Assembly (NCBI GenBank): GCA_035635555.1
Contig: DASQAT010000059.1
Coordinates: forward strand, 1-64,000
Direction of reading: 5' to 3'
Length of the DNA: 64,000 bases
Source of the DNA: Candidatus Dormiibacterota bacterium
GTDB taxonomy: Bacteria; Acidobacteriota; Polarisedimenticolia; Gp22-AA2
The stretch's first letter is position 1, and each line of letters begins with the position of its first letter. Below the pieces are notes generated by a model. It was not told where the DNA came from, made no database searches, and was given only the letters and a program-made list of their open reading frames with translations. Both the position numbers and the translations under genes were made by a program. Shown piece by piece: positions 1 through 64,000 of the stretch.

Positions 1-276
1 GTCGGTGGCGTTGGTGATCCGGACGCCGCTAGTGTTGTAGGGCGGCGGGAAGGTGAACGGGCCGCGCGCCGGCAGCAGCGCCTGCAGGACCGCGGCCGAC
101 AGTCTCGGCCGCACCTGTCCCGTCGTGGCGCTCTCCAGGAAACCGCCCGGCGCGATCGCGGTATCGGCGGCGGGCGTCGATTGCGACAGCGCCGGCATCG
201 GCACCTGCACCAGCGCGACCACGCAGGCAATAATGGATGGAGAGAGACGAACGGATGGCAGACGAAGAACGGACAT
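1..276 (-). CDS. Secreted protein, N-terminal part only (runs off window)
   Basis: The first 92 codons are visible; the rest lies left of the window. The ATG has a good GGAGGAG ribosome site 5-6 nt upstream. A short hydrophobic signal-like segment (about residues 14-33, ending near ALSQS) precedes a conserved stretch with PGGFLESATTG, RPRLS and FPPPY. The same motifs in the same order occur in the protein at 22578-24090, so the two are paralogues. In that copy the C-terminal part looks like a secreted repeat/propeller-type protein. No enzymatic function is recognisable. The frame was read by hand from the reverse strand. Confidence 0.72.
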   Translation of the reverse strand, partial: MSVLRLPSVRLSPSIIACVVALVQVPMPALSQSTPAADTAIAPGGFLESATTGQVRPRLSAAVLQALLPARGPFTFPPPYNTSGVRITNATD

Positions 277-454
277 GGTGCTCCTCCTCACGCGGAGAAC
301 CACCAGTCCCTAAGTGGATTCTCTTGAGCTTCCTTCTCTTCGGCAGCCCGGCTGTCAAAAAAAACTCTGACCCGCGGCTTTGCGTCCCCGCCTCGCGACG
401 GGTTTGCTCTTATCGGGAAGGGGTCTCCGCACAAGCAATCCAGACCCGAGTGCG

Positions 455-483
455 AGGCTAAGGTGGAACACGGGATTTGTCAA
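455..483 (-). promoter_or_regulatory. Sigma70-like promoter for the 1-276 gene
   Basis: On the minus strand TTGACA (478-483) is followed by a 17-nt spacer and TAGCCT (455-460). It faces the 1-276 gene and would give a leader of roughly 170 nt. The -35 is perfect, the -10 weak. Confidence 0.4.
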
Positions 484-673
484 CGGAAAAACACGGAGAA
501 TGGATCGGAAAAATCCTTGGTCGGCGCGTACTATTCAGGTGATTACTCTAGGGATATGGCGCATTCTCGAGGGCGCCAGACCGGCTGTTCGCCCCGGCCC
601 TCCCGCCTGCGGCGGGCGCGCCACGACGTCCGGAGCGCCCGCTCCGGATCGGACGGGTTTATTACACTGGGCA

Positions 674-719
674 TTCAGGTGTTTACCTGATGGCGGCTGC
701 CCAATCCTCGGGGTATTCA
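674..719 (+). promoter_or_regulatory. Operator/promoter site A, upstream of the stressosome operon
   Basis: TCAGGT-GTTT-ACCTGA (675-690) is a perfect 6+6 palindrome. The arm continues TGG and is followed, 20 nt later, by TATTCA (714-719), preceded by GG. The palindrome centre lies about 43 nt upstream of the start site implied by that -10, the position expected of a class II activator that overlaps the -35. The same layout occurs at seven other sites in this window. The implied leader to rsbR is about 140 nt. Confidence 0.6.
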
Positions 720-864
720 TGGCAGTCAAACCCGGGAGAGGGGCAGCCTAAGCGGGCTTCCGGGGGGGGCCTTTTGAAGGTATCATGATCGACACCTATT
801 CCAGGGAACCTCGGTCGTCCGGCGGAGCGGGGCCCTTCCGGGGCCTGCGGGAGGAGGGCATGCA

Positions 865-1773
865 ATGAAGGGGGGACGCAACCAGGCGGAACTGAAAACG
901 GAACTGAAACAGGTGCCGTCCGAATCGACCACGGCGCTCCTGCGCGAGCTCGTGTCGCACCTGCGGCAGCACCGGACCCAGCTCCGGGAGGAATGGGCGC
1001 AGCGCATCACCGAGGCCAGGCTGCTGACGGCGATGACCAAAGAGGAGGTGTTCGCCGAAGCCACATCGGTCTACGACAACTACGTCGAGGCCCTCGAGAC
1101 GGGAACCTTCGAAGCGCTGCAGGCTTACGCCCGGAACCTCTCCGAGCGCATCATCCCGCGGGGCGTGCAGACGGACGAGGTCGTCGGAATCGTGCTGCTG
1201 CTGCGCGACGTGCTGGCCCGGTCGCTGTTCGGCCGGTATCACGCCGACTTCGACAAGCTCAACAGGATCCTGGATGCCTACGAGCCGGCCGCCAACCGCA
1301 TCGCCATCACCGTGGCCGTCGGCTTCGTCCAGGAGCGCGAGCGTACCATCCGCGAGCAGCAGGAGGCGATCCGGGAGCTGTCGACCCCCGTCCTCCAGGT
1401 CCGCGAGCGGCTCCTGATCCTGCCGATCATCGGCGTCATCGACCCCCAGCGCGCCCGCCAGCTCACCGAGCAGCTCCTGCGCGGCATCCGCACCAACCGC
1501 GCCCGGGTCGTGGTCATCGACATCACCGGCGTCGCGGCCATGGACTCGAACGTCGCGAACCACCTTGTCCTCACCGTCGAGGCGTCCCGTCTCCTCGGCG
1601 CGACGGTCATCGTCACCGGCCTGTCGCCCGAGATCGCCCAGACGCTCGTGAACATCGGGGTGGATCTCACCAAGATGAACACCGTCGGCGATCTGCAGGG
1701 AGGGATCGAGGAGGCGGAGCGGCTCCTGGGCTACAAGGTCCATCCCGTCGAGAAGCCGGAACTGACCGAATAA
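865..1773 (+). CDS. rsbR: RsbR-type stressosome sensor (RsbRD-like + STAS)
   Basis: A 302-residue RsbR paralogue. Residues about 20-170 form the variable, helical N-terminal sensory domain of the RsbRD type; residues about 185-295 are a STAS domain (LPIIGVID, VVIDITGVAAMDSNVANH, SPEIAQTLVNIGVDL). In Bacillus subtilis RsbRA a Thr in the interdomain linker and a Thr in the STAS loop are phosphorylated by RsbT; here the linker has ELSTPV and the loop has DS at the second position. With the RsbS at 1790 it should build the stressosome core that holds RsbT. It is the first gene of a tight operon ending with a two-component system. Confidence 0.9.
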   Translation: MKGGRNQAELKTELKQVPSESTTALLRELVSHLRQHRTQLREEWAQRITEARLLTAMTKEEVFAEATSVYDNYVEALETGTFEALQAYARNLSERIIPRGVQTDEVVGIVLLLRDVLARSLFGRYHADFDKLNRILDAYEPAANRIAITVAVGFVQERERTIREQQEAIRELSTPVLQVRERLLILPIIGVIDPQRARQLTEQLLRGIRTNRARVVVIDITGVAAMDSNVANHLVLTVEASRLLGATVIVTGLSPEIAQTLVNIGVDLTKMNTVGDLQGGIEEAERLLGYKVHPVEKPELTE

Positions 1774-1789
1774 TCTAAGGGGGCCTGCC

Positions 1790-2173
1790 ATGGCCGTCCC
1801 GATTCTCAAGCAAGGCGCCTACCTCATCGCGAGCGTCCAGTCCGCCCTGACCGACGCAGACCTGCTGGAGCTGCGCAACGCCCTGGTCGAGATGGTCGGC
1901 CGCTACAGGTCGCGCGGTGTGATCGTGGACGTCACCGCGATGGACGTGATGGATTCCTTCGCCTCGCGGACGCTCCGCGACATCGCCCACATGATCCGGC
2001 TGCGCGGCGCCGAGACGGTCATCGTGGGCATCCAGCCTGAGGTGGCCTTCACGATGGTGCAGCTCGGACTCACGCTCGAAGGGGTGGCCACGGCGCTCGA
2101 TCTCGAGGAGGGCCTCGCGTTCCTGGATCGGGGGGCCAAGAAGATGGGCCGTGATGTGGGCGCGACCGGCTGA
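1790..2173 (+). CDS. rsbS: RsbS-type stressosome scaffold (STAS)
   Basis: A 127-residue single STAS domain. The loop MDVMDSFASR carries the serine (Ser56) at the place of the B. subtilis RsbS Ser that RsbT phosphorylates and an RsbX-type phosphatase resets. It follows rsbR by 16 bp and its TGA overlaps the ATG of rsbT, so translational coupling is likely. Length and motif order are normal for RsbS. Confidence 0.92.
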   Translation: MAVPILKQGAYLIASVQSALTDADLLELRNALVEMVGRYRSRGVIVDVTAMDVMDSFASRTLRDIAHMIRLRGAETVIVGIQPEVAFTMVQLGLTLEGVATALDLEEGLAFLDRGAKKMGRDVGATG

Positions 2174-2640
2174 TGCGCTGGGAGCAGCGGACATCCGCGG
2201 CCGGCGCGGATGTGCGGCATGCGGGGGAGCGGCCTCCATTGAAGGACGAGACGAAGATCGCGATCCAGGGGGATCAGGACCTCGTGGCGGCCCGCCAGAA
2301 GGGACGGGCCCTGGCGCAGCAGCTGGGGTTCTCCAACAGCAATCTCACCCTCATCGCCACGGCGATTTCGGAGCTGGCGCGGAACATCCTTCTTTACGCG
2401 AAGACGGGCGAGATGACACTGGGCGTCCTGCAGGACAACGGCCGGGAGGGCATCGTGGTCGTGGCCCGGGACTCGGGCCCCGGAATCTCCGACATCCCGC
2501 GCGCCATGCAGATGGGGTATTCGACCTCGGGCAGCCTGGGACTCGGCCTGCCGGGAGTGAAACGGCTGATGGACGACTTCGAGATCGTCTCCAAGGTGGG
2601 CAAGGGGACGACGGTGACGGCGACCAAATGGAAGCGCTGA
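2173..2640 (+). CDS. rsbT: RsbT-type serine kinase / switch protein
   Basis: A GHKL-fold serine/threonine kinase. N-box SELARNILLYA, G1 box DSGPGISD and G2 box GLGLPGVKRL are all present. In known systems it phosphorylates RsbR/RsbS, leaves the stressosome and binds the N-terminal domain of RsbU. Here no RsbU phosphatase follows; a histidine kinase with an RsbU_N-like domain does. The 155-residue product is about 20 residues longer than usual at the N-terminus; a TTG at 2239 would give the usual length, but the ATG overlapping the rsbS stop is equally plausible. Confidence 0.9.
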   Translation: MRWEQRTSAAGADVRHAGERPPLKDETKIAIQGDQDLVAARQKGRALAQQLGFSNSNLTLIATAISELARNILLYAKTGEMTLGVLQDNGREGIVVVARDSGPGISDIPRAMQMGYSTSGSLGLGLPGVKRLMDDFEIVSKVGKGTTVTATKWKR

Positions 2641-3236
2641 AACGGACGCGCCTCGCCTGGAGCGTGGCCAGCAGGGCGCGGGCCGGCGAGACGGAGTCGG
2701 GTGACCGATGCGTCGTCACCGAACAGACGGACGGCGCGCTCCTGGCGGTGGCGGACGGGCTCGGCCACGGGACCGAGGCGGCGCTGGCGGCGGACCTGGC
2801 GGTGCGGACGGTGGAGCGCTACGCCGCGGATCCCCTGATCGAGATCGTCAAGCGCTGTCATCAGAGTCTGCTCCGGACGCGCGGCGTGGCGCTGAGCCTG
2901 GCGCGCTGGGACGCCCGGGATCGCGTGCTGACCTGGATCGGCGTGGGAAACGTCGAGGGGCTCCTGCTGCATTCCAATGGAGGAGCGGCTCCCGCGAGCG
3001 ACCGTCTGGTCCTGCGGGGCGGCGTCGTGGGCGTCCGGCTGCCGGCCCTTCTCGTCGCTCCGGTGGTCGTCACCGGGACGGGCCTGCTCGCTCTTGCGAC
3101 CGACGGCATCTCGGGCGGCTTCGACAAGGAGATCGTCCTGTCGGGCCGGCCGGAGCCCATGGCGGATCAGATCCTGGCCAGACACTCGCGGAGCGCGGAT
3201 GACGCCATGGTCCTGGTCGCGCGGCTCGAGGGATGA
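2628..3236 (+). CDS. rsbX: RsbX-like PP2C/SpoIIE-type phosphatase
   Basis: About 202 residues with the metal-binding start of PP2C/SpoIIE phosphatases (GDRCVV near residue 25, VADGLGHGTEAA near residue 43) and a late LATDGISGGF and DDAMVLVAR. RsbX removes phosphates from RsbR and RsbS and so returns the stressosome to its resting state. The ATG at 2628 overlaps the end of rsbT by 13 nt. Reading further upstream in this frame would run through rsbT, so this start is preferred. Confidence 0.85.
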   Translation: MEALKRTRLAWSVASRARAGETESGDRCVVTEQTDGALLAVADGLGHGTEAALAADLAVRTVERYAADPLIEIVKRCHQSLLRTRGVALSLARWDARDRVLTWIGVGNVEGLLLHSNGGAAPASDRLVLRGGVVGVRLPALLVAPVVVTGTGLLALATDGISGGFDKEIVLSGRPEPMADQILARHSRSADDAMVLVARLEG

Positions 3237-3240
3237 CCCG

Positions 3241-4203
3241 ATGAGAGACGAACACCTCGCGGCCCTCAAGGCCCGGTACGCCACGGCGCTGCGGGACTAT
3301 CTTGGAGACCCCGGCGAGTCGGCGCTGCACCACGCCTACGAGCTCGGACGCCGGGCGATCGTGGACGGCCTCGGAGTCATCGACGTGATCGCCCTGCATC
3401 AGGAGGCCCAGGGCAAGGTTCTCGAGGAGCAGAAGGCGCCGGAATCGTGCGTGAGCGCGGTCGAGGGCTCTGCCCGCTTCCTGACGGAGAGCCTGTCACC
3501 GTTCGAGATGACGCACCGCAGTTTCCAGGACGCGGTCGCGGCGCTGCGTCGCCTGAACGAGATGCTGGAGGAGGAGGCCCGAAGGATCGCGCACGCGCTG
3601 CATGACGAGGCGGGACAGCTCCTCGTCGCGGTCCACCTGGCGGTGAAGGAGGTGGCCGACGGCCTGCCCCCGCGCGCCCGCGACCGCCTGATCGGAATCC
3701 GCGCTCCGCTGGATGAGATCGAAAGGCACCTGCGGCGGCTGTCGCACGAGCTCCGCCCGACGATCCTGGACGACCTCGGGCTCGTCCCGGCGCTGGAGTT
3801 CCTGGTCCAGGGAGTCAGCGAGAGGGCGGGCATCCCGATCGCCGTGGAGGGCCCCAAATCGCCCCGCCTGCCGGCCCCGGTCGAGGTGGCCATGTACCGG
3901 GTCGTGCAGGAGGCCGTGCGGAACGCCACGAAGCACGCCGTGGCGAACCGCGTCGACATCCGTCTCGCCGTCCTGGCGGACGAGGTCCGCTGCTCGGTCA
4001 AGGACGACGGCCGCGGCTTCGACGTCCCCGCGACGCTCAACCGCAAGGGGGACCGCGGCCTGGGGTTGATCGGAATGCGCGAGCGTCTCAACGCGCTGAA
4101 CGGGCAGCTGACAATCGATTCGTCCCGGGGGCGCGGGACGGAGATACGCATCACCATTCCCTTGGGAGAACACCATGCCGATCCAGGTTCTGCTCGCGGA
4201 TGA
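3241..4203 (+). CDS. RsbU_N-like / NarL-type histidine kinase fusion
   Basis: A 320-residue soluble kinase. Residues about 1-95 match the pattern of the RsbT-binding N-terminal domain of RsbU (helical, with AYELGRRAIVDGLGVIDV and a FLTESLSPFEM tail). This is followed by a HisKA_3 helix with the phospho-acceptor His121 in HALHDEAGQ, and a HATPase_c domain (EAVRNATKHA, DDGRGFD, GLGLIGMRERL). There is no transmembrane, PAS, GAF or HAMP segment, so the RsbU_N-like part is the only visible input. The natural reading is that free RsbT binds and controls it. It starts 4 nt after rsbX and overlaps the response regulator by 29 nt. The RsbU_N assignment is by pattern recognition, not a search. Confidence 0.82.
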   Translation: MRDEHLAALKARYATALRDYLGDPGESALHHAYELGRRAIVDGLGVIDVIALHQEAQGKVLEEQKAPESCVSAVEGSARFLTESLSPFEMTHRSFQDAVAALRRLNEMLEEEARRIAHALHDEAGQLLVAVHLAVKEVADGLPPRARDRLIGIRAPLDEIERHLRRLSHELRPTILDDLGLVPALEFLVQGVSERAGIPIAVEGPKSPRLPAPVEVAMYRVVQEAVRNATKHAVANRVDIRLAVLADEVRCSVKDDGRGFDVPATLNRKGDRGLGLIGMRERLNALNGQLTIDSSRGRGTEIRITIPLGEHHADPGSARG

Positions 4204-4807
4204 CCATCAGATCGTACGTCAGGGGCTGAAAGCGATGCTCGAGCACGAGGGATTCAAGGTCGTGGGCGAGGCGGCAGACGGACGGGAGGCGGTGACCCTG
4301 GCCGAGACCACCCACCCCGACGTCGCGGTCCTCGATCTCGCCATGCCCGGCCTGAACGGTCTGGACGCGGCGCGCGTGATGCTGCGGGCCTCCGACCGGA
4401 TGAAGGCGATCCTGCTGACCATGCACACCGACGACCCCTACGTCCTCGAGGCGTTGCGGGCCGGCATCAGCGGTTACGTTCTGAAGACGCAGGCCACCCT
4501 CGACCTGGTGCAGGCGATTCGCGAGGTGACCCGCGGGGCCATCTACCTGAGCCCCGGCGTGTCGAAGACCGTGGTCGATGCGTACCGCAACAAGTCCGAC
4601 CTGCCGCCCGATCCGCTCAGTCCGCGCGAACGCGAGGTCCTGCAGCTGGTCGCGGAGGGGAAGACCACGAAGGAGGTCGCGGCCCTTCTTGGCGTCAGCG
4701 TCAAGACCGCCGAGTCGCACAGGACGCGCATCATGTCGAAGCTCGGTATCCACGAGACGGCCGGGCTGGTGCGCTACGCCATCCGCCGGGGCCTCGTCCA
4801 GCCCTGA
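4175..4807 (+). CDS. NarL/LuxR-family response regulator 1
   Basis: A 210-residue receiver plus LuxR-type helix-turn-helix protein. The receiver has the acidic pair ADDH, the phospho-acceptor Asp in VAVLDLAMPG and the conserved Lys in GYVLKT; the C-terminal domain has LSPREREVLQLVAEGKTTKEVA and VKTAESHR, the DNA-reading helix. Its overlap with the kinase gene marks it as the cognate partner. About two thirds of residues appear identical to the regulator at 5204, so the pair arose by duplication. Likely targets are the palindromic sites described here. Confidence 0.92.
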   Translation: MPIQVLLADDHQIVRQGLKAMLEHEGFKVVGEAADGREAVTLAETTHPDVAVLDLAMPGLNGLDAARVMLRASDRMKAILLTMHTDDPYVLEALRAGISGYVLKTQATLDLVQAIREVTRGAIYLSPGVSKTVVDAYRNKSDLPPDPLSPREREVLQLVAEGKTTKEVAALLGVSVKTAESHRTRIMSKLGIHETAGLVRYAIRRGLVQP

Positions 4808-5203
4808 TCGTCCGACGGCCGCGCCTGCTCCCCACCCCTCCCTCGGGGAAATTCCCTTCATTCGCTCAGGTCATCACCTGATTTGACGAGGAGGTCTCGC
4901 GACGTATCGTCATCGGCAGTCGCCGGACCGGCTTCAGCGGCTGACCCGTTCCGCTGTGACGGACGGGTTGATGGACTGGTTCCCGGTGCCACGTGGTCCT
5001 TTTAAGGGCGCCGGGTGAAGGCCAGAGCCGGAAGGGCAGTCATCGATCTCCGGGCCGGCATATGGACCTGCCTCCCCGCGAGCCGCGGCCGGGTCCGCCA
5101 TCAGGCCCACGCCGCAGGCTCCCGCCACTCCGGCCCCGCCGGGCCAGGGACGGGTCGCGGGGCGGAGGATGGAACATGAGGAAGCCTTCGACAGGCCGAT
5201 GCG
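4808..5203. other. 396-bp intergenic region between the two regulators
   Basis: No gene is evident. It contains operator/promoter site B (4865-4910) and, in the roughly 270-nt leader that follows, a perfect CCTTTTAAGG palindrome (4998-5007) resembling the repeat in the leader after site A. I see no terminator with a T-run after response regulator 1. Confidence 0.5.
4865..4910 (+). promoter_or_regulatory. Operator/promoter site B, upstream of response regulator 2
   Basis: TCAGGT-CATC-ACCTGA (4866-4881) is the second perfect copy of the palindrome at 675-690. It continues TTT and is followed after the same 20-nt spacing by TATCGT (4905-4910), preceded by G. The start site would be near 4917, leaving about 285 nt of leader before the ATG at 5204. 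The position implies control, possibly autoregulation, of the second regulator. Confidence 0.6.
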
Positions 5204-5836
5204 ATGAATACCCGCGTACTGGTGGCTGACGACCACCCCGTCGTTCGCCAGGGCCTCAAGTCTCTCCTGACGCGCGAAGGCTTCAGCGTCGTCGGCGAGG
5301 CGGCCGACGGCCGCGAAGCGCTGCGGCAGGTCGAGGCCCTCCATCCCGAGGTGGCTCTCCTCGACCTGGGGATGCCCGGCCTGAACGGCCTGGACGCGGC
5401 GCGCGAGATCATGCAGAGCAGCGCGGGCACCAAGGTCGTCATCCTGACGCAGCATGCAGAGGAGCCGTACATCCTCGAGGCCCTGCGGGCCGGCGTTCAT
5501 GGTTACGTCCTGAAGAGCCAGTCGGTTTCGGACGTGGTCCAGGCGATCAGGGACGTCACCCGCGGCAAGCTCTACGTCAGTCCGGCCATCTCGGAGGTGG
5601 TTGTCTCGGCCTATCGCGGTCAGACGAGGCTCCCCGCGGACCTTCTCACCACGAGAGAGCGGGAGGTCCTGCAGCTCGTCGCCGAGGGCAAATCGACGAA
5701 ACAGATCGCCGAGCTCCTCGGAATCGCCCAGAAGACCGCCGAGTCGCATCGCAGTCACCTGATGGTCAAGCTCGGCATCCACCAGGTCGCAGGCCTCGTG
5801 CGCTACGCGGTCCGGCGCGGCCTGGTCCAGCCCTGA
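5204..5836 (+). CDS. NarL/LuxR-family response regulator 2
   Basis: A 210-residue paralogue of the regulator at 4175 and the same length. Receiver residues are intact (VADDH, phospho-acceptor in ALLDLGMPG, Lys in GYVLKS), as is the LuxR helix-turn-helix (TTREREVLQLVAEGKSTKQIA, QKTAESHRS). Both proteins end in the same RRGLVQP tail. It has its own promoter site instead of being coupled to the kinase, so it may be a second output or a regulator induced by the first. No separate kinase lies next to it. Confidence 0.92.
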   Translation: MNTRVLVADDHPVVRQGLKSLLTREGFSVVGEAADGREALRQVEALHPEVALLDLGMPGLNGLDAAREIMQSSAGTKVVILTQHAEEPYILEALRAGVHGYVLKSQSVSDVVQAIRDVTRGKLYVSPAISEVVVSAYRGQTRLPADLLTTREREVLQLVAEGKSTKQIAELLGIAQKTAESHRSHLMVKLGIHQVAGLVRYAVRRGLVQP

Positions 5837-5885
5837 GATCCGCCCCCCGCGACGGCGGCGTCGAATCCGGGATCTCCCGACTTTC

Positions 5886-5931
5886 TTTGAGGAGTTCCCC
5901 TATTGCCCCGCTCCTCCGCAGGAGGTACGAA
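5886..5931 (+). promoter_or_regulatory. Operator/promoter site F, upstream of the nusG paralogue
   Basis: A degenerate version of the palindrome (TTTGAGGAGTTCCCCTATTG, 5886-5905), then 20 nt and TACGAA (5926-5931) preceded by G. The predicted start lies about 45 nt before the ATG at 5983. Downstream genes are the NusG paralogue, the outer-membrane barrel and the export protein. Confidence 0.5.
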
Positions 5932-5982
5932 TCGTTGTGACAGTCTGGAGCTCCGCCCGAGGGCGGGTTTCCGGGGGGCGCC

Positions 5983-6519
5983 ATGACGACGATGACGGAG
6001 CGGACCGAAAGAAGGGTGCAGCCGGCCTGGCGTGTCCTCTGGACACAGAGCCACTGCGAGCAGCTGGTGCACGACCAGCTGAGAGTGCGGGGCTTCGAGA
6101 GCTTCCTGCCGAAGATCAATGTCTGGTCGAGGCGGGCGGGAAGGCGTCATCTGATCCGGCGCCCGATGTTCCCCGGGTACCTGTTCCTGCACAACACCCT
6201 GGACAAGCAGGCCTACATCGAGGTGCGCAAGGCGCGCGGCCTGGTGGCGATCCTGGGAGAGTCGTGGGAAAGACTGGCGACGGTACCCGACTCCGAGATC
6301 GCCTCGGTCCTGGCGCTGTCGCAATCCGATCTGCCCTCGATGCCCTATCCCTTCCTGAAGGCGGGGATGCGCGTGCGCATCGCCAGCGGGCCGCTGGCGG
6401 GGGTCGAGGGGATCCTCGAGCGCCGCAAGGCGGACAAGGGGTTCCTGGTGCTTTCAGTCGATCTGCTGAGCAGCAGCGTCGCGGTCGAGGTCGACTGCAC
6501 CTCGGTGGTCCCCGCGTGA
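5983..6519 (+). CDS. NusG/RfaH-family transcription antiterminator paralogue
   Basis: A 178-residue protein with an NGN domain (about residues 15-115: WRVLWTQSHCEQLVHDQL, FLPKINVW, RPMFPGYLFL) and a C-terminal KOW domain (about 125-178: AGMRVRIASGPLAGVEGIL). Specialised paralogues of this family (RfaH, LoaP, UpxY) sit at the head of long polysaccharide or metabolite operons and prevent premature termination there. Its place at the start of an EPS locus fits that role. A second ATG 9 nt in (5992) is an alternative start. The housekeeping NusG should lie elsewhere in the genome. Confidence 0.88.
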   Translation: MTTMTERTERRVQPAWRVLWTQSHCEQLVHDQLRVRGFESFLPKINVWSRRAGRRHLIRRPMFPGYLFLHNTLDKQAYIEVRKARGLVAILGESWERLATVPDSEIASVLALSQSDLPSMPYPFLKAGMRVRIASGPLAGVEGILERRKADKGFLVLSVDLLSSSVAVEVDCTSVVPA

Positions 6520-7706
6520 CCGGGAGAGGCGGCCGGGTCGCGCAGGGGATCGGTTTTCTCGGCGGAATCGTCTTCGGTGGAGCGGCGATGGCCCAGCCGG
6601 ATCTCTATCTCAAGGGGAGCCTGTCGCTCGCGGAGGTGCGGGACGACAATCTCTTCTACACCCCCGAGTCCAGGGAGAGCGACGTCATCTCCAGGCTCAC
6701 CCCGGGGATCGAAGCGGGCTCGCGCGCGCCGCGTTTCGACATCGCCGGCCGGTGGGCCCTCGATGTCGAGCGCTTCGCCGACCATCCGGAGCTGGACACC
6801 GACCGGGCGCGGGAGTCCGCCGCGCTCGATCTCCACACCCGACTGTCCCGGCCGGTGACCTTCTCTCTGCATGGTGACTACGTGTCCACGCTGACACCGG
6901 GCGAGCTCAACCTGGCGACCGGGCTGGCGGGCGGCCGCGCGCGGGCCCGGAGGTTCTCCGCGAGCCCGTCGATCGCCTGGAAACTCGGCCGCGCCACGGA
7001 CGGCACCTTCGCCTACGCCCGGACGAAGGACGACCTCGCCGGCGGCTCCAGGACGGACACCCGGAGCTCGACCCTGGGGCTGGAGCACCATCACTCTCCC
7101 CGGGACACCATGACCGCGGACTACGGCTTCAGCCGGTACGCCTTCGAGGGGAGCGGCCCGGTCGCCGTCCACACGCTGACCCTCGGCTGGGAGCGTCGCG
7201 TCGGTCCGCGAAGCTCGTTCGCGCTCCGCGCCGGTCCGCGCTATTCGGGCGGCAGGTTCGATCCCGAAGCGTCGGTGGCCCTGCAACATGGCGCCGGCCG
7301 CATCGACACGTCGCTCACTGTCGCAAGGACCCTGAGCACGGTGATCGGGCAATCGGGAACGTTTGTGACGGACAGCGCGCTCGCAGGCATCTCCTTCCGG
7401 CCGTCCCCCTCGCTGAGGCTGGGCATGACACCCGGTGTGTACTGGATAGGGGATCCGTCCGGCGGGCCGGAGACCCGGGTGTACGCGGTCGGTATCGAGG
7501 GAAGCTGGCGCATCAACGACTGGCTGTCACTCGTGGGCAGGTATCGCAGGAACCAGCAACGCGGGATTCTGGTCTCCTCCACCACGGGGACCGGCGACAG
7601 CGTGCAGGAGATCGCGCGCGACACCTTTTTTCTGGGCCTGACCGCCGGCCGCAGCGAGACCCGGCCGCCGGCCGCCGCAGGCGCGTCCGCGGAGGGAAGC
7701 CGATGA
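6516..7706 (+). CDS. Predicted outer-membrane beta-barrel protein of the EPS system
   Basis: About 396 residues. The GTG start overlaps the nusG-paralogue stop (GTGA). A signal peptide ends at AMA-QPD near residue 25; the rest is rich in alternating beta-strand patterns and aromatic residues and ends in a strand-like region followed by an Ala/Gly-rich tail. It resembles the barrel proteins found next to Wza-type export genes in exosortase-associated EPS loci. The likely role is a secretion pore or secretin-like partner in the outer membrane; this is inference from context and fold pattern. Confidence 0.7.
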   Translation: MTGRGGRVAQGIGFLGGIVFGGAAMAQPDLYLKGSLSLAEVRDDNLFYTPESRESDVISRLTPGIEAGSRAPRFDIAGRWALDVERFADHPELDTDRARESAALDLHTRLSRPVTFSLHGDYVSTLTPGELNLATGLAGGRARARRFSASPSIAWKLGRATDGTFAYARTKDDLAGGSRTDTRSSTLGLEHHHSPRDTMTADYGFSRYAFEGSGPVAVHTLTLGWERRVGPRSSFALRAGPRYSGGRFDPEASVALQHGAGRIDTSLTVARTLSTVIGQSGTFVTDSALAGISFRPSPSLRLGMTPGVYWIGDPSGGPETRVYAVGIEGSWRINDWLSLVGRYRRNQQRGILVSSTTGTGDSVQEIARDTFFLGLTAGRSETRPPAAAGASAEGSR

Positions 7707-8320
7707 ACTCCGGTCGCAGGATCGATGCATCGAAGTGGACGCTCGTGGCCCTGTGCGTGACGCTCCTGTCGGCGGGATCCCCGTCTCCCCGGGCGGAGGA
7801 CCGGGGCAAGAGCGAGCCGGGGAAGGGCCCCGCGACGCCGGCCGGGGACTACCGGATCGGACCGGAGGACATGCTCGACATCGCCGTCTGGAAGAACGAG
7901 GCGCTCAGCCGGAAGGTGCCGGTCCGGCCGGACGGCATGATCTCTCTCCCGCTCCTCAACGACGTCCATGCGGAAGGGATGACACCCATGGAGCTCCGCG
8001 AGGTCCTGATCAAGCGGCTTGCGGAGTACATCCCCAATCCCGAGGTCTCCGTGATCGTGCAGGAGGTCAAGAGCCCCAAGGCGTCGGTCCTCGGAGAGGT
8101 CGCGCACCCCGGACGCTACGATCTCAAGGGGCGCACGACCGTCCTGGACGTTCTGGCGGCGGCGGGCGGCCTGACCGAGTTCGCGTCGCGATCGCGCATC
8201 GTGATCCTGCGCGAGGGAGGGGGGCGCGACAGACGCATTCGCTTCAACTACGACAAGGCGATGGAGGATGGCGATGCGAACCTCGAGCTTCGCCCCGGCG
8301 ACATCGTGCTCGTCCGTTAG
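7703..8320 (+). CDS. Wza/GumB-like polysaccharide export protein (Poly_export + SLBB)
   Basis: A 205-residue periplasmic protein with a signal-type N-terminus (residues about 10-30) and the Poly_export motif YRIGPEDMLDIAVWKNEALS, followed by VRPDGMISLPLLNDV and an SLBB domain (VLGEVAHPGRYDLKGRTTVLDVLAAAGGL). It ends RPGDIVLVR as in the family. Its ATG overlaps the stop of the barrel gene. It should form the outer-membrane translocon for the polysaccharide together with the Wzz/GumC protein at 24316. Confidence 0.88.
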   Translation: MNSGRRIDASKWTLVALCVTLLSAGSPSPRAEDRGKSEPGKGPATPAGDYRIGPEDMLDIAVWKNEALSRKVPVRPDGMISLPLLNDVHAEGMTPMELREVLIKRLAEYIPNPEVSVIVQEVKSPKASVLGEVAHPGRYDLKGRTTVLDVLAAAGGLTEFASRSRIVILREGGGRDRRIRFNYDKAMEDGDANLELRPGDIVLVR

Positions 8321-8347
8321 ACGGATCGGGGCGGGCCGGGTGACGCG

Positions 8348-8361
8348 TCCTCTCGAGAGGA
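8348..8361. repeat. Perfect 14-bp palindrome
   Basis: TCCTCTCGAGAGGA lies 28 bp after the export gene and about 150 bp before the glycosyltransferase. It is not followed by a T-run. It could be an operator or a weak hairpin; nothing else supports a function. Confidence 0.35.
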
Positions 8362-8506
8362 GTGAACGAAAAGGGCTTGTCCGCCGCCCCGGCCGGAGTT
8401 CCTGCCTCCGTCCGGCGTCCACCCGGAGGCCCCCCCGCAGCCGGGTGGCATGCGGGGCGGCGGACTCCAGTTCTCCAAGACCCGGATCGGACGGTCACGA
8501 CCCGCC

Positions 8507-9655
8507 ATGGCCAGCCTCGCCCTGTTCTGGATTTCCGTCCTGCTGATCGGCTACTCCCAGATCGGCTACACGGCCCTCATCCGCGCGTGGGCGGCGGGGC
8601 GCCGGCGCTGGGACGACGACCGGGATGAGCGGGTCCCGAGAGTCTCCATTCTCGTCGTGGCCCACAACGAGGCGGCGCGGATCGAGGGACGGATCGAGAA
8701 TCTCCTGGCGCTCGACTATCCGAGGGATCGCCTGGAGGTCGTCGTGGGATCCGACGGCTCGAGCGACGACACGGCCTCCCGCGCGCGGGGGTTCGCGGCG
8801 GCCGGCGTCAGGGTCCTCGCCTTCCATCGTCGCCGCGGCAAGACCTCCGTGCTCAACGATCTGGTGCCCCGCTGCCGCGGCGAGATCGTGGTCCTCGCCG
8901 ATGCCCGCCAGAGGTTCGAGCCGGACGCGGTCCGCGCCCTGGTCCGCCGTTTCGCCGACCGCACGGTCGGAGCGGTCGGCGGCGAATTGATCCTGGCGGA
9001 CTCCGCCGGCTCGACCGTCGGGAGAGGGCTCGGTCTCTACTGGCGGTTCGAGAAATCGATCCGGCTGAGCGAGAGCCGCGTCGACTCGACGGTCGGTGCG
9101 ACGGGCGCGATTTACGCCATCCGCCGCGATCTGTTCGATCCGATCCCCGACGACACCATCCTGGATGACGTCCTGATCCCGATGCGCATCGTCCGTCTCG
9201 GGTACAGGGTGGTGTTCGAGCCCGCGGCGCGCGCCCATGACCGGCCCGCGGCCGCCGCGCGCGAGGAGTTCGTGCGCAAGGTCCGCACCATCGCAGGGAA
9301 CTTCCAGATGTTCGCGCGCGAGCGCTGGATGCTGAACCCCCTGCGGAACCGTCTCTGGCTGCAGACCGTGTCGCACAAGGGTCTCCGCCTTCTCGGACCG
9401 CTTCTCCTCACGACCGCCCTGGTCAGCAACGTGTGTCTCGCCGGCCGGCCGTTCTATGACTGGACGCTCCTGCTGCAGGGCGTCTTCTACGCTTCGGCCC
9501 TCGTCGGTCACCTCGAGCGCGCCGCGAGGAGGCTCCCGGTCGTCGCCGTTCCCTACACTCTCTGCCTCCTGAACTGGGCCACCGTCGTCGCGCTCCTGCA
9601 CGTCCTCACCGGACGCCAGAGCGTCACCTGGGACAGGGCCGGACTCCGGTCCTGA
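8507..9655 (+). CDS. Membrane-bound family 2 glycosyltransferase
   Basis: About 382 residues. An N-terminal membrane helix (ALFWISVLLIGYSQIGY) precedes a GT-A domain: VSILVVAHNEAARIEGRIENLL, the nucleotide-binding SDGSSDDT, the metal-site-like VLADARQRF and the catalytic-type DDVLIPMR. Two or three hydrophobic segments follow (about residues 290-370). It probably adds a sugar to the lipid-linked EPS unit or polymerises it at the inner membrane. An ATG at 8450 in frame would add 19 polar residues; the start at 8507 puts the membrane helix at the N-terminus and is preferred, but neither has a strong ribosome site. Confidence 0.83.
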   Translation: MASLALFWISVLLIGYSQIGYTALIRAWAAGRRRWDDDRDERVPRVSILVVAHNEAARIEGRIENLLALDYPRDRLEVVVGSDGSSDDTASRARGFAAAGVRVLAFHRRRGKTSVLNDLVPRCRGEIVVLADARQRFEPDAVRALVRRFADRTVGAVGGELILADSAGSTVGRGLGLYWRFEKSIRLSESRVDSTVGATGAIYAIRRDLFDPIPDDTILDDVLIPMRIVRLGYRVVFEPAARAHDRPAAAAREEFVRKVRTIAGNFQMFARERWMLNPLRNRLWLQTVSHKGLRLLGPLLLTTALVSNVCLAGRPFYDWTLLLQGVFYASALVGHLERAARRLPVVAVPYTLCLLNWATVVALLHVLTGRQSVTWDRAGLRS

Positions 9656-9752
9656 TCGGCACGGACCCCGGGACCCTCGCCGCGCGCCGGACATTCACCT
9701 AGTCCCCTCCGAGGTTCACTCACCGCCTCTCCCGGATTTCTCCAGGCGGACT

Positions 9753-9798
9753 TTGCAGAATCGACCAGATGGCCGCGGATTCCGCATGGCCGTAGTGT
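9753..9798 (+). promoter_or_regulatory. Operator/promoter site I, upstream of the matrix-protein pair
   Basis: The weakest repeat (TTGCAGAATCGACCAGATGG, 9753-9772), but with the same 20-nt gap to TAGTGT (9793-9798), preceded by G. The predicted leader to the ATG at 9958 is about 155 nt. It lies in the otherwise gene-free 9656-9957 interval. Confidence 0.42.
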
Positions 9799-9957
9799 TA
9801 GCGGCCGATGAGGATCGTCGGTGCGCGGTCCATGGCGGACGCCGAAAGGAGGGCACGTGAAACGGGCGCGACGAGCCGGGAGACGCCCGCGGGACCGCGC
9901 CGACGACCCGCGATTTCGGAGTGGCGTTCAAACGCGTGACACAGTCTGGAGGTCGGA

Positions 9958-10605
9958 ATGACTCGAACCATCAGTCAGCTTCGAACACTGGCCGTGCTCG
10001 CCCTCACGGGGGCCGGTCTTCTGGCCTGGCCCGCGGCCGCGACGGCCCAGACCGTCAGCGGCTCCGCGAGCGCGGTCCGGGCGAGCGTATTCGGGATGAC
10101 GACCACCCTCGCCGACACCGGTCCCCTGGCCGATGCCTCTGACCTGCGGGATGCCTCCAACATGGCGGCCGGCATCCTGTCTCTGGGGAGCGCCGACGTC
10201 CTGCACGCTGCGACGGGGGCAAGCCCGGATTCCGTCGCCTCGGAGGCCTCGCTCGCCGACGCGGGTCTGGCGGTCGCCGGCAACTTCATCTCCGCCGCTT
10301 TCGTCATGGCCAGGGCCCTGGCCCCGGCCGCCGGTTCGCCCGTCGGCACGTCGGAGATCGACGGTCTTTCGATCAACGGTGTGCCGGTCACGGTGACCGG
10401 TCAACCCAACCAGACGGTCTGGCTCCTCGGTGGGCGGGTGATCCTGAACGAGCAGGTCCCGACCTCGACCGGCACGACCGTCAACGCAGTGCACGTCATC
10501 GTCAGCGGCGTGGCCGACATCGTGCTCGCCACCGCCAGCGCCGGCGTCGGCTCCAGCGGCTCGGGTCTCCCTCTGCCGCCCCCGCCGCTGCCGCCGCTCT
10601 TTTGA
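9958..10605 (+). CDS. Secreted choice-of-anchor P family protein
   Basis: A 215-residue exported protein. Signal peptide (residues about 1-30, ending TATAQ); then the alternating small-residue pattern of the choice-of-anchor P family, with TTLADTGPL, VLHAATGA, SEASLADAGLAVAG, ISAAFVMARA, GTSEIDGLSINGVPVTVTGQPNQTV and GGRVILNEQ. The tail is proline-rich (PLPPPPLPPLF) and not a typical sorting signal. The family is of unknown function and is usually a cell-surface or secreted component. It is followed after 16 bp by a post-COAP-1-like gene, a pairing seen in this family, and sits inside the EPS locus, so a matrix role is a fair guess. Confidence 0.75.
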   Translation: MTRTISQLRTLAVLALTGAGLLAWPAAATAQTVSGSASAVRASVFGMTTTLADTGPLADASDLRDASNMAAGILSLGSADVLHAATGASPDSVASEASLADAGLAVAGNFISAAFVMARALAPAAGSPVGTSEIDGLSINGVPVTVTGQPNQTVWLLGGRVILNEQVPTSTGTTVNAVHVIVSGVADIVLATASAGVGSSGSGLPLPPPPLPPLF

Positions 10606-10621
10606 GGAAAGGAGGATGACC

Positions 10622-11134
10622 ATGAGAAAACTCATTCTGCTTCTGGCGGTGGTCGGGTTCGCGGTCGTCTGTGGCGGTCGGATCTTCGCCTGGGGAGGTG
10701 GCGAGCAGCCGCCGTCCGATTTCGTGACCGGCGGAGGGTGGATCGTCGGAACCCCCTCCGGCGCCAAGGGGAACTTCGGCGTCGGCGGTGGCGTCAAGAA
10801 CGGCGCCTTCTGGGGTCACTTGAACTATCTCGACCACGGCTCGGGCCTGCATGTGCAGGCGACGAGCATCACCGGCTACGTGTTCGTCGACGACCGTACC
10901 CGCGACATCTGCGGGACCTATACGACGAACACCGGCGACAGCGGCTACTTCCGCGTCAGGGTGACCGACAACGGCGAGCCTGGCCGCGATGATTTCTTCG
11001 GGATCAAGCTCCAGAGCGGCTATCTCGCCATGGGCGATCTGGGCGGCCCCGATCCGGGCGGGGGGAACATCCAGCTGCACAAGGGGAACGCTTCCAACAC
11101 GCCCCCGACGACGCCCTCGTTCTGCCCGGTGTGA
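10622..11134 (+). CDS. Secreted post-COAP-1-like domain protein
   Basis: About 170 residues. Signal peptide (residues 1-24, to FAWGGG), then the conserved block FVTGGGWIVGTPSGAKGNFGV, GAFWGHLNYLDHG and ITGYVFVDD typical of the domain that often follows choice-of-anchor P regions; here it is a separate gene. The ATG at 10622 is chosen over 10616 because the strong AAAGGAGG site would touch the earlier one. Two Cys residues (about 101 and 168) could form a disulfide. Function unknown; co-transcribed with 9958. Confidence 0.72.
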   Translation: MRKLILLLAVVGFAVVCGGRIFAWGGGEQPPSDFVTGGGWIVGTPSGAKGNFGVGGGVKNGAFWGHLNYLDHGSGLHVQATSITGYVFVDDRTRDICGTYTTNTGDSGYFRVRVTDNGEPGRDDFFGIKLQSGYLAMGDLGGPDPGGGNIQLHKGNASNTPPTTPSFCPV

Positions 11135-11355
11135 TCGGCGTGTCCGTGCGCACCGGGCCGGCCGACAGTGCCTCGACCTCCGGTCTTCCACTGTCGAGGG
11201 ATAGATGAATCGCCTGACCCCGCGGGCGGGCGCGAGCGAACACCGGCCCGGTGCGCGCCCGCCCGCGGTCCTTCCTCCGGGATCCCCCCGCGCGCCGGCT
11301 GCACTTGGAATCGGAAGGATCCCGGGGGACCGAGTGCACGTTTCTCCCCGGGGCG

Positions 11356-11401
11356 ATTGCGGAATGCCCCGATGGTTTCGTCGCCCGTCGACCTGTACAA
11401 C
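11356..11401 (+). promoter_or_regulatory. Operator/promoter site D, upstream of the priming transferase
   Basis: ATTGCGGAATGCCCCGATGG (11356-11375), 20 nt, then TACAAC (11396-11401) preceded by G. The core is nearly the same as that of site C at 26736 (TTGCGG-A/G-AT-A/G-CCCCGAT). The start site would lie about 50 nt before the ATG at 11456. It is the only notable element in the gene-free 11135-11455 interval. Confidence 0.52.
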
Positions 11402-11455
11402 AGGGGCGCACGCTGACAGAGGAGTCGAAGCGGTGATTAACGAGGCGGTGGTCCG

Positions 11456-12976
11456 ATGACGGTGGTCCTGGCGCTTCTCGAGTGCGTCCTGATCTGCGCC
11501 GCGACCTGCGCCGCCATCCACTTCGGGTCCGCACCGCGCGCCGGAGGGGCTGTCCTCCTGGCGATCGCCCTGGAGCGCTCGCTGGCCCTCTCCGTATCCT
11601 GCGTCGTCGCCTTCTATTACCAGCAGCTCTACGATCTGCGCGCCGTCAGGACGTTCAGGGCGTTCCTCGCCCGCCTGCCGAAGTCCGGCGGGCTGGCCTT
11701 CGTCCTGACGCTCGTCCTCTGGAGGCTGATCCAGCCGACGGAGATCCATCGCCTTGTTCCGCTCCTGATCCTGGCGGCGCTCCTCGCCGTCCTCCTGCCG
11801 CTGCGGGCGCTCGTCTATGGGTTTGCTGCCCTGCGTCCGTTCGCGCGGCGCAACCTGGTGCTCGGCACCGGTCCTCTGGCGAGACAGATCGTGCATGAGC
11901 TGGAGGCGCTCTCCGGCTCCCGTGATGCGCTCGCCGGCATCGTCGCCGAGAGCGGCGGCGATCGTTCCCTGACGATGAAGGCGCCGGTCCTCGGGACTCT
12001 CGAGGATCTGGACACGATCCTCACCCGGACCGATCCCGCGCGGATCGTGGTTGCCCTGGATGAACGACGGGGTCGTCTTCCTGTGAGGCGCCTGCTCGAG
12101 GCCAGGGTCCGGGGGATCGCCGTCGAGGACGGGGGGGAGGTCCTGGAGCGCCTGACCGGCAAGATCGCCATCGAGTCGATCCTGCCGGGCGCCCTGGCGT
12201 TCTCGAAGGACTTCCGCGCCTCCCGCGCCCACGACGCCCTGGCGCGGGCGGGCGGCGTACTGCTCGCGGGCGCGGGTCTCGTCCTCTCGTCCCCGCTCTT
12301 CCTCCTCGTCGCCCTCCTGATCAAGCTCGACTCGCGCGGTCCCGTCCTGTTCGTCCACGAACGCGTAGGGCTGGGGGGCAGGCGCTTCCGTCTTCTCAAG
12401 TTCCGGACGATGCACCCGGCCGACGGCGCCACCTCGGAATGGGTCCGCGAGAACGAGGATCGAATCACCCGGGTCGGCAGGTGGCTGCGCAAGTTCCGAC
12501 TCGACGAGCTGCCGCAGTTCGTGAACATCCTGCGGGGCGACCTCAACTTCATCGGGCCGCGGCCGCACCCGGCGTCCAACTTCGATCTCTTCGACCGGGT
12601 CGTTCCCTATTACTGGCTGAGAACCCTGGTCCGTCCCGGAATCACGGGCTGGGCGCAGGTGCGCTACGGGTACGCCAACAACCTCGAGGAAGAGACGGAG
12701 AAGATGCGCTACGACCTGTACTACATCAAGCACCGCTCCTTCCTCCTGGACGTGCGCATCCTGCTGGACACGGCCCGGGTCGTTCTGCTGGGCCGCGGCG
12801 CCGAGTCCGTGGAGTCCCCTTCGGGCGAAGCCCGGGAGTACGACCGGGTCGCCGCGCTGCTGCCGCATCTCCTCCTCCGGCGCGACACGGGGCGGGCGCT
12901 CGCCCTGCACGGCGCCGCGACCCCGCTGGCGCTCGGCGACGATTTCAGGCGCCGCTCGGGAAAGCGACGGTCCTGA
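11456..12976 (+). CDS. Polyprenyl-phosphate sugar-1-phosphate transferase (EPS priming enzyme)
   Basis: A 506-residue WcaJ/WbaP-type enzyme. Four hydrophobic segments lie in residues 1-125, followed by a nucleotide-fold CoA-binding-like domain (RNLVLGTGPLARQIVHEL) and the C-terminal bacterial sugar transferase domain (from about 265): a membrane helix, then PVLFVHERVGLGGRRFRLLKFRTM, RKFRLDELPQFVNILRGDLNFIGPRP and RPGITGWAQV. It loads the first sugar phosphate onto undecaprenyl phosphate in the inner membrane and so starts repeat-unit assembly. It resembles the sugar transferases of PEP-CTERM/EPS loci. Confidence 0.92.
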   Translation: MTVVLALLECVLICAATCAAIHFGSAPRAGGAVLLAIALERSLALSVSCVVAFYYQQLYDLRAVRTFRAFLARLPKSGGLAFVLTLVLWRLIQPTEIHRLVPLLILAALLAVLLPLRALVYGFAALRPFARRNLVLGTGPLARQIVHELEALSGSRDALAGIVAESGGDRSLTMKAPVLGTLEDLDTILTRTDPARIVVALDERRGRLPVRRLLEARVRGIAVEDGGEVLERLTGKIAIESILPGALAFSKDFRASRAHDALARAGGVLLAGAGLVLSSPLFLLVALLIKLDSRGPVLFVHERVGLGGRRFRLLKFRTMHPADGATSEWVRENEDRITRVGRWLRKFRLDELPQFVNILRGDLNFIGPRPHPASNFDLFDRVVPYYWLRTLVRPGITGWAQVRYGYANNLEEETEKMRYDLYYIKHRSFLLDVRILLDTARVVLLGRGAESVESPSGEAREYDRVAALLPHLLLRRDTGRALALHGAATPLALGDDFRRRSGKRRS

Positions 12977-13134
12977 GGGCCCGCGACCGGCCGGAAGGCG
13001 GGCCGGCCCGGGGGCGGCTCAGGGATCCACCGCCCCGGTTCTGAGGGACCGCCTGATTGGATCTCGACGTCATCCGTCGCATCCTGTGCCCGGGCCGCCG
13101 GCGGATCGGTGGTCGCGAATCGCGGGAGCAAGAC

Positions 13135-15066
13135 ATGTGCGGCATCGCGGGGATCGTGGACTTCGAAGGGGGATCGGTCAGCGAAGAGCAGGTGCGCGCG
13201 ATGTGCGCCGTGATGCGACACCGCGGGCCGGACGGTGAGGGGGTATATTTCGCGCCGGGAGTGGGTCTCGGGATGCGCCGGCTGAGCGTCATCGACCTCG
13301 ACACGGGGGATCAGCCGGTGCGCAACGAGGACGGTACCGCCTGGGTCGTGTTCAACGGCGAGATCTACAACTACAGAGAGCTGCGTCGGGACCTGGAGGG
13401 GCGCGGGCACCGCTTCCACACCTCCTCCGACACCGAGTCGATCATCCACCTCTACGAGGACCGCGGCCAGGCCTGCGTCAAGGCGTTGCGCGGCATGTTC
13501 GGCCTCGCCATCTGGGACCAGACGCGGAGAACGCTGCTCCTGGCGCGTGACCGGCTCGGTATCAAGCCGCTCTACTACACCGAGGTGGGCGGCCGGCTCG
13601 CGTTCGCCTCCGAGCTGAAGGCGCTCCTGCAGCTGCCCGAGGTGGAGGCGAGGATCGACTGGAGGGCGTTCGGCGCGCTGCTCGGGACGCTCTGCACGCC
13701 CGCCGACCAGAGCATCGTCGCCGGCGTCAAGAAGCTCGAGCCGGGTCACGTGCTTGTGGCGCGGCCCGGCCGGGGCGTCCGGGTCGAGCGTTACTGGGAC
13801 GTGTGGTTCGACCCCGTCATGGGCCGCCCGGAGGCGGACGTCGCCGACGAGCTGCGGGGCCTCCTCGAGGAATCGGTGCGCCTGCACATGGCGAGCGACG
13901 TCCCGCTGGGCGCCTTCCTCTCAGGCGGGATCGACTCGAGCAGCGTCGTGGCGCTGATGACGCGCCAAGGCGGTGGTCCGGTGAAGACGTTCTCGATCGG
14001 ATTCAGCGACGCCGATTTCGACGAGACCCCCGACGCGCGGCAGGTGGCCCGGGCCCTGGGGACCGACCATCACGAGAGGATCCTCGCCCCCGACGCGACG
14101 GAGATTCTCGAGGACGTCGCCTTCCACCTCGACGAGCCGTTCGGCGACTCCTCGGCCATCCCGACCTACATGGTCTCCAAGCTCGCCTCGGCGCACGTGA
14201 AGGTGGTGCTGTCCGGCGACGGCGGCGACGAGCTGTTCGCGGGCTACGAGCGCTATCTTCGGGAGGAGCGCGAAAGGCGTCACGGGGCGCCGGCGCGCTG
14301 GGCGATGGGCCGCATCGGCCGCCTCATGCCGCGCGGCATGAGGGGCCGCGAGCGCATGCTGCATCTCTCCCTGCCCGACGACCGGCGCTACCTGCATGGC
14401 CTCACGCTGTACGAGCCGGACGACACGAAGATGCTTCTCCGCCCCGACGTCTACGCGGAGGTCGCCCGCCACGATCCGTGGGCCCGAGAGGCGGCGCGGC
14501 TGTCGCGCGACGGCCACTGGCTGTCGCGGCTCCAGGACCTGGATCTCACCAGCTACCTGCCGCTCGATATCCTTACGAAGGTCGATCGCATGAGCATGGC
14601 CCACTCGATCGAGGCCCGCGTCCCGCTCCTCGATCACAAGGTGGTGGAGTTCGCGGCTAGGATTCCGCCGGAGATGCTGCTGCGCGACGGACGGTCGAAG
14701 CACATCCTGAGGCGCGCCATGGCCGGTCTTCTCCCCGAGTCGGTGTTCGAGAAGCCCAAGCGCGGCTTCGCCATCCCCCTCGGCCGCTGGTTCGGCGGAC
14801 CGCTGCGGGACCTCCCGCGCGACGTGCTGCTGTCGGAGCGCAGCCGGCGCAGGGGGATCCTGGACATGGCCGGCGTCGAGAGGCTCCTCCAGAATCCGAA
14901 GCGGCGCGGAACTCTCGACCTGCCAATCTGGACGCTCCTCTCCTTCGAGATGTGGTGCCGGACGTTTCTCGACCGGCCACGCAGGCCGATCGCATCCAGC
15001 CCGCGACCGCTGCGGCATGAGGGACGGCCGGCGTGGGCTGCGGCGCGCCCGCTGGTCTCGGCATGA
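13135..15066 (+). CDS. Asparagine synthase-like glutamine amidotransferase 1
   Basis: About 643 residues. Start chosen so that Met is followed by the catalytic Cys2 (MCGIAGIVDFEGG), as needed for class II glutaminases; the class II domain runs to about 200 and the synthetase domain carries the PP-loop SGGIDSS and later DILTKVDRMSMAHSIEARVPLLDH. Such AsnB-like proteins in EPS loci probably amidate carboxyl groups on sugars or on the attached peptide instead of free aspartate. Its stop overlaps the next ATG, coupling it to the NRPS unit. The paralogue is at 42354. Confidence 0.9.
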   Translation: MCGIAGIVDFEGGSVSEEQVRAMCAVMRHRGPDGEGVYFAPGVGLGMRRLSVIDLDTGDQPVRNEDGTAWVVFNGEIYNYRELRRDLEGRGHRFHTSSDTESIIHLYEDRGQACVKALRGMFGLAIWDQTRRTLLLARDRLGIKPLYYTEVGGRLAFASELKALLQLPEVEARIDWRAFGALLGTLCTPADQSIVAGVKKLEPGHVLVARPGRGVRVERYWDVWFDPVMGRPEADVADELRGLLEESVRLHMASDVPLGAFLSGGIDSSSVVALMTRQGGGPVKTFSIGFSDADFDETPDARQVARALGTDHHERILAPDATEILEDVAFHLDEPFGDSSAIPTYMVSKLASAHVKVVLSGDGGDELFAGYERYLREERERRHGAPARWAMGRIGRLMPRGMRGRERMLHLSLPDDRRYLHGLTLYEPDDTKMLLRPDVYAEVARHDPWAREAARLSRDGHWLSRLQDLDLTSYLPLDILTKVDRMSMAHSIEARVPLLDHKVVEFAARIPPEMLLRDGRSKHILRRAMAGLLPESVFEKPKRGFAIPLGRWFGGPLRDLPRDVLLSERSRRRGILDMAGVERLLQNPKRRGTLDLPIWTLLSFEMWCRTFLDRPRRPIASSPRPLRHEGRPAWAAARPLVSA

Positions 15067-16898
15067 TCACGACGCTGACCGGCGACCTGGAGCGGCTCGA
15101 CTCGGTGGTCGACCGGCTCGGAGCGCGGGCCGCAGAGAACCCCCCGGCTCCGGCGGTGGTGGCGGGCGGGAAGGTGTTGACCTACCGCGACCTCGAAATC
15201 CGATCCTCGCGGCTGGCGAAGCGGTTGCGCTCCCTGGGGGTCGGCCCCGACGTCATCGTGGGGCTGTGCCTGGAGCGCTCGCCTGACCTGGTGGTCGGGG
15301 CGCTCGGGATCCTCAAGGCGGGCGGAGCCTACCTGCCGCTCGATCCGTCCCACCCCGTCGAGCACCTGGCCCGGCTCCTGAATGATGCCGCGCCCCGGAT
15401 CCTCGTGACCGCGGCGTGCCTGGCGGATCGCCTGCCACGCGGGGACCGGCGCCTGATCGACCTGGATGCGGAAGCCCCTGACGATGGTCCGGAGCCTCCG
15501 GGACACGGCAGCATGTCCATCTCCCCTCGAAGTCTGGCGTACGTCATCTATACCTCCGGCTCGACCGGCCGGCCGAAGGGAGTGGAGATCACGCATGGCG
15601 GCCTGTCGAACCTGGTGCGCTGGCATCAGGCGGCGTTCGCCGTCACGGCGCAGGATCGCGCCACGCAGATCGCCGCGGTCGGCTTCGACGCTGCGGTATG
15701 GGAGATCTGGCCCTATCTCGCGGCCGGCGCCAGCGTCCACATTCCCGACGAAGCGATCCGACAGAATCCCGAGGCGCTGCGCGACTGGCTGGTCTTCGAA
15801 GAGATCAGCGTCACGTTCCTGCCCACGCCCATGGCGGAGCGGATGATGACGCTCGCCTGGCCCGCCGGCGCTCCCCTCCGCGCTCTGCTGACCGGCGCCG
15901 ATACGCTGCACCGCTACCCGCCGCCCGGCCTGCCCTTCAAGGTGGTGAACAACTACGGTCCGACCGAATGCACGGTGGTCGCGACCTCCGGAATCGTCCC
16001 TGCCGACGGAAGCGCCCAGCCGCTGCCCACGATCGGCCGGCCGATCGACAACGTTCAGGTGCACATCCTGGACGAGCGACGGCGACCGGTCGCGCAGGGT
16101 GCCGCGGGTGAGCTGTACATCGGCGGTGCGGGCGTCGGTCGAGGTTATCTGAACCGTCCCGATCTGACGGCGGAAAGGTTCCTCAGAGACCCATTCAGCC
16201 CGGAACCCACGGCGCGTCTCTACCGGACGGGAGACCTGGGCCGGCGACTTCCTGACGGCCAGATCGCCTTCATGGGCCGGCTCGACGAGCAGGTCAAAAT
16301 CCGCGGCTATCGCATCGAGCCTGCCGAGATCGTCCGTGCGCTCAACGAACATCCGGATGTCCGGGAAAGCGCGGTCGTCGCCCACGAGACCGCGCTGGGC
16401 GACAAACGGCTCGTCGCCTACGTCGTGCCCGCCTCGCGAGAGCCGCCGGCCCCCCGGGCGCTGAAGGACTTCCTCGCGACGCGTCTTCCGGGCTACATGG
16501 TGCCCGCCGCCTTCGTGGAGCTTAAGTCCCTGCCGATCAGCGTGAGCGGCAAGCTCGATAGCACAGCCCTGCCACTTCCGGACGAAGGGACCGTCCTTCG
16601 GGAAGACGGCTACGTGGCGCCGCGCACGCAGGTCGAGGAGCGCGTCGCCGGGATCCTCGCGCCCCTCCTGGGCCTGGATCGCGTCGGCGTCCTCGACAAC
16701 TTTTTCACGCTCGGCGGCCACTCCATGCTGGGCACGCAGCTCATCACACGTCTGCGCGAGGCCTTTTCCGTGCAGCTCGCCCTGCGCACCATCTTCGAGA
16801 CGCCGACCGTCGCCGGTCTCTCGACCGAGATCGAACGCCTCCTGCTCCGCAGGCTCGAAGCCATGAGCGAGGACGAGGCCGCACGGATGCTGCGATGA
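15063..16898 (+). CDS. NRPS A-PCP didomain, leucine-type code
   Basis: 611 residues: an adenylation domain (about 10-520; core motifs YTSGSTGRPKG, NNYGPTE, YRTGD, SGKLD) and one carrier domain with the phosphopantetheine Ser554 in LGGHSML. No condensation domain. Reading the ten specificity positions against the GrsA pattern gives D-A-W-F-L-G-N-V-V-K, which is the classic leucine code. The ATG overlaps the amidotransferase stop. A free-standing A-PCP next to a P450 (16895) is the arrangement used for beta-hydroxylation of carrier-bound amino acids (NovH/NovI, NikP1/NikQ types), so it probably presents Leu to the P450. The code was derived by eye. Confidence 0.9.
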   Translation: MITTLTGDLERLDSVVDRLGARAAENPPAPAVVAGGKVLTYRDLEIRSSRLAKRLRSLGVGPDVIVGLCLERSPDLVVGALGILKAGGAYLPLDPSHPVEHLARLLNDAAPRILVTAACLADRLPRGDRRLIDLDAEAPDDGPEPPGHGSMSISPRSLAYVIYTSGSTGRPKGVEITHGGLSNLVRWHQAAFAVTAQDRATQIAAVGFDAAVWEIWPYLAAGASVHIPDEAIRQNPEALRDWLVFEEISVTFLPTPMAERMMTLAWPAGAPLRALLTGADTLHRYPPPGLPFKVVNNYGPTECTVVATSGIVPADGSAQPLPTIGRPIDNVQVHILDERRRPVAQGAAGELYIGGAGVGRGYLNRPDLTAERFLRDPFSPEPTARLYRTGDLGRRLPDGQIAFMGRLDEQVKIRGYRIEPAEIVRALNEHPDVRESAVVAHETALGDKRLVAYVVPASREPPAPRALKDFLATRLPGYMVPAAFVELKSLPISVSGKLDSTALPLPDEGTVLREDGYVAPRTQVEERVAGILAPLLGLDRVGVLDNFFTLGGHSMLGTQLITRLREAFSVQLALRTIFETPTVAGLSTEIERLLLRRLEAMSEDEAARMLR

Positions 16899-18157
16899 AC
16901 GCGAGCCGACTCGCCACGCCGGAGGTCGCCCCGCCGCTGAGCCTCTATCACCTCCTCGAACCGGAGATCATCGCCAACCCGTACCCGCTCTACAGCCGTC
17001 TACGGACCGAGGACCCCGTGCACTGGGATCCGTTCCTGTTCGTCTGGGTGGTGACGCGCTACCAGGACGTGATCCGCGTGCTCCGCGATTTCTCCGCGCA
17101 GTGCGCCCCGACGCCCGAGCAGCTCAAGGCCATGGGTGTCGCCGACCTGGGCCCGATCGCGAAGGTGATGGTCAAGCAGATGCTGTTCATGGACGCGCCG
17201 GCCCACACGCGCATCAGAGGTCTGGCCGCCTGCGCCTTCACGCCGGCGCGCGTCGAAGTCCTGCGGAGCCACATCCGCGAGATCACCGACCGCCTGCTGG
17301 AGCCGGTTCTCGCGAAGGGACGAATGGACGTCATCGCGGACCTGGCCGAGCCGCTGCCGTGCATCGTCAGCGCTGAAATGCTGGGCGTGCCGGTGGAGGA
17401 CCACCGCCGGCTCAAGGCGTGGTCGCAGGATTTCGGGCAGATGCTCGGCAACCTCCAGCACGATCCCAATCTGACACCCGGGGTCCTGCGCACTGTCGAG
17501 GAGATGACCGCCTACTTCCGCTCCGCTATGCGCGATCAGAGGAGGCGCCCGCGGGAGGGTCTGGTGAGCACCCTGATGAACGCGGAAATCGACGGCGATC
17601 GTCTCACGGAGGAGGAGGTGATCGCGAACTGCATCCTGACCATGGTCGGGGGTCAGGAGACGACCACCAACCTCATCGGCAACGGCGTCTTGTCGCTCCT
17701 GCGCCATCCGGACCAGCTCGCGATGCTCAGGAGCGATCTTTCCCTCATCCCGTCCGCGGTCGAGGAGCTGCTCCGCTTCGAGAGTCCGAGCCAGCACACG
17801 AGTCGCCTGGCCCCCGCCGATGTCGAGATGGGCGGGCGCCTGATCCGAAAGGGCCAGGTGGTGGTCGCGGTCATGGGCGCGGGCAACCGCGATCCCGATC
17901 GGTTTCTCGAGCCCGACCGTCTCGACATCACCCGCCAGGACAACCGTCACCTGGCGTTCGGTTGGGCCGCGCACTTCTGCTTCGGTGCGCCGCTCGCGCG
18001 CATCGAAGGTCAGATCGCCTTCGAGGGGATCCTGCGCCGCATGCCCGACCTCGCTCTCGAGCCCGCTCCCCTCGTCTGGCGGACGAACCTGGGCCTGCGC
18101 GGCCTGAAGACGTTGCCGGTGACGTTCAGGCACGCCGCTCCCGCCCCCTCGTCCTGA
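16895..18157 (+). CDS. Cytochrome P450, probable aminoacyl-PCP hydroxylase
   Basis: A 420-residue soluble bacterial P450. Visible motifs are the I-helix GGQETTTN, the K-helix EELLR, and the haem loop FGWAAHFCFGAPLAR with the proximal Cys362; the usual Gly-x-Gly of the loop is Trp-Ala-Ala. The gene overlaps the A-PCP stop by 4 nt and is followed 16 bp later by the NRPS. By analogy with P450s coupled to A-PCP proteins, it should oxidise the carrier-bound amino acid, most simply making beta-hydroxyleucine. No ferredoxin or ferredoxin reductase gene lies nearby. Confidence 0.88.
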   Translation: MNASRLATPEVAPPLSLYHLLEPEIIANPYPLYSRLRTEDPVHWDPFLFVWVVTRYQDVIRVLRDFSAQCAPTPEQLKAMGVADLGPIAKVMVKQMLFMDAPAHTRIRGLAACAFTPARVEVLRSHIREITDRLLEPVLAKGRMDVIADLAEPLPCIVSAEMLGVPVEDHRRLKAWSQDFGQMLGNLQHDPNLTPGVLRTVEEMTAYFRSAMRDQRRRPREGLVSTLMNAEIDGDRLTEEEVIANCILTMVGGQETTTNLIGNGVLSLLRHPDQLAMLRSDLSLIPSAVEELLRFESPSQHTSRLAPADVEMGGRLIRKGQVVVAVMGAGNRDPDRFLEPDRLDITRQDNRHLAFGWAAHFCFGAPLARIEGQIAFEGILRRMPDLALEPAPLVWRTNLGLRGLKTLPVTFRHAAPAPSS

Positions 18158-18173
18158 CGAACGGTCCACCGCG

Positions 18174-21100
18174 ATGCCCATCGAGGCCCCTCCGGCCGCC
18201 TCCTCCGGCACCCCGCTCTCGGAATCGAAGCGCCGACTCCTCGAGAAGTACCGGCGCGGGGACGTTTCCGAGACTCAGGCGGATCGCGACGTCATTTCGC
18301 GCCGGCCCGCGGGAGTGAACCCGCCGCTCTCCGTAGGTCAGCATCAGATATGGCTGCACAGTCAGATCGCTCCCGAATTGCCGCTCTACAACGAGCCCAT
18401 GACGGTGCACCGGACGGGCCTCCTGGACGTGCCGGCCCTGGAGTGGAGCCTGGGAGAGATCCTCAAGCGTCACGAGATCTGGCGGACGACGGTGGCGGTC
18501 GTGGACGGCGAGCCGGTCCAGGTCGTCCAGCCGGCCGCGGCATTCTCCCTCCCGGTCGTCGATCTGCGGTCGCTGCCCGGGGCCGCGCGGGAGGCGGAGG
18601 CGCTGAGGCTCGCCACCGAAGAGGCTCGACGACCGATGGACCTGGCCCACGGGCCCTTGGCGCGATTCAGACTGATCCACCTGGGCGACGAGGCACACCG
18701 GCTCTACATCACACTCCACCAGATGATCTTCGACGGTGTATCGATGTACTCCGTGTTCCTCCCGGAGCTGACGTCTCTCTATGAAGCCCGCGTCGAGGGC
18801 CGGCCGTCGCCCCTCCAGCAGCCCCAGACCCAGTACGGAGATTTCGCCCTCTGGCAGAGGCGGCGACAGCGGGAGGATCTCCCATCGAATGCCTTGGACT
18901 ACTGGCGGCGGCAGCTGGCTGGTGCCCCCGCTGTGCTCGAGCTGCCATGCGATCGGCCGCGACTCTCGCTGCAGACCTTTCGGGGCGGCCAGCCCACGTT
19001 TGCCCTGTCGAAGGACCTGAGCGAGCGGCTCAAGACGCTCTCGCGGTCTCTTGGGGCGACGCTCTTCATGATGCTCCTGGCCGCGTTCAACGTCCTCCTC
19101 TACCGCTACACGGGACAGGAGGACATCCTCGTCGGGACGGCGGCGACGCGCCGCCGCCGGCCCGAGCTCGAGCACGCCCTGGGTTTCTTCCTCAACACGC
19201 TGGTGCTCCGGACTCGTCTCTCGGAACAGCGCAGCTTCCGGGATCTCCTGGCGAGCTTGCGGGAGACGACGCTCGAGGCCCTGGCCCACGGAGATGTTCC
19301 GATCGCGGAGGTGGTGAAGAGCCTGCAGCCCAATCGGGATTCAAGCCGCAATCCGCTGTTCCAGGTCATGTTCATCCTGGAACCTCCCCTGCCTCCGCCT
19401 CGGCCGGGCTGGACCCTGACGCAGATGGACGTGAACACGGGCATATCCCGGTTCGACCTCTATCTCGAGGCCGACGATCGGCCGGAGGGGATCATCGGCC
19501 GCGTCCGCTACAGCACCGATCTCTTCGAACGCGCGACGGTCGATCGGCTGCTCGAGCGCTTCGAAGCCCTGCTCGAGAGCATCGTGGCCAATCCGGAGCA
19601 GCGCATCTCCGCCCTGCCCATCCTCGCGCCCGCCGAGCGCAGCGGCGCGCTCCATGACGGCTGCCAGGCGGGGCCGATCCGGCCCGCAGCGGCGTTCGAA
19701 AGGAACGAGATCGAGCAGAGCCTTGCGCAACGCTTCGCTCATCTGGCTGAGAGACACCCGCAGCGCGTCGCCGTCAGGGAGGAGGGAGGGGAGTGGACCT
19801 ACGCCGCGCTCGCTGCAGCGGCAGACCGCGTCGCCGGAGGCCTCGGGGCGGAGCTCGATGAAGACGGAGCGCGGGTAGCACTGCTGCTCGACCACGACGC
19901 GCGGATGGTCGCCGGTGTCGTCGGCGCCTTGAAGGCAGGCGGCGTCTATGTGCCCCTCGATCCGGGCCATCCTTCCTCGAGGTTGTCGCACATCGTGGCG
20001 GACTGCGACGCCCGCGTCGTGCTGACCACCGCGCGTCATCGAGATCTGGCCGGGACGTTCGCGGGAGCGCGCAAGGTGCTCATCCTGGAGGAGATCCTGG
20101 ACCGCCCGTCCGGTGACGGACGACCCCGGCTGCCGTCGCCGGACAAGCCCGCCTACATCTTGTATACGTCCGGGTCCACGGGTCGGCCGAAAGGGGTCCT
20201 GCAGAGCCACCGGAACGTGCTGCATTTCATCCGGGCCTACAGCGCGAGTCTCCGCCTCCGCGCAGACGATCGGCTGACACTCTTGTCTTCCTACAGCGTC
20301 GACGCGGCGGTGATGGACATCTTCGGTGCGCTCCTGAACGCAGCAACACTCTGTCCGATCGACATTCGCGACGTCGGTCTCGCGGGCATGCGCGACCGGC
20401 TGCGACGCGACGGAGTCACCATCTATCACTCGACACCCACGGTGTTCCGGCACCTGATCGGAGCGTTGTCCGGAGGCGGGCTGTCCGATAGCCTGCGGTT
20501 CATCGTCCTCGGAGGGGAAGAGGTCCGCCGTGAGGACGTCGAGGCGTACCGGCGGCTCACAGGGCCCCGCTGCCGATTCGTGAACGGTCTCGGACCCACG
20601 GAATCGACCGTGTCCCTGCAGTACTTCGTCGACAAGGAGACCCGACTCGGTCGGCCCACGCTACCGGTCGGACGCCCGGTCGCGGATACCGAGGTGCTGC
20701 TGCTCAGTCGGCGGGGCGAACCCGGCCAGGTGTACGGGGAGATCGCCATCCGCAGCCGTCACGTGGCCCTCGGCTACTGGCGGAAACCGGTCCTGACACG
20801 GGAGGTCTTCCTGCCCGATCCTGAAGGAGGTGACAAACGGATCTACCGGACCGGGGACATGGGACGGTTGCTCGCGGACGGTTGCATCGAGTTCGCGGGG
20901 AGAAGAGATTCCCAGCTGAAGATCCGAGGATTCCGGGTCGAGCCGGCGGAGATCGAGGACGCGCTGTCGCGGCATACAGGCGTCCGGGAAGCCACAGTGG
21001 CGGTCTGCGATGATCCCCGCGGTGAGAAGCGCCTCATGGCGTACTGGGTCGCCGGTGCCGATCCGGTGCCGGCGGACGAGGACCTGCGGCGACACCTGCG

Positions 21101-22415
21101 CGAGACGCTCCCCGATTTCATGATGCCTTGGGCCTTCGTCCGCCTCGCAGCATTGCCCCTGACGCCCAGCGGGAAAATCGATCGGCTCGCCCTTCCCGAT
21201 CCCCGGGAAGCGCGGCCGGAGAGCGGGCACCTGTCTCGCCCGCCCGCAGACGGGCTCGAGATTCGGCTGGCGCTCCTCTGGCAGCGTCTTCTCGAGACTG
21301 GCCCCGTCGCCTCGGGGGACAACTTCTTCGATCTCGGCGGACATTCGCTTCTGGCGGTGCGGCTGTTCGCGGAAATCGAGGACGCCTTCGGGCTCCGGCT
21401 CCCCATGGCCACCTTGTTCAAGGCGCCGACCGTCGAGCAGCTCGCCGCCGTCCTCCGTGACCACGGGACGTCGGCCCAGTGGTCGTCGCTCGTGCCGCTG
21501 CAGCCCGGCGACAGCCTGCGTCCGTTCTTCGGCGTGCACGGACACTCGGGAGAGGTCCTGTTCTATAGCGATCTGTGCCGCCGACTGGGTCCGGACCAGC
21601 CGTTCTTCGCGCTCCAGGCGCAAGGGCTCGGCGGCAAGCTGCCCCATAGAACGATCGAATCAATGGCCGCCCATTACCTCGAGGAGATCCGCACCGTGCA
21701 ACCGCGCGGCCCTTACCGCATCGGCGGCTTCTGCCTGGGGGCGACCGTCGCCTTCGAGATGGCGCAGCAGCTCCTGGCGCGCGGGGAAGAGGTCACCCTC
21801 CTGGCCCTGTTCGTCGGATACGACGCCGACCTTCGGCATCGCCTCGGGGGGCTGCGCCGCCTGCGCCGAAGAGTATCGCTCAACCTGGAACGGGCCCGAA
21901 CCCTGCCCGACCGCGACAGAGGGGCCTATCTCCTGGGCAAGGGGCGGGCCGCCGCGCGCCATCTCGCGCGATCCGCGCGTTCCCTCCTCCTGCGGCTGGC
22001 TTACGGATGTCTCGACAGGCTCCCCCTCCTGCCGCTGTCACCGCCCGGCGACATCGAGGACATCAACCTCCACGCCGCGCGCCGGTACGCGCCCGGGACC
22101 TTTCCGGGACGCATGACCGTCTTCCTGAGCGGGGAGACGCCTGCCGGCTTCTCGCTCGACCCGAAACGGGACCTGGACGGCCTCGAGGCGCGGGAGATCG
22201 AGGTGATCAGGGTCCCGGGCGTCACCGACACCATGATGAACGAGCCGCACGTCGGTGTCCTCGGCGCCCTGTTGAGGGCGCGCCTCGACACCGCGGCGTC
22301 GAGGCGCGGCGGGGCCTGGATCCAACCTGGCGCGGAAGGTGGAGCGACCGAGGCGTGCCGCACCGGACAGACCCGCATGGAAGCAATGCCCGCCTTTCCC
22401 CGCGGGAAGACCTGA
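18174..22415 (+). CDS. NRPS module C-A-PCP-TE
   Basis: 1413 residues. Condensation domain about 45-480; its active-site motif reads HQMIFDG, so the second, normally catalytic His of HHxxxDG is Gln183. Adenylation domain about 510-1010 (YTSGSTGRPKG, NGLGPTE, YRTGD, SGKID); specificity residues read D-A-M-H-V-G-G-V-S-K, which I cannot assign. Carrier Ser1058 in LGGHSLL. Thioesterase from about 1095 with GFCLG, so the nucleophile is Cys1187 instead of Ser, and a late catalytic-type His in NEPHVG. It probably joins the Leu-derived unit to a second residue and releases a dipeptide-like product, or transfers it. Inference only. Confidence 0.9.
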   Translation: MPIEAPPAASSGTPLSESKRRLLEKYRRGDVSETQADRDVISRRPAGVNPPLSVGQHQIWLHSQIAPELPLYNEPMTVHRTGLLDVPALEWSLGEILKRHEIWRTTVAVVDGEPVQVVQPAAAFSLPVVDLRSLPGAAREAEALRLATEEARRPMDLAHGPLARFRLIHLGDEAHRLYITLHQMIFDGVSMYSVFLPELTSLYEARVEGRPSPLQQPQTQYGDFALWQRRRQREDLPSNALDYWRRQLAGAPAVLELPCDRPRLSLQTFRGGQPTFALSKDLSERLKTLSRSLGATLFMMLLAAFNVLLYRYTGQEDILVGTAATRRRRPELEHALGFFLNTLVLRTRLSEQRSFRDLLASLRETTLEALAHGDVPIAEVVKSLQPNRDSSRNPLFQVMFILEPPLPPPRPGWTLTQMDVNTGISRFDLYLEADDRPEGIIGRVRYSTDLFERATVDRLLERFEALLESIVANPEQRISALPILAPAERSGALHDGCQAGPIRPAAAFERNEIEQSLAQRFAHLAERHPQRVAVREEGGEWTYAALAAAADRVAGGLGAELDEDGARVALLLDHDARMVAGVVGALKAGGVYVPLDPGHPSSRLSHIVADCDARVVLTTARHRDLAGTFAGARKVLILEEILDRPSGDGRPRLPSPDKPAYILYTSGSTGRPKGVLQSHRNVLHFIRAYSASLRLRADDRLTLLSSYSVDAAVMDIFGALLNAATLCPIDIRDVGLAGMRDRLRRDGVTIYHSTPTVFRHLIGALSGGGLSDSLRFIVLGGEEVRREDVEAYRRLTGPRCRFVNGLGPTESTVSLQYFVDKETRLGRPTLPVGRPVADTEVLLLSRRGEPGQVYGEIAIRSRHVALGYWRKPVLTREVFLPDPEGGDKRIYRTGDMGRLLADGCIEFAGRRDSQLKIRGFRVEPAEIEDALSRHTGVREATVAVCDDPRGEKRLMAYWVAGADPVPADEDLRRHLRETLPDFMMPWAFVRLAALPLTPSGKIDRLALPDPREARPESGHLSRPPADGLEIRLALLWQRLLETGPVASGDNFFDLGGHSLLAVRLFAEIEDAFGLRLPMATLFKAPTVEQLAAVLRDHGTSAQWSSLVPLQPGDSLRPFFGVHGHSGEVLFYSDLCRRLGPDQPFFALQAQGLGGKLPHRTIESMAAHYLEEIRTVQPRGPYRIGGFCLGATVAFEMAQQLLARGEEVTLLALFVGYDADLRHRLGGLRRLRRRVSLNLERARTLPDRDRGAYLLGKGRAAARHLARSARSLLLRLAYGCLDRLPLLPLSPPGDIEDINLHAARRYAPGTFPGRMTVFLSGETPAGFSLDPKRDLDGLEAREIEVIRVPGVTDTMMNEPHVGVLGALLRARLDTAASRRGGAWIQPGAEGGATEACRTGQTRMEAMPAFPRGKT

Positions 22416-22479
22416 AGAGCGCACAGTCACCGCGGGTCCGGGTTTTTCCGGGGTCGATCACCGGGTATTTCCCGCATGA

Positions 22480-22525
22480 GTGAGGGTTTTCACCTATGGC
22501 CCCCGCTTCACGCTCGACGTACGCT
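22480..22525 (+). promoter_or_regulatory. Operator/promoter site G, orphan copy after the NRPS
   Basis: GTGAGGGTTTTCACCTATGG (22480-22499), 20 nt, then TACGCT (22520-22525) preceded by G. The stretch from 22480 also resembles site F beyond the core (CCTAT-T/G-G-CCCC and GTACG-ATCG). It points right, into the 3' end of the minus-strand gene at 22578-24090, and the next plus-strand gene at 24316 has its own copy. Confidence 0.4.
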
Positions 22526-22560
22526 ATCGTCGGGTTGGTGGGAGCTTCGTGGTAGACGGT

Positions 22561-22600
22561 CGCCCCCGGGGACCCTCCTACTCCACACCCCCCGGGGGCG
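22561..22600 (+). terminator. Strong GC hairpin after the NRPS gene
   Basis: An 11-bp perfect stem (CGCCCCCGGGG at 22561-22571 with CCCCGGGGGCG at 22590-22600) and an 18-nt loop, followed on the plus strand by a T-enriched stretch (TTCGTTCCGTTCGG). It probably ends the NRPS transcript and overlaps the stop of the convergent gene. The T-run is interrupted, so termination may be weak or bidirectional. Confidence 0.5.
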
Positions 22601-24090
22601 TTCGTTCCGTTCGGTCGTTCTGAAACCCCAGCAAGATGAGAGTTCCGGACTCGTCGGTCACCGACAGAATCGGCGGAACTCCGCCAACCGGGGGAGCGAA
22701 CAGGAGCTCCGCCGGGACCTTGACGATGAAGGCATCCAGCCTGTCGCCGCCGGCATTCCCTGTCCAGACGAAGTACCGGCCCGTCACATCCAGGCTCCCC
22801 TTCGGCTCCTTCGCATAATCGTCGCCGCCGCCGGGAGCGTCGAGATCGGTGAGGACGGGGGCGACCACCAGGACGCCCAGGGAGCCGTCCAGCCGGAAAC
22901 AGACGATCTCGTTCGACCAGACCGCGTCGGTTCGCGAAGCGCTGCTGCCGCAGGCGTACTGGCGGTCCGCGGGCGCGTCCGGCCGCGCGTTGCCGTGCGC
23001 GATGTGATTGGGCCCCGGCGCCGTCCAGGTCGTGTTGTGCGAGACCAGCAGACCGGAGAGGGGATCCTTGGAGAAGTCCCAGAGCAGGACGACGTTGGGA
23101 AAGATGTTCCAGTTGTCGGCTCCCGCGACGTAGCCGTATCCCATGTCGGCGTGCCCGACGGCGCCGGCCTGGTCCCAGACCAGCCTCTCGTTTCCGGTCC
23201 GAAGATCGAAGATCCGCATCTCCAGATCGAACCTGTGGTCCACGTCCTCCAGGCTCATGAGCCAGCGGCCGCTCTTGTCGACATGACATTCGTTGAACGT
23301 GCCGATCCTGGGGAAGTACTGGAAGGCGCCCGTGTCCTCGTGGTAGACGACGCAGCCCAGCATCCGGTAGTCGGGGAGCGCGAGAAGCGTCGCCGAGTGG
23401 ACCGTGTCGTCATCGCTGGAGTGCATCTGCCGGATGACCTTAGTCCTGGCCGAACGGCGGCCGCACGTCGAACACCTTCTGGAACTGCCGGCTCGCGACG
23501 TCGAACCGCAGCATCTGCGGGCCGTCGTCGATGTAGAGGACGGTCGGCCGCGTGGCGCTCCAGTACCAGCCCTCTCCGCTGCGCCAGCTCAAGGGAGAGG
23601 ACGGGTCGAACAGCGGCTCCGGCCCCGCGACCCGGTCGGCCGTCTTGTCGTACCGGAACAGCGATGGCCCGGGGCCGCCGCGGGCCCGGTCGAGCCCGAG
23701 CAGGATCAGCATCTCGTCCTGACCGACGTGATCGTTGATGTTCCTCCAGTAGAAGTAGCCGACGTAATCCACGCAATCACCGCCGGCGCAGTCGTCGGCG
23801 TTGGTGAGGCGCACGCCGGTCGTGCCGTAGGGCGGCGGAAACGCGAACGCGCCGCGAGCCGGCAGGAGCGCCTGGATCTCCGCGATGGACAGGCGAGGCC
23901 GGATCAGCCCGGTGGTGGCACTCTCCAGGAACCCGCCGGGTACGGTCGGGAGGGCGGTCGCGGCCCCGGTCCGGCCGATGCCCGCCCCCGGGCGGAAAGC
24001 GACTGCGGCCGCGAGGATCACGGCGAGGATCGGGCAGGCGGACGCGACACGCCTTCTCCCGCGGGACCGCGAGGGGGTTGACGACGTCAT
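22578..24090 (-). pseudogene. Secreted protein, interrupted by a frameshift
   Basis: Two adjoining minus-strand reading frames make one protein. The upstream part (24090 to about 23440, 216 residues) has a signal-like N-terminus and the PGGFLESATTG, RPRLS and FPPPY motifs shared with the gene at 1-276; it ends PPFGQD-stop. In a shifted frame the sequence goes on without a gap (KVIRQMHSSDDDTVHSATL) to 22578. A single-base change near 23437 explains it. The C-terminal part has aromatic, Asp/Gly-rich repeats suggestive of a beta-propeller-like secreted protein; function unknown. It may be a real pseudogene or a sequence error. It points against all neighbouring genes. Confidence 0.72.
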
Positions 24091-24230
24091 CGGATCTCGA
24101 CTCTACACCCCGGCGGCGGGCGAACGAACGCGGTGGATCCAGCAAGAGCCTCAGGAGGGATCCCCGAGGCCCGTCCGCGTGTCGCCGCGCGTCCGGGCCG
24201 CGCGTCCTTCAGGGATTCCCCCGCGGCGCC

Positions 24231-24276
24231 TTCGGTGAATTCCCTGATTGGCCGCCGCAGCCCGTGGTCGTAGTGT
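24231..24276 (+). promoter_or_regulatory. Operator/promoter site E, upstream of wzz/gumC
   Basis: TTCGGTGAATTCCCTGATTG (24231-24250), 20 nt, then TAGTGT (24271-24276) preceded by G. The start site would be about 35 nt before the GTG at 24316. Confidence 0.52.
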
Positions 24277-24315
24277 GGACTGGAACGGGCGCACCGAGAC
24301 GCCAGGGGAGAAACC

Positions 24316-25893
24316 GTGGACGCGCGCGGGACGCAGGAATCGGGAATCCATCAGGCGCTGGAGACTCTGGCGCGGCGGCGCTGGCTGGGGCTCGTGATCT
24401 TCCTCGGGGCGCTGGTGCCGGGCCTCTGCGTCATCGCGTCGCTGCCGGACATCTTCCGGGCCAGCGCCACGGTCCTCGTGGAGCGCCAGCAGGTTCCCGA
24501 GACGTTCGTCCGTCCGGCCGTGACGGACGAGCTCGAGATCAGGCTTCACGCCATCAGCGAGGAGGTCATGAGTCGGTCGAGGCTCCAGGAGCTCATCGAG
24601 CGCTTCGACCTCTATCCGCGCCAGCGCGCGACGCTCTCGTCCGAGGCGCTGGTCGAGCGGATGCGGCGCGACATCGCTCTCGACCTGAAGGGCGTCGAGC
24701 GGACCTGGGACCGCGGGGGGACCGTCGCATTCGCCCTCGGCTTTCGCGGCCGCGACCCGCAGAAGGTCGCCGAGGTGGCCAACGCCCTCGCGTCGCTGTA
24801 CGTGGAGCAGAACCTCAAGGCTCGCGAGAGGCAGGCGACGCGCACGGCGGACTTCCTGAAGACCCAGCTCGACGAGATGAAGAAGAAGCTGGAGGCGCAG
24901 GAGGACAGGATCGGCGAATACAAGAAGCGTCATACCGGCGAGCTGCCGCAGCAGGTGGAGTCGAACATCTCCGTCCTCGGGCGGCTGAACGGCCAGCTGC
25001 AGCTCAACGCGGACAGGCAGGCCCGGGCGATGGAGCGCCGCGACCGGCTGGAGGGCCTGGCCGCCGGCGGGGCGCCGGGCGCCGCGGCGGGCGTTTCGGA
25101 GGACGTGGAGACGAGGATCGACCGGCTGAGTCTCGAGCTCGCCGAGATGCGCAGACAGTACACCGACAACTACCCCGACGTCGTACGCCTGCAGCAGGAG
25201 ATCGCCGGCCTCAAGCGCCAGGTCGCTGAGACCCCGCCGGACTCCTCGTCGAAGGGCGCCGCCCGCTCCCAGGACGCGGGGAAGCCTCCGGTGTCGGCCG
25301 GACCGGGGCTCAAGGCCGACGCCGAGATCGCGTCCCTGAAACGCGAGGAGGATCGTCTGCGTCGCTCGATCGCCGAGTACGAGCGTCGGATCGACGCCGC
25401 GCCCCAGAGACAGCAGGAGTTCCAGGCGCTGTCCCGCGACTACGAGACCACCAAGGAGCTGTACGATTCGCTGCTCAAGCACTACCAGGAATCCCTGGTC
25501 TCCGAGAACATGGAGCACGGACAGGCCACCGAACAGTTCCGTATCCTCGATACGGCCGTTCCGCCGCCGCAGGCGTATGCGCCCAACAGGCTCTGGCTGT
25601 CGCTCATGGGGCTGATGCTTGCCCTCGGCGTCGCGGTGGTGGGCATGGTCACGGCCGAGCGGCTCGACACCTCGTTTCACGACATCGACAGCATCCGGTC
25701 GTTCACCCGCCTGCCGATCCTGGCGAGGGTCCCGCGCATCGTGACGCGGGCGGACGTCATCTGGAGGGCCGTCAAGACAGGTCTCGCGGTCGTGGTGCTG
25801 GCGGCCGGGCTGGCGGCGGCCGGGGCGGCCTCGTACTACGTTGCGCGTGATCAGGAGCAGCTGGTCTTTATTCTGGGCGGGGGACGACAGTAG
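24316..25893 (+). CDS. Wzz/GumC-type chain-length determinant (co-polymerase)
   Basis: 525 residues. GTG start with an AGGGGAG ribosome site. One membrane helix near residues 30-50 (LGLVIFLGALVPGLCVIAS), the Wzz domain, a long coiled-coil region (about 165-395), the signature SRDYETTKELYDSLLKHYQES, and a second membrane helix region near 415-435 plus another near 480-510. It sits in the inner membrane with a large periplasmic part, spans toward the export protein (7703) and sets chain length with Wzy. The BY-kinase follows 20 bp later as its usual partner. Confidence 0.9.
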   Translation: MDARGTQESGIHQALETLARRRWLGLVIFLGALVPGLCVIASLPDIFRASATVLVERQQVPETFVRPAVTDELEIRLHAISEEVMSRSRLQELIERFDLYPRQRATLSSEALVERMRRDIALDLKGVERTWDRGGTVAFALGFRGRDPQKVAEVANALASLYVEQNLKARERQATRTADFLKTQLDEMKKKLEAQEDRIGEYKKRHTGELPQQVESNISVLGRLNGQLQLNADRQARAMERRDRLEGLAAGGAPGAAAGVSEDVETRIDRLSLELAEMRRQYTDNYPDVVRLQQEIAGLKRQVAETPPDSSSKGAARSQDAGKPPVSAGPGLKADAEIASLKREEDRLRRSIAEYERRIDAAPQRQQEFQALSRDYETTKELYDSLLKHYQESLVSENMEHGQATEQFRILDTAVPPPQAYAPNRLWLSLMGLMLALGVAVVGMVTAERLDTSFHDIDSIRSFTRLPILARVPRIVTRADVIWRAVKTGLAVVVLAAGLAAAGAASYYVARDQEQLVFILGGGRQ

Positions 25894-25913
25894 CCGGGAC
25901 TGCGGGGGACAGG

Positions 25914-26714
25914 ATGAGAGCATCGGCCGATGCACCCTTGGATCGCCACACGGACAGAATCGCTCCGGCGCCCCGCGTCGAGGAGGGAGGAGAGTTGAAC
26001 CCCCGCCTGGTCAGTCTGATCGCACCCGCGTCGTTCGAGGCCGAGCAATACCGGTCCCTCCGCCATCGGCTCGAGTCGCGGGCGGGAGACGAGCGGCTCC
26101 AGGTCGTCGCCGTGACCAGCGCCGTTCCCGGGGAAGGGAAGACCACCACGGCGATCAATCTGGCCGGGGCGCTGGCGCAGTCACGCGAGTCGCGCGTCCT
26201 TCTGATCGACGCCGATCTCCGTCGCCCCGGCGTCGGGGTGCAGCTGGGTCTGCCCGACTCGCGGGGGACCGGGCTTGCGGACGCGATCCTCGACCCGACT
26301 CTCTCCCTCGAAAGCGTGATCCTGCGCCGCGTTCCCCTGAGCATCGGGATCCTGACGGCCGGAAGGGTGCCCCCCGCCCCCTACGAGGCGCTGCAATCGC
26401 CCCGGCTCGGCGCCCTCCTCGAGGAGGCGCGAGGCCTCTTCGATCACGTCGTGGTCGACACGCCGCCCTTGATCCCGGTCCCCGACTGCCGGCTGATCGC
26501 GCGCTGGGTCGACGGACTCCTCATGGTGGTGGCGGCGGACAGGACTCCCCGGAAGATGTTCGAAGAAGGGCTCAACATGATCGAGCCCGCGAAGATGATC
26601 GGCGTCGTCTTCAACGGCGAAAGGCGCAGCCGGTCCGGCTACTACGGGTACTCCCGCGCCTACGCCGGATCGCCGCGCCCGCCACGCCGGGAACCCCGCG
26701 CCGGGGCGCGCTGA
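25914..26714 (+). CDS. CpsD-type bacterial tyrosine kinase (BY-kinase)
   Basis: 266 residues. Walker A GEGKTTT, Walker A' LLIDADLRRP and Walker B VVVDTPP define a BY-kinase; the C-terminal tail carries clustered tyrosines (SGYYGYSRAYAG), the autophosphorylation cluster. It works with the Wzz/GumC protein at 24316 to cycle polymerisation and export. A tyrosine phosphatase domain that could reverse it is fused to a glycosyltransferase at 46570. Confidence 0.9.
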   Translation: MRASADAPLDRHTDRIAPAPRVEEGGELNPRLVSLIAPASFEAEQYRSLRHRLESRAGDERLQVVAVTSAVPGEGKTTTAINLAGALAQSRESRVLLIDADLRRPGVGVQLGLPDSRGTGLADAILDPTLSLESVILRRVPLSIGILTAGRVPPAPYEALQSPRLGALLEEARGLFDHVVVDTPPLIPVPDCRLIARWVDGLLMVVAADRTPRKMFEEGLNMIEPAKMIGVVFNGERRSRSGYYGYSRAYAGSPRPPRREPRAGAR

Positions 26715-26735
26715 TCGGGTGGTTTACCGACGGTG

Positions 26736-26781
26736 TTTGCGGGATACCCCGATTGAAGCGACGCTCTCCCGGGGGTAAAAA
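26736..26781 (+). promoter_or_regulatory. Operator/promoter site C, head of the main EPS operon
   Basis: TTTGCGGGATACCCCGATTG (26736-26755), 20 nt, then TAAAAA (26776-26781) preceded by G. Nearly the same core as site D. Transcription from here would cover wzy to the beta-helix gene, about 24 kb. A start site near 26788 argues against the ATG at 26791 as the translation start of the next gene. Confidence 0.52.
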
Positions 26782-26943
26782 CACTGCGCCATGCTGGACC
26801 AGGCCGCGGGACCTGTCACCGGGGTCCCCGGGCACAGCACATCCGCAATCGGCGGCTTCGCTCCCGGAGGGATGCCGGAACCGAAGGGGGCGAAGCCCGT
26901 CGAGGATCGCACGCCCGGATCGTCGGTCCCAAATCACCGGACA

Positions 26944-28275
26944 ATGCAGAGAGCCCGGGTCGAGAGCAGGATCGCTTCATGCGATGACGTCGCTTGGTGG
27001 AGGGCGGGCGTCCAGGAAATCCACCTTGCGGAGTCGGAGGACCCAGGGAGCCGCGTCACGTTCTGGGCGCTGATTGCCTTCACCTTCGTTCTCCTGCTCG
27101 CTCCCCAGGCCTTCCTCCCGGCGCTCGCGCCTCTGCACCTGGGGGTGCTGACGGCGGCGGTGGCGATCACGACTTACCTCGTCGATCGGTTCGTCTATCG
27201 CAGACCGCTCCTGAGGGTCACACCCGAGATCGTCGCCCTCGCCTGCCTGGTCATGTGGGCGCTGATCACCATTCCCTGGTCCTACTGGCCGGGTGGCAGC
27301 CTGGCGTTTCTCGTGAACGATTTCTTCAAGACCCTGGCGATCTTCGTGCTGCTCTGCAACGTCCTGAGCACCCGGTCGCGGCTGCGCCTGGCGGTCAGGT
27401 GGCTGGTGGTGATGGCGGTGCCTCTCGCGGCCTTCGGCGTCCACGAGTACCTCGCGGGGCGCTTCATGGACGAAGGCGCCGTGAAGCGGATCCAGAGCTA
27501 CGAAGCGCCGCTCACCTCGAACCCGAACGACCTCGCCCTGATGCTCAACCTGATCCTGCCGCTGACGCTGGCGCTCGCTCTGGCGCAGTCGGGGACGCTC
27601 CCGCGTCTCCTCCTCCTGGGATGCGCCGGGCTCGATGCCGCGGCGGTGATCCTGACCTTCTCGCGCGCCGGCTTCATCTGCCTGGCCGCGACGAGCGTCA
27701 TCTACTTCCTCAGGCTCCTGCGCCGCCCCGAGCGCGGCTGGGCGATCGCGGCGCTCTGCCTCGCCCTCATGGCCGTGCCCTGTCTGCCCGCGGGATACAT
27801 GGATCGGCTGAGCACGATCACCCACATCGAATCCGACCCGACCGGCTCGGCGCAGGAGCGGCGGGACGACACGCTGGCGGCCCTGCGCCTCGTCTCCCAG
27901 AGTCCGATCGTCGGCGCCGGTATCGGCGAGAACATCCTGGCCCTCAACGAGATCAGGGGGGCGAGCTGGAAGAAGGTCCACAACGTCTATCTGGAGTATG
28001 CGACGGACTTGGGTGTTCCGGGGTTGATCCTGTTCCTGGTGGTCCTCGTGGGGTCCGTGCGATCGGCCGGGTTCGTCATGCGGCGGACGGCCTGGACGCC
28101 ACCGCTGCGGGATCTGTTCCTCCTGGCCGAGGGGATCCAGATCAGCCTCTTCGTCTTCGCGATCGCCGCGCTGTTCCACCCGGTGGCGTACCACTTCTAC
28201 TTCTATTACATGGCCGGGCTCGCCCTGGCGGCGCGAGGGGCGCATGTCGGGGCGAGCCGGGAGGTGACGCGATGA
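26944..28275 (+). CDS. Wzy/O-antigen ligase-family membrane protein
   Basis: About 443 residues with 10-12 hydrophobic segments and the O-antigen polymerase/ligase signature region in the large loop (SQSPIVGAGIGENILAL, KKVHNVYLEYATDLGVPGLILFL), where the conserved His and nearby residues lie. It probably polymerises the lipid-linked repeat units on the periplasmic side. Possible in-frame ATGs at 26791, 26872 and 26944; the first leaves almost no leader after site C and the second has its Shine-Dalgarno too close, so 26944 is used with low certainty. Confidence 0.83.
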   Translation: MQRARVESRIASCDDVAWWRAGVQEIHLAESEDPGSRVTFWALIAFTFVLLLAPQAFLPALAPLHLGVLTAAVAITTYLVDRFVYRRPLLRVTPEIVALACLVMWALITIPWSYWPGGSLAFLVNDFFKTLAIFVLLCNVLSTRSRLRLAVRWLVVMAVPLAAFGVHEYLAGRFMDEGAVKRIQSYEAPLTSNPNDLALMLNLILPLTLALALAQSGTLPRLLLLGCAGLDAAAVILTFSRAGFICLAATSVIYFLRLLRRPERGWAIAALCLALMAVPCLPAGYMDRLSTITHIESDPTGSAQERRDDTLAALRLVSQSPIVGAGIGENILALNEIRGASWKKVHNVYLEYATDLGVPGLILFLVVLVGSVRSAGFVMRRTAWTPPLRDLFLLAEGIQISLFVFAIAALFHPVAYHFYFYYMAGLALAARGAHVGASREVTR

Positions 28276-29108
28276 CGACCGCGCGGGTCGGCCCGAGCGA
28301 CTGGCTCTGGAAGGAAGGGGGCGGCTACTACACCGAGACCGCCGGCGAGCTGGTTCTCCGGCCCATCCTGCCGGACATCGGCCGCCCGCGCGATCGGAGG
28401 CTCTTCGAGCTGTTCGAGCGGCACTGCGGCCTGGGCCCGGGATCCCGCGTGCTCGAGGCGGGATGCGGGCGCTCCCGCTGGCTTCCATTCCTCGGCCTGC
28501 GTCTCGGCTGCCGCGTGACCGGGATCGACATCGAGCCGCACGCCGCCGACCTCGCGAGCGCGAACCTCCGGGGCGCCGGAGCCGAGGGGGACGTCGTCTG
28601 CGGAGACGCCTTCGCCCTGCACCGGCGCGAGGACCTGCGCGGCGCCTTCGACGTCGTCTACTCGATGGGTGTCCTGGAGCATTTCCCCGACGTGGTCGGG
28701 CGGGTCGCCTCCCTCGCGCTCTACCTGAAGCCCGGCGGCCGCATCCTGACCACCGTTCCCAATCTTCAAGGACTGAACTGGCTCCTGCAGCGCCTGGGGG
28801 ATCTGCGCACGCTCCAGGCGCACGTGGTCTACGACACGCCGGCCCTGGTGAAGGTCCACGAGGAGGCCGGGTTCCGGACGATCGCGGCCGGCTACGCCGG
28901 ATTCTTCGACGCCTATCTGTCGTCCTCCGCCGGAAGCGAGAGCCGCCTCCGGCGCGCGGCGCACGCGGAGACCTGCCGGGCGCTCGGCCGGAGCGCGGAG
29001 GCGTGGCTGCGGCTCCTGCGCGGCCGCGGCACTCCCGAGATGCGATACCTGGCGCCGCATGTCGTCTATGTCGGCCGCCTCGGGCGCGAGGCTGGGGTGC
29101 TCCGATGA
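28272..29108 (+). CDS. Class I SAM-dependent methyltransferase
   Basis: 278 residues with motif I VLEAGCGRSRWLPFLG, the acidic end of strand 2 (VTGIDIEP), and VYSMGVLEHFPD followed by LKPGGRILTTVPNL. The ATG overlaps the wzy stop by 4 nt. Methyltransferases of this type in EPS operons O-methylate sugars or cap chain ends; the acceptor here is unknown. Confidence 0.85.
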   Translation: MTTARVGPSDWLWKEGGGYYTETAGELVLRPILPDIGRPRDRRLFELFERHCGLGPGSRVLEAGCGRSRWLPFLGLRLGCRVTGIDIEPHAADLASANLRGAGAEGDVVCGDAFALHRREDLRGAFDVVYSMGVLEHFPDVVGRVASLALYLKPGGRILTTVPNLQGLNWLLQRLGDLRTLQAHVVYDTPALVKVHEEAGFRTIAAGYAGFFDAYLSSSAGSESRLRRAAHAETCRALGRSAEAWLRLLRGRGTPEMRYLAPHVVYVGRLGREAGVLR

Positions 29109-30361
29109 TCGCCGCTCCGCCCCCGCCGGCCGCCGGCCCGGTGTCGTCGAGCGACGACAGGATCAGGCTCCTGACGTTCGTGAACCATTTCGCGGTGGGG
29201 GGGACGGAGAGGCACGTCGTGAACCTGGGGAAATCGCTCGATCGATCGCAGTTCGACGTCCACCTGGCCTGCTTCCGCCGGATGGGGCAGTTCCTAGGGG
29301 AGGCCGAGGCCTGCCGTCTGCCGATCTGGGAATACCCGATCAACAGTCTCCACAACCGCAGGACCCTCCGGCAGCAGTGGCGATTCGTCCGGGATCTCCG
29401 GCGTCACCGGATCCAGATCGTCCACACCTACAACTTCTACCCGAACGTATTCGCCCTGCCCGCGGCCAGACTGGCGCGTGCGCCGCGCGTCGTCGCGTCC
29501 ATCCGGGACACGGGCATCTACCAGACGCCGATGCAGAAGCGCGTCCAGAGGCTCGCCTGCCGGATGGCGGACTGCATCGTGGTCAACGCCGACGCGGTCC
29601 GGCTGTGGCTGATTGGCGAAGGCTACCAGCCGCACAAGATCGTCGTCATCAGGAACGGCGTGGATCTGAGCCAATTCGAGGCGGGGGGGGACGGAGGTCG
29701 CGTGCGGCGCGAGATCGGGGTGCCGCAGGGGGCGCCGATCGTGGCCGTCGTCTCGCGCCTGCACGAGCTCAAGGGCCTCGACGACTTTCTCGAGGCGGCC
29801 GCCCTCCTGGCGGCCCGCCACCGGGAGGTCCGCTTCCTGATCGTCGGCGGCCGCCTCGCCCTGAGGGACGGGACTCCGGTAAGCGACGACGCCTATTCGG
29901 AGAGCCTGGCACGCAAGGCGCGGCACCTCGGCATCGCCGACCGTGTGGTGTTCACCGGCTTCCGGCTGGACGTCGCGAATCTGCTGCGGGAGGTCTCCGT
30001 GTCCGTGCTCCCGTCCTTGAGCGAGGGGCTGTCGAACGTCCTGCTCGAATCGATGGCCGCCGGCGTCCCCGTCGTCACGACTCCGGTGGGCGGCAGCCCC
30101 GAGGCGGTCGTGGACGGCGTGACCGGGTTCCTGGTCCCGACGCGGAACCCGGGGGCCCTGGCGCGCGCCATCGACTCTCTGCTCGCCGATCCCGGCCTGG
30201 CACGGCGCCTGGGCGAGGCGGGACGCCGGCGGATCGTGGAGCACTTCAGCCTCGACGGCATGACCAGGGCGACCGAGCGGTTGTACCAATCGCTCCTGGA
30301 CCGGCGTCGGTTCCAGGGCGCGGAAGAGCGGGACTCCGGCGTCCGGCGGGAAGCAGTCTAA
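29105..30361 (+). CDS. Family 4 glycosyltransferase
   Basis: 418 residues, GT-B fold. N-domain starts VNHFAVGGTERHVVNL; the C-domain has VAVVSRLHELKGLDDFLEAA and the donor-site motif LPSLSEGLSNVLLESMAAGVPVV with the conserved E-x7-E. A retaining cytosolic transferase that extends the lipid-linked repeat unit. Start overlaps the methyltransferase stop. Confidence 0.9.
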   Translation: MIAAPPPPAAGPVSSSDDRIRLLTFVNHFAVGGTERHVVNLGKSLDRSQFDVHLACFRRMGQFLGEAEACRLPIWEYPINSLHNRRTLRQQWRFVRDLRRHRIQIVHTYNFYPNVFALPAARLARAPRVVASIRDTGIYQTPMQKRVQRLACRMADCIVVNADAVRLWLIGEGYQPHKIVVIRNGVDLSQFEAGGDGGRVRREIGVPQGAPIVAVVSRLHELKGLDDFLEAAALLAARHREVRFLIVGGRLALRDGTPVSDDAYSESLARKARHLGIADRVVFTGFRLDVANLLREVSVSVLPSLSEGLSNVLLESMAAGVPVVTTPVGGSPEAVVDGVTGFLVPTRNPGALARAIDSLLADPGLARRLGEAGRRRIVEHFSLDGMTRATERLYQSLLDRRRFQGAEERDSGVRREAV

Positions 30362-30380
30362 GGAATAAGGAGGCGCACGC

Positions 30381-31400
30381 ATGTTCGACCCACGCATCGA
30401 GGTCTTTTCCACCTGCCCGCCGTCGAGCGGCTTCGACGCGGGGAGCTACCTCCACGAGGTCGTCCGCGTGGCCCGCTGGAGCGAGGGGGCGGGCTGCCGC
30501 GGGATCCTCGTCTATTCCGACAACTCGCTCGTGGATCCGTGGCTGGTGTCGCAGGTGATCATCGAGAGCACGAGGTCCCTGTGCCCGCTGGTCGCGGTGC
30601 AGCCGGTCTACATGCATCCCTACTCCGTCGCCAGGATGGCGGCGTCCTTCGGTCATCTGCACGGGCGGCGGATCTACCTGAACATGGTCGCGGGGGGATT
30701 CAAGAACGACCTGACGGCGCTCAACGACACGACCCCCCACGACAGCCGCTACCAGAGGCTCATCGAGTACACGACCATCATCCAGCGCCTCCTCTCGGGC
30801 CCGACCCCGCTCACCTTCGATGGGGAGTTCTACAAGGTCGACAGGCTCAAGCTGACGCCGACGCTCCCTCCCAGCCTGTTTCCGGGAATCTTCGTCTCGG
30901 GATCGTCGGACGCCGGCAGGGCCGCCGCCCGCGTGATCGGTGCGACCGCCATCGAGTACCCGAAACCCGCCGAGACGCCAGGAGAGCGGCCGGCGGACGG
31001 AATGGAGCACGGGATCCGCGTCGGAATCATCACCCGGGCGGAGGAGGCGGACGCGTGGGATCTCGCCCGTGCGCGCTTCCCCGAGGACCGCCGGGGCCAG
31101 CTCACGCGCCAGCTGGCGACGAAGGTCTCCGACTCCGTCTGGCACGGGCAGCTGGCGCGGATCGCCACCGGTCCGGAAGAGAGTCCGTACTGGCTGGTCC
31201 CGTTCCAGAACTACAAGACGATGTGTCCCTATCTCGTGGGCGGCTACGAGCGGGTCTCCGAGGAGCTCGGACGGTACGCGGCGCTCGGGTATCGCTCCTT
31301 CATCCTGGACGTGCCGGTTGCGCCCGACGAGCTGCACCACGCGAGTCTCGCGTTCGAGCGTGCCCTCGACCGATGCCTGAATCGCTCGCAGACTGGGTAA
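30381..31400 (+). CDS. LLM-class flavin-dependent monooxygenase
   Basis: 339 residues resembling bacterial-luciferase/alkanesulfonate monooxygenase enzymes: IEVFSTCPPS, YSDNSLVDPW, YLNMVAGGFKNDL and GEFYKVDRLKLTPTLP followed by the phosphate-binding SGSSDAGRAAARVIGAT. Such enzymes use FMNH2 from a partner reductase, and a flavin-reductase-like gene lies at 33735. Between them are an adenylating ligase, a GNAT and a carrier protein, so the substrate may be an acyl or aminoacyl group on that carrier. The gene overlaps the ligase by 28 nt. Confidence 0.85.
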   Translation: MFDPRIEVFSTCPPSSGFDAGSYLHEVVRVARWSEGAGCRGILVYSDNSLVDPWLVSQVIIESTRSLCPLVAVQPVYMHPYSVARMAASFGHLHGRRIYLNMVAGGFKNDLTALNDTTPHDSRYQRLIEYTTIIQRLLSGPTPLTFDGEFYKVDRLKLTPTLPPSLFPGIFVSGSSDAGRAAARVIGATAIEYPKPAETPGERPADGMEHGIRVGIITRAEEADAWDLARARFPEDRRGQLTRQLATKVSDSVWHGQLARIATGPEESPYWLVPFQNYKTMCPYLVGGYERVSEELGRYAALGYRSFILDVPVAPDELHHASLAFERALDRCLNRSQTG

Positions 31401-32989
31401 CCCTGCAGGCCGAACGACGCCCGGATGCCGTGGCCGTGGTCGGCGACGGGCTCGCCCTGACCTACGCCGAGCTCGAGACCCGCTCGAACCGGCTGGCGGC
31501 GATCCTGCGGGAGAGCGGCTGCGTCCCCGGCGATCGCGTCTGCCTGCTGATGGCGAAGTCGCCCCTCGCCATCATCGGTCTGCTCGGGATCTACAAGGCT
31601 CGCGCCATCTATGTGCCCCTGGATCCGTCGAGTCCCGCCGCCCGCCTGGAGAAGATCGTGGCCTCCTGCGGCCCGGCCTTCATCCTTGCGGCCGGAGCCG
31701 TGACCCGGCTGGCCGGCGAGCTCGTGGACGGCCCCGGGACGAACGGCGCCGTCGCGGTGGGCTGGCTCGACGACGGGCCGGAGCGGGGGGCCGGCCGGCC
31801 GTCGCGCTTCACCGCGCGGGACATCTCGCTCGCCCGGGACACGGCACCATCCGGCGGACGGGCGCGGCACGAACCGGCGCACATCCTGTTCACCTCGGGC
31901 TCCACGGGGATCCCCAAGGGGGTCGTGATCACGCACGCGAACGTCATCCACTTCGTCGAGTGGGCCACGAAGCACTTCGGCATCGGTCCGTCCGATCGGC
32001 TCTCCGGCCACCCGCCGCTTCAATTCGATCTGTCGTTCTTCGACATCTTCGGCGCCTTCGCCGCCGGCGCCCAGCTCCACCTGGTTCCGCCGGCGGCGAC
32101 CCTGCTGCCGAACGCGCTGGCCGATTTCATGCGCGCCTCCGCGCTGACCCAGTGGTTTTCGGTCCCCTCGGTGCTCAGCTACATGGCGAAATTCGACGTG
32201 GTGGGCTACGACGACTTCCCGGCCTTGAGACGCCTGCTCTGGTGCGGGGAGGTGTTCGCGACCCCCGCCCTCATGCACTGGATGAAGCGGCTGCCCCACG
32301 TGTCGTTCACCAATCTCTATGGACCGACGGAGACGACGATCGCCAGCAGCCACTACACGCTGCCGTCCTGCCCGGGGAGCGAGCGGCAGGTCATCCCGAT
32401 CGGCGTGGCGTGCGACGGAGAAGAGCTGCTCGTCCTGGACGAGGGTCTCGACCCCCTCCCGGACGGCCAGGTCGGGAGTCTCTACATCCGCGGGGCGGGG
32501 CTGAGCCCCGGTTACTGGAACGACCCCGGCAGGACGCGCGAAGTCTTCCTGGACCGTCCGACCGTCGCGGGAGGGTCCGAGCGCCTCTACAGGACGGGGG
32601 ATCTCGCCTGGAGGGACGAGGCCGGCCGTTTCTTTTTCGCCGGACGCGCCGACACGCAGATCAAGAGCCGCGGATACCGGATCGAGCTCGGGGAGATCGA
32701 GACCTGCCTGGGGACGCTGGAATCGATCCGGGAGAGCGCGGTCGTGGCGATCGCCACCGGCGGGTTCGAGGGCGCCATGATCTGCTGCGCCTACGTGCCG
32801 GCATCGGAGCCCGACGCGACACCGGTGTCCCTGCGCCAGAGTCTGGGACGCCTGCTGCCGGTCCACATGCTCCCATCGCGCTGGATGACGTTCGATCGGC
32901 TCCCGAGGAACGGCAACGGGAAGATCGATCGCGCCTCCCTCAGGCGTCTGTTCGAGACCCATGAGACTGTTGCCGCTCGACAGCCCTGA
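31373..32989 (+). CDS. Stand-alone amino acid/acyl adenylating ligase
   Basis: 538 residues, ANL superfamily. Core motifs are FTSGSTGIPKG, NLYGPTETT, YRTGD, SRGYRIELGEIE and the catalytic Lys in NGNGKID. The motif WCGEVF is closer to DltA-like and EPS-associated ligases than to typical NRPS modules. Pocket residues read D-L-F-F-L-C-L-I-A-K, which I cannot assign. It most likely charges the free carrier protein at 33469. The paired acyl-CoA ligase and carrier genes of exosortase-type EPS loci are a comparable arrangement. Confidence 0.85.
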   Translation: MPESLADWVTLQAERRPDAVAVVGDGLALTYAELETRSNRLAAILRESGCVPGDRVCLLMAKSPLAIIGLLGIYKARAIYVPLDPSSPAARLEKIVASCGPAFILAAGAVTRLAGELVDGPGTNGAVAVGWLDDGPERGAGRPSRFTARDISLARDTAPSGGRARHEPAHILFTSGSTGIPKGVVITHANVIHFVEWATKHFGIGPSDRLSGHPPLQFDLSFFDIFGAFAAGAQLHLVPPAATLLPNALADFMRASALTQWFSVPSVLSYMAKFDVVGYDDFPALRRLLWCGEVFATPALMHWMKRLPHVSFTNLYGPTETTIASSHYTLPSCPGSERQVIPIGVACDGEELLVLDEGLDPLPDGQVGSLYIRGAGLSPGYWNDPGRTREVFLDRPTVAGGSERLYRTGDLAWRDEAGRFFFAGRADTQIKSRGYRIELGEIETCLGTLESIRESAVVAIATGGFEGAMICCAYVPASEPDATPVSLRQSLGRLLPVHMLPSRWMTFDRLPRNGNGKIDRASLRRLFETHETVAARQP

Positions 32990-33467
32990 GCTGATCCGGC
33001 TGGTCGCCGGCTGGATGTCCAGGAAGGAGAACTACGAGTGGCTGGACTTCGGCAACGGCAAGCAGGTCCTGACGCCCGAGTGGCTGAAGATCGCGACACA
33101 GCGGGACACCGAGCTCCTGCGCGTGTTCACGGCGGATGACGACTCCGCACCCGTCGGCATCGTCGGGCTGACGAACATCGATCGCGTGTTCCGGACGGCG
33201 CGCATCTGGGTCGTGGTCGGCGACAAGTCCTTCGGCGCGCGCGGCCACGCCACGCGGGCGGCGTCGAGGCTCCTGTCGTACGCCTTCGGGGAGCTCGGGT
33301 TGCACGCGGTGAACACGTGGATCGTCGAGCACAACCCCTCGCGCCGCATCGCCGAGCGCCTGGGATTCACGCCGATCGGCCGGCAGCGGCAGTGCCACTG
33401 CATCGACGGACGCCCCTTCGATCGTCTCTGGTTCGACCTGCTGGCGACCGAGCACCGGGAGATCTGA
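32961..33467 (+). CDS. GNAT-family acetyl/acyltransferase
   Basis: 168 residues with the GNAT core: VGIVGLTNID, WVVVGDKSFGARGHATRA (the acyl-CoA pyrophosphate loop) and NTWIVEHNPSRRIAERLGF. It overlaps the ligase gene by 29 nt and is 1 bp from the carrier gene. In similar ligase-carrier-GNAT sets the enzyme moves the carrier-bound acyl group to an amino sugar; that function is inferred here. Confidence 0.82.
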   Translation: MRLLPLDSPELIRLVAGWMSRKENYEWLDFGNGKQVLTPEWLKIATQRDTELLRVFTADDDSAPVGIVGLTNIDRVFRTARIWVVVGDKSFGARGHATRAASRLLSYAFGELGLHAVNTWIVEHNPSRRIAERLGFTPIGRQRQCHCIDGRPFDRLWFDLLATEHREI

Positions 33468-33468
33468 G

Positions 33469-33738
33469 ATGCAGGGGAACGACGCCCTGAAGGCGAGGAT
33501 CACGAGGTTGTTCGCGGAGCGTCTGAACCTGGACGTCCCGTCGGCCGACACCGATCTGTTCGAGTCGGGGGCGCTGGATTCGATGGCCTTCGTCGAACTC
33601 CTCGCCCGGCTCGAGGGGGAGTTCGGGATCGACGTCGCGCTCGCCGACATCGCGATGGACACCTTCCGGTCGATCGAGAGGATCGCCGGCTTCGTCGAGG
33701 AGAGGTCCCGGATGAAGCGCGCGGCGAAGACTGGATGA
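33469..33738 (+). CDS. Acyl/peptidyl carrier protein
   Basis: 89 residues, four-helix carrier fold, with the phosphopantetheine attachment Ser38 in SGALDSMAFVELL. Lies between the GNAT and the flavin-reductase gene, 4-nt overlap with the latter. It is the obvious acceptor for the ligase at 31373. No phosphopantetheinyl transferase gene is visible in the window. Confidence 0.88.
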   Translation: MQGNDALKARITRLFAERLNLDVPSADTDLFESGALDSMAFVELLARLEGEFGIDVALADIAMDTFRSIERIAGFVEERSRMKRAAKTG

Positions 33739-34214
33739 ACACGACCGCGCGCCGGAAGACCCTGCGGATGCTGTCGAACGGCCTCTACGTCATGACCGCG
33801 CGCAGCGGCCATCGCTACGGGGCGGCGACGGTGACCTGGGTGTCCCAGGCCTCGTTCCGGCCGCCGCTCATCATGGCGGCGGTCCGCCCGGAGAGCAACG
33901 TGTTCGCGTGCCTGCGGGACAGCGGTCTTGCGGCCGTCCACATCCTCGCGCGCGGGCAGGAGGAGATGGCGCGCCGGTTCTTCGCGCCGACGCGGGTGCA
34001 CGACGGCGACCTCAACGGCGAGCCGTTCCGCAAGGGCGCTCTCGACGCGCCGATCCTGAACAACGCCCCGGCCTACCTGGAGTGCCGCGTCCGGCGGATC
34101 TTCGACGGTCTCGGCGATCACGCCCTGGTGGTCCTGGAGGTGATGGAGGCCGAGTGCCGCGAGCAGGCGAGACCCCTGACCATCGCTGACACGCCGTGGG
34201 AGTACGGCGGGTGA
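33735..34214 (+). CDS. Flavin reductase-like FMN-binding protein
   Basis: 159 residues of the flavin reductase (DIM6/NTAB) family: NGLYVMTARSG, AATVTWVSQASFRPPLIMAAV, FACLRDSGLAAVHILARGQEEMARRF and an acidic/aromatic NAPAYLECRVRRIFDGLGDHALVVLEV core. It could supply FMNH2 to the LLM monooxygenase at 30381, making a two-component monooxygenase split around the ligase and carrier genes. Confidence 0.85.
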   Translation: MNTTARRKTLRMLSNGLYVMTARSGHRYGAATVTWVSQASFRPPLIMAAVRPESNVFACLRDSGLAAVHILARGQEEMARRFFAPTRVHDGDLNGEPFRKGALDAPILNNAPAYLECRVRRIFDGLGDHALVVLEVMEAECREQARPLTIADTPWEYGG

Positions 34215-34239
34215 GGGCGGGCTCGCGAAGGAACGTGGC

Positions 34240-35379
34240 ATGGAGATGACCCGAAAACTTGGCGACCGGGACGGACCTCCCGGGCCGGAGGAGGCGGCCG
34301 GCGAGGTGCGGCCCATGACCGAGAGCGACGTTCCGCGGGTCGTGAGGCTGTACGAGCGTGTGTTCGCCGGGCCCGGGGCGCGCAGCGACGAGTCCGTGCA
34401 GGATCACCTGCGCGCGGTCTTCTGCCGGAATCCCTGGCGCGACGAGGCGCTCCCCTCCCTCGTGTACGAGGACGAGTCCGGGGCGATCGCCGGGTGCCTC
34501 GGAGTGGTGCCGCGCACGATGCTGTTCGAAGGCCGGCCGATCCAGGCCGCGGTCAGCCACACCTTCATGGTCGAGCCCGGCAGCCGATCGAGCCTGGCGG
34601 CCCTGGCGCTCGCCCGCGCGTTTCTCGAGGGCGGCCAGGACCTCTCGATCGCCGAGGGGGGCGGCGCGTCCCGCCGGATCCTGGAGCGGTTCGGAGGATC
34701 GACCTCGCTCCTCCTCAGTCTGCGCTGGACCCGGCCGTTGCGCCCGAGCCGTTACGTCCTGTCGATCCTGAAGCGGCGCGGCCTGGCGGCGGTGGCGTCC
34801 TGGGCGTGCGCCCCCTTCTGCTCCGCCGCGGACGCGCTCGCCCCCCTCGTCCTGGGGGAGCCGGTCCGGATGCCCCGCCCGCGCTCCACGGGGGAGGATC
34901 TGACCACGGACGATCTGCTGGAGGGGCTGTCCCGCCTGACGGTCGATCGATCCCTGCGGCCGCAGTACGACCGGGCATCCCTGGATTGGCTCCTGAGTCT
35001 GCTGGCGAACCGGAGGCGCCGTGGTCTGTTCCAGCGCGTCGCCGTGCGGGACGGCGCGGGAGATCTTCTGGGCTGGTACCTCTATTACCTCAACGCCGGC
35101 GGCATCAGCGAAGTCGTGCAGGTCGCCGCGAGAAAGGGGTTCATGGACGAGGTCCTGACCCACCTCTTTCACCACGCCCGCAAGGGGGGTGCCCTGGCGG
35201 TGTCGGGACAGATGGACCCGGCCGCCTTCCAGGCGCTCGCCGCGAAGGGGTCCGTCTTTCACCATGATGGAATCTCGTGGTTCCTGGTGCATTCCAGGAA
35301 CCCGCGCGTGCTCGCGGCGATCCATCGGGCCGACGCCTTTCTGACGAGGCTGGAGGGGGAGTGGTGCATTGGACCCTAG
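34240..35379 (+). CDS. GNAT-like acyltransferase
   Basis: 379 residues. The N-terminal 160 residues have a GNAT-like pattern (VRPMTESDVPRVVRLYERVF, GAIAGCLGVVPRTMLFEG, VSHTFMVEPGSRSSLAALAL); the C-terminal part (about 230-370) repeats a transferase-like fold with LLGWYLYYLNAGGISEVVQVA. The double arrangement is like the two-lobed FemAB/GNAT proteins of EPS loci. Substrate unknown. Confidence 0.65.
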   Translation: MEMTRKLGDRDGPPGPEEAAGEVRPMTESDVPRVVRLYERVFAGPGARSDESVQDHLRAVFCRNPWRDEALPSLVYEDESGAIAGCLGVVPRTMLFEGRPIQAAVSHTFMVEPGSRSSLAALALARAFLEGGQDLSIAEGGGASRRILERFGGSTSLLLSLRWTRPLRPSRYVLSILKRRGLAAVASWACAPFCSAADALAPLVLGEPVRMPRPRSTGEDLTTDDLLEGLSRLTVDRSLRPQYDRASLDWLLSLLANRRRRGLFQRVAVRDGAGDLLGWYLYYLNAGGISEVVQVAARKGFMDEVLTHLFHHARKGGALAVSGQMDPAAFQALAAKGSVFHHDGISWFLVHSRNPRVLAAIHRADAFLTRLEGEWCIGP

Positions 35380-36584
35380 GTGTGCGTGATTGGAGCGGCC
35401 CGCTGGGCGCCGTTCTGGAGAGGGAGCGGGAGGTCGTGTCGGTCGAGGTCGTAGACGACACCGGTCGTCTCATGGAGTTGAGGGAGGAATGGGACGACCT
35501 GCTCGCGGAGAGCGAGGCGGATGGCCTGTTTCTGACATGGGAGTGGCTGTCGACCTGGTGGAGACATCTGGGAGGGGACAGGAGGCTGTTCATCGCGGTC
35601 GTGCGCCATCGAGGCGAGCTCGTGGCCATAGCGCCGATGACAGTGAGGCCGCCGGGACTCTCCAGCGTTCTGCCGTTCCCGGCGCTCGAGTTCATGGGCA
35701 CCGGCAGCATCGGCTCCGACTACCTGGACGTGATCATCCGCCGCGGGCACGAGTCCAGCGCCATGAAGACCATCGCCGAGTGCGTCTCCGGCATGAACCG
35801 CGCCATCGAGCTCGAGCAGATCAAGATCGGGGGATGCGCCGCGCTCGAGGTCGGCCGGCTCCTGGGTCGATGCGGCTGGAGCGTCTCGGAGGAGGAGACC
35901 AACGTCTCGCGGTACATCGATTTGACCGGGCGATCGTGGACGGATTACCTCGGCAGCCTCGGTGCGGCGCACCGATACAACTTCAAACGCAGGCTGCGGC
36001 GGCTCCGGCGTGAGTTCAAGGTGCGCTTCGAAGCGAGCACGACGGAGGAAGACCGGGGTCCGGCGCTGGGCCGTCTGATCGCCCTTCACCGGGCGCGCTG
36101 GAGGGAATTCACGCGCGCCTTCCACACCCCGGGCCACGTACGCTTCCACGAAGACTTCACGCGGCTCGCCTGCGAGCGTGGCTGGCTGAGGATCTTCACG
36201 CTGTGGCTGGACGACGAAGCGGTGGCGGCCCTGTACGCCCTGCGTTACGGGAAGGTCTTCTCGTTCTACCAGTCGGGGTTCGATCCGGCGTACGCGAAAT
36301 TCAGCACCGGCCTGGTGACCATGGGTCTCGCCATCGAGAGCGCTTTCGAGGAAGGGGCGCAGGAATTCGACATGCTGCAGGGGCTGGAGCAGTACAAGGA
36401 GCGCTGGGCGGACCGGGTCCGCCCGCTCGGACGGGTCGAATGCTACCCGCCGCACCTGCGCGGGCTCATCTACCGCCGCGCGATGGAGCTGAGCCGGGCG
36501 GCCCGGCGCGCCGCGCGCCGCGTGCTCCCCCGGACCATCGCCGACAGGCTCGCCCTGCGGCGCGAGCGCGTGCCGAGGAGCTGA
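35361..36584 (+). CDS. FemAB/BcsL-like GNAT acyltransferase
   Basis: About 407 residues with the CelD/BcsL pattern: WDDLLAESEADGLFLTWEWLSTWWRHLGG at the N-terminus (about 35-65), then the C-terminal lobe RYNFKRRLRRLRREF, ARWREFTRAF and ALYALRYGKVFSFYQSGFDP, ending in MLQGLEQYKERWAD. Such proteins occur in EPS and PEP-CTERM clusters and may transfer aminoacyl or acyl groups to polymer or lipid carrier. It overlaps the preceding gene by about 19 nt. Start codons GTG at 35361, 35364 or 35382 are all possible. Confidence 0.72.
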   Translation: MVHWTLGVRDWSGPLGAVLEREREVVSVEVVDDTGRLMELREEWDDLLAESEADGLFLTWEWLSTWWRHLGGDRRLFIAVVRHRGELVAIAPMTVRPPGLSSVLPFPALEFMGTGSIGSDYLDVIIRRGHESSAMKTIAECVSGMNRAIELEQIKIGGCAALEVGRLLGRCGWSVSEEETNVSRYIDLTGRSWTDYLGSLGAAHRYNFKRRLRRLRREFKVRFEASTTEEDRGPALGRLIALHRARWREFTRAFHTPGHVRFHEDFTRLACERGWLRIFTLWLDDEAVAALYALRYGKVFSFYQSGFDPAYAKFSTGLVTMGLAIESAFEEGAQEFDMLQGLEQYKERWADRVRPLGRVECYPPHLRGLIYRRAMELSRAARRAARRVLPRTIADRLALRRERVPRS

Positions 36585-36588
36585 TCGC

Positions 36589-37674
36589 TTGGTGCGACAC
36601 GTCGTCAAATCGGGCCTGGCCTGCGGGCTGCGCTGGAGCGGGACGAGCCTCCTGAGACGGAGGCTCAACGGCCGCTCCGGAACTCCGTGGATCGTCGGGT
36701 ACCACCGGGTCGTGGAGGACTACGCGCGGAGCGCGCGGCGCTCCATCCCGGCCATGCTGGTCAGCCGCGCGATGCTTCGCCGTCACCTCGACTGGATCGG
36801 GCGGCGCTTCGATGTGGTTCCTCTCGACGAGATCGTCACGCGCCGCGGGCGGGGGGGGAGGTTCCGCAGGCCGTCGGCGGCCATCACCTTCGACGACGGC
36901 TTCCGCGACGTCTACGAGCTGGCCTTCCCGCTCCTGAAGGCGAAGGGGATGCCGGCGGCGATCTTCGTCGTGACCTCCCTTGTCGGCACGTCCGGCGTCC
37001 CCTTGTTCGAGCGGCTGTACCTGGCGCTGCTGCGCGCGCGGAACACCTCGCAGTCCCTGAGCACCCGGCTCGGGAGCATCGTGTCGGCCCTCGGTCTCGA
37101 GGTCGAGGGACTCGCGGACGCCGCGCCCGCGGCGGGGGATACGCTCCGGCTGACGCGACGGATCCTGGAAACTCTGCGCCGGGACGATCTCGCGCTCCTG
37201 GTGGAAGCGCTCGAGAAGGAGGTCGGAGTGGACGAAGAGGCCCTCCGCGAGCGTCGTCCTCTCGACTGGGACATGCTCAAGGAGATGCGGCGCTCGGGTG
37301 TCACCATCGGCTCGCACACGCGCCGGCATGTCGTCCTGACCCTGGAGAGCGAGAAGCGCGTGCAGGAGGAGACGGTCGGATCCCGGCGCGATCTGGAGGA
37401 ACGGCTCGGCGCCGCCGTCCACCACTTCGCCTACCCGAACGGCTGGTTCGACGACGCGACCGTGGCCGCCGTGCAGGCGGCCGGATACAGCTTCGCCTAC
37501 ACCTCGTGCCGCCACCGCGATCCCGCTCATCCCCATCTGACCCTGCCGCGCACCCTCCTGTGGGAGAAGTCGAGCCTCGGGATGTTCGGCACCTTCTCGC
37601 CCGCCGTGATGGGCTGCCAGGCCGATGGCACCTTCGATCGCTCCGGGCTGTGCCCCCTGCACCGTCGGAACTGA
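36589..37674 (+). CDS. Polysaccharide deacetylase-like protein 1
   Basis: 361 residues with the NodB-homology motifs AITFDDGFRD (catalytic base and metal Asp) and SHTRRH (H-x3-H metal site). No signal peptide is obvious. It could N-deacetylate sugars in the repeat unit or mature polymer. The start is TTG (36589) or the adjacent GTG, with GAGGAG upstream. A second deacetylase is at 44333. Confidence 0.85.
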   Translation: MVRHVVKSGLACGLRWSGTSLLRRRLNGRSGTPWIVGYHRVVEDYARSARRSIPAMLVSRAMLRRHLDWIGRRFDVVPLDEIVTRRGRGGRFRRPSAAITFDDGFRDVYELAFPLLKAKGMPAAIFVVTSLVGTSGVPLFERLYLALLRARNTSQSLSTRLGSIVSALGLEVEGLADAAPAAGDTLRLTRRILETLRRDDLALLVEALEKEVGVDEEALRERRPLDWDMLKEMRRSGVTIGSHTRRHVVLTLESEKRVQEETVGSRRDLEERLGAAVHHFAYPNGWFDDATVAAVQAAGYSFAYTSCRHRDPAHPHLTLPRTLLWEKSSLGMFGTFSPAVMGCQADGTFDRSGLCPLHRRN

Positions 37675-37678
37675 GCCC

Positions 37679-39130
37679 ATGGATTCGACCCTCAAACCCA
37701 CCGCCGTGCTGATGTCGGGCCGTCTGGCCGGCATCGTCGTGGCGTTCAGCATCCCGATCGTGCTCGCCAGGACCCTCGACCAGTCCGCCTTCGGCACGTA
37801 CAAGCAGCTGTTCCTGATCTACGCCACTCTGTACGGGATCGCCCAGCTCGGCATGGCGGAGAGCCTGTTCTACTTTCTCCCGGCCGACCCGGCGAAGGCC
37901 GGCCGCTACACGCTGAACTCGCTGCTGGTCCTGGCCGCGGCGGGAGCCTTCTGCTTCTTCGCGCTCTGGGCCGGCCGTGACCGGGTGGCGGCGTGGTTCG
38001 GAAACGGCGACCTCGCGGCAGGCCTTCCGTGGATCGGCCTCTACCTCGGGCTGATGCTCGCATCGACGCCGCTCGAGATCGTGCAGGTCGCCCGCAATCG
38101 CTTCGCCCGGGCCGCCTGGACCTACGCCGCGTCGGACCTGGCGCGGACCGCCCTGTGCCTGCTTCCGGTGCTCCTGTCGAGGAGCCTCCGGGGAGTCCTG
38201 ATCGGGGGAGCGGCGTTCGCGCTTCTGCGCTTCGGGGCGGTCATCCGGATACTGAGCACGGAGTTCGGCCACGAGCCCCGGCCGGACCCTTCGCTTCTGC
38301 GCACGCAGCTGGCCTACGCCATGCCCTTCCAGCTGGCGGTCCTGCTCGAGATCCTGCAGGCGAACCTGCACCAGTACGCGGTGTCCCTGCGTTTCGATCC
38401 GGCGACCTTCGCGATCTACTCCGTCGGCTGCCTGCAGGTGCCGCTGGTGGACCTCCTGGCCGGCACGAGCTGCAACGTCATGATGGTGAAGATGGGGGAG
38501 GACCTCCGGACCGGCCGCGGCGAGGCGGCCGTGGCCGCCTGGCACGCCACGGTCCGCAAGCTGGCCCTGGCGTTCTTCCCCCTCGTCGCGATCCTGCTGG
38601 TCAACGCGCGCGACCTCATCGTCTTCCTGTTCACGGCGCGCTACCTGGAGAGCGTGCCGATCTTCATGGTCTGGACCGCATCCTTCCTTCTCATGACGCT
38701 CCCCGTGGACGGAGTCCTGCGGGTGCACGCCGACACCCGCTTCCTGTTTCTGCTCGGGGCGGTCAAGCTCCTGATCATCGGGGCCACGGTCGGCTGGTTC
38801 CTCGGGCGCTTCCAGCTGCTGGGCGGCGTGTTCGTGTCCCTGCTGGCCGTCCTGGTCGGGAAATCGCTGGCGCTCTTCCGGGTGAAGCGCCATTTGAAGG
38901 TGACGTGGTCCGGACTCATGCCGTGGTCGTCCCTGGCCGCCACCCTCCTCTCGGCCCTGGCCGCCGCTCTTCCGGCTCTCCTGGTCAAGGACACGCTGGC
39001 GCTTCCCCCCGTGGCGTCGATGCTCGTGAGCGGCGTGGTCTACCTTCTCGCCTACGCCGCGCTGGCCGGTGGATTCATCGACAGCGGTCTGCGCCGGCGG
39101 CTCGTGTCGATCCTGGAGGCGCAGAGGTAG
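37679..39130 (+). CDS. Wzx-type flippase (polysaccharide biosynthesis protein)
   Basis: About 483 residues with 12-14 predicted membrane segments; N-terminus LMSGRLAGIVVAFSIPIVLARTLDQSAFGTYKQLFLIYATLYGIAQLGM is typical of the Polysacc_synt/MATE-like flippases. It should move lipid-linked repeat units across the inner membrane for Wzy. ATG at 37679 starts 4 nt after the deacetylase stop. Confidence 0.87.
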   Translation: MDSTLKPTAVLMSGRLAGIVVAFSIPIVLARTLDQSAFGTYKQLFLIYATLYGIAQLGMAESLFYFLPADPAKAGRYTLNSLLVLAAAGAFCFFALWAGRDRVAAWFGNGDLAAGLPWIGLYLGLMLASTPLEIVQVARNRFARAAWTYAASDLARTALCLLPVLLSRSLRGVLIGGAAFALLRFGAVIRILSTEFGHEPRPDPSLLRTQLAYAMPFQLAVLLEILQANLHQYAVSLRFDPATFAIYSVGCLQVPLVDLLAGTSCNVMMVKMGEDLRTGRGEAAVAAWHATVRKLALAFFPLVAILLVNARDLIVFLFTARYLESVPIFMVWTASFLLMTLPVDGVLRVHADTRFLFLLGAVKLLIIGATVGWFLGRFQLLGGVFVSLLAVLVGKSLALFRVKRHLKVTWSGLMPWSSLAATLLSALAAALPALLVKDTLALPPVASMLVSGVVYLLAYAALAGGFIDSGLRRRLVSILEAQR

Positions 39131-39134
39131 GGGC

Positions 39135-40217
39135 ATGCGCGGCCTCCGGTCGTCACGGTCTCCGAAGATCGCCATGGTGGCCGCCAGCCACGACATCCTC
39201 GGCGGACAGTTCGTCCAGGCGGCCAGCCTCGCGGCCGCGCTGCGCGCGGACGGAGCGGAGGTCACATTCATCCCGGTCAACCCGCCCTTCCCCGCCGCGA
39301 TCCGCTGGGCGCGCCGCTGGCCGTATGCCCGGACGGTGCTGAACGAAGCGCTCTATCTCCCGAGTCTGGGCGGCTTGAGGGACGCGGACGTCGTGCACGT
39401 CTTCTCGGCGGCCTACTGGTCGTTTCTCCTGGGCCCCGCGGCCGCCATCACGATGGCGAGGGCTCTCCACAGGCGCGTGATCCTTCACTACCACAGCGGT
39501 GAAGCGGAGCGGCATCTCGCCCGGTGGGGAGCCCTTGTCCACCCGTGGCTGCGGCGGGTCGACGAGATCGTCGTTCCCTCGGAGTACCTGCGACGGATCT
39601 TCGCGGTCCACGGATATCGCGCGCGGGTCATCCGGAACGTGATCGAGACGCCGCGATTCTGCTACCGCGAGCGCGTCCCGCTGCGTCCGCGCCTCCTGTC
39701 CACCCGCAATTTCGAGCCGCATTACCGGGTGGAGAACACCCTGCGGGCCTTCGCCGCCCTGCGGAGCCGCTACCCCGAGGCGACTCTGACCCTCGCGGGG
39801 TACGGCAGCGAGGAGGAACGCCTCCGGCAGGTGGCTGCCCGGCTCGGCCCGCAGGGCATCCGGTTCGCGGGGCGGGTGGAGCCCGAGAACGTGCCGGCCC
39901 TTTACGAAGGCTCGGACATCTTCGTCAACTCGTCGGTCATCGACAACCAGCCGGTCTCGATCCTCGAGGCCTTCGCCTCGGGTCTTCCCGTCGTGTCCAC
40001 CGGCACCGGGGACATCCCCGCCATGGTCGGGTCGGGGGAGATGGGCCTCCTCGTGCCTCCCGACCGGCCCGATGCGATGGCGCAGGCCGTCGCCGCCCTG
40101 CTGCAGGAGCCGCAGCGGGCCCTGCTCATCGCGCGGCGTGCCCGGGAGGCGATCAGGGACTACGCCTGGACGAGCGTGCGGGAGGCGTGGTCGGCGGTGT
40201 ACGCGGGGCGGTCGTGA
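39135..40217 (+). CDS. Family 4 glycosyltransferase
   Basis: About 360 residues, GT-B fold: AASHDILGGQFVQAASLAAAL near the N-terminus; C-domain LLSTRNFEPHYRVENTLRAFAAL, LAGYGSEEERL and the donor site DIFVNSSVIDNQPVSILEAFASGLPVV. A cytosolic glycosyltransferase of the repeat-unit pathway. ATG chosen 4 nt after the flippase stop; reading further upstream overlaps the flippase gene. Confidence 0.88.
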   Translation: MRGLRSSRSPKIAMVAASHDILGGQFVQAASLAAALRADGAEVTFIPVNPPFPAAIRWARRWPYARTVLNEALYLPSLGGLRDADVVHVFSAAYWSFLLGPAAAITMARALHRRVILHYHSGEAERHLARWGALVHPWLRRVDEIVVPSEYLRRIFAVHGYRARVIRNVIETPRFCYRERVPLRPRLLSTRNFEPHYRVENTLRAFAALRSRYPEATLTLAGYGSEEERLRQVAARLGPQGIRFAGRVEPENVPALYEGSDIFVNSSVIDNQPVSILEAFASGLPVVSTGTGDIPAMVGSGEMGLLVPPDRPDAMAQAVAALLQEPQRALLIARRAREAIRDYAWTSVREAWSAVYAGRS

Positions 40218-42349
40218 TGAGACTGCAGCGTCTGCTCGGCATCGGGATGGGCGGCCTCGCCGAGCGCGGCCGCCAGGAGGGGCGCAAGTGGCTGGAGCGG
40301 CGGGGCCTGGCGCGTCCGGAGCCCATGCGGTCCTTCACGGACGAGCATCGCCTCGAGCGCTTCCGCAAGGTGAGCGCGGTGCGGTTCTTCGCCGGGGCGA
40401 TGACCCGCGCGACGCCGTTCTTCCTGGCAGCCCGGATGCCGGAAGCCCGGACACGCGCGCTCCGAACCGCCTCAGATCTCTGGAAGGGGCGCTTCGATCT
40501 GCTCGGGTACCGCGGTCTCTCGTTCGGCGATCCGGTGGACTGGCACCTCGACCCGGTCTCGGGGCGACGCGCCCCGCTGGTCCACTGGAGCCTGATCGAT
40601 CCGCTCGATGCCCGGGCGGTCGGGGACAGCAAGGTGGTCTGGGAGCTCAACCGTCACCAGTGGCTGGTCCGCCTGGGGCAGGCGTTCCGTCTCACGGGGG
40701 ACGACCGCTTCGCCGAGGCGTTCGCGCTTCACGTGCGCGACTGGCTCAAGGCCAACCCGGAGGGGATCGGAATCAACTGGACGAGCAGCCTGGAGGCGGC
40801 CCTGCGCCTGATCTCCTGGTGCTGGGCCCTCTGTCTGTTCCGGGGCGCGCCGGCGCTCACGAACGGGTTGTTCACGCAGATGCTCTCCTCCATCCGGGCG
40901 CACGCCACGCACGTGGAACGGTACCTGTCGCGATCGTACTCGCCCAACACGCACCTCACCGGCGAGGCGCTCGGCCTGTTCTACGCCGGCACCCTCTTCC
41001 CGGGCCTGCGCGACGCCCCGCGCTGGGGACAGCTGGGCGCGCGGATTCTGCTGGAGGAGAGCGGGCGGCAGATTCTTCCCGACGGTGTGTATTTCGAGCG
41101 CTCCACCTGCTACCAGCGCTACACCGTGGAGATCTACCTGCATTTCCTGATCCTGGCGCGCCGCAGCGGCCTGGATCTGCCCGAGGTCCTGGAACAGCGG
41201 GTCTGCCGCATGCTCGACGTCCTGCTGGCGCTGCGGCGCCCCGACGGAGCGATGCCTTCGATCGGTGACGCCGATGGCGGCTGGCTGTTGCCTCTCGACG
41301 AGAGGAGTCCCGAGGATCTTCGCGGGGTGTTCTCGACCGCGGCGGCCCTGTTCGAGCGGGCCGACTACGCCTGGGCGGCCGCCGGAGCGGCCCCCGAGAC
41401 GCTGTGGCTGCTCGGGCGGGCCGGGATCGAAGCCTTCGAGGCGATGACGCCTGAACCGCCGGCCGTGAACCCCTCCCGCCTGTTCCCCGAAGGCGGGTAC
41501 GCGGTGATGCGCAGCGGCTGGTCGCCCCGGGACCATCAGCTCATCTTCGACGTCGGTCCGCTCGGCTGTCCCATCAGCGCGGGGCACGGGCACGCCGACC
41601 TGCTCGGAATCCAGTGCGCCGCGTTCGGCAAGCCGTTCCTGACGGACCCCGGCACCTACGGGTATACCGCCGAGCCGGAGTGGCGCGATTTCTTCCGCGG
41701 TACCGCGGCCCACAGCACCGTGATCGTCGATGGCCGGCCCCAGGCCGAGGCGGCGGGGCCGTTCGCCTGGAAGGAGAGGCCCGCGGCGCGCCTGCGCCGC
41801 TTCTTCACCTCGGACGACGTCGATTTCGCCGACGCCGAGCACGACGCCTACGGCCGTCTGTCCGATCCGGTGAGGCACCGCCGCCGTCTGCTGTTCGTCA
41901 AGCCGCGGTTCTTCATCATCGTGGACGACCTCGACGGCCGGGAGGAGCACCGGGTCGAGCTCCGATTCCAGTTCGGCCCGATGGTCGTGACGGTCGATCC
42001 GGAGCTGTGGGCGCGGGCGTACGGACCGGGGCGCCACGATCTCAGGATCCGCCCCCTGGCGACAGTCCCGCTCTCCGGCGAGGTGCGCGAGGGGGAGACC
42101 GGGCCGATCCAGGGGTGGGTGTCGCCGGACTACGGCCGCCGCCTGGCGGCTCCCGTCCTGATCTACCGGGCCGTGACGCGCCTGCCGGTGCGGATCGTCA
42201 CCCTCCTTCTGCCGTGCGATCGACCGTCCGAGCCTCTCCCTTCCGTGCTCCCGCTCCTCCGGGACGGCCGCCTGGCCGGCCTCCGCCTCGACTCGTCGGG
42301 AGAGTCCTTCCGCTTCGACGACGACGATTTCGTCGTGGAGAGGTCCTAG
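40217..42349 (+). CDS. Heparinase II/III-family protein (polysaccharide lyase-like)
   Basis: About 710 residues. An N-terminal alpha/alpha toroid (about 90-400: WELNRHQWLVRLGQAF, INWTSSLEAALRLISWCWAL, SPNTHLTGEALGLFYAG, YFERSTCYQRYTVEIYLHFL) and a beta-sandwich (about 420-700: GHGHADLLGIQCAAFGKPFLTDPGTYGY, HSTVIVDGRPQ). Conserved Asn, His, Tyr and the HGHAD motif fit the family's lyase sites. Family members cleave uronic-acid polymers; here it may trim or turn over the EPS. No signal peptide is clear. The start overlaps the previous stop by one base. Confidence 0.83.
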   Translation: MRLQRLLGIGMGGLAERGRQEGRKWLERRGLARPEPMRSFTDEHRLERFRKVSAVRFFAGAMTRATPFFLAARMPEARTRALRTASDLWKGRFDLLGYRGLSFGDPVDWHLDPVSGRRAPLVHWSLIDPLDARAVGDSKVVWELNRHQWLVRLGQAFRLTGDDRFAEAFALHVRDWLKANPEGIGINWTSSLEAALRLISWCWALCLFRGAPALTNGLFTQMLSSIRAHATHVERYLSRSYSPNTHLTGEALGLFYAGTLFPGLRDAPRWGQLGARILLEESGRQILPDGVYFERSTCYQRYTVEIYLHFLILARRSGLDLPEVLEQRVCRMLDVLLALRRPDGAMPSIGDADGGWLLPLDERSPEDLRGVFSTAAALFERADYAWAAAGAAPETLWLLGRAGIEAFEAMTPEPPAVNPSRLFPEGGYAVMRSGWSPRDHQLIFDVGPLGCPISAGHGHADLLGIQCAAFGKPFLTDPGTYGYTAEPEWRDFFRGTAAHSTVIVDGRPQAEAAGPFAWKERPAARLRRFFTSDDVDFADAEHDAYGRLSDPVRHRRRLLFVKPRFFIIVDDLDGREEHRVELRFQFGPMVVTVDPELWARAYGPGRHDLRIRPLATVPLSGEVREGETGPIQGWVSPDYGRRLAAPVLIYRAVTRLPVRIVTLLLPCDRPSEPLPSVLPLLRDGRLAGLRLDSSGESFRFDDDDFVVERS

Positions 42350-42353
42350 ATCG

Positions 42354-44336
42354 ATGTGCGGGATCGTCGGAATCGTCCGGTTCGACCCCCGCGAAAGGGT
42401 GGATGCCAGCCGACTGAAGAGGATGGCCGACGCGCTCCGGCACCGGGGGCCGGACGGGTCGGGACAGTGGATCGAAGGACCGATCGGGCTCGGGCACCGT
42501 CGTCTGGCGATCATGGACGTCGCCGGCGGCGCCCAGCCGATGACCAACGAGGACGGCTCGCTCGTCATCGTGCACAACGGCGAGACCTACAACCACCCGG
42601 TCCTGCGGCCGCTCCTCGAGGCGAAAGGACACCGCTACCGCACCCGCAGCGACACCGAGACCATCCTGCATCTCTACGAAGACGAAGCGGAAGGGTGCGT
42701 CGAGCGACTGCGCGGCATGTTCGCCTTCGCGCTCTGGGACCGCCGGGAGGGGCGGCTGCTCCTGGCGCGCGATCGCCTCGGGATCAAGCCGCTCTACTAC
42801 GCCCTGACCGACTCCGAGCTGCTGTTCGCCTCGGAGATCAAGGCGATCCTGGCCGCGGGCTCGGTGCGGGCCGCGCTCGACGAAGCGGTCCTCCCCGAGT
42901 TCCTGGCGACCCGCTTCGTCTCCGGCGAGGAGACCTTCTTCCGCGGCGTGCGCAAGCTGCTGCCCGGGAGGACGCTGACCTGGTCCCTCGAGCGCGGGTT
43001 CGGAGGGCGCCGCTACTGGAGCCTGCCCGCGCCGCGGGAGCCGGCCGGCGGCGGACTTCAGGAAGAGGCCGTGAGAGTGCGGGATCGGCTCGAGGAGGCC
43101 GTGAGAGTCCACCTCATGAGCGACGTCCCCGTGGGCCTCTTCCTGTCCGGCGGGATCGATTCCTCGGCCATCGCGGCGCTGGCGGCGAGGCTGGCCGGCC
43201 GCCCGCTCCGCACCTTCGCGGTCGGCTTCGCCGAGAAGGATGCCGACGAGCTGGCGTACGCGCGGCTCGCGGCGCGCTCCGTCGGCGCTGTGCACCGCGA
43301 GGTGGTCATGTCCGCCGGGGAATTCTTCCACGCCCTGCCGCGCCTCGTCTGGCACGAGGACGAGCCGATCGCCTTTCCCTCGAGCGTTCCGCTTCACTTC
43401 GTTTCCCGGCTGGCGGCGGAGCACGTCAAGGTGGTGCTGACGGGAGAAGGGGCGGACGAGCTCTTCCTCGGCTATAACCGCTACCGGGTCACGCGCTGGA
43501 ACGAGCGTCTGGGCGCGGCCTACGGCGCGCTGGTGCCCCCGATCCTGAGGGACGCCGCGGGACGCCTCGTCACGACGCTGCCACGGCCGGCCCGCCGGTA
43601 CGCCTCGCGGACATTCCTGGCGTTCGGGTCCGGCCCGCGAGAGTCGTTCTTCGAGAACTTCGCGGTGTTTCCCGAGGCGCGGCTCAAGACGCTCCTTCTG
43701 GACCGCGGCCCGCTCGACGCCCGCGACCCGTATGCCGTCGGGTTGCGCTGCTACGGGGAGACCGCCGGCTCCTCGCTCCAGAAGATGAGCCACGCCGACC
43801 TCCAGACTTACCTGGTCGAGCTCCTCATGAAGCAGGACCAGATGAGCATGGCGGCCTCGATCGAGAGCCGCGTCCCCTACCTGGACCACGAGTTCGTCGA
43901 GTACATCGCGTCCCTGCCGCCCGATCTCAAGATCCGCGGCCTGCGGACCAAGGCGATCCTGAGGGAGGCGGTCCGGGGGCTGGTGCCGCGCGAGATCCTG
44001 ACGCGGAGGAAGATGGGCTTCCCGGTCCCGGTCGGTCTCTGGTTCCGCGGGCCGTTCGCGCCGCTCGTCGGCGATCTCGTCCTGGGACCCCGCGCCCTCG
44101 GCCGCGGTCTCTTCGATCGATCCGAGGTCGAGCGTCTTTACGCCGAGCACCGCTCCGGGTCGGCGCGGCACGCCGACAGGCTGTGGCTCCTGATCAACCT
44201 GGAAATCTGGCAGCGAATCTTCATCGATGGTGAGGACCCCGCCGACATGATGTCGGCCGCGAGCGAGCCCGCGGCCAGGATCGCGTCGCCTGGTCTTGCA
44301 ATGGCCGCGGGGGCGGCCGGGAGGCGTCACCCATGA
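42354..44336 (+). CDS. Asparagine synthase-like glutamine amidotransferase 2
   Basis: 660 residues, catalytic Cys2 (MCGIVGIVRFDPRE), glutaminase domain to about 200, PP-loop SGGIDSS and MKQDQMSMAASIESRVPYLDH in the synthetase domain. Same family as the protein at 13135 but clearly diverged and with a long C-terminal tail. Two amidotransferases plus an AlgD-like uronate-forming dehydrogenase suggest amidated uronic acids in the polymer (inference). Confidence 0.9.
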   Translation: MCGIVGIVRFDPRERVDASRLKRMADALRHRGPDGSGQWIEGPIGLGHRRLAIMDVAGGAQPMTNEDGSLVIVHNGETYNHPVLRPLLEAKGHRYRTRSDTETILHLYEDEAEGCVERLRGMFAFALWDRREGRLLLARDRLGIKPLYYALTDSELLFASEIKAILAAGSVRAALDEAVLPEFLATRFVSGEETFFRGVRKLLPGRTLTWSLERGFGGRRYWSLPAPREPAGGGLQEEAVRVRDRLEEAVRVHLMSDVPVGLFLSGGIDSSAIAALAARLAGRPLRTFAVGFAEKDADELAYARLAARSVGAVHREVVMSAGEFFHALPRLVWHEDEPIAFPSSVPLHFVSRLAAEHVKVVLTGEGADELFLGYNRYRVTRWNERLGAAYGALVPPILRDAAGRLVTTLPRPARRYASRTFLAFGSGPRESFFENFAVFPEARLKTLLLDRGPLDARDPYAVGLRCYGETAGSSLQKMSHADLQTYLVELLMKQDQMSMAASIESRVPYLDHEFVEYIASLPPDLKIRGLRTKAILREAVRGLVPREILTRRKMGFPVPVGLWFRGPFAPLVGDLVLGPRALGRGLFDRSEVERLYAEHRSGSARHADRLWLLINLEIWQRIFIDGEDPADMMSAASEPAARIASPGLAMAAGAAGRRHP

Positions 44337-45319
44337 TCGATACCTTGAGGTCCTGCGCCGAGACCTTGTTCTTCCGCCTGGAGCGCGCCGTCACGGCGGC
44401 GCTCTATCCGTGGTGCCTGCTGCGCCGCCGCCTGGGAGAGCGGCCCCGCGTCCCGATCCTCTTGTATCACCAGGTCGGCCGTCCCGTGGAGGGGGTGCCG
44501 GCCTGCGCCGACTGCGTCTCCCCGGACCGGTTCGAGCGGCAGATCCTCGCCATCCTCGACGCCGGCTACGAGGTCATCCCGCTCTCGTCCCTGGTCCGGG
44601 CGCTCCGGGACGGGCGGACGCCGCTTCCCGCGCGCTCGGTCGTGCTGACCTTCGACGACGGTTTCCGGGGCCAGTTCGTGAACGCCTACCCGGTCCTGCG
44701 GCGCCATCGCCTGCCCGCCACTCTGTTCGTGGTCCCGGGTTATGTCGGACGGTACTCGTTCTACCGCCACCTCGGTGTCGAGGACGCCCCGGCCGCGCGC
44801 GGCGGCACGCCCCCGCTGGCCTGGCTGCCGCTGTCCTGGGATGAGGTCGAGGACATGCATCGGCACGGAGTCGAGGTCGGGTCGCATTCCATGTCGCATC
44901 GATCCCTGGGCCGGCTGTCCGGCGCGGAGGCGGAGTTCGAAGCCCGCAGATCGAGGGAGATCCTGGCGGAGCGGCTGGGAGCGCCGATCGATCTTTTCGC
45001 CTACCCGTTCGGATCACAGGCCTACAAGGATTTCGATCAGAGTCTCGAGGAGATGCTGCGCGGGATGGAGTACGACGGTGCGTGCACCACGGTGATCGGC
45101 CGGTGCGCTCCCGGGGTGGATCTCTACGCCCTGCCGCGCATCCCGATGGAGGAGGCCGATACTCCCTTCCGCGTGCGCTGCAAGCTCGCGGGGGCCTACG
45201 ACTGGGTGGGCACGGTCAAGTCGATCTGCCAGCGCCTCGTGGCGCGGCGGGATCGGGTCGATGCCGGGCTGCCGTTCGATGAGACCTCCGGGCTGGGGGC
45301 CGGGTTCACACGGACATGA
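44333..45319 (+). CDS. Polysaccharide deacetylase-like protein 2
   Basis: 328 residues with the NodB motifs LTFDDGFRGQF and GSHSMSHRSL and the later FAYPFGS. The N-terminal basic/hydrophobic segment may anchor it weakly; no cleavage site is clear. It overlaps the amidotransferase by 4 nt. Only distantly similar to the deacetylase at 36589, so the two probably act on different substrates or steps. Confidence 0.85.
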   Translation: MIDTLRSCAETLFFRLERAVTAALYPWCLLRRRLGERPRVPILLYHQVGRPVEGVPACADCVSPDRFERQILAILDAGYEVIPLSSLVRALRDGRTPLPARSVVLTFDDGFRGQFVNAYPVLRRHRLPATLFVVPGYVGRYSFYRHLGVEDAPAARGGTPPLAWLPLSWDEVEDMHRHGVEVGSHSMSHRSLGRLSGAEAEFEARRSREILAERLGAPIDLFAYPFGSQAYKDFDQSLEEMLRGMEYDGACTTVIGRCAPGVDLYALPRIPMEEADTPFRVRCKLAGAYDWVGTVKSICQRLVARRDRVDAGLPFDETSGLGAGFTRT

Positions 45320-46560
45320 GCGTCCTGGTCACCGACGCCTCCGGAAACCACGCCCTGGCGGTCGTCCGATCGCTCGGGCGCCGCGGTCTGCGCGTCATCG
45401 CGGCCGAGACCGGCCGGCTGGCGCAGGCCGGGTTCAGCCGCTTCTGCGCGGCGCGCGCCCTTTACCCCTCGCCGATCCGCGGCGTGAGGGAGTTCCAGGA
45501 AGGCCTGCGCCGGCTCCTCGACGTCCACCGGCCGGATCTCCTCATGCCGATGACGGAGCGGACGATCCTGGCGATGGGCCCGATGCGCCGGGAGATCGAA
45601 TCCCGGACCAGGCTGGCGCCGCTTCCCTCCGAGGAATCCCTGCGCGTCGCGTTCGACAAGCAGGCGACGATCGGCCTGGCGGCGTCGCTCGGGATCGCCG
45701 TGCCGAGGACAATCGTGCTGTCGAACCCGTCCGACGTCGCGGCGGTGCGCTCGCGCCTGACCTATCCCGCGGTGATCAAGCCCCGGTGCTCCGAGTACCT
45801 GATGGCGGACGGCGGCATGACGAAGGGGGGGCCGCCGGTGTATTGCTTCGGGCCGGACGACCTGGAGGCCGCGTACCTCTCCGTGCATCGGCGCGCGCCG
45901 TCGCCGCTGATCCAGGAGTTCATACCGGGCGAGGGGTACGGCATCTCGGCCCTGTACGACCGCGGCCGGCCCAGGGCCCTGTTCGCGCACCGGCGGCTGC
46001 GCATGATCCAGCCGACCGGCTCGGGGAGCTCGCTGCGCGAGAGCGTATCGCCGCCGCCCGACATGGCCGAGGCGGCGCGCGCTCTCCTGGAGGCTCTCTC
46101 CTGGCACGGCGTGGCCATGGTCGAGTTCAAGAGGGACGCGCGCGACGGCCGGCCGCGACTGATGGAGATCAACGGCCGCTTCTGGAACTCGCTGCCGCTC
46201 GCGGTCGCCAGCGGCGTGGACTTCCCGTTCCTCCTTTATACCCTCGCCGTCGAGGGGAAGTGTGAGGAGCGCTTCGACTACCGGATGGGAGTCCGCTGCC
46301 GCTGGCTCGCGGGAGACGTGCAGCACCTCGTGCGGGTGCTGCGTGGACGGCCGGCCGGATGGACCGACAGCTACCCCTCCCGACTGAGGACCGTCCTCGA
46401 CTTCCTGAAGCCGGCCGGGAGGGACCTGCACTACGACGACCTGTGGCCGGCCGATCCTCTGCCGTTCTTCATAGCACTCGCCGGGGCGGCGCTGCGCGGT
46501 CCCGGCGGCCGCGCGCCCGGGCAGCCTCTGCCGGTGCTCGAGAGGGCGCCCCATGTCTGA
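45316..46560 (+). CDS. ATP-grasp family ligase
   Basis: 414 residues. N-terminal MSVLVTDASGNHALAVVRSLGRRG is the preATP-grasp domain; the grasp has YPAVIKPRCSEYLM, IQEFIPGEGYGIS and the metal-binding MVEFKRD plus LMEINGRFWNSLPLA. Such stand-alone ligases in EPS clusters form amide or ester bonds between a carboxylate and an amine, e.g. attaching an amino acid to a sugar. It could join a peptide or amino acid made by this locus to the polymer, which is a guess. Confidence 0.8.
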   Translation: MSVLVTDASGNHALAVVRSLGRRGLRVIAAETGRLAQAGFSRFCAARALYPSPIRGVREFQEGLRRLLDVHRPDLLMPMTERTILAMGPMRREIESRTRLAPLPSEESLRVAFDKQATIGLAASLGIAVPRTIVLSNPSDVAAVRSRLTYPAVIKPRCSEYLMADGGMTKGGPPVYCFGPDDLEAAYLSVHRRAPSPLIQEFIPGEGYGISALYDRGRPRALFAHRRLRMIQPTGSGSSLRESVSPPPDMAEAARALLEALSWHGVAMVEFKRDARDGRPRLMEINGRFWNSLPLAVASGVDFPFLLYTLAVEGKCEERFDYRMGVRCRWLAGDVQHLVRVLRGRPAGWTDSYPSRLRTVLDFLKPAGRDLHYDDLWPADPLPFFIALAGAALRGPGGRAPGQPLPVLERAPHV

Positions 46561-46569
46561 GGCCCCGGC

Positions 46570-48471
46570 TTGAGGATCCTCTGGGTCAAGGTCGGGGGGC
46601 TGTGGCCGCTCGAGACCGGCGGCCGGCTGCGGAGCTTCCACCTGGTCTCGGAGCTGTCGCGCCGCCACTCCGTCGTCCTCCTCACGACGCACGCCGCGGC
46701 CGACGATGCCGGCGCCCTGGCCCGCCGCCTGCCGCGCGCTGAAGTCGTCTCCTTCCCGTTCGACATCCCGAAGCGGTCCACCGCCGCCTTCGCGCGGACG
46801 CTCCTGCGTTCGTGGCTCTCGCCGCTGCCGGTCGATCTCCTGAAGTTCCAGGTCCCGGCCCTGGCGCGTGAAGTGCGCCGGCGAGCGCTCTCGGGGGGGG
46901 CCGATCTCTGCGTCGCGGATTTCCTCAGCGCCACGGTGAACGTCCCCCTGGACGGGCCGCTGCCCGTGCTGTTCTTCGCCCACAACGTGGAGCACCTGAT
47001 CTGGAGACGGCTGGGCTCGATCGAACGACGGCCGTGGATTCGCCTGCCGCTGGCGATCGAGTGGCGGAAGATGCGCCGGGCCGAGTCGCGGGCATGCGCC
47101 CGCGCGGACCTGACCGTGGCGGTGTCCGAGGCGGACGCCGCGCTGCTCGCGGCCGGCTCCGTGGGCGCCCCGGTGAGCGCCGTCCCCACGGGGGTCGACG
47201 CCACCTACTTCACGCCGGGCGGCGAGGAATCGCCGCGTCCGTCGATCGTCTTCACCGGCTCGATGGACTGGTATCCGAACGAGGACGCGATCCTGCACTT
47301 CCTGGGCGAGATCCTTCCCGTTGTCCGGACCTACGTCCCGGACGTCTCGTTCTCGGTGGTCGGACGGAACCCGACGGCCCGGCTGCGCGCCGCCGCGGCC
47401 GCCGCCGGTGCGCGCGTCACCGGGACCGTCCCGGACGTGCGCCCCTATCTCTCGGAGGGGATGGTGTACGTCGTGCCGTTGCGAATCGGCGGCGGGACGC
47501 GTCTCAAGATATTCGAGGCGCTGGCGGCGGGGAAGGCCGTGGTCTCGACGACCGTGGGGGCGGAGGGGCTTCCGCTCGTCCCGGGCGTGCACTTCCTGCA
47601 GGTGGACGATCCCAAGGAGTTCGCGCGGGCCATCGTCTCGCTCCTGCGCGATCCCCGGCGCCGCGCCGCGCTCGGCGCGGCGGGACGGCGGCTGGTCGAG
47701 GACCGTTTCGGCTGGCCGCGGGTGGCGGAGGACTTCGAGGTGCTCTGCGCCGAGGCCGTCGGGCGGGCCCGCGCCGGGCGGACCACGGGCGGGAGCGCCG
47801 GCCGCATCCCGATCCTCCGGCGCGGCAGGCGATGGCTGCCGCGCGGGATCCTGACGCTGGCGAGGGCGCACCGGACCCTCGACGCGCGGCAGATCCGGAT
47901 CTACTGGAGTCTCAGGTTCAGGCGCGCCCTCGGCCTGCGCACAGCACCGGGGGAGCCGCCCCGGGCGGTCCACAGCGTCGTGTACATCTGCCGCGGCAAC
48001 ATCATCCGCAGCCCGATGGCGGAGGCGCTCCTGAAGCGGTGCCTCGACGATCGGGGCGGACGTGCGGTCGAGGTGAGCTCGGCCGGTCTCTACGCCCGCA
48101 AGGGCCAGCCCGCCGACCCGCGTGCGCGCATCGCCGCCCGGCATTTCGGGATCGATCTCGAGAGCCATCAGGCGCGGCCGGTGTCGCGCGCGCTCCTGGA
48201 GCGCGCCGCACTCATCGTCCCGATGGACTCCCTCATCGAGGCGGAGCTGCGCGCGCGCCATCCGGACTTCACCGACAGGATCAGGCTGTTCCACTCGGAG
48301 GGAGGCGGCCGCGTCCCGCGGCCGATCGACATTCCCGATCCCTACGATGGAGACGTGACGGAGATCCGCCGCCGCTACGATCTCATCGAAGCCTGCGTCC
48401 GCCGCCAGGCGGAGGAGCTTCTGGCGCGGCGCCCGGACGAGAGAGAGGTGGAGATCCGTCGTGCGCGTTAG
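46570..48471 (+). CDS. Glycosyltransferase - low-molecular-weight tyrosine phosphatase fusion
   Basis: 633 residues in one frame. Residues 1 to about 395 are a GT-B family-4-like transferase (GGRLRSFHLVSELSRRH, VFFAHNVEHLIWRRL, VFTGSMDWYPNEDAI, VVPLRIGGGTRLKIFEALAAGKAVVST). After a basic linker (about 396-465), residues 466-620 are a low-molecular-weight protein tyrosine phosphatase: the CX5R loop with Cys474 and Arg480 (CRGNIIRSP) and the late IPDPYDGD acid loop. In capsule systems such a phosphatase (Wzb) dephosphorylates the BY-kinase (here 25914). The start is TTG at 46570. Confidence 0.88.
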   Translation: MRILWVKVGGLWPLETGGRLRSFHLVSELSRRHSVVLLTTHAAADDAGALARRLPRAEVVSFPFDIPKRSTAAFARTLLRSWLSPLPVDLLKFQVPALAREVRRRALSGGADLCVADFLSATVNVPLDGPLPVLFFAHNVEHLIWRRLGSIERRPWIRLPLAIEWRKMRRAESRACARADLTVAVSEADAALLAAGSVGAPVSAVPTGVDATYFTPGGEESPRPSIVFTGSMDWYPNEDAILHFLGEILPVVRTYVPDVSFSVVGRNPTARLRAAAAAAGARVTGTVPDVRPYLSEGMVYVVPLRIGGGTRLKIFEALAAGKAVVSTTVGAEGLPLVPGVHFLQVDDPKEFARAIVSLLRDPRRRAALGAAGRRLVEDRFGWPRVAEDFEVLCAEAVGRARAGRTTGGSAGRIPILRRGRRWLPRGILTLARAHRTLDARQIRIYWSLRFRRALGLRTAPGEPPRAVHSVVYICRGNIIRSPMAEALLKRCLDDRGGRAVEVSSAGLYARKGQPADPRARIAARHFGIDLESHQARPVSRALLERAALIVPMDSLIEAELRARHPDFTDRIRLFHSEGGGRVPRPIDIPDPYDGDVTEIRRRYDLIEACVRRQAEELLARRPDEREVEIRRAR

Positions 48472-49774
48472 TGTGTTCGGGCTCGGGTACGTCGGTTGCG
48501 TGACCGCCGCCTGCCTGGCGAAGACCGGGCACGAGGTGATCGGTGTCGATGTGGACCCGGACAAAGTGTCCATGCTGAACGAGGCGATGCCGCCCGTCGT
48601 CGAGGCAGGGCTGGGCGGGCTGCTCGAGGAGGTCGTCGGCGAGAGGCGGCTTCGAGCCACGACCGATCCGAAGGAGGCGGTGGAGGGCTCCGACGTGGCG
48701 TTGATCTGCGTCGGGACTCCGGGGCGCGCCAACGGGCAGCCGGACGTCGCGGCGATCGAGCGCGTGGGCCGCGAGATCGGCCTGGCGCTCGCGGGCCGCG
48801 AAGAGCCGTTCACCGTGGTGCTGCGCAGCACGGTTCTCCCCGGCACGACCGAGAGAGTCCTCCTTCCCTCGCTGTTCTCGGGGCCGCTGCAGGGACAGCG
48901 AGGGCCGCTGCGGGTCGCCGTGAATCCCGAGTTCATGCGCGAGGGGTCCTCCCTGCGCGACTTCGCGCAGCCCCCGTTCACGCTCTTCGGGTGCGACGAT
49001 CCCGCGACCGCCTTCCTGTTCCGATCGCTCTATACCGGCGTCGACGCCCCGTTCATTCACACGACTCTGCGGGTCGCCGAGACCGTCAAGTACGTCTGCA
49101 ACGCCTTCCACGCCCTCAAGGTCTGCTTCGGCAACGAGATCGCGGACGCGTGCCAGGCCCTGGGTGTCGATGCCGCGGAGGTCATGCGGATCTTCCTCAT
49201 GGACCGGAAGCTCAATGTCTCCGAGGCCTACCTTCGCCCAGGCTTCGCGTTCGGAGGATCGTGCCTGCCGAAGGACCTGCGCGCCCTCGTCCACGCCGGC
49301 CGCCAGGCGGACCTGCCGCTGCCGCTCCTTTCGTCCATTCTGCCTTCGAACGACGAGCAGATCCGCCGGGCCGTCGAGACGGTCCTGCGGACCCGCAAGA
49401 AGCGCGTCGGGATCGTCGGCCTGTCGTTCAAGCCGGGGACGGACGATCTCCGGGAGAGTCCCATGGTCGCGCTCGTGGAGACGCTCGTCGGCAAGGGGTG
49501 CGACGTCCGCATCCTCGACCGGAGCGTCTCGATCGCCCGGCTGGTGGGCGCGAACCGCCGCTTCATCCGTGAGGAGATCCCGCACATCGCGTCGTTGATG
49601 TGCGGCAGCGCGCCGGCGCTCCTGGCCCACGCGGACGTCCTCGTCATCGGCCGCCCCGGCGAGGAGGCGGCCGGCGTGCTGGCGGACATCGGACCCGGGC
49701 AGACGGTGATCGATCTGACGCGCGGCGCTGTGAAGGCGCCGGCGCACCGGCGCGAACAGGTGGAATCCCGGTGA
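48461..49774 (+). CDS. UDP-glucose/GDP-mannose dehydrogenase family, GDP-mannose 6-dehydrogenase-like
   Basis: 437 residues. Rossmann start VSVFGLGYVGCVTAACLA and the catalytic Cys in GFAFGGSCLPKDLRAL, which is the form seen in AlgD/GDP-mannose dehydrogenases; C-terminal domain VGIVGLSFKPGTDDLRESPMV. It oxidises a nucleotide sugar to its uronic acid. GTG start overlapping the preceding stop. An AlgD-type product (mannuronate) would suit the heparinase/alginate-lyase-like protein at 40217. Whether the donor is GDP-mannose or UDP-glucose cannot be settled by eye. Confidence 0.88.
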   Translation: MRVSVFGLGYVGCVTAACLAKTGHEVIGVDVDPDKVSMLNEAMPPVVEAGLGGLLEEVVGERRLRATTDPKEAVEGSDVALICVGTPGRANGQPDVAAIERVGREIGLALAGREEPFTVVLRSTVLPGTTERVLLPSLFSGPLQGQRGPLRVAVNPEFMREGSSLRDFAQPPFTLFGCDDPATAFLFRSLYTGVDAPFIHTTLRVAETVKYVCNAFHALKVCFGNEIADACQALGVDAAEVMRIFLMDRKLNVSEAYLRPGFAFGGSCLPKDLRALVHAGRQADLPLPLLSSILPSNDEQIRRAVETVLRTRKKRVGIVGLSFKPGTDDLRESPMVALVETLVGKGCDVRILDRSVSIARLVGANRRFIREEIPHIASLMCGSAPALLAHADVLVIGRPGEEAAGVLADIGPGQTVIDLTRGAVKAPAHRREQVESR

Positions 49775-51378
49775 GGACGCTCGCGGTGGCGGCGGTGCTC
49801 GCGGCTCTTCCGCTGGCGTCTTCGTCCATCGGGAAGGTCGAACGACCGCGGACCACCGTCGACACCGCGTTCCCAGCCCCCGCGGGGAAGACCCTCGCCG
49901 TCGCCGCCGGCGGCGATCTCCAGGAAGCGCTCGACAAGGCGGCTCCGGGGGACGTCATCGTCCTGCAGGCGGGGGCGGTCTACCGGGGACCGTTCACGCT
50001 TCCCAGGAAGGAGGGTTCGGGATGGATCGTCGTCCGGACGGGCGCGGGGAACGGCGATCTGCCGCCCCCCGGGACGCGCGTCGACCCGTCGTTCGCGCGC
50101 ATCATGCCCAGGCTCGAGTCCGCGTCCGGCGCCGTGATCCGGACGGCGCCGGGAGCGCACCACTATCGGTTCGTCGGGCTCGAGATCCGTCCTGCGACCG
50201 GCGCGTTCCTCTACGGTCTCGTCCTTCTCGGGAACGACGAGACCTCGGCGGACAGCCTGCCGCACCACATCGTCGTCGATCGCTGCTATCTCCACGGCGA
50301 TCCTCGCAAAGGGACCCGGCGGGGGATCGCCCTCAACTCCAGCGACACGGCCGTCATCGATTCCTGGCTCGCCGACTTCAAGGAGCCCGGGGCCGATTCG
50401 CAGGCGATCGCGGGCTGGAACGGCCCCGGTCCGTTCAGGATCGTCAACAACCATCTCGAGGGAGCGGGGGAGAACATCATCTTCGGGGGGTCGCCCCCCT
50501 CCATCCCCGGTCTGGTCCCCTCCGACATCGAAGTGCGCGACAACCACCTGTACAAGCCGCCGGCCTGGAAGGCGGACGATCCGTCGTTCGAGGGGACGCA
50601 TTGGTCGGTCAAGAACATCTTCGAGCTGAAAAACGCCCGGCGCGTCCTGGTCGAGCACAACGTGCTGGAGAACAACTGGGTCGACGGACAGGACGGGTTC
50701 GGAATCCTGTTCACGGTGCGCACCGAGGGGGACAAGGCGCCCTGGGCCGTGGTCCAGGACGTGACCTTCGCGAACAACGTCGTAAGGAACACGACGTCCG
50801 GTGTCAACATCCTCGGGATCGACAACACGTCGCCGGCGCGCGCGGGACGGACCACGCGTCTCGAGATCGCGAACAACCTGTTCATCGACATCGGGTCGCC
50901 CGGCAGGGAAGGGTCGGGGACATTGTTCCAGATCGTCGACGGAGCATCGGGCGTCACGATCGAGCACAACACGGCGTTCCACACCGGCAGCATCATCGCC
51001 GCCGACCTGGCGCCGAGCCCGGGCCTGGTGTTCCGGGACAACATCGTCGAGCACAACACGTACGGAGTCTTCGGCAGCGGCCTGGGCAGCGGCCTGCCGG
51101 CGCTCGAGCACTATTTCCCCGGGTTCGAGTTCCGCAAGAACGTCGTCATCGCGAATCCGGCCCCGCGGCGGTACCCCGCCGATAATTTCTATCCCTCCTC
51201 CATCGCGGGGGTCGGCTTCGTCGACTACGGTCACGGCGACTTTCGGCTCGCCGGGGCCAGCCCGCTCCGCGGCAAGGGCACCCAGGGGACCGACCCGGGT
51301 GCCGACCTCGCTCTCGTCCCCCCGCTCTCCCGGTCCCCGGGGTCCTCGGATCGCAGAGGACCCGCAGTTCCCGGTTGA
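49771..51378 (+). CDS. Secreted right-handed beta-helix protein
   Basis: About 535 residues. GTG start overlapping the dehydrogenase stop; signal peptide in the first 20 residues. LQEALDKAAPGDVIVLQAGAVYRG is the hallmark of NosD/pectate-lyase-like beta-helices; repeated strands such as RIVNNHLEGAGENIIFG, VLVEHNVLENNW and LEIANNLFIDIG follow. Probably a periplasmic or extracellular polysaccharide lyase or epimerase (AlgG/AlgE-like fold) acting on the EPS; no definite catalytic residues named. It closes the main operon. Confidence 0.78.
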   Translation: MRTLAVAAVLAALPLASSSIGKVERPRTTVDTAFPAPAGKTLAVAAGGDLQEALDKAAPGDVIVLQAGAVYRGPFTLPRKEGSGWIVVRTGAGNGDLPPPGTRVDPSFARIMPRLESASGAVIRTAPGAHHYRFVGLEIRPATGAFLYGLVLLGNDETSADSLPHHIVVDRCYLHGDPRKGTRRGIALNSSDTAVIDSWLADFKEPGADSQAIAGWNGPGPFRIVNNHLEGAGENIIFGGSPPSIPGLVPSDIEVRDNHLYKPPAWKADDPSFEGTHWSVKNIFELKNARRVLVEHNVLENNWVDGQDGFGILFTVRTEGDKAPWAVVQDVTFANNVVRNTTSGVNILGIDNTSPARAGRTTRLEIANNLFIDIGSPGREGSGTLFQIVDGASGVTIEHNTAFHTGSIIAADLAPSPGLVFRDNIVEHNTYGVFGSGLGSGLPALEHYFPGFEFRKNVVIANPAPRRYPADNFYPSSIAGVGFVDYGHGDFRLAGASPLRGKGTQGTDPGADLALVPPLSRSPGSSDRRGPAVPG

Positions 51379-51479
51379 TCCGGCAAGGGACCGCGGTACA
51401 TTCCTCTCAGATACCACGCGATTCCTCTGCGGAAACCCGTCTGCCCGTCCGGCCGCGCCCGGACGCACGAGGTGCGACG

Positions 51480-54404
51480 ATGAGGACGACCTTCCTCCTG
51501 CCCGTCGTGGTCGCGGCGGCGCTGCTCTCCCTTCCCGGCCACGCCGAGCCGCTCTTTCCGAACACGCTCTCCGTCGTGGGGATCCGCGGCACGGACGTCG
51601 TCGCCGCCGATTTCAACGCCGACGGCCGGCTGGACTATGCCGTCACCCAGGAGAACACCCTGGCGATCGCGGTGGTGCTGGGCAGCGGCCGCGGCACGTT
51701 CTCGCGGCAGGTCCAGTACGAGGCCTACCCCCTCGACTCGATCGCGGTAGGGGACCTGAACGAGGACGGCCATCCCGACATCGTGAGCGCCGGACCGTCC
51801 AGGCTGATCGTGCTCCCCGGCCGCGGAGACGGCTCCTTCGAGGAGGACCTGGATTTCTTCGCCGGCATTCCGGTGATGGATGTCGCCGTGGCGGACCTCA
51901 ACGGCGACGGCCACCTCGACGTGGCCGGCGCCGCTCAGGGCGGAACCTTCTGTCCGACCTGTCCGGACGTTCCGGGGGATGTCGAGATCTTCCTGGGGCG
52001 CGGCGACGGAACGCTCGGCCCCCGGACCATCATCAAGGAGGGCGATCATCCCGACGCCGTCGCCGTTGCCGACCTGAACGGCGACGGCCGGGCCGATCTG
52101 ATCGCCGGCAACTCGTCCTCGAACGACGTGTCGATCTTCCTCGGCGACGGCCACGGGGCCTTCGCACCGGAGATCCGGATTGCGACCGGCCCGTCGCCGG
52201 CAGCCCTCGCGGTGCGCGACCTGGACGGCGACGCCCGGCCCGACCTGGCGGTCGCCGATCGCGGCGCCGGACCGGACTTCGCCGGTGATGTCACGCTGCT
52301 TCGCGGCCTGGGGGACGGGACCTTTGCCCCGATGGGGCGGATCGGAGTGGAGGGGGCCGTCCTGGACATGACTCTCGGAGACTTCGACGCCGACGCCATC
52401 CCGGATCTGGCCCTCGTGGTCGGGGGCACGGACATCGCGCTGCTCAACGGGCACGGAGACGGCACGTTCGGGCCGGAGAGGAGGTTCGTCGCCACGGGCG
52501 GCACCATCCGGATCGCGGCGGCCGATTTCAACGGGAACGGGCGGGACGACGTCGTCATGACCGGCACCCCCCGGCAGGACGTGTTCGGACCGGACATGGG
52601 ACTCCTCCTCGACCCCGAGGGTGCGACGTTCGGAGCGCGCTCCCGGTTCACCGCCGGTCGCGTCCGCTCCGCCGTCTCCGGGGATTTCGACGGTGACGGC
52701 CGCGCCGACCTGGCGGTGGCGAACGGCGGCGTGTTCACCTGCCAGCCGATCTGCGGCAACACTCCCGGAGACGTGTCGATCCTCCTGGGCGCGGGGGACG
52801 GGACGCTCGCCGCCGGTTCCGCGGGCTCCGTGGGGACCGATCCGTCGTCCCTGGTGCGGGCCGATCTCGACAACGATGGCAGCACCGACCTGGCGATGGC
52901 CAACGAAGGCTCGGACGACCTGTCGATCCTCTTCGGGAGAGGGGACGGCACGTTCGCGGAGACACGCCTGCCCGCCGGGGCCGTGCCGGTGTCCCTGGCC
53001 GCGGTCGATCTCAACGGCGACGGTGCAATCGATCTGGCCGTGGCCGACCGGGGCCGGCCCGGCGCGGCACCGGGAGGAGTCTCCCTCCTGTTCGGCGGCG
53101 GGAACGGCTCGTTCACGGCGGCGGCGCCGCTCTTCGCGGGCGCGGCGCCGTCCGCGGTCGCCGCTGGCGATTTCGACGGAGACGGGCGGCCGGATCTGGC
53201 GGTGGGGGAGAGCCAGGATCAGGAGTTCTGGGTCTTTCTCGGCAACGGCGACGGTACTTTCCGGCCGCCGGTCCGTTCGCCCGGTTTCCCGCCTTCGGCC
53301 AGCGTCGCCGTGGGGGACTTCAACACCGACCCGAAGGAGGATCTGGCGGTGTTCACGCCATTCGACGACATCTTCATCTTCTACAGCCGCGCGAACGGCG
53401 CCCTGTCTGCCCCGACGATCCTGCACTGGTACGACGGGACGTTCGTATCCCCTCCTCCCGGCGGAACGGCGGCGACGGCGCCGGTGCTCGCGGCGCCCTC
53501 GCCCGTGGGTCTTTCGGGAATCGTCGCCGACCTGAACGGGGACGGCCGGGACGACGTCGCGTCGGTGCTGCCCGACAAGGGCCGGCTTCAGGTGTTCCTG
53601 AACCGGGGCGGCGGCTCGTTCCTGTTCCGCGGCCCCTTCCTGACCGGGGACACTCCCACGGCGCTCGCCTCGGCCGACTTCAACGGGGATGGGCTCGGCG
53701 ATCTCGCCGCGGCGCTCGCCTCGGGGAGCGGCTCCGTCCTGCTCAACAGCGGCTCGACGGACGCCGACGGGGACGGCGTCACCGATCTGGGCGACAGCTG
53801 CCCGGACCTGGCGAACACCGATCAGCACGATACCGACCACGACGGCCTGGGGGACGCCTGCGACGACTGCCCGACCGTGGCCGATCCGCTCCAGGCCGAC
53901 CTCGACCACGACGGACTGGGGGATGCCTGCGACAACTGCCACATCCTTGTGAACCAGGATCAGGACGATTTCGACGGCGACGGGGTGGGGGACGTGTGCG
54001 ACAACTGCATCGGCAAGACGAACCCGGGCCAGGAGGACTGCGACCACGACGGCATCGGCGACGCCTGCGACCCGTTCTCGTTCTGCAACGGCTTCCCCGG
54101 CGAGGAGAAGGTGATCGATATCTTCATCAGCACCTCGAGCGATCTCGGCAAGGGGTCCGGGACCGTCACCTGGGGCACGTCGATCGAGACCGACCTCGTC
54201 GGCTTCAACGTGATCCTCTACGACACGCAGGGGAACAGGATCCAGCTGAACACGGTGAGGATCCCGTGCGAGCAGTGCATCACGGGTGGGACCGCCACGT
54301 ACGCCTTCCCCGTTCCGAAGCACAAGAGCGGGCGGAACGTGTTCATCGAAATGCTCCGGAGGGGCTTCCCGACCCAGGTCTTCGGTCCGGCGGTGAAGCG
54401 CTGA
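51480..54404 (+). CDS. Secreted FG-GAP/VCBS and thrombospondin type 3 repeat protein
   Basis: About 974 residues. Signal peptide to GHAEP; about a dozen FG-GAP/VCBS repeats of the form DFNxDGxxDLAV (residues about 25-760) that should fold as beta-propellers with Ca2+ loops; then thrombospondin-3-like Ca2+ repeats (DADGDGVTDLGDSCPD, DTDHDGLGDACDDCP, DLDHDGLGDACDNCH, DFDGDGVGDVCDNC; about 760-870); then a C-terminal beta-domain with no recognised sorting signal. Likely a surface or secreted adhesin-like protein. ATG chosen for the adjacent signal peptide. Confidence 0.82.
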   Translation: MRTTFLLPVVVAAALLSLPGHAEPLFPNTLSVVGIRGTDVVAADFNADGRLDYAVTQENTLAIAVVLGSGRGTFSRQVQYEAYPLDSIAVGDLNEDGHPDIVSAGPSRLIVLPGRGDGSFEEDLDFFAGIPVMDVAVADLNGDGHLDVAGAAQGGTFCPTCPDVPGDVEIFLGRGDGTLGPRTIIKEGDHPDAVAVADLNGDGRADLIAGNSSSNDVSIFLGDGHGAFAPEIRIATGPSPAALAVRDLDGDARPDLAVADRGAGPDFAGDVTLLRGLGDGTFAPMGRIGVEGAVLDMTLGDFDADAIPDLALVVGGTDIALLNGHGDGTFGPERRFVATGGTIRIAAADFNGNGRDDVVMTGTPRQDVFGPDMGLLLDPEGATFGARSRFTAGRVRSAVSGDFDGDGRADLAVANGGVFTCQPICGNTPGDVSILLGAGDGTLAAGSAGSVGTDPSSLVRADLDNDGSTDLAMANEGSDDLSILFGRGDGTFAETRLPAGAVPVSLAAVDLNGDGAIDLAVADRGRPGAAPGGVSLLFGGGNGSFTAAAPLFAGAAPSAVAAGDFDGDGRPDLAVGESQDQEFWVFLGNGDGTFRPPVRSPGFPPSASVAVGDFNTDPKEDLAVFTPFDDIFIFYSRANGALSAPTILHWYDGTFVSPPPGGTAATAPVLAAPSPVGLSGIVADLNGDGRDDVASVLPDKGRLQVFLNRGGGSFLFRGPFLTGDTPTALASADFNGDGLGDLAAALASGSGSVLLNSGSTDADGDGVTDLGDSCPDLANTDQHDTDHDGLGDACDDCPTVADPLQADLDHDGLGDACDNCHILVNQDQDDFDGDGVGDVCDNCIGKTNPGQEDCDHDGIGDACDPFSFCNGFPGEEKVIDIFISTSSDLGKGSGTVTWGTSIETDLVGFNVILYDTQGNRIQLNTVRIPCEQCITGGTATYAFPVPKHKSGRNVFIEMLRRGFPTQVFGPAVKR

Positions 54405-54414
54405 GCACGTTCCT

Positions 54415-56163
54415 CTACTCCAGGCCCGCGACGACCACGCCGCGGGGCGCTCGCACCCGGTAGACGAGGTCAATCTCCCTTTTGGCACCCTTCGGGACCG
54501 GGACCTTCCAGGTCAGGATGCCAGGCTCGTTCGGGTCGCTCGCGGCGCCGACGGTCGTCGTCTCGTCGTCCAGGGCGATCTCGATCCGCTCGTCGTCCGA
54601 CACGGGGATGCGGTCCTTCACCTCGATGACGCCGTCGCGGCCGAGATGGTTCTCGAGGGTGGTGACGAAACGATAGGCGACTTCATCGTCCTTGCCATGC
54701 CGCTCCACTCTCTTCTGGATCTGCTTCCTCTCAGCCTTCAGGCGATCGTCGGTACCGAACGACAGGGCGAACTCCTCGCCCGCCGCGCGCCCCACCGTGA
54801 CCGAGCTGCCGACGAGGTCGCTCCCCACGAAGTGCTGCACCTTGCCCTGGAGGATCGGCACGTCTCCCGGCAGCTTGACCGTCGCGACCAGGAAGACTCC
54901 CGGGACGATTTGCGGCACGGCTCGGTGCTCGATTTTCGCCTGCATCTCGCGTGTCGCGATCAGGTGCTTGTGCGGCTGCCCGTCGCTCGGGATGTCCAGC
55001 GGGCCGGGCAGGATGAATGTGACCGCCGCCTCGTGGCGGTCGGCGCTGGCGAGGGCGAACTGGATTGGAAGGGTTTTCGCCTCGTCCGCCAGGGTGGCCA
55101 CATCGGTGTCGCGCGCACCGTGGATGACAGGATTGCCGTCCGTATCGACATCGGCGACGCCGGGCGCCAGCCTCAGGACGTCCTGATGGTTCCTTCCAAG
55201 GATCGGCAAACTGTCGATGTACTCGCTGTTGAATGAAGTCAGGGTCGAAACGACCCGCTGCGGCAGGGTAAGGTTGAGCGACGCCAGCGCGGGCAGGTCG
55301 ATTCCGGCGGACGGTTGCGTCGTGGCCAGGGTGACGGCGACTTCCTTCCAGTCTTCACCCGTGGTCTGGAAGACCTGCGCCTGCCAGGAAATTTTCACCT
55401 CTTCTGTGGCCGGGTCGAGGCGTGCGTCGTAGAGCGGCTGCCACGTGGCGCCCGTGGCGAGGTAGGAGGCTCGCAAAGCCAGGTCACCTCCCCGGGGTGC
55501 CGAGACCATGACGGCGGCGGTCCAGCGCTGGATTCCCCCCTGGGAGACCATCTGTGACTGCTTGCCCCGCGCCACCTCGAGCCTCTGACCCAGGTCTCGC
55601 TGCTTCGTATCCAGGGAACGCTCCTCCAGCGACAACGCGTCGAGCCGTGATGAGAAGAAGTCGAACGCCTTCTGCCACGATTCGACGGCGAAGCCTCTTG
55701 TCAGGACGTCCTTGGACGATCCTTGACCGCCCGACGCCTTGAGACCACCCAGGAACTCGCGCAGCGCGGCGATCGATTGCCGGCGGTCGTTGACCAGGGA
55801 CATCTGGTGGTTGAGATCGTCCAGCTCACGCTCGACCTGCCGGTACTCAGGCGTCAGGCTCGGCTGGCGGAACTCCCTCTGCACCTCGACTCCGCCGATC
55901 TCGATTCCCGCGGAACCGGTGCCGTTGACGCGCACTGAGTCGGGATCGGCGACCGAGGGGAGGCCGCTCAGGATGATCCTGTGGCTGCCCGGCGGCAGGG
56001 TCAGGCGGGTCTCGCGCGTGACCAGGGCGGCCTGGCGGTACACGGTCACCTCGACGACGCGCGATTCGGGGGTGAACTCGGCGGCTAACGTGGCGCCGGT
56101 GAACGGCGCGGCGGCGGACAGCAGCAGAAGCAGGACGACCGGTCTCATCACAAGCATGGGCAC
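54415..56163 (-). CDS. MuiA/DUF4139-family protein with a TonB plug-like insertion
   Basis: 582 residues. Signal peptide (about 1-27), DUF4140-like N-domain (VVEVTVYRQAALVTRETRLTLPPGSHRI), a coiled coil (about 110-200) and the DUF4139 region (WTAAVMVSAPRGGDLALRASYLATGATWQPLYDARL onward). Between about residues 303 and 352, just after WKEVAVTLATTQPSA and its LP-strand, lies a segment (VSTLTSFNSEY, DSLPILGRNHQDVLRLAPGV, NPVIHGARDTDV) that looks like the plug of acidobacterial Oar-like TonB receptors. Family function is poorly known; in some enterics a homologue was linked to mucoidy. Confidence 0.82.
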   Translation of the reverse strand: MPMLVMRPVVLLLLLSAAAPFTGATLAAEFTPESRVVEVTVYRQAALVTRETRLTLPPGSHRIILSGLPSVADPDSVRVNGTGSAGIEIGGVEVQREFRQPSLTPEYRQVERELDDLNHQMSLVNDRRQSIAALREFLGGLKASGGQGSSKDVLTRGFAVESWQKAFDFFSSRLDALSLEERSLDTKQRDLGQRLEVARGKQSQMVSQGGIQRWTAAVMVSAPRGGDLALRASYLATGATWQPLYDARLDPATEEVKISWQAQVFQTTGEDWKEVAVTLATTQPSAGIDLPALASLNLTLPQRVVSTLTSFNSEYIDSLPILGRNHQDVLRLAPGVADVDTDGNPVIHGARDTDVATLADEAKTLPIQFALASADRHEAAVTFILPGPLDIPSDGQPHKHLIATREMQAKIEHRAVPQIVPGVFLVATVKLPGDVPILQGKVQHFVGSDLVGSSVTVGRAAGEEFALSFGTDDRLKAERKQIQKRVERHGKDDEVAYRFVTTLENHLGRDGVIEVKDRIPVSDDERIEIALDDETTTVGAASDPNEPGILTWKVPVPKGAKREIDLVYRVRAPRGVVVAGLE

Positions 56164-56179
56164 CTTCCCTTTCGACAGC

Positions 56180-57992
56180 TCACTTGTCGGTCAGTTCCTC
56201 GATATCGAGATCGATGACTTCGTCGGTCTCCCCGCCCTGGACCCGCGGCGCCCGGCGGAACCGATCGAGCACCGGATGTCCCCTGTACAGGGGCGCCAGG
56301 TCGGCGACGATCTCGTAGATCTCCCCGTCCAGGATCGTCTCGTTCAGGCCGCAGCTCCGCGCCAGAAGCAGGACCCTGTCGAAGTCGGCCGGGTCGATCG
56401 TGATGGCGACACCGATCACCTCGTCCCCCGGCTCGATCACCTCCAGGAGCCCGGCGTCCATCAGCCCCTGCGCCACGTCCGACTCCACGTCGTTCACCGG
56501 CAGGTCGAATTCGCGTCGAATGACCATGATCCTCTCCTTCTTTGCATCTTGAGATGCGGGTGCTCGTCCCGGAGAGTCAATGAAGCGCAGGGGGACCCAG
56601 CAGTCGTTCTCGTCGATCCTGGCCCACGATTCGTTGTCCCGCTCGAAGTGGTCCTTGACCTCCGTCTCCGTTCCCGCGGGCAGCCGGCTGAACTTCGCGG
56701 GATCACCGGCGACATCCGGGAATTCCCAGCAGCGCAGCGTGAGCATGCCGGGCGGCGGAGCAAGGAGGCTCTTCTCCGGCTCATCCTCCACGAGGATGAC
56801 GTCGGTGTCCCGCCCGCGGCCGCTGCCGGCCGCCGGCTCCGAGTCGGCCGGTGACTCCTCGCGGGGCCGGCCCAGGTACATCTCCAGCCAGCCGAGCTCA
56901 CGGGAGCGACTGTCATCGGGACCGAATTCAAGACCGGCCAGCTCGGCCAGGACGGCGGGGTCGTCCAGGTCACGGAGGGTGGCCACGGCAGCCGACTGCG
57001 TCGGAGCGTTCTCCTGGGTCGGGGGCTCCCGCAGGATCTGCAGCGCGACGCGGATGCGAAGCGAAGGATCGACTCCTTTCGAATCGCCGAGGGATTCGAG
57101 GGCGGTGGCGCGAACGTAGGAATCACCGCGGGAGGTGGCCAGCTCATAGATCCGTGCCGCGGCCGCCGGATCGTCGAAGTGCCCCAGAATCCCGGCGGCG
57201 TGCCGCTGGAAATCGGCGTGGGGCGAACGGCTCGCCTCGAGGGCGGCATCGAGTGCGTCGCGGGAATCGGGCCAGCGCGCCAGAGCGTCGAGGGCCATGA
57301 GGCCGGCATTCGAGCGGGAGGCGCGGGCGGATCAGGAATGGGACGACCTCGGGGTCGCCGATGAGGGTGAGGGCCCGGATGGCTGAGGTGGCGAGAGACG
57401 CATCCTTCCCCCGGGCTAGATCGAGGAACGCCTCCGTGTCATCCCGGGAACCGTGCCGCACCAGCGCGATCATCAGATTCGCCCTGACCCAGGGGCGATC
57501 TTCGTGCCGCCAGGCGTATTCCATCTCCGGCAGCGCCTCGAGATCGGTGTGCTCGCTGAACCAGTGAATGGCGGAGGATCGAAGATTGGGCGACCGGCTC
57601 TTCAGAGCATCAAGGAATAGAGGGGCGAGGATCTCGTCGTCATGATCCGCCAGCTCGTTCAGCAGACGATAGGTGATGAAGTCGTCGGTCTCTGTCCGGA
57701 TGAGCGACCGCAACGACTCGAGGGTCCGCCGAGCGTCCCGGTCCGAATTGCCGGCATCCGTGGCGAAGAGCGGCTCGAGGTCGAAGTAGGCGCTCTCCGC
57801 GACCGCCCGCTTTTCGGCCGGGGTGCCGGTCCACAGGATTCGAAGGGCCTCGTCGACCGGGACCCAGGAATCCATGCGGTCGGCAGGCGTCGAATCCCCG
57901 AGGCAGAGGGACGCGAGGACGGCAGGGAGGAGCAGGACGACGATCGTCGCGATTCCGGAGACTTGTCTGTGGGAGGAAGGGTGGACGCGCAT
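56180..57992 (-). pseudogene. Secreted HEAT-repeat protein, interrupted by a frameshift
   Basis: Upstream part: ATG at 57992 with GAGG spacing, signal-like helix (VSGIATIVVLLLPAVLASLCLG) and HEAT repeats to GDPEVVPFLIRP. At about 57320 the frame changes: the other frame reads ARASRSNAGLMALDALARWPD without loss and continues to 56180. The join falls in a GC-rich run, so one base is probably missing or extra. The downstream part adds more HEAT repeats, an SH3-like segment (about WEFPDVAGDPAKF) and an acidic tail. No enzyme motif. Could be an intact gene with a sequence error. It reads leftward, 16 bp from the MuiA-like gene, so the two may form an operon. Confidence 0.75.
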
Positions 57993-58188
57993 CGAAGACC
58001 TCACGGATCCGGCGAAGTACACGCTCTTCAAGAATCGTACGCCTCGATGCCGCGACCTTCAGGGAAATGCGAAGCGGGGCGCGGGGGAAGTGCGGCGCCC
58101 CATGCGGGCGGGAATCCGCAGGCGCGGACTCGAGCGGAGGCGGTCGACTCGGCTGGCGGCTACCGGTCCGGAATGGGATTGTCCGGCG

Positions 58189-59754
58189 TCAGCGCCGGGG
58201 GACGCGGTCCTCGGGGTCGGTCGCTAGCGAGCCGGCGGGGGAGACTCCGTGGTGGCCGATCTCGGCGGTGAGGGAGGCGGCGAGGACACTGTGCTGGCGG
58301 CCGTAGGAGAAGTAGATCACGAAGCCGATGATGAGCCAGCCGATGAGGCGCAACCAGTTTTCCGACGGCAGGGAGAACATCAGGAGCGAACAGAGGGCGA
58401 TGCCGAGGATCGGCGTCCAGGGCACGAACGGGGCGCGGAACGGTCTCGGAGCGTCGGGATTGGTGCGGCGCATGATCAGGACCGCGGCGCACACCATGAC
58501 GAACGCCAGGAGGGTTCCGATGTTCACCAGCTCGGCCAGGATCTTGAGAGGCACGAATGCCGCTACGGTGGCGACGAATATGCCGGTCAGGATGGTCGAC
58601 TTCCAGGGTGTGCGGAAGCGGTCATGGACAGCGCCGAAGAAGCTCGTCGGCAGCAATCCGTCGCGCGCCATGGCCAGGAACACGCGCGGCTGGCTGAGCA
58701 TCATGACCAGGAGGACCGAGGTGATGCCAGTGACGGCCCCGACGGAGATCAAAAACCGTGCCCAGGGAACGCCCGCCTGCCGGAAGGCGTCCGACACCGG
58801 GGCATCGATGTTGATCTGGTTGTACGGCACCATGCCGGTGATCACGGCCGCCACGGCGATGTACAGGATGGTGCACAGGACCAGGGACGTAATGATGCCG
58901 ATCGGCACGTCGCGCTTCGGGTTCTTGGCCTCCTCGGCGTGCGTCGAGACCGAATCAAACCCGATGTAGGCGAAGAAGATCACCGCGGCCCCCGCCAGCA
59001 TTCCAAGCGGCTCGCCCCCTGTGCCCGTCTGACCGAAGATCGTCTTGCCGAAGAACGCGATCCCGGTCAAACCGTAGGGAGCGAACGGATGCCAGTTCGC
59101 CGGGTTGACGTAGAACGCCCCGACCACGATGACGAATAAGACGATGGCGAGCTTGACCATGACCATGAAGGCATTGAAGCCGGCGCTCTCCCTGATGCCG
59201 ATGACCAGGATGATAGTGATGATCCCGGCGATCACGATGGCCGGCAGGTCGAACCAGGCCCCTGTCGTCACATAGTGGCCGGTCGAGGAATCCTTGTCGA
59301 AGGGGGCGTTACTCAAAACGTACGGCAGATGGATGCCGAGCTGGTCAATGAGTGCCTGGAAGTAATGCGACCAGCCGTGCGCCACGGTCGCGGACGCGAC
59401 CGCGTACTCGAGAATCAGGTCCCACCCGATGATCCAGGCGAACAGCTCCCCCATCGTGGCGTAGGCGTAGGTGTAGGCGGAGCCGGCCACCGGCACCATC
59501 GATGCGAACTCGGCATAGCACAGGGCGGCGAAGATGCAGGCGATGCCCGACATCACGAACGACAGCATCAGGGCAGGCCCGGTCTTGTCGTGGGCCGCCA
59601 CGCCGGTCAGGACGAAGATGCCGGTGCCGATGATGGCGCCGACGCCGAGGCTCGTCAGCGCGACCGGGCCGAGGACGCGGCGCAGCCGGTGCTCACCGGC
59701 CATCTCCTTCATGAGCGTTTCGTAGGACTTGGTCGCGAGCAGTCGGTTGGCCAT
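58189..59754 (-). CDS. APC-family amino acid permease
   Basis: 521 residues with 12 or more membrane segments; N-terminal LGPVALTSLGVGAIIGTGIFVLTG is the substrate-binding first helix of the APC superfamily, followed by AALCYAEFASMVPVAGSAYTYAYATMGE. Resembles cationic amino acid transporter-like permeases of bacteria. Start at 59754 is placed after a GAGGGGGCC ribosome site. Housekeeping-type gene unrelated to the EPS locus as far as can be seen. Confidence 0.9.
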   Translation of the reverse strand: MANRLLATKSYETLMKEMAGEHRLRRVLGPVALTSLGVGAIIGTGIFVLTGVAAHDKTGPALMLSFVMSGIACIFAALCYAEFASMVPVAGSAYTYAYATMGELFAWIIGWDLILEYAVASATVAHGWSHYFQALIDQLGIHLPYVLSNAPFDKDSSTGHYVTTGAWFDLPAIVIAGIITIILVIGIRESAGFNAFMVMVKLAIVLFVIVVGAFYVNPANWHPFAPYGLTGIAFFGKTIFGQTGTGGEPLGMLAGAAVIFFAYIGFDSVSTHAEEAKNPKRDVPIGIITSLVLCTILYIAVAAVITGMVPYNQINIDAPVSDAFRQAGVPWARFLISVGAVTGITSVLLVMMLSQPRVFLAMARDGLLPTSFFGAVHDRFRTPWKSTILTGIFVATVAAFVPLKILAELVNIGTLLAFVMVCAAVLIMRRTNPDAPRPFRAPFVPWTPILGIALCSLLMFSLPSENWLRLIGWLIIGFVIYFSYGRQHSVLAASLTAEIGHHGVSPAGSLATDPEDRVPRR

Positions 59755-59865
59755 CTGGCCCCCTCGTGGTGGTGGACGCGCCCTGGGGCGGATGCCCCGG
59801 CCGTGGCGCTGGAAGCCTACCATCAGTCCGTTCCCGCGCGGAGAGGAAAATCCGGTCCCGGCCGG

Positions 59866-60564
59866 CTAAGCGAGCCCCGCCATGCGCGCCAGACTCCGAA
59901 GATCCGGGACCTCGGCATCGGGCCGGGCGGTGGCGGGAGGGGTGGCGCCCCTGCCCGGTCTGCCGTGGCGGCGGTTGACCCACACGGTCGCGAAACCGAG
60001 GCTCTTCGCTGGCGCGATGTCGTGGAACAGGCTCTGCGCCACGTGCAGGACCCGTTCCGCGGGTGCGCCGAACCGGGCCAGCGCCCGGCGGAAGTTTTCC
60101 GCGGACGGCTTGTACGAGCCGACCTGTCCGGCTGTGACGACCCAGTCGAACTCGATGCCGAGCGATCGCGTCGTGCCGGCGAACAGGTCGTCGTCGATGT
60201 TGGAAATGACCGCGAGACGGTACCTGGTCTGCAGCGCGCGAAGCGCGTCCCTCGTGTCCGCGAACGGCGGCCACTCCGGAAGCGACGCGCCCAGAATGCC
60301 GCGCTCCGCATCGTCCGGAGTGAAGCCGAACCGCAGCCCCAGCCCTTCGACCACGTCCCGCAGGACGACGGCGTAGGGACGATAGGGCCCCGCCTCCGCG
60401 TCGGTTTCCAGGACGGCGAAGGCCTCGAGCAGGGTGTCGTCCGGCACGCGGTGTCCGTGGCGCGCCAGGACCGCGCCGAGCGCCGAGAGGATGCCGGTCT
60501 CCCAGTCGATGAGAGTCCCGTAGCAGTCGAAGGATAGAATCTCGAAGGATTCGAAATCGAGCAC
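59866..60564 (-). CDS. HAD-superfamily haloacid dehalogenase-like hydrolase (type II)
   Basis: 232 residues with LSFDCYGTLIDWETGI (catalytic Asp nucleophile), AVISNIDDDLF (motif II Ser-like), YKPSAENF (Lys) and HVAQSLFHDIAPA. Matches the L-2-haloacid dehalogenase branch. It runs leftward from a GTG at 60564. The natural substrate is unknown; many such proteins are phosphatases. The 111-bp gap to the permease holds nothing notable. Confidence 0.87.
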   Translation of the reverse strand: MLDFESFEILSFDCYGTLIDWETGILSALGAVLARHGHRVPDDTLLEAFAVLETDAEAGPYRPYAVVLRDVVEGLGLRFGFTPDDAERGILGASLPEWPPFADTRDALRALQTRYRLAVISNIDDDLFAGTTRSLGIEFDWVVTAGQVGSYKPSAENFRRALARFGAPAERVLHVAQSLFHDIAPAKSLGFATVWVNRRHGRPGRGATPPATARPDAEVPDLRSLARMAGLA

Positions 60565-60613
60565 CGGGATCGCGCTCCCGGGACGAAGGTATCACGCCTG
60601 CGGCAGATTTCCG

Positions 60614-60642
60614 TTGACTGGTCCCGGGTTCTGACGTAATTT
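60614..60642 (+). promoter_or_regulatory. Sigma70-like promoter for the serine protease
   Basis: TTGACT (60614-60619), a 17-nt spacer and TAATTT (60637-60642), about 85 nt before the ATG at 60729. Confidence 0.5.
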
Positions 60643-60728
60643 CCGGGAGCCTTCGAACACGCCGAGGATCACCATGATGTGCGCGCGTCGTCATCCGCAT
60701 CCAACCCCCATTCTCACAGGAGGTGTCG

Positions 60729-62414
60729 ATGGTCCGCCGCATGAGTCCTTGTTGGATTCTCGTCCTGGTCGCTCTTCTGACCGCAGCCACGGCCGCCTCG
60801 GCCGCCCCTCCCGGTTCAACGACATCCTCGAACAGGAGTGTCGCCGCTGAAACGTTCGTCGGCGGGATGACTGCCGATGAGGAGGCCGCCGGCATGGCGG
60901 TCCTGCACGGCTGGCTCGTGCAGGAGATGCCGGCAGGCGTCCTGGAGAACGCGATCCGCGTCAGTCTCAACGCCCAGGAGAAAGGCGAGCTGCAGAAACG
61001 CCAGCAGGAAAAGGGCGGGCCGGCCGTCGTCGGCAGGACCAAGCTCATTTCCCAGGTCGTCCGGTTCAGCGCCGTGGACGCGGCCCTCCTTTCCGCGACG
61101 CCGCGGCTGGTCGGGCACGGAGTGCTGCGCGCCACAACGGACGGCGGGTTCGTCTGGGCGGCGGCCGTGGAATCCGAAGGGGCCGCGGCGCTGCGCGTGC
61201 ACCTGGGCGGCCTGAATCTTCCCGACGACGCAGACCTGTTTTTCTTCAACGAGCAGGGCCAGGCGTTCGGTCCCTACTCCGGGAAGGGCCCGAACCGTGA
61301 CGGCGAGTTCTGGACCGACACGGTCATCGGATCCCGGGGCGTGGTCCTGCTGCGGCACTACGGACCGGACGGCGCCGCCGACCTGAAGAGGGTCTCGTTC
61401 GTCATCGCCGACGCCGGTCACATCGGGCAGGCGTTCATCGAAAGTCTGGGCAGGAGCATCTCCCCCGAGTCGTTCTGCAGCTTCAACGTGCCGTGCATCG
61501 AGAACGCCTCCTGCCACAACGGCACGCCGGCCGACCCGGTGAAGAACGCCGTGGCGCTCGAGCAGTGGGTGTCGGGGGCGTTCATCTACACCTGCACCGG
61601 AAGCCTCTTGAACGACACGGTGACGACCAGCCAGATCCCGTATCTCCTGACGGCGAACCACTGCATCAACCGCGCCCAGGACGCCGGCAATCTGCAGGCC
61701 TATTTCCAGTTCACCCTTCCCTGCGGGATGACCAACTGCCCCGCACAGACCAACCCGGGTGGACAGCAGCGTCTGGGCGCCACCATCAAGGCGACCGGGA
61801 CCGGGGGGGATTTCACCCTGATGCAGCTGAACCAGGTCCCGCCAGGCGGCTCCACCTTCCTGGGATGGAACAACACGGCGATCGCGAACACCAACAACGC
61901 GCTGCTCTATCGCATCAGCCATCCAGCCTGGGCGCCGCAGGCCTACTCCGCGGGGCACGTCGATACCTCGGCGCCTACCTGCACCGGCTGGCCGCGCGGC
62001 GAGCGGATCTACAGCCGCACCACGGCCGGGGGCACGGAAGGGGGCAGCAGCGGCTCACCGGTCGTCAACGCGGGGAGCGAAGTCGTCGGCCAGCTCTCGG
62101 GGGCGTGCGGTACGAACGTCAACGACGACTGCGACCAGGCGAACAACGCCACAGTGGACGGCGCCTTCGCCTTCTACTGGCCGTCGGTCCAGCCGTTCCT
62201 CGCCCCGGGCGGCACCTGCACGCCCACCCCGGAGGTTTGCAATGACGGTCTCGACAACGATTGCGATGGGCTGACCGACTGCGCCGATCCGAACTGCTCG
62301 ACCGATCCGGCCTGCCAGAGCACGTGCGGAGCCAAGGGGACGTCCTGCACGTCGGCCTCCCAGTGCTGCTCCAACAAGTGCAGCGGGCCGGTGGGTCGAA
62401 AGACCTGCAAGTAA
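60729..62414 (+). CDS. Secreted trypsin-like serine protease with MopE-like and knottin-like tail
   Basis: 561 residues. Ribosome site AGGAGG 5 nt before the ATG. Signal peptide to about residue 26; propeptide-like region to about 245; chymotrypsin-fold protease with the triad motifs LLTANHCIN (His), GGDFTLMQL (Asp) and GGSSGSPVV (Ser), many Cys, like lysyl-endopeptidase-type enzymes. After about 500 come a metal-binding-type repeat (VCNDGLDNDCDGLTDCAD) and a final Cys-rich segment with the spacing C-x6-C-x6-CC-x3-C-x9-C typical of inhibitor-cystine-knot peptides. Exported; the tail may bind Ca2+ or a surface. Confidence 0.87.
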   Translation: MVRRMSPCWILVLVALLTAATAASAAPPGSTTSSNRSVAAETFVGGMTADEEAAGMAVLHGWLVQEMPAGVLENAIRVSLNAQEKGELQKRQQEKGGPAVVGRTKLISQVVRFSAVDAALLSATPRLVGHGVLRATTDGGFVWAAAVESEGAAALRVHLGGLNLPDDADLFFFNEQGQAFGPYSGKGPNRDGEFWTDTVIGSRGVVLLRHYGPDGAADLKRVSFVIADAGHIGQAFIESLGRSISPESFCSFNVPCIENASCHNGTPADPVKNAVALEQWVSGAFIYTCTGSLLNDTVTTSQIPYLLTANHCINRAQDAGNLQAYFQFTLPCGMTNCPAQTNPGGQQRLGATIKATGTGGDFTLMQLNQVPPGGSTFLGWNNTAIANTNNALLYRISHPAWAPQAYSAGHVDTSAPTCTGWPRGERIYSRTTAGGTEGGSSGSPVVNAGSEVVGQLSGACGTNVNDDCDQANNATVDGAFAFYWPSVQPFLAPGGTCTPTPEVCNDGLDNDCDGLTDCADPNCSTDPACQSTCGAKGTSCTSASQCCSNKCSGPVGRKTCK

Positions 62415-62458
62415 GTCGGGGGTTCCGGCGGCCGCTCGCTGGCGCGCCGGAAAGTTCG

Positions 62459-62490
62459 GGGCGGGAGCGCTCGTCTCCCGCCCTCTTTTT
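62459..62490 (+). terminator. Rho-independent terminator of the serine protease gene
   Basis: A 9-bp GC stem (GGGCGGGAG with CTCCCGCCC), 7-nt loop and TCTTTTT, 45 nt after the stop codon. Confidence 0.88.
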
Positions 62491-62520
62491 GTGCGCGCCC
62501 GACCCCGGAGGCTCCGGAGG

Positions 62521-62808
62521 TCAGATCCCCTGGACCACGATCAGGCTCGAGATCGAGGCGCTCTGGCGCAGCGTCTTGGGAGCGCGGTACTCGTCCGATG
62601 CCCACCATTCCTTGGCGCGCTCGAAGGTCGGGAACTCGAGCACGACGATGCGTCTGGGGCTCCAGGAGCCCTCCAGCGTCTCGGCCCGGCCGCCGCGCAC
62701 GACGAACCGCCCGCCGTACCTGGCGATCGTCTCGGGCACGACCTTGATGTACTCGGCGTAGCGCACGGGGTCGGTGATCTCGACGTCGGCGATGATGTAG
62801 GCGGCCAC
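62521..62808 (-). CDS. DUF1330-family protein
   Basis: 95 residues (GTG start) with the family pattern AAYIIADVEITDPVRYAEYIKVVPETIARYGGRFVVRGG and EFPTFERAKEWWASDEY. A dimeric alpha/beta-barrel fold of unknown substrate. It begins 3 nt after the methyltransferase stop, so they are co-transcribed leftward. Confidence 0.85.
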   Translation of the reverse strand: MAAYIIADVEITDPVRYAEYIKVVPETIARYGGRFVVRGGRAETLEGSWSPRRIVVLEFPTFERAKEWWASDEYRAPKTLRQSASISSLIVVQGI

Positions 62809-62811
62809 GGT

Positions 62812-63672
62812 TCAGGCTCCCGTCTTCGCCAAAAGGCAGACGCCCGACCACGGGCGCGATCCTTGATGGCCATTAGACTCCGGAAGAAGCGCCAGGAGGC
62901 GCATCACGAACGACAGCCGTCCACGGCTCCGGGCCTCCTGCAGGAGAGATCGCACATCGGCCGGCCGCCAGCCATGAGGGGCGAAGAACTCCGGACCCTC
63001 GGCCGGACCGAACCGGAACGGGGCGCTGGCCCGGTCGAGCCGCGAGCCCATCCTCTTCTGCATCATGCGCAGGAGCCCCGGCGAAACGAGCTCGAGGACC
63101 CAGCGCTGGAAGGCGGGAGGGACCGCGAGGTCCCGGGCCAGGGCGCCGACGTCGTCAGCCGGAAGGTAGACGAGCAGCCCCTCGGTGATGACGAGCGCCC
63201 TTCGTGCTCCGCGGCCCAGCCGCCCGAACAGGGCGCGCCGGGCCTCGACGTTCGCCAGATCCAGGCGGATCCGCTCCAGGGCGCAGACCGGCCTCTCGCC
63301 CCGGAGGAGCTCTTCCTTGTAGTCCAGGATGTCCTGGAGATCGACCTCGACCCATTTCAGCGATGCGGGCAGGGGCATCCGGTAGGGGCGCGCGTCGAGC
63401 CCGGCGGCGAGATTCACGACCATGTCGACCCCCTGCCCGACCTGGTCGGTGATGATCTGGTCGAACAGGAACGTGCGCGTCACCCAGGCCCACTCGTTGC
63501 GATCCCGGGCCGGCATCGAGGCGAATATCTGTTCGCCGCGCTCGCCCGCCAGGCGCCGCGCGAACGGATCGCGGAACAGGGCGTCGGGACGCGCGGTCTC
63601 GCGGGCCCGGTACACGGCGGCCCAGTTCGCGGTGTCGGAGATGTTCCGGATGACCGGCTCGGCCTGTTCCAT
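62812..63672 (-). CDS. LCMT-like class I SAM-dependent methyltransferase
   Basis: 286 residues from the ATG at 63672 (an in-frame ATG at 63840 would add a Pro-rich segment without a plausible role). Motifs ISDTANWAAVYRARETARPDALFRDPFARRLAG and VVNLAAGLDARPYRMPLPASLKWVEVDL are typical of the leucine carboxyl methyltransferase-like group common in mycobacteria and Acidobacteriota. It may methylate a carboxylate; the substrate is unknown. Confidence 0.86.
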   Translation of the reverse strand: MEQAEPVIRNISDTANWAAVYRARETARPDALFRDPFARRLAGERGEQIFASMPARDRNEWAWVTRTFLFDQIITDQVGQGVDMVVNLAAGLDARPYRMPLPASLKWVEVDLQDILDYKEELLRGERPVCALERIRLDLANVEARRALFGRLGRGARRALVITEGLLVYLPADDVGALARDLAVPPAFQRWVLELVSPGLLRMMQKRMGSRLDRASAPFRFGPAEGPEFFAPHGWRPADVRSLLQEARSRGRLSFVMRLLALLPESNGHQGSRPWSGVCLLAKTGA

Positions 63673-63754
63673 CGGTTCGCCTCGACACCCGGCGCCGGGC
63701 TTCCACTGTGACTTATGGCACCGAGGAGGATCCAGTATAACCGGCAGACTGTGC

Positions 63755-63783
63755 TTTACCCGGAGACAAACTGGCGGTATAAA
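63755..63783 (+). promoter_or_regulatory. Sigma70-like promoter for the last gene
   Basis: TTTACC (63755-63760), 17-nt spacer, TATAAA (63778-63783), about 32 nt before the ATG at 63816. Confidence 0.5.
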
Positions 63784-63815
63784 GAAGGGGAACCCGAATC
63801 CCACAGGAGGGCGCG

Positions 63816-64000
63816 ATGAGACCTCGACCGCTGATTTCATGGGCTGCGGCAGCCACAGCCGTTCTGCTCTTCAGCAGCGCCCCCGCCGTGGGCGGGGTCC
63901 ATCTGTGGCGGATCTCTGAAATCTTCAGCAACGCCGACGGCACCATCCAGTTCATCGAGATGACCACGTGCTGCGGCTCGGCCGGGGGGGAGATCTTCGT
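63816..64000 (+). CDS. Secreted protein, N-terminal part only (runs off window)
   Basis: 61 codons are visible. AGGAGG ribosome site 6-7 nt upstream of the ATG. Signal peptide (about residues 1-27: PLISWAAAATAVLLFSSAPAVGG), then HLWRISEIFSNADGTIQFIEM, a start seen in secreted proteins with lamin-tail or choice-of-anchor-type domains. The rest lies outside the window, so no function is given. Confidence 0.75.
   Translation, partial: MRPRPLISWAAAATAVLLFSSAPAVGGVHLWRISEIFSNADGTIQFIEMTTCCGSAGGEIF

Follow-up and report, generated by a model that had tools for sequence, protein, structure and literature searches.

Receptors of the Oar type are built from an N-terminal NTE domain (PF13620), a TonB box, a plug (PF07715) and a beta-barrel. 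In the SusC/RagA receptors (TIGR04056), the motif VDEVVV of the SusC protein BT1763 serves as the TonB box; when it is deleted or mutated, the transporter becomes non-functional, and the motif is required for growth on levan (PMC7782687). Receptor parts have also been described outside of receptors, namely in a non-receptor envelope protein that bears an NTE-like carboxypeptidase domain and for which a TonB-like link was suggested, while YfbK-like vWA proteins anchored in the inner membrane have been considered as force-transducer candidates (PMC12204202). The protein reported here is distinct from this NTE-bearing envelope protein, the description of which includes no plug half.

The window, i.e. 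the whole stretch of 64,000 nucleotides analysed here, stems from the draft genome (59 contigs) of a soil acidobacterium and encodes a member of the MuiA family (TIGR02231) that carries a piece of such a receptor. The relevant features are the following:

54415..56163, minus strand: gene of the MuiA/DUF4139 protein (582 aa, GTG start)
56080..56163, minus strand: Sec-type signal peptide, residues 1-28 (a hydrophobic stretch, then ATLAAE; read by eye)
55750..56049, minus strand: DUF4140 domain, residues 39-138 (Pfam PF13600, 80 bits)
54442..55476, minus strand: DUF4139 domain, residues 230-574, interrupted by the loop (Pfam PF13598, 171 bits)
55030..55281, minus strand: variable loop between strands 272-280 and 380-384, residues 295-378 (pLDDT below 50)
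55075..55254, minus strand: half-plug segment, residues about 304-363, homologous to the first half of Oar-type plugs
55156..55215, minus strand: plug motif DSLPILGRNHQDVLRLAPGV, residues 317-336 (receptor counterparts LPILGRNYQDVLTLAPGV)
55099..55134, minus strand: plug motif NPVIHGARDTDV, residues 344-355 (receptor counterparts NPxIHGxRDTDV)

Apart from the content of its loop, the protein is an ordinary MuiA-family member. It has the same domains in the same order (PF13600 and PF13598), a whole-protein TIGR02231 score of 303.4 bits compared to a curated cut-off of 112.6, a signal peptide (helix 8-18 in the AlphaFold2 model mc90f63595c7d) and a coiled coil between DUF4140 and DUF4139 (helices 105-146 and 160-209 in the same model). 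Since the signal peptide lacks a lipobox Cys, the protein is probably soluble in the periplasm. What sets it apart from the family is that the loop between two DUF4139 strands is a receptor half-plug. No PDB chain matched the protein by sequence, and a fold search with its model returned weak matches of low TM only (OST subunit, AP2 mu), from which nothing was concluded. A second, weaker DUF4139 match in the same genome (G000:C35:66160-67068, 43.7 bits) apparently belongs to another subfamily. The convergent neighbour (window 51375-54404, plus strand) encodes 11 FG-GAP_3 repeats and a thrombospondin type 3 repeat, and on the other side (window 56180-58031, minus strand) two HEAT-repeat ORFs (57144-58031 and 56180-57298) overlap in different frames and have the appearance of a single gene that is frameshifted near 57.3 kb. 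No Ton genes were found among the four adjacent ORFs scanned.

An earlier note on this DNA had read positions 55107-55256, which correspond to residues 303-352, as a plug-like segment transplanted from an acidobacterial Oar-type receptor. This proved to be correct, and the similarity extends further, up to residue 363 or so (55075). A class-specific plug profile built from 68 receptor rows gives the window loop 86.9 bits, whereas shuffling of 136 DUF4139 loops (13,600 shuffles in total) yielded no more than 14.3 bits, so that an ordinary loop resembling a plug by chance can be ruled out. Three further genes in this genome match the segment at 67-71% (E 4e-23 to 5e-24), with 71-75% identity over its core of 55 residues and 72-75% DNA identity over 142-154 nt; these are a receptor on contig C58, a receptor N-terminus reaching the end of contig C33, and a VIT-vWA gene on contig C14. 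Homology to acidobacterial Oar-type plugs and a receptor origin are supported, and the transplant is confirmed. What is present is only the first half of a plug, as the match starts past the putative TonB-box strand of the receptor and stops near the strand LVDGV. In contrast to the Oar-type receptors, with which it shares this first plug half, the window protein contains no second plug half, barrel or NTE according to the plug alignment, Pfam and NCBIfam. More specifically, neither PF13620 nor PF13715 (CarboxypepD_reg) matched in the Pfam scan, no family of 22-stranded beta-barrels matched in Pfam or NCBIfam, and the model shows the DUF4140/DUF4139 core only. Pfam Plug (PF07715) gave no match either, probably because the segment is a mere half of a divergent plug. 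A recognisable TonB box is likewise missing, and no box of the SusC type was found in the window loop; we know of no experimental definition of the TonB box in acidobacterial receptors.

The same note had placed the segment as an insertion between two beta-strands and had considered that it might instead be a normal loop present in all members. The flanking strands are there (272-280 and 380-384), but a loop at this position occurs in every full-length DUF4139 protein compared, and it is long and variable, ranging from 37 to 274 residues among 136 distinct loops excised between conserved flanks. Together with the position in the AlphaFold2 model, this indicates that the half-plug fills or replaces an ordinary loop. 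The loop is thus normal, but its sequence is receptor-derived, and the plug sequence is not shared by all of the DUF4139 members compared. The DUF4139 core is modelled with high confidence, and the pLDDT below 50 of residues 295-378 says little about the fold of the half-plug, since only one other half-plug row was contained in the AlphaFold2 alignment. In a second model, that of a Saprospiraceae protein (L108), the NTE region of the loop appears as strands of intermediate confidence, with block means mostly of 58-77, which contributes little.

A close MuiA protein is present in 11 of 41 genomes of the class. In searching the contigs, a scan with a single protein gave no match and a broad alignment offered no usable conserved stretch, while an alignment of three rows worked. 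The window protein is not unique, since plug pieces also occur in other MuiA proteins, within the class as well as in Bacteroidota, and in two vWA families. Within the class they were found in G271 (Acidobacteria bacterium KW1-S11_103, L006, on a contig shared with L070; 77.1 bits) and in G119 (L007/L057; 50.5 bits). In the closest relatives the piece is lost or degraded: G223 retains a vestige (13.7 bits), the closest intact relative, G137 (57% identical), at most a doubtful trace (DYRDALTLADG, 3.0 bits), and the same-genus copy in G208 (L009/L116, contig C108) is broken by frameshifts and lacks the loop region. Another MuiA copy (L005/L115, G169:C46) is also broken by frameshifts; in both copies, these may reflect decay or draft errors. 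In a tree of 75 plug segments, based on an alignment of only 72 columns, the window piece falls among the plugs of its own genus (98/93, starred), the G119 piece groups with two receptors of its own genome (100/97, starred), and the three class-level MuiA pieces stand at three separate places. As a single clade of the three is disfavoured by the tree but not rejected by the AU test (p 0.089), we refrain from postulating independent captures for the class. The pattern would fit repeated capture or, alternatively, a single capture followed by conversion by resident receptors.

Beyond the class, receptor-type parts, labelled partly by loop length and pattern, fill this loop in 28 of 50 Bacteroidota, 9 of 43 Acidobacteriota and the single Ignavibacteria sequence, compared to none of 42 loops from other phyla (Alphaproteobacteria, Omnitrophota, Chloroflexi, Verrucomicrobia and others); these fractions do not represent population estimates, because the loops were mostly picked best-scoring first. 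To explain their distribution, at least 18 gains or losses are needed on a quick tree built from the DUF4139 core. The parts are biased towards the receptor N-terminus, as among 35 selected loops CarboxypepD_reg models matched 20, TIGR04056 (SusC/RagA) 21 and Pfam Plug 3. An LxEVVV-like box occurs in 21 of 50 Bacteroidota loops, some of them closely related and one (L134) with the pattern inside its plug, versus 1.0 expected by shuffling and 0 of 42 in loops of other phyla. SusC-type NTE, LxEVVV box and plug pieces were seen in the loops of L134, L131, L190, L108, L139, L140, L203 and others, in combinations that range from NTE, box and plug together (L190) to the plug alone (L134). These DUF4139 proteins share N-terminal parts with the SusC/RagA receptors and differ from them in having no barrels.

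Half-plugs are also found in vWA proteins of the class. They occupy the C-terminal part of VIT-vWA proteins, namely L118 of the window genome (G000:C14:32392-34944), L287, L288 and L289. The gene of L118 and the receptor on contig C33 (L117) share 94% identity over 565 nt, with no difference in the last ~140. Within this nearly identical receptor sequence, contigs C14 and C33 break off at one and the same position, which represents an assembly break at a repeat, and as a consequence of this identity a continuation of L118 into a barrel is not readable. A YfbK-type vWA protein (L234:25-3144, from a one-contig genome) combines an N-terminus resembling an inner-membrane anchor, a linker, CarboxypepD_reg/NTE, a half-plug and the vWA part, a layout similar to that of the force-transducer candidates mentioned above, which are tied to the MuiA finding solely via the shared half-plug. 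L294 (L294:1878-2750) looks by inspection like a second carrier of this type, its gene being cut by the contig end. In addition, DUF4139 and VIT-vWA proteins (L012, L027, L287) contain GGVPGGVIGGVVGG repeats, which lie in loops or linkers. Repeats of this type are present in acidobacterial TonB proteins, too.

We read these data as receptor modules having probably been captured repeatedly into a permissive loop. For the window protein, a piece of a receptor gene coding for the first plug half would have been copied from a receptor of the host lineage into the MuiA loop, and in Acidobacteriota and Bacteroidota this loop would represent a recurrent acceptor of receptor N-terminal modules (NTE, TonB box, plug). 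What the captured pieces have in common appears to be that they stem from the part of the receptor facing the periplasm and TonB. Since these modules are the ones contacted by TonB and other periplasmic partners, a MuiA protein carrying them could be a periplasmic receptor mimic that the Ton machinery holds in place or pulls. From our point of view, the most probable role of the modules would be to dock MuiA to this machinery, meaning that MuiA loops may bind TonB or a receptor-related partner. This reading would be strongest for the box-bearing Bacteroidota loops and weakest for the window protein with its half-plug only, a segment that may be what is left of a longer module. To the explanation as a whole, i.e. 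capture into the MuiA loop plus receptor mimicry towards the Ton machinery, we assign a probability of roughly 0.45.

The main rival is that the pieces are neutral debris which the numerous receptor genes shed by recombination into a tolerant loop, where they decay without function, a serious possibility although not the one that we favour. Both the 136-loop comparison and the AlphaFold2 model depict the loop as unconstrained, the copies in G137 and G223 are decayed, the plug pieces of the class differ in extent, and in the plug tree the branch of the window half-plug (0.42) exceeds most receptor branches (median 0.069). The main weak point of this explanation is that the barrel, as the larger part of a receptor, should supply most random pieces, whereas no Pfam barrel family matched among the 35 selected loops. 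It would further not be expected from debris that the smallest loops retain exactly the TonB box, which in L139, L140, L193 and L203 is the sole receptor part left. Against decay also speak the conserved plug positions kept in the pieces of G271 (p 0.002) and G119 (p 0.017), with a non-significant p of 0.28 for the window piece alone, as well as a dN/dS of 0.19 between window and receptors (0.13 from receptor to receptor), a purifying signal that is not datable to the time after capture, the post-capture share of the path not being separable.

Following an idea of the earlier note, the half-plug could dock inside or under the barrel of a TonB receptor, with MuiA guarding or modulating the transporter. 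The segment does track the receptor plugs of its own lineage, as expected if it fitted their barrels, and retains plug core motifs while a recognisable TonB box is absent. We nevertheless consider this unlikely, given that half a plug would hardly fill a barrel and that in the Bacteroidota loops the plug is retained less often than the box. Even less probable, in our opinion, is that the receptor parts act as a tag by which MuiA and the vWA proteins are recognised by a partner of the Oar-type transporters, e.g. in secretion, an analogy that draws on the requirement of Oar for PopC secretion in Myxococcus (PMC6434023) and would be in line with a tag common to several surface or periplasmic protein families. 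An artefact of assembly or annotation that fused two genes could come to mind for a draft of 59 contigs, but it is hardly conceivable, and an assembly chimera was rejected, as the reading frame is uninterrupted, the DNA of the segment deviates by 25-28% from its matches elsewhere in the genome, and plug pieces recur at this position in related genomes that were assembled separately.

Taking the docking to the Ton machinery one step further, MuiA, VIT-vWA and YfbK-type vWA proteins of Acidobacteriota and Bacteroidota might all be non-receptor Ton clients that repeatedly gained modules by which TonB could grip a soluble or inner-membrane-anchored protein. We regard this generalisation as rather doubtful. 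If true, TonB would have targets beyond the outer-membrane transporters and receptor N-terminal modules would act as mobile adaptor domains. The DUF4139 family itself is widespread and essentially unstudied, with incidental mentions only in a literature search, and the fact that numerous DUF4139 proteins of Bacteroidota carry a TonB box of the SusC type provides a first concrete candidate partner for it.
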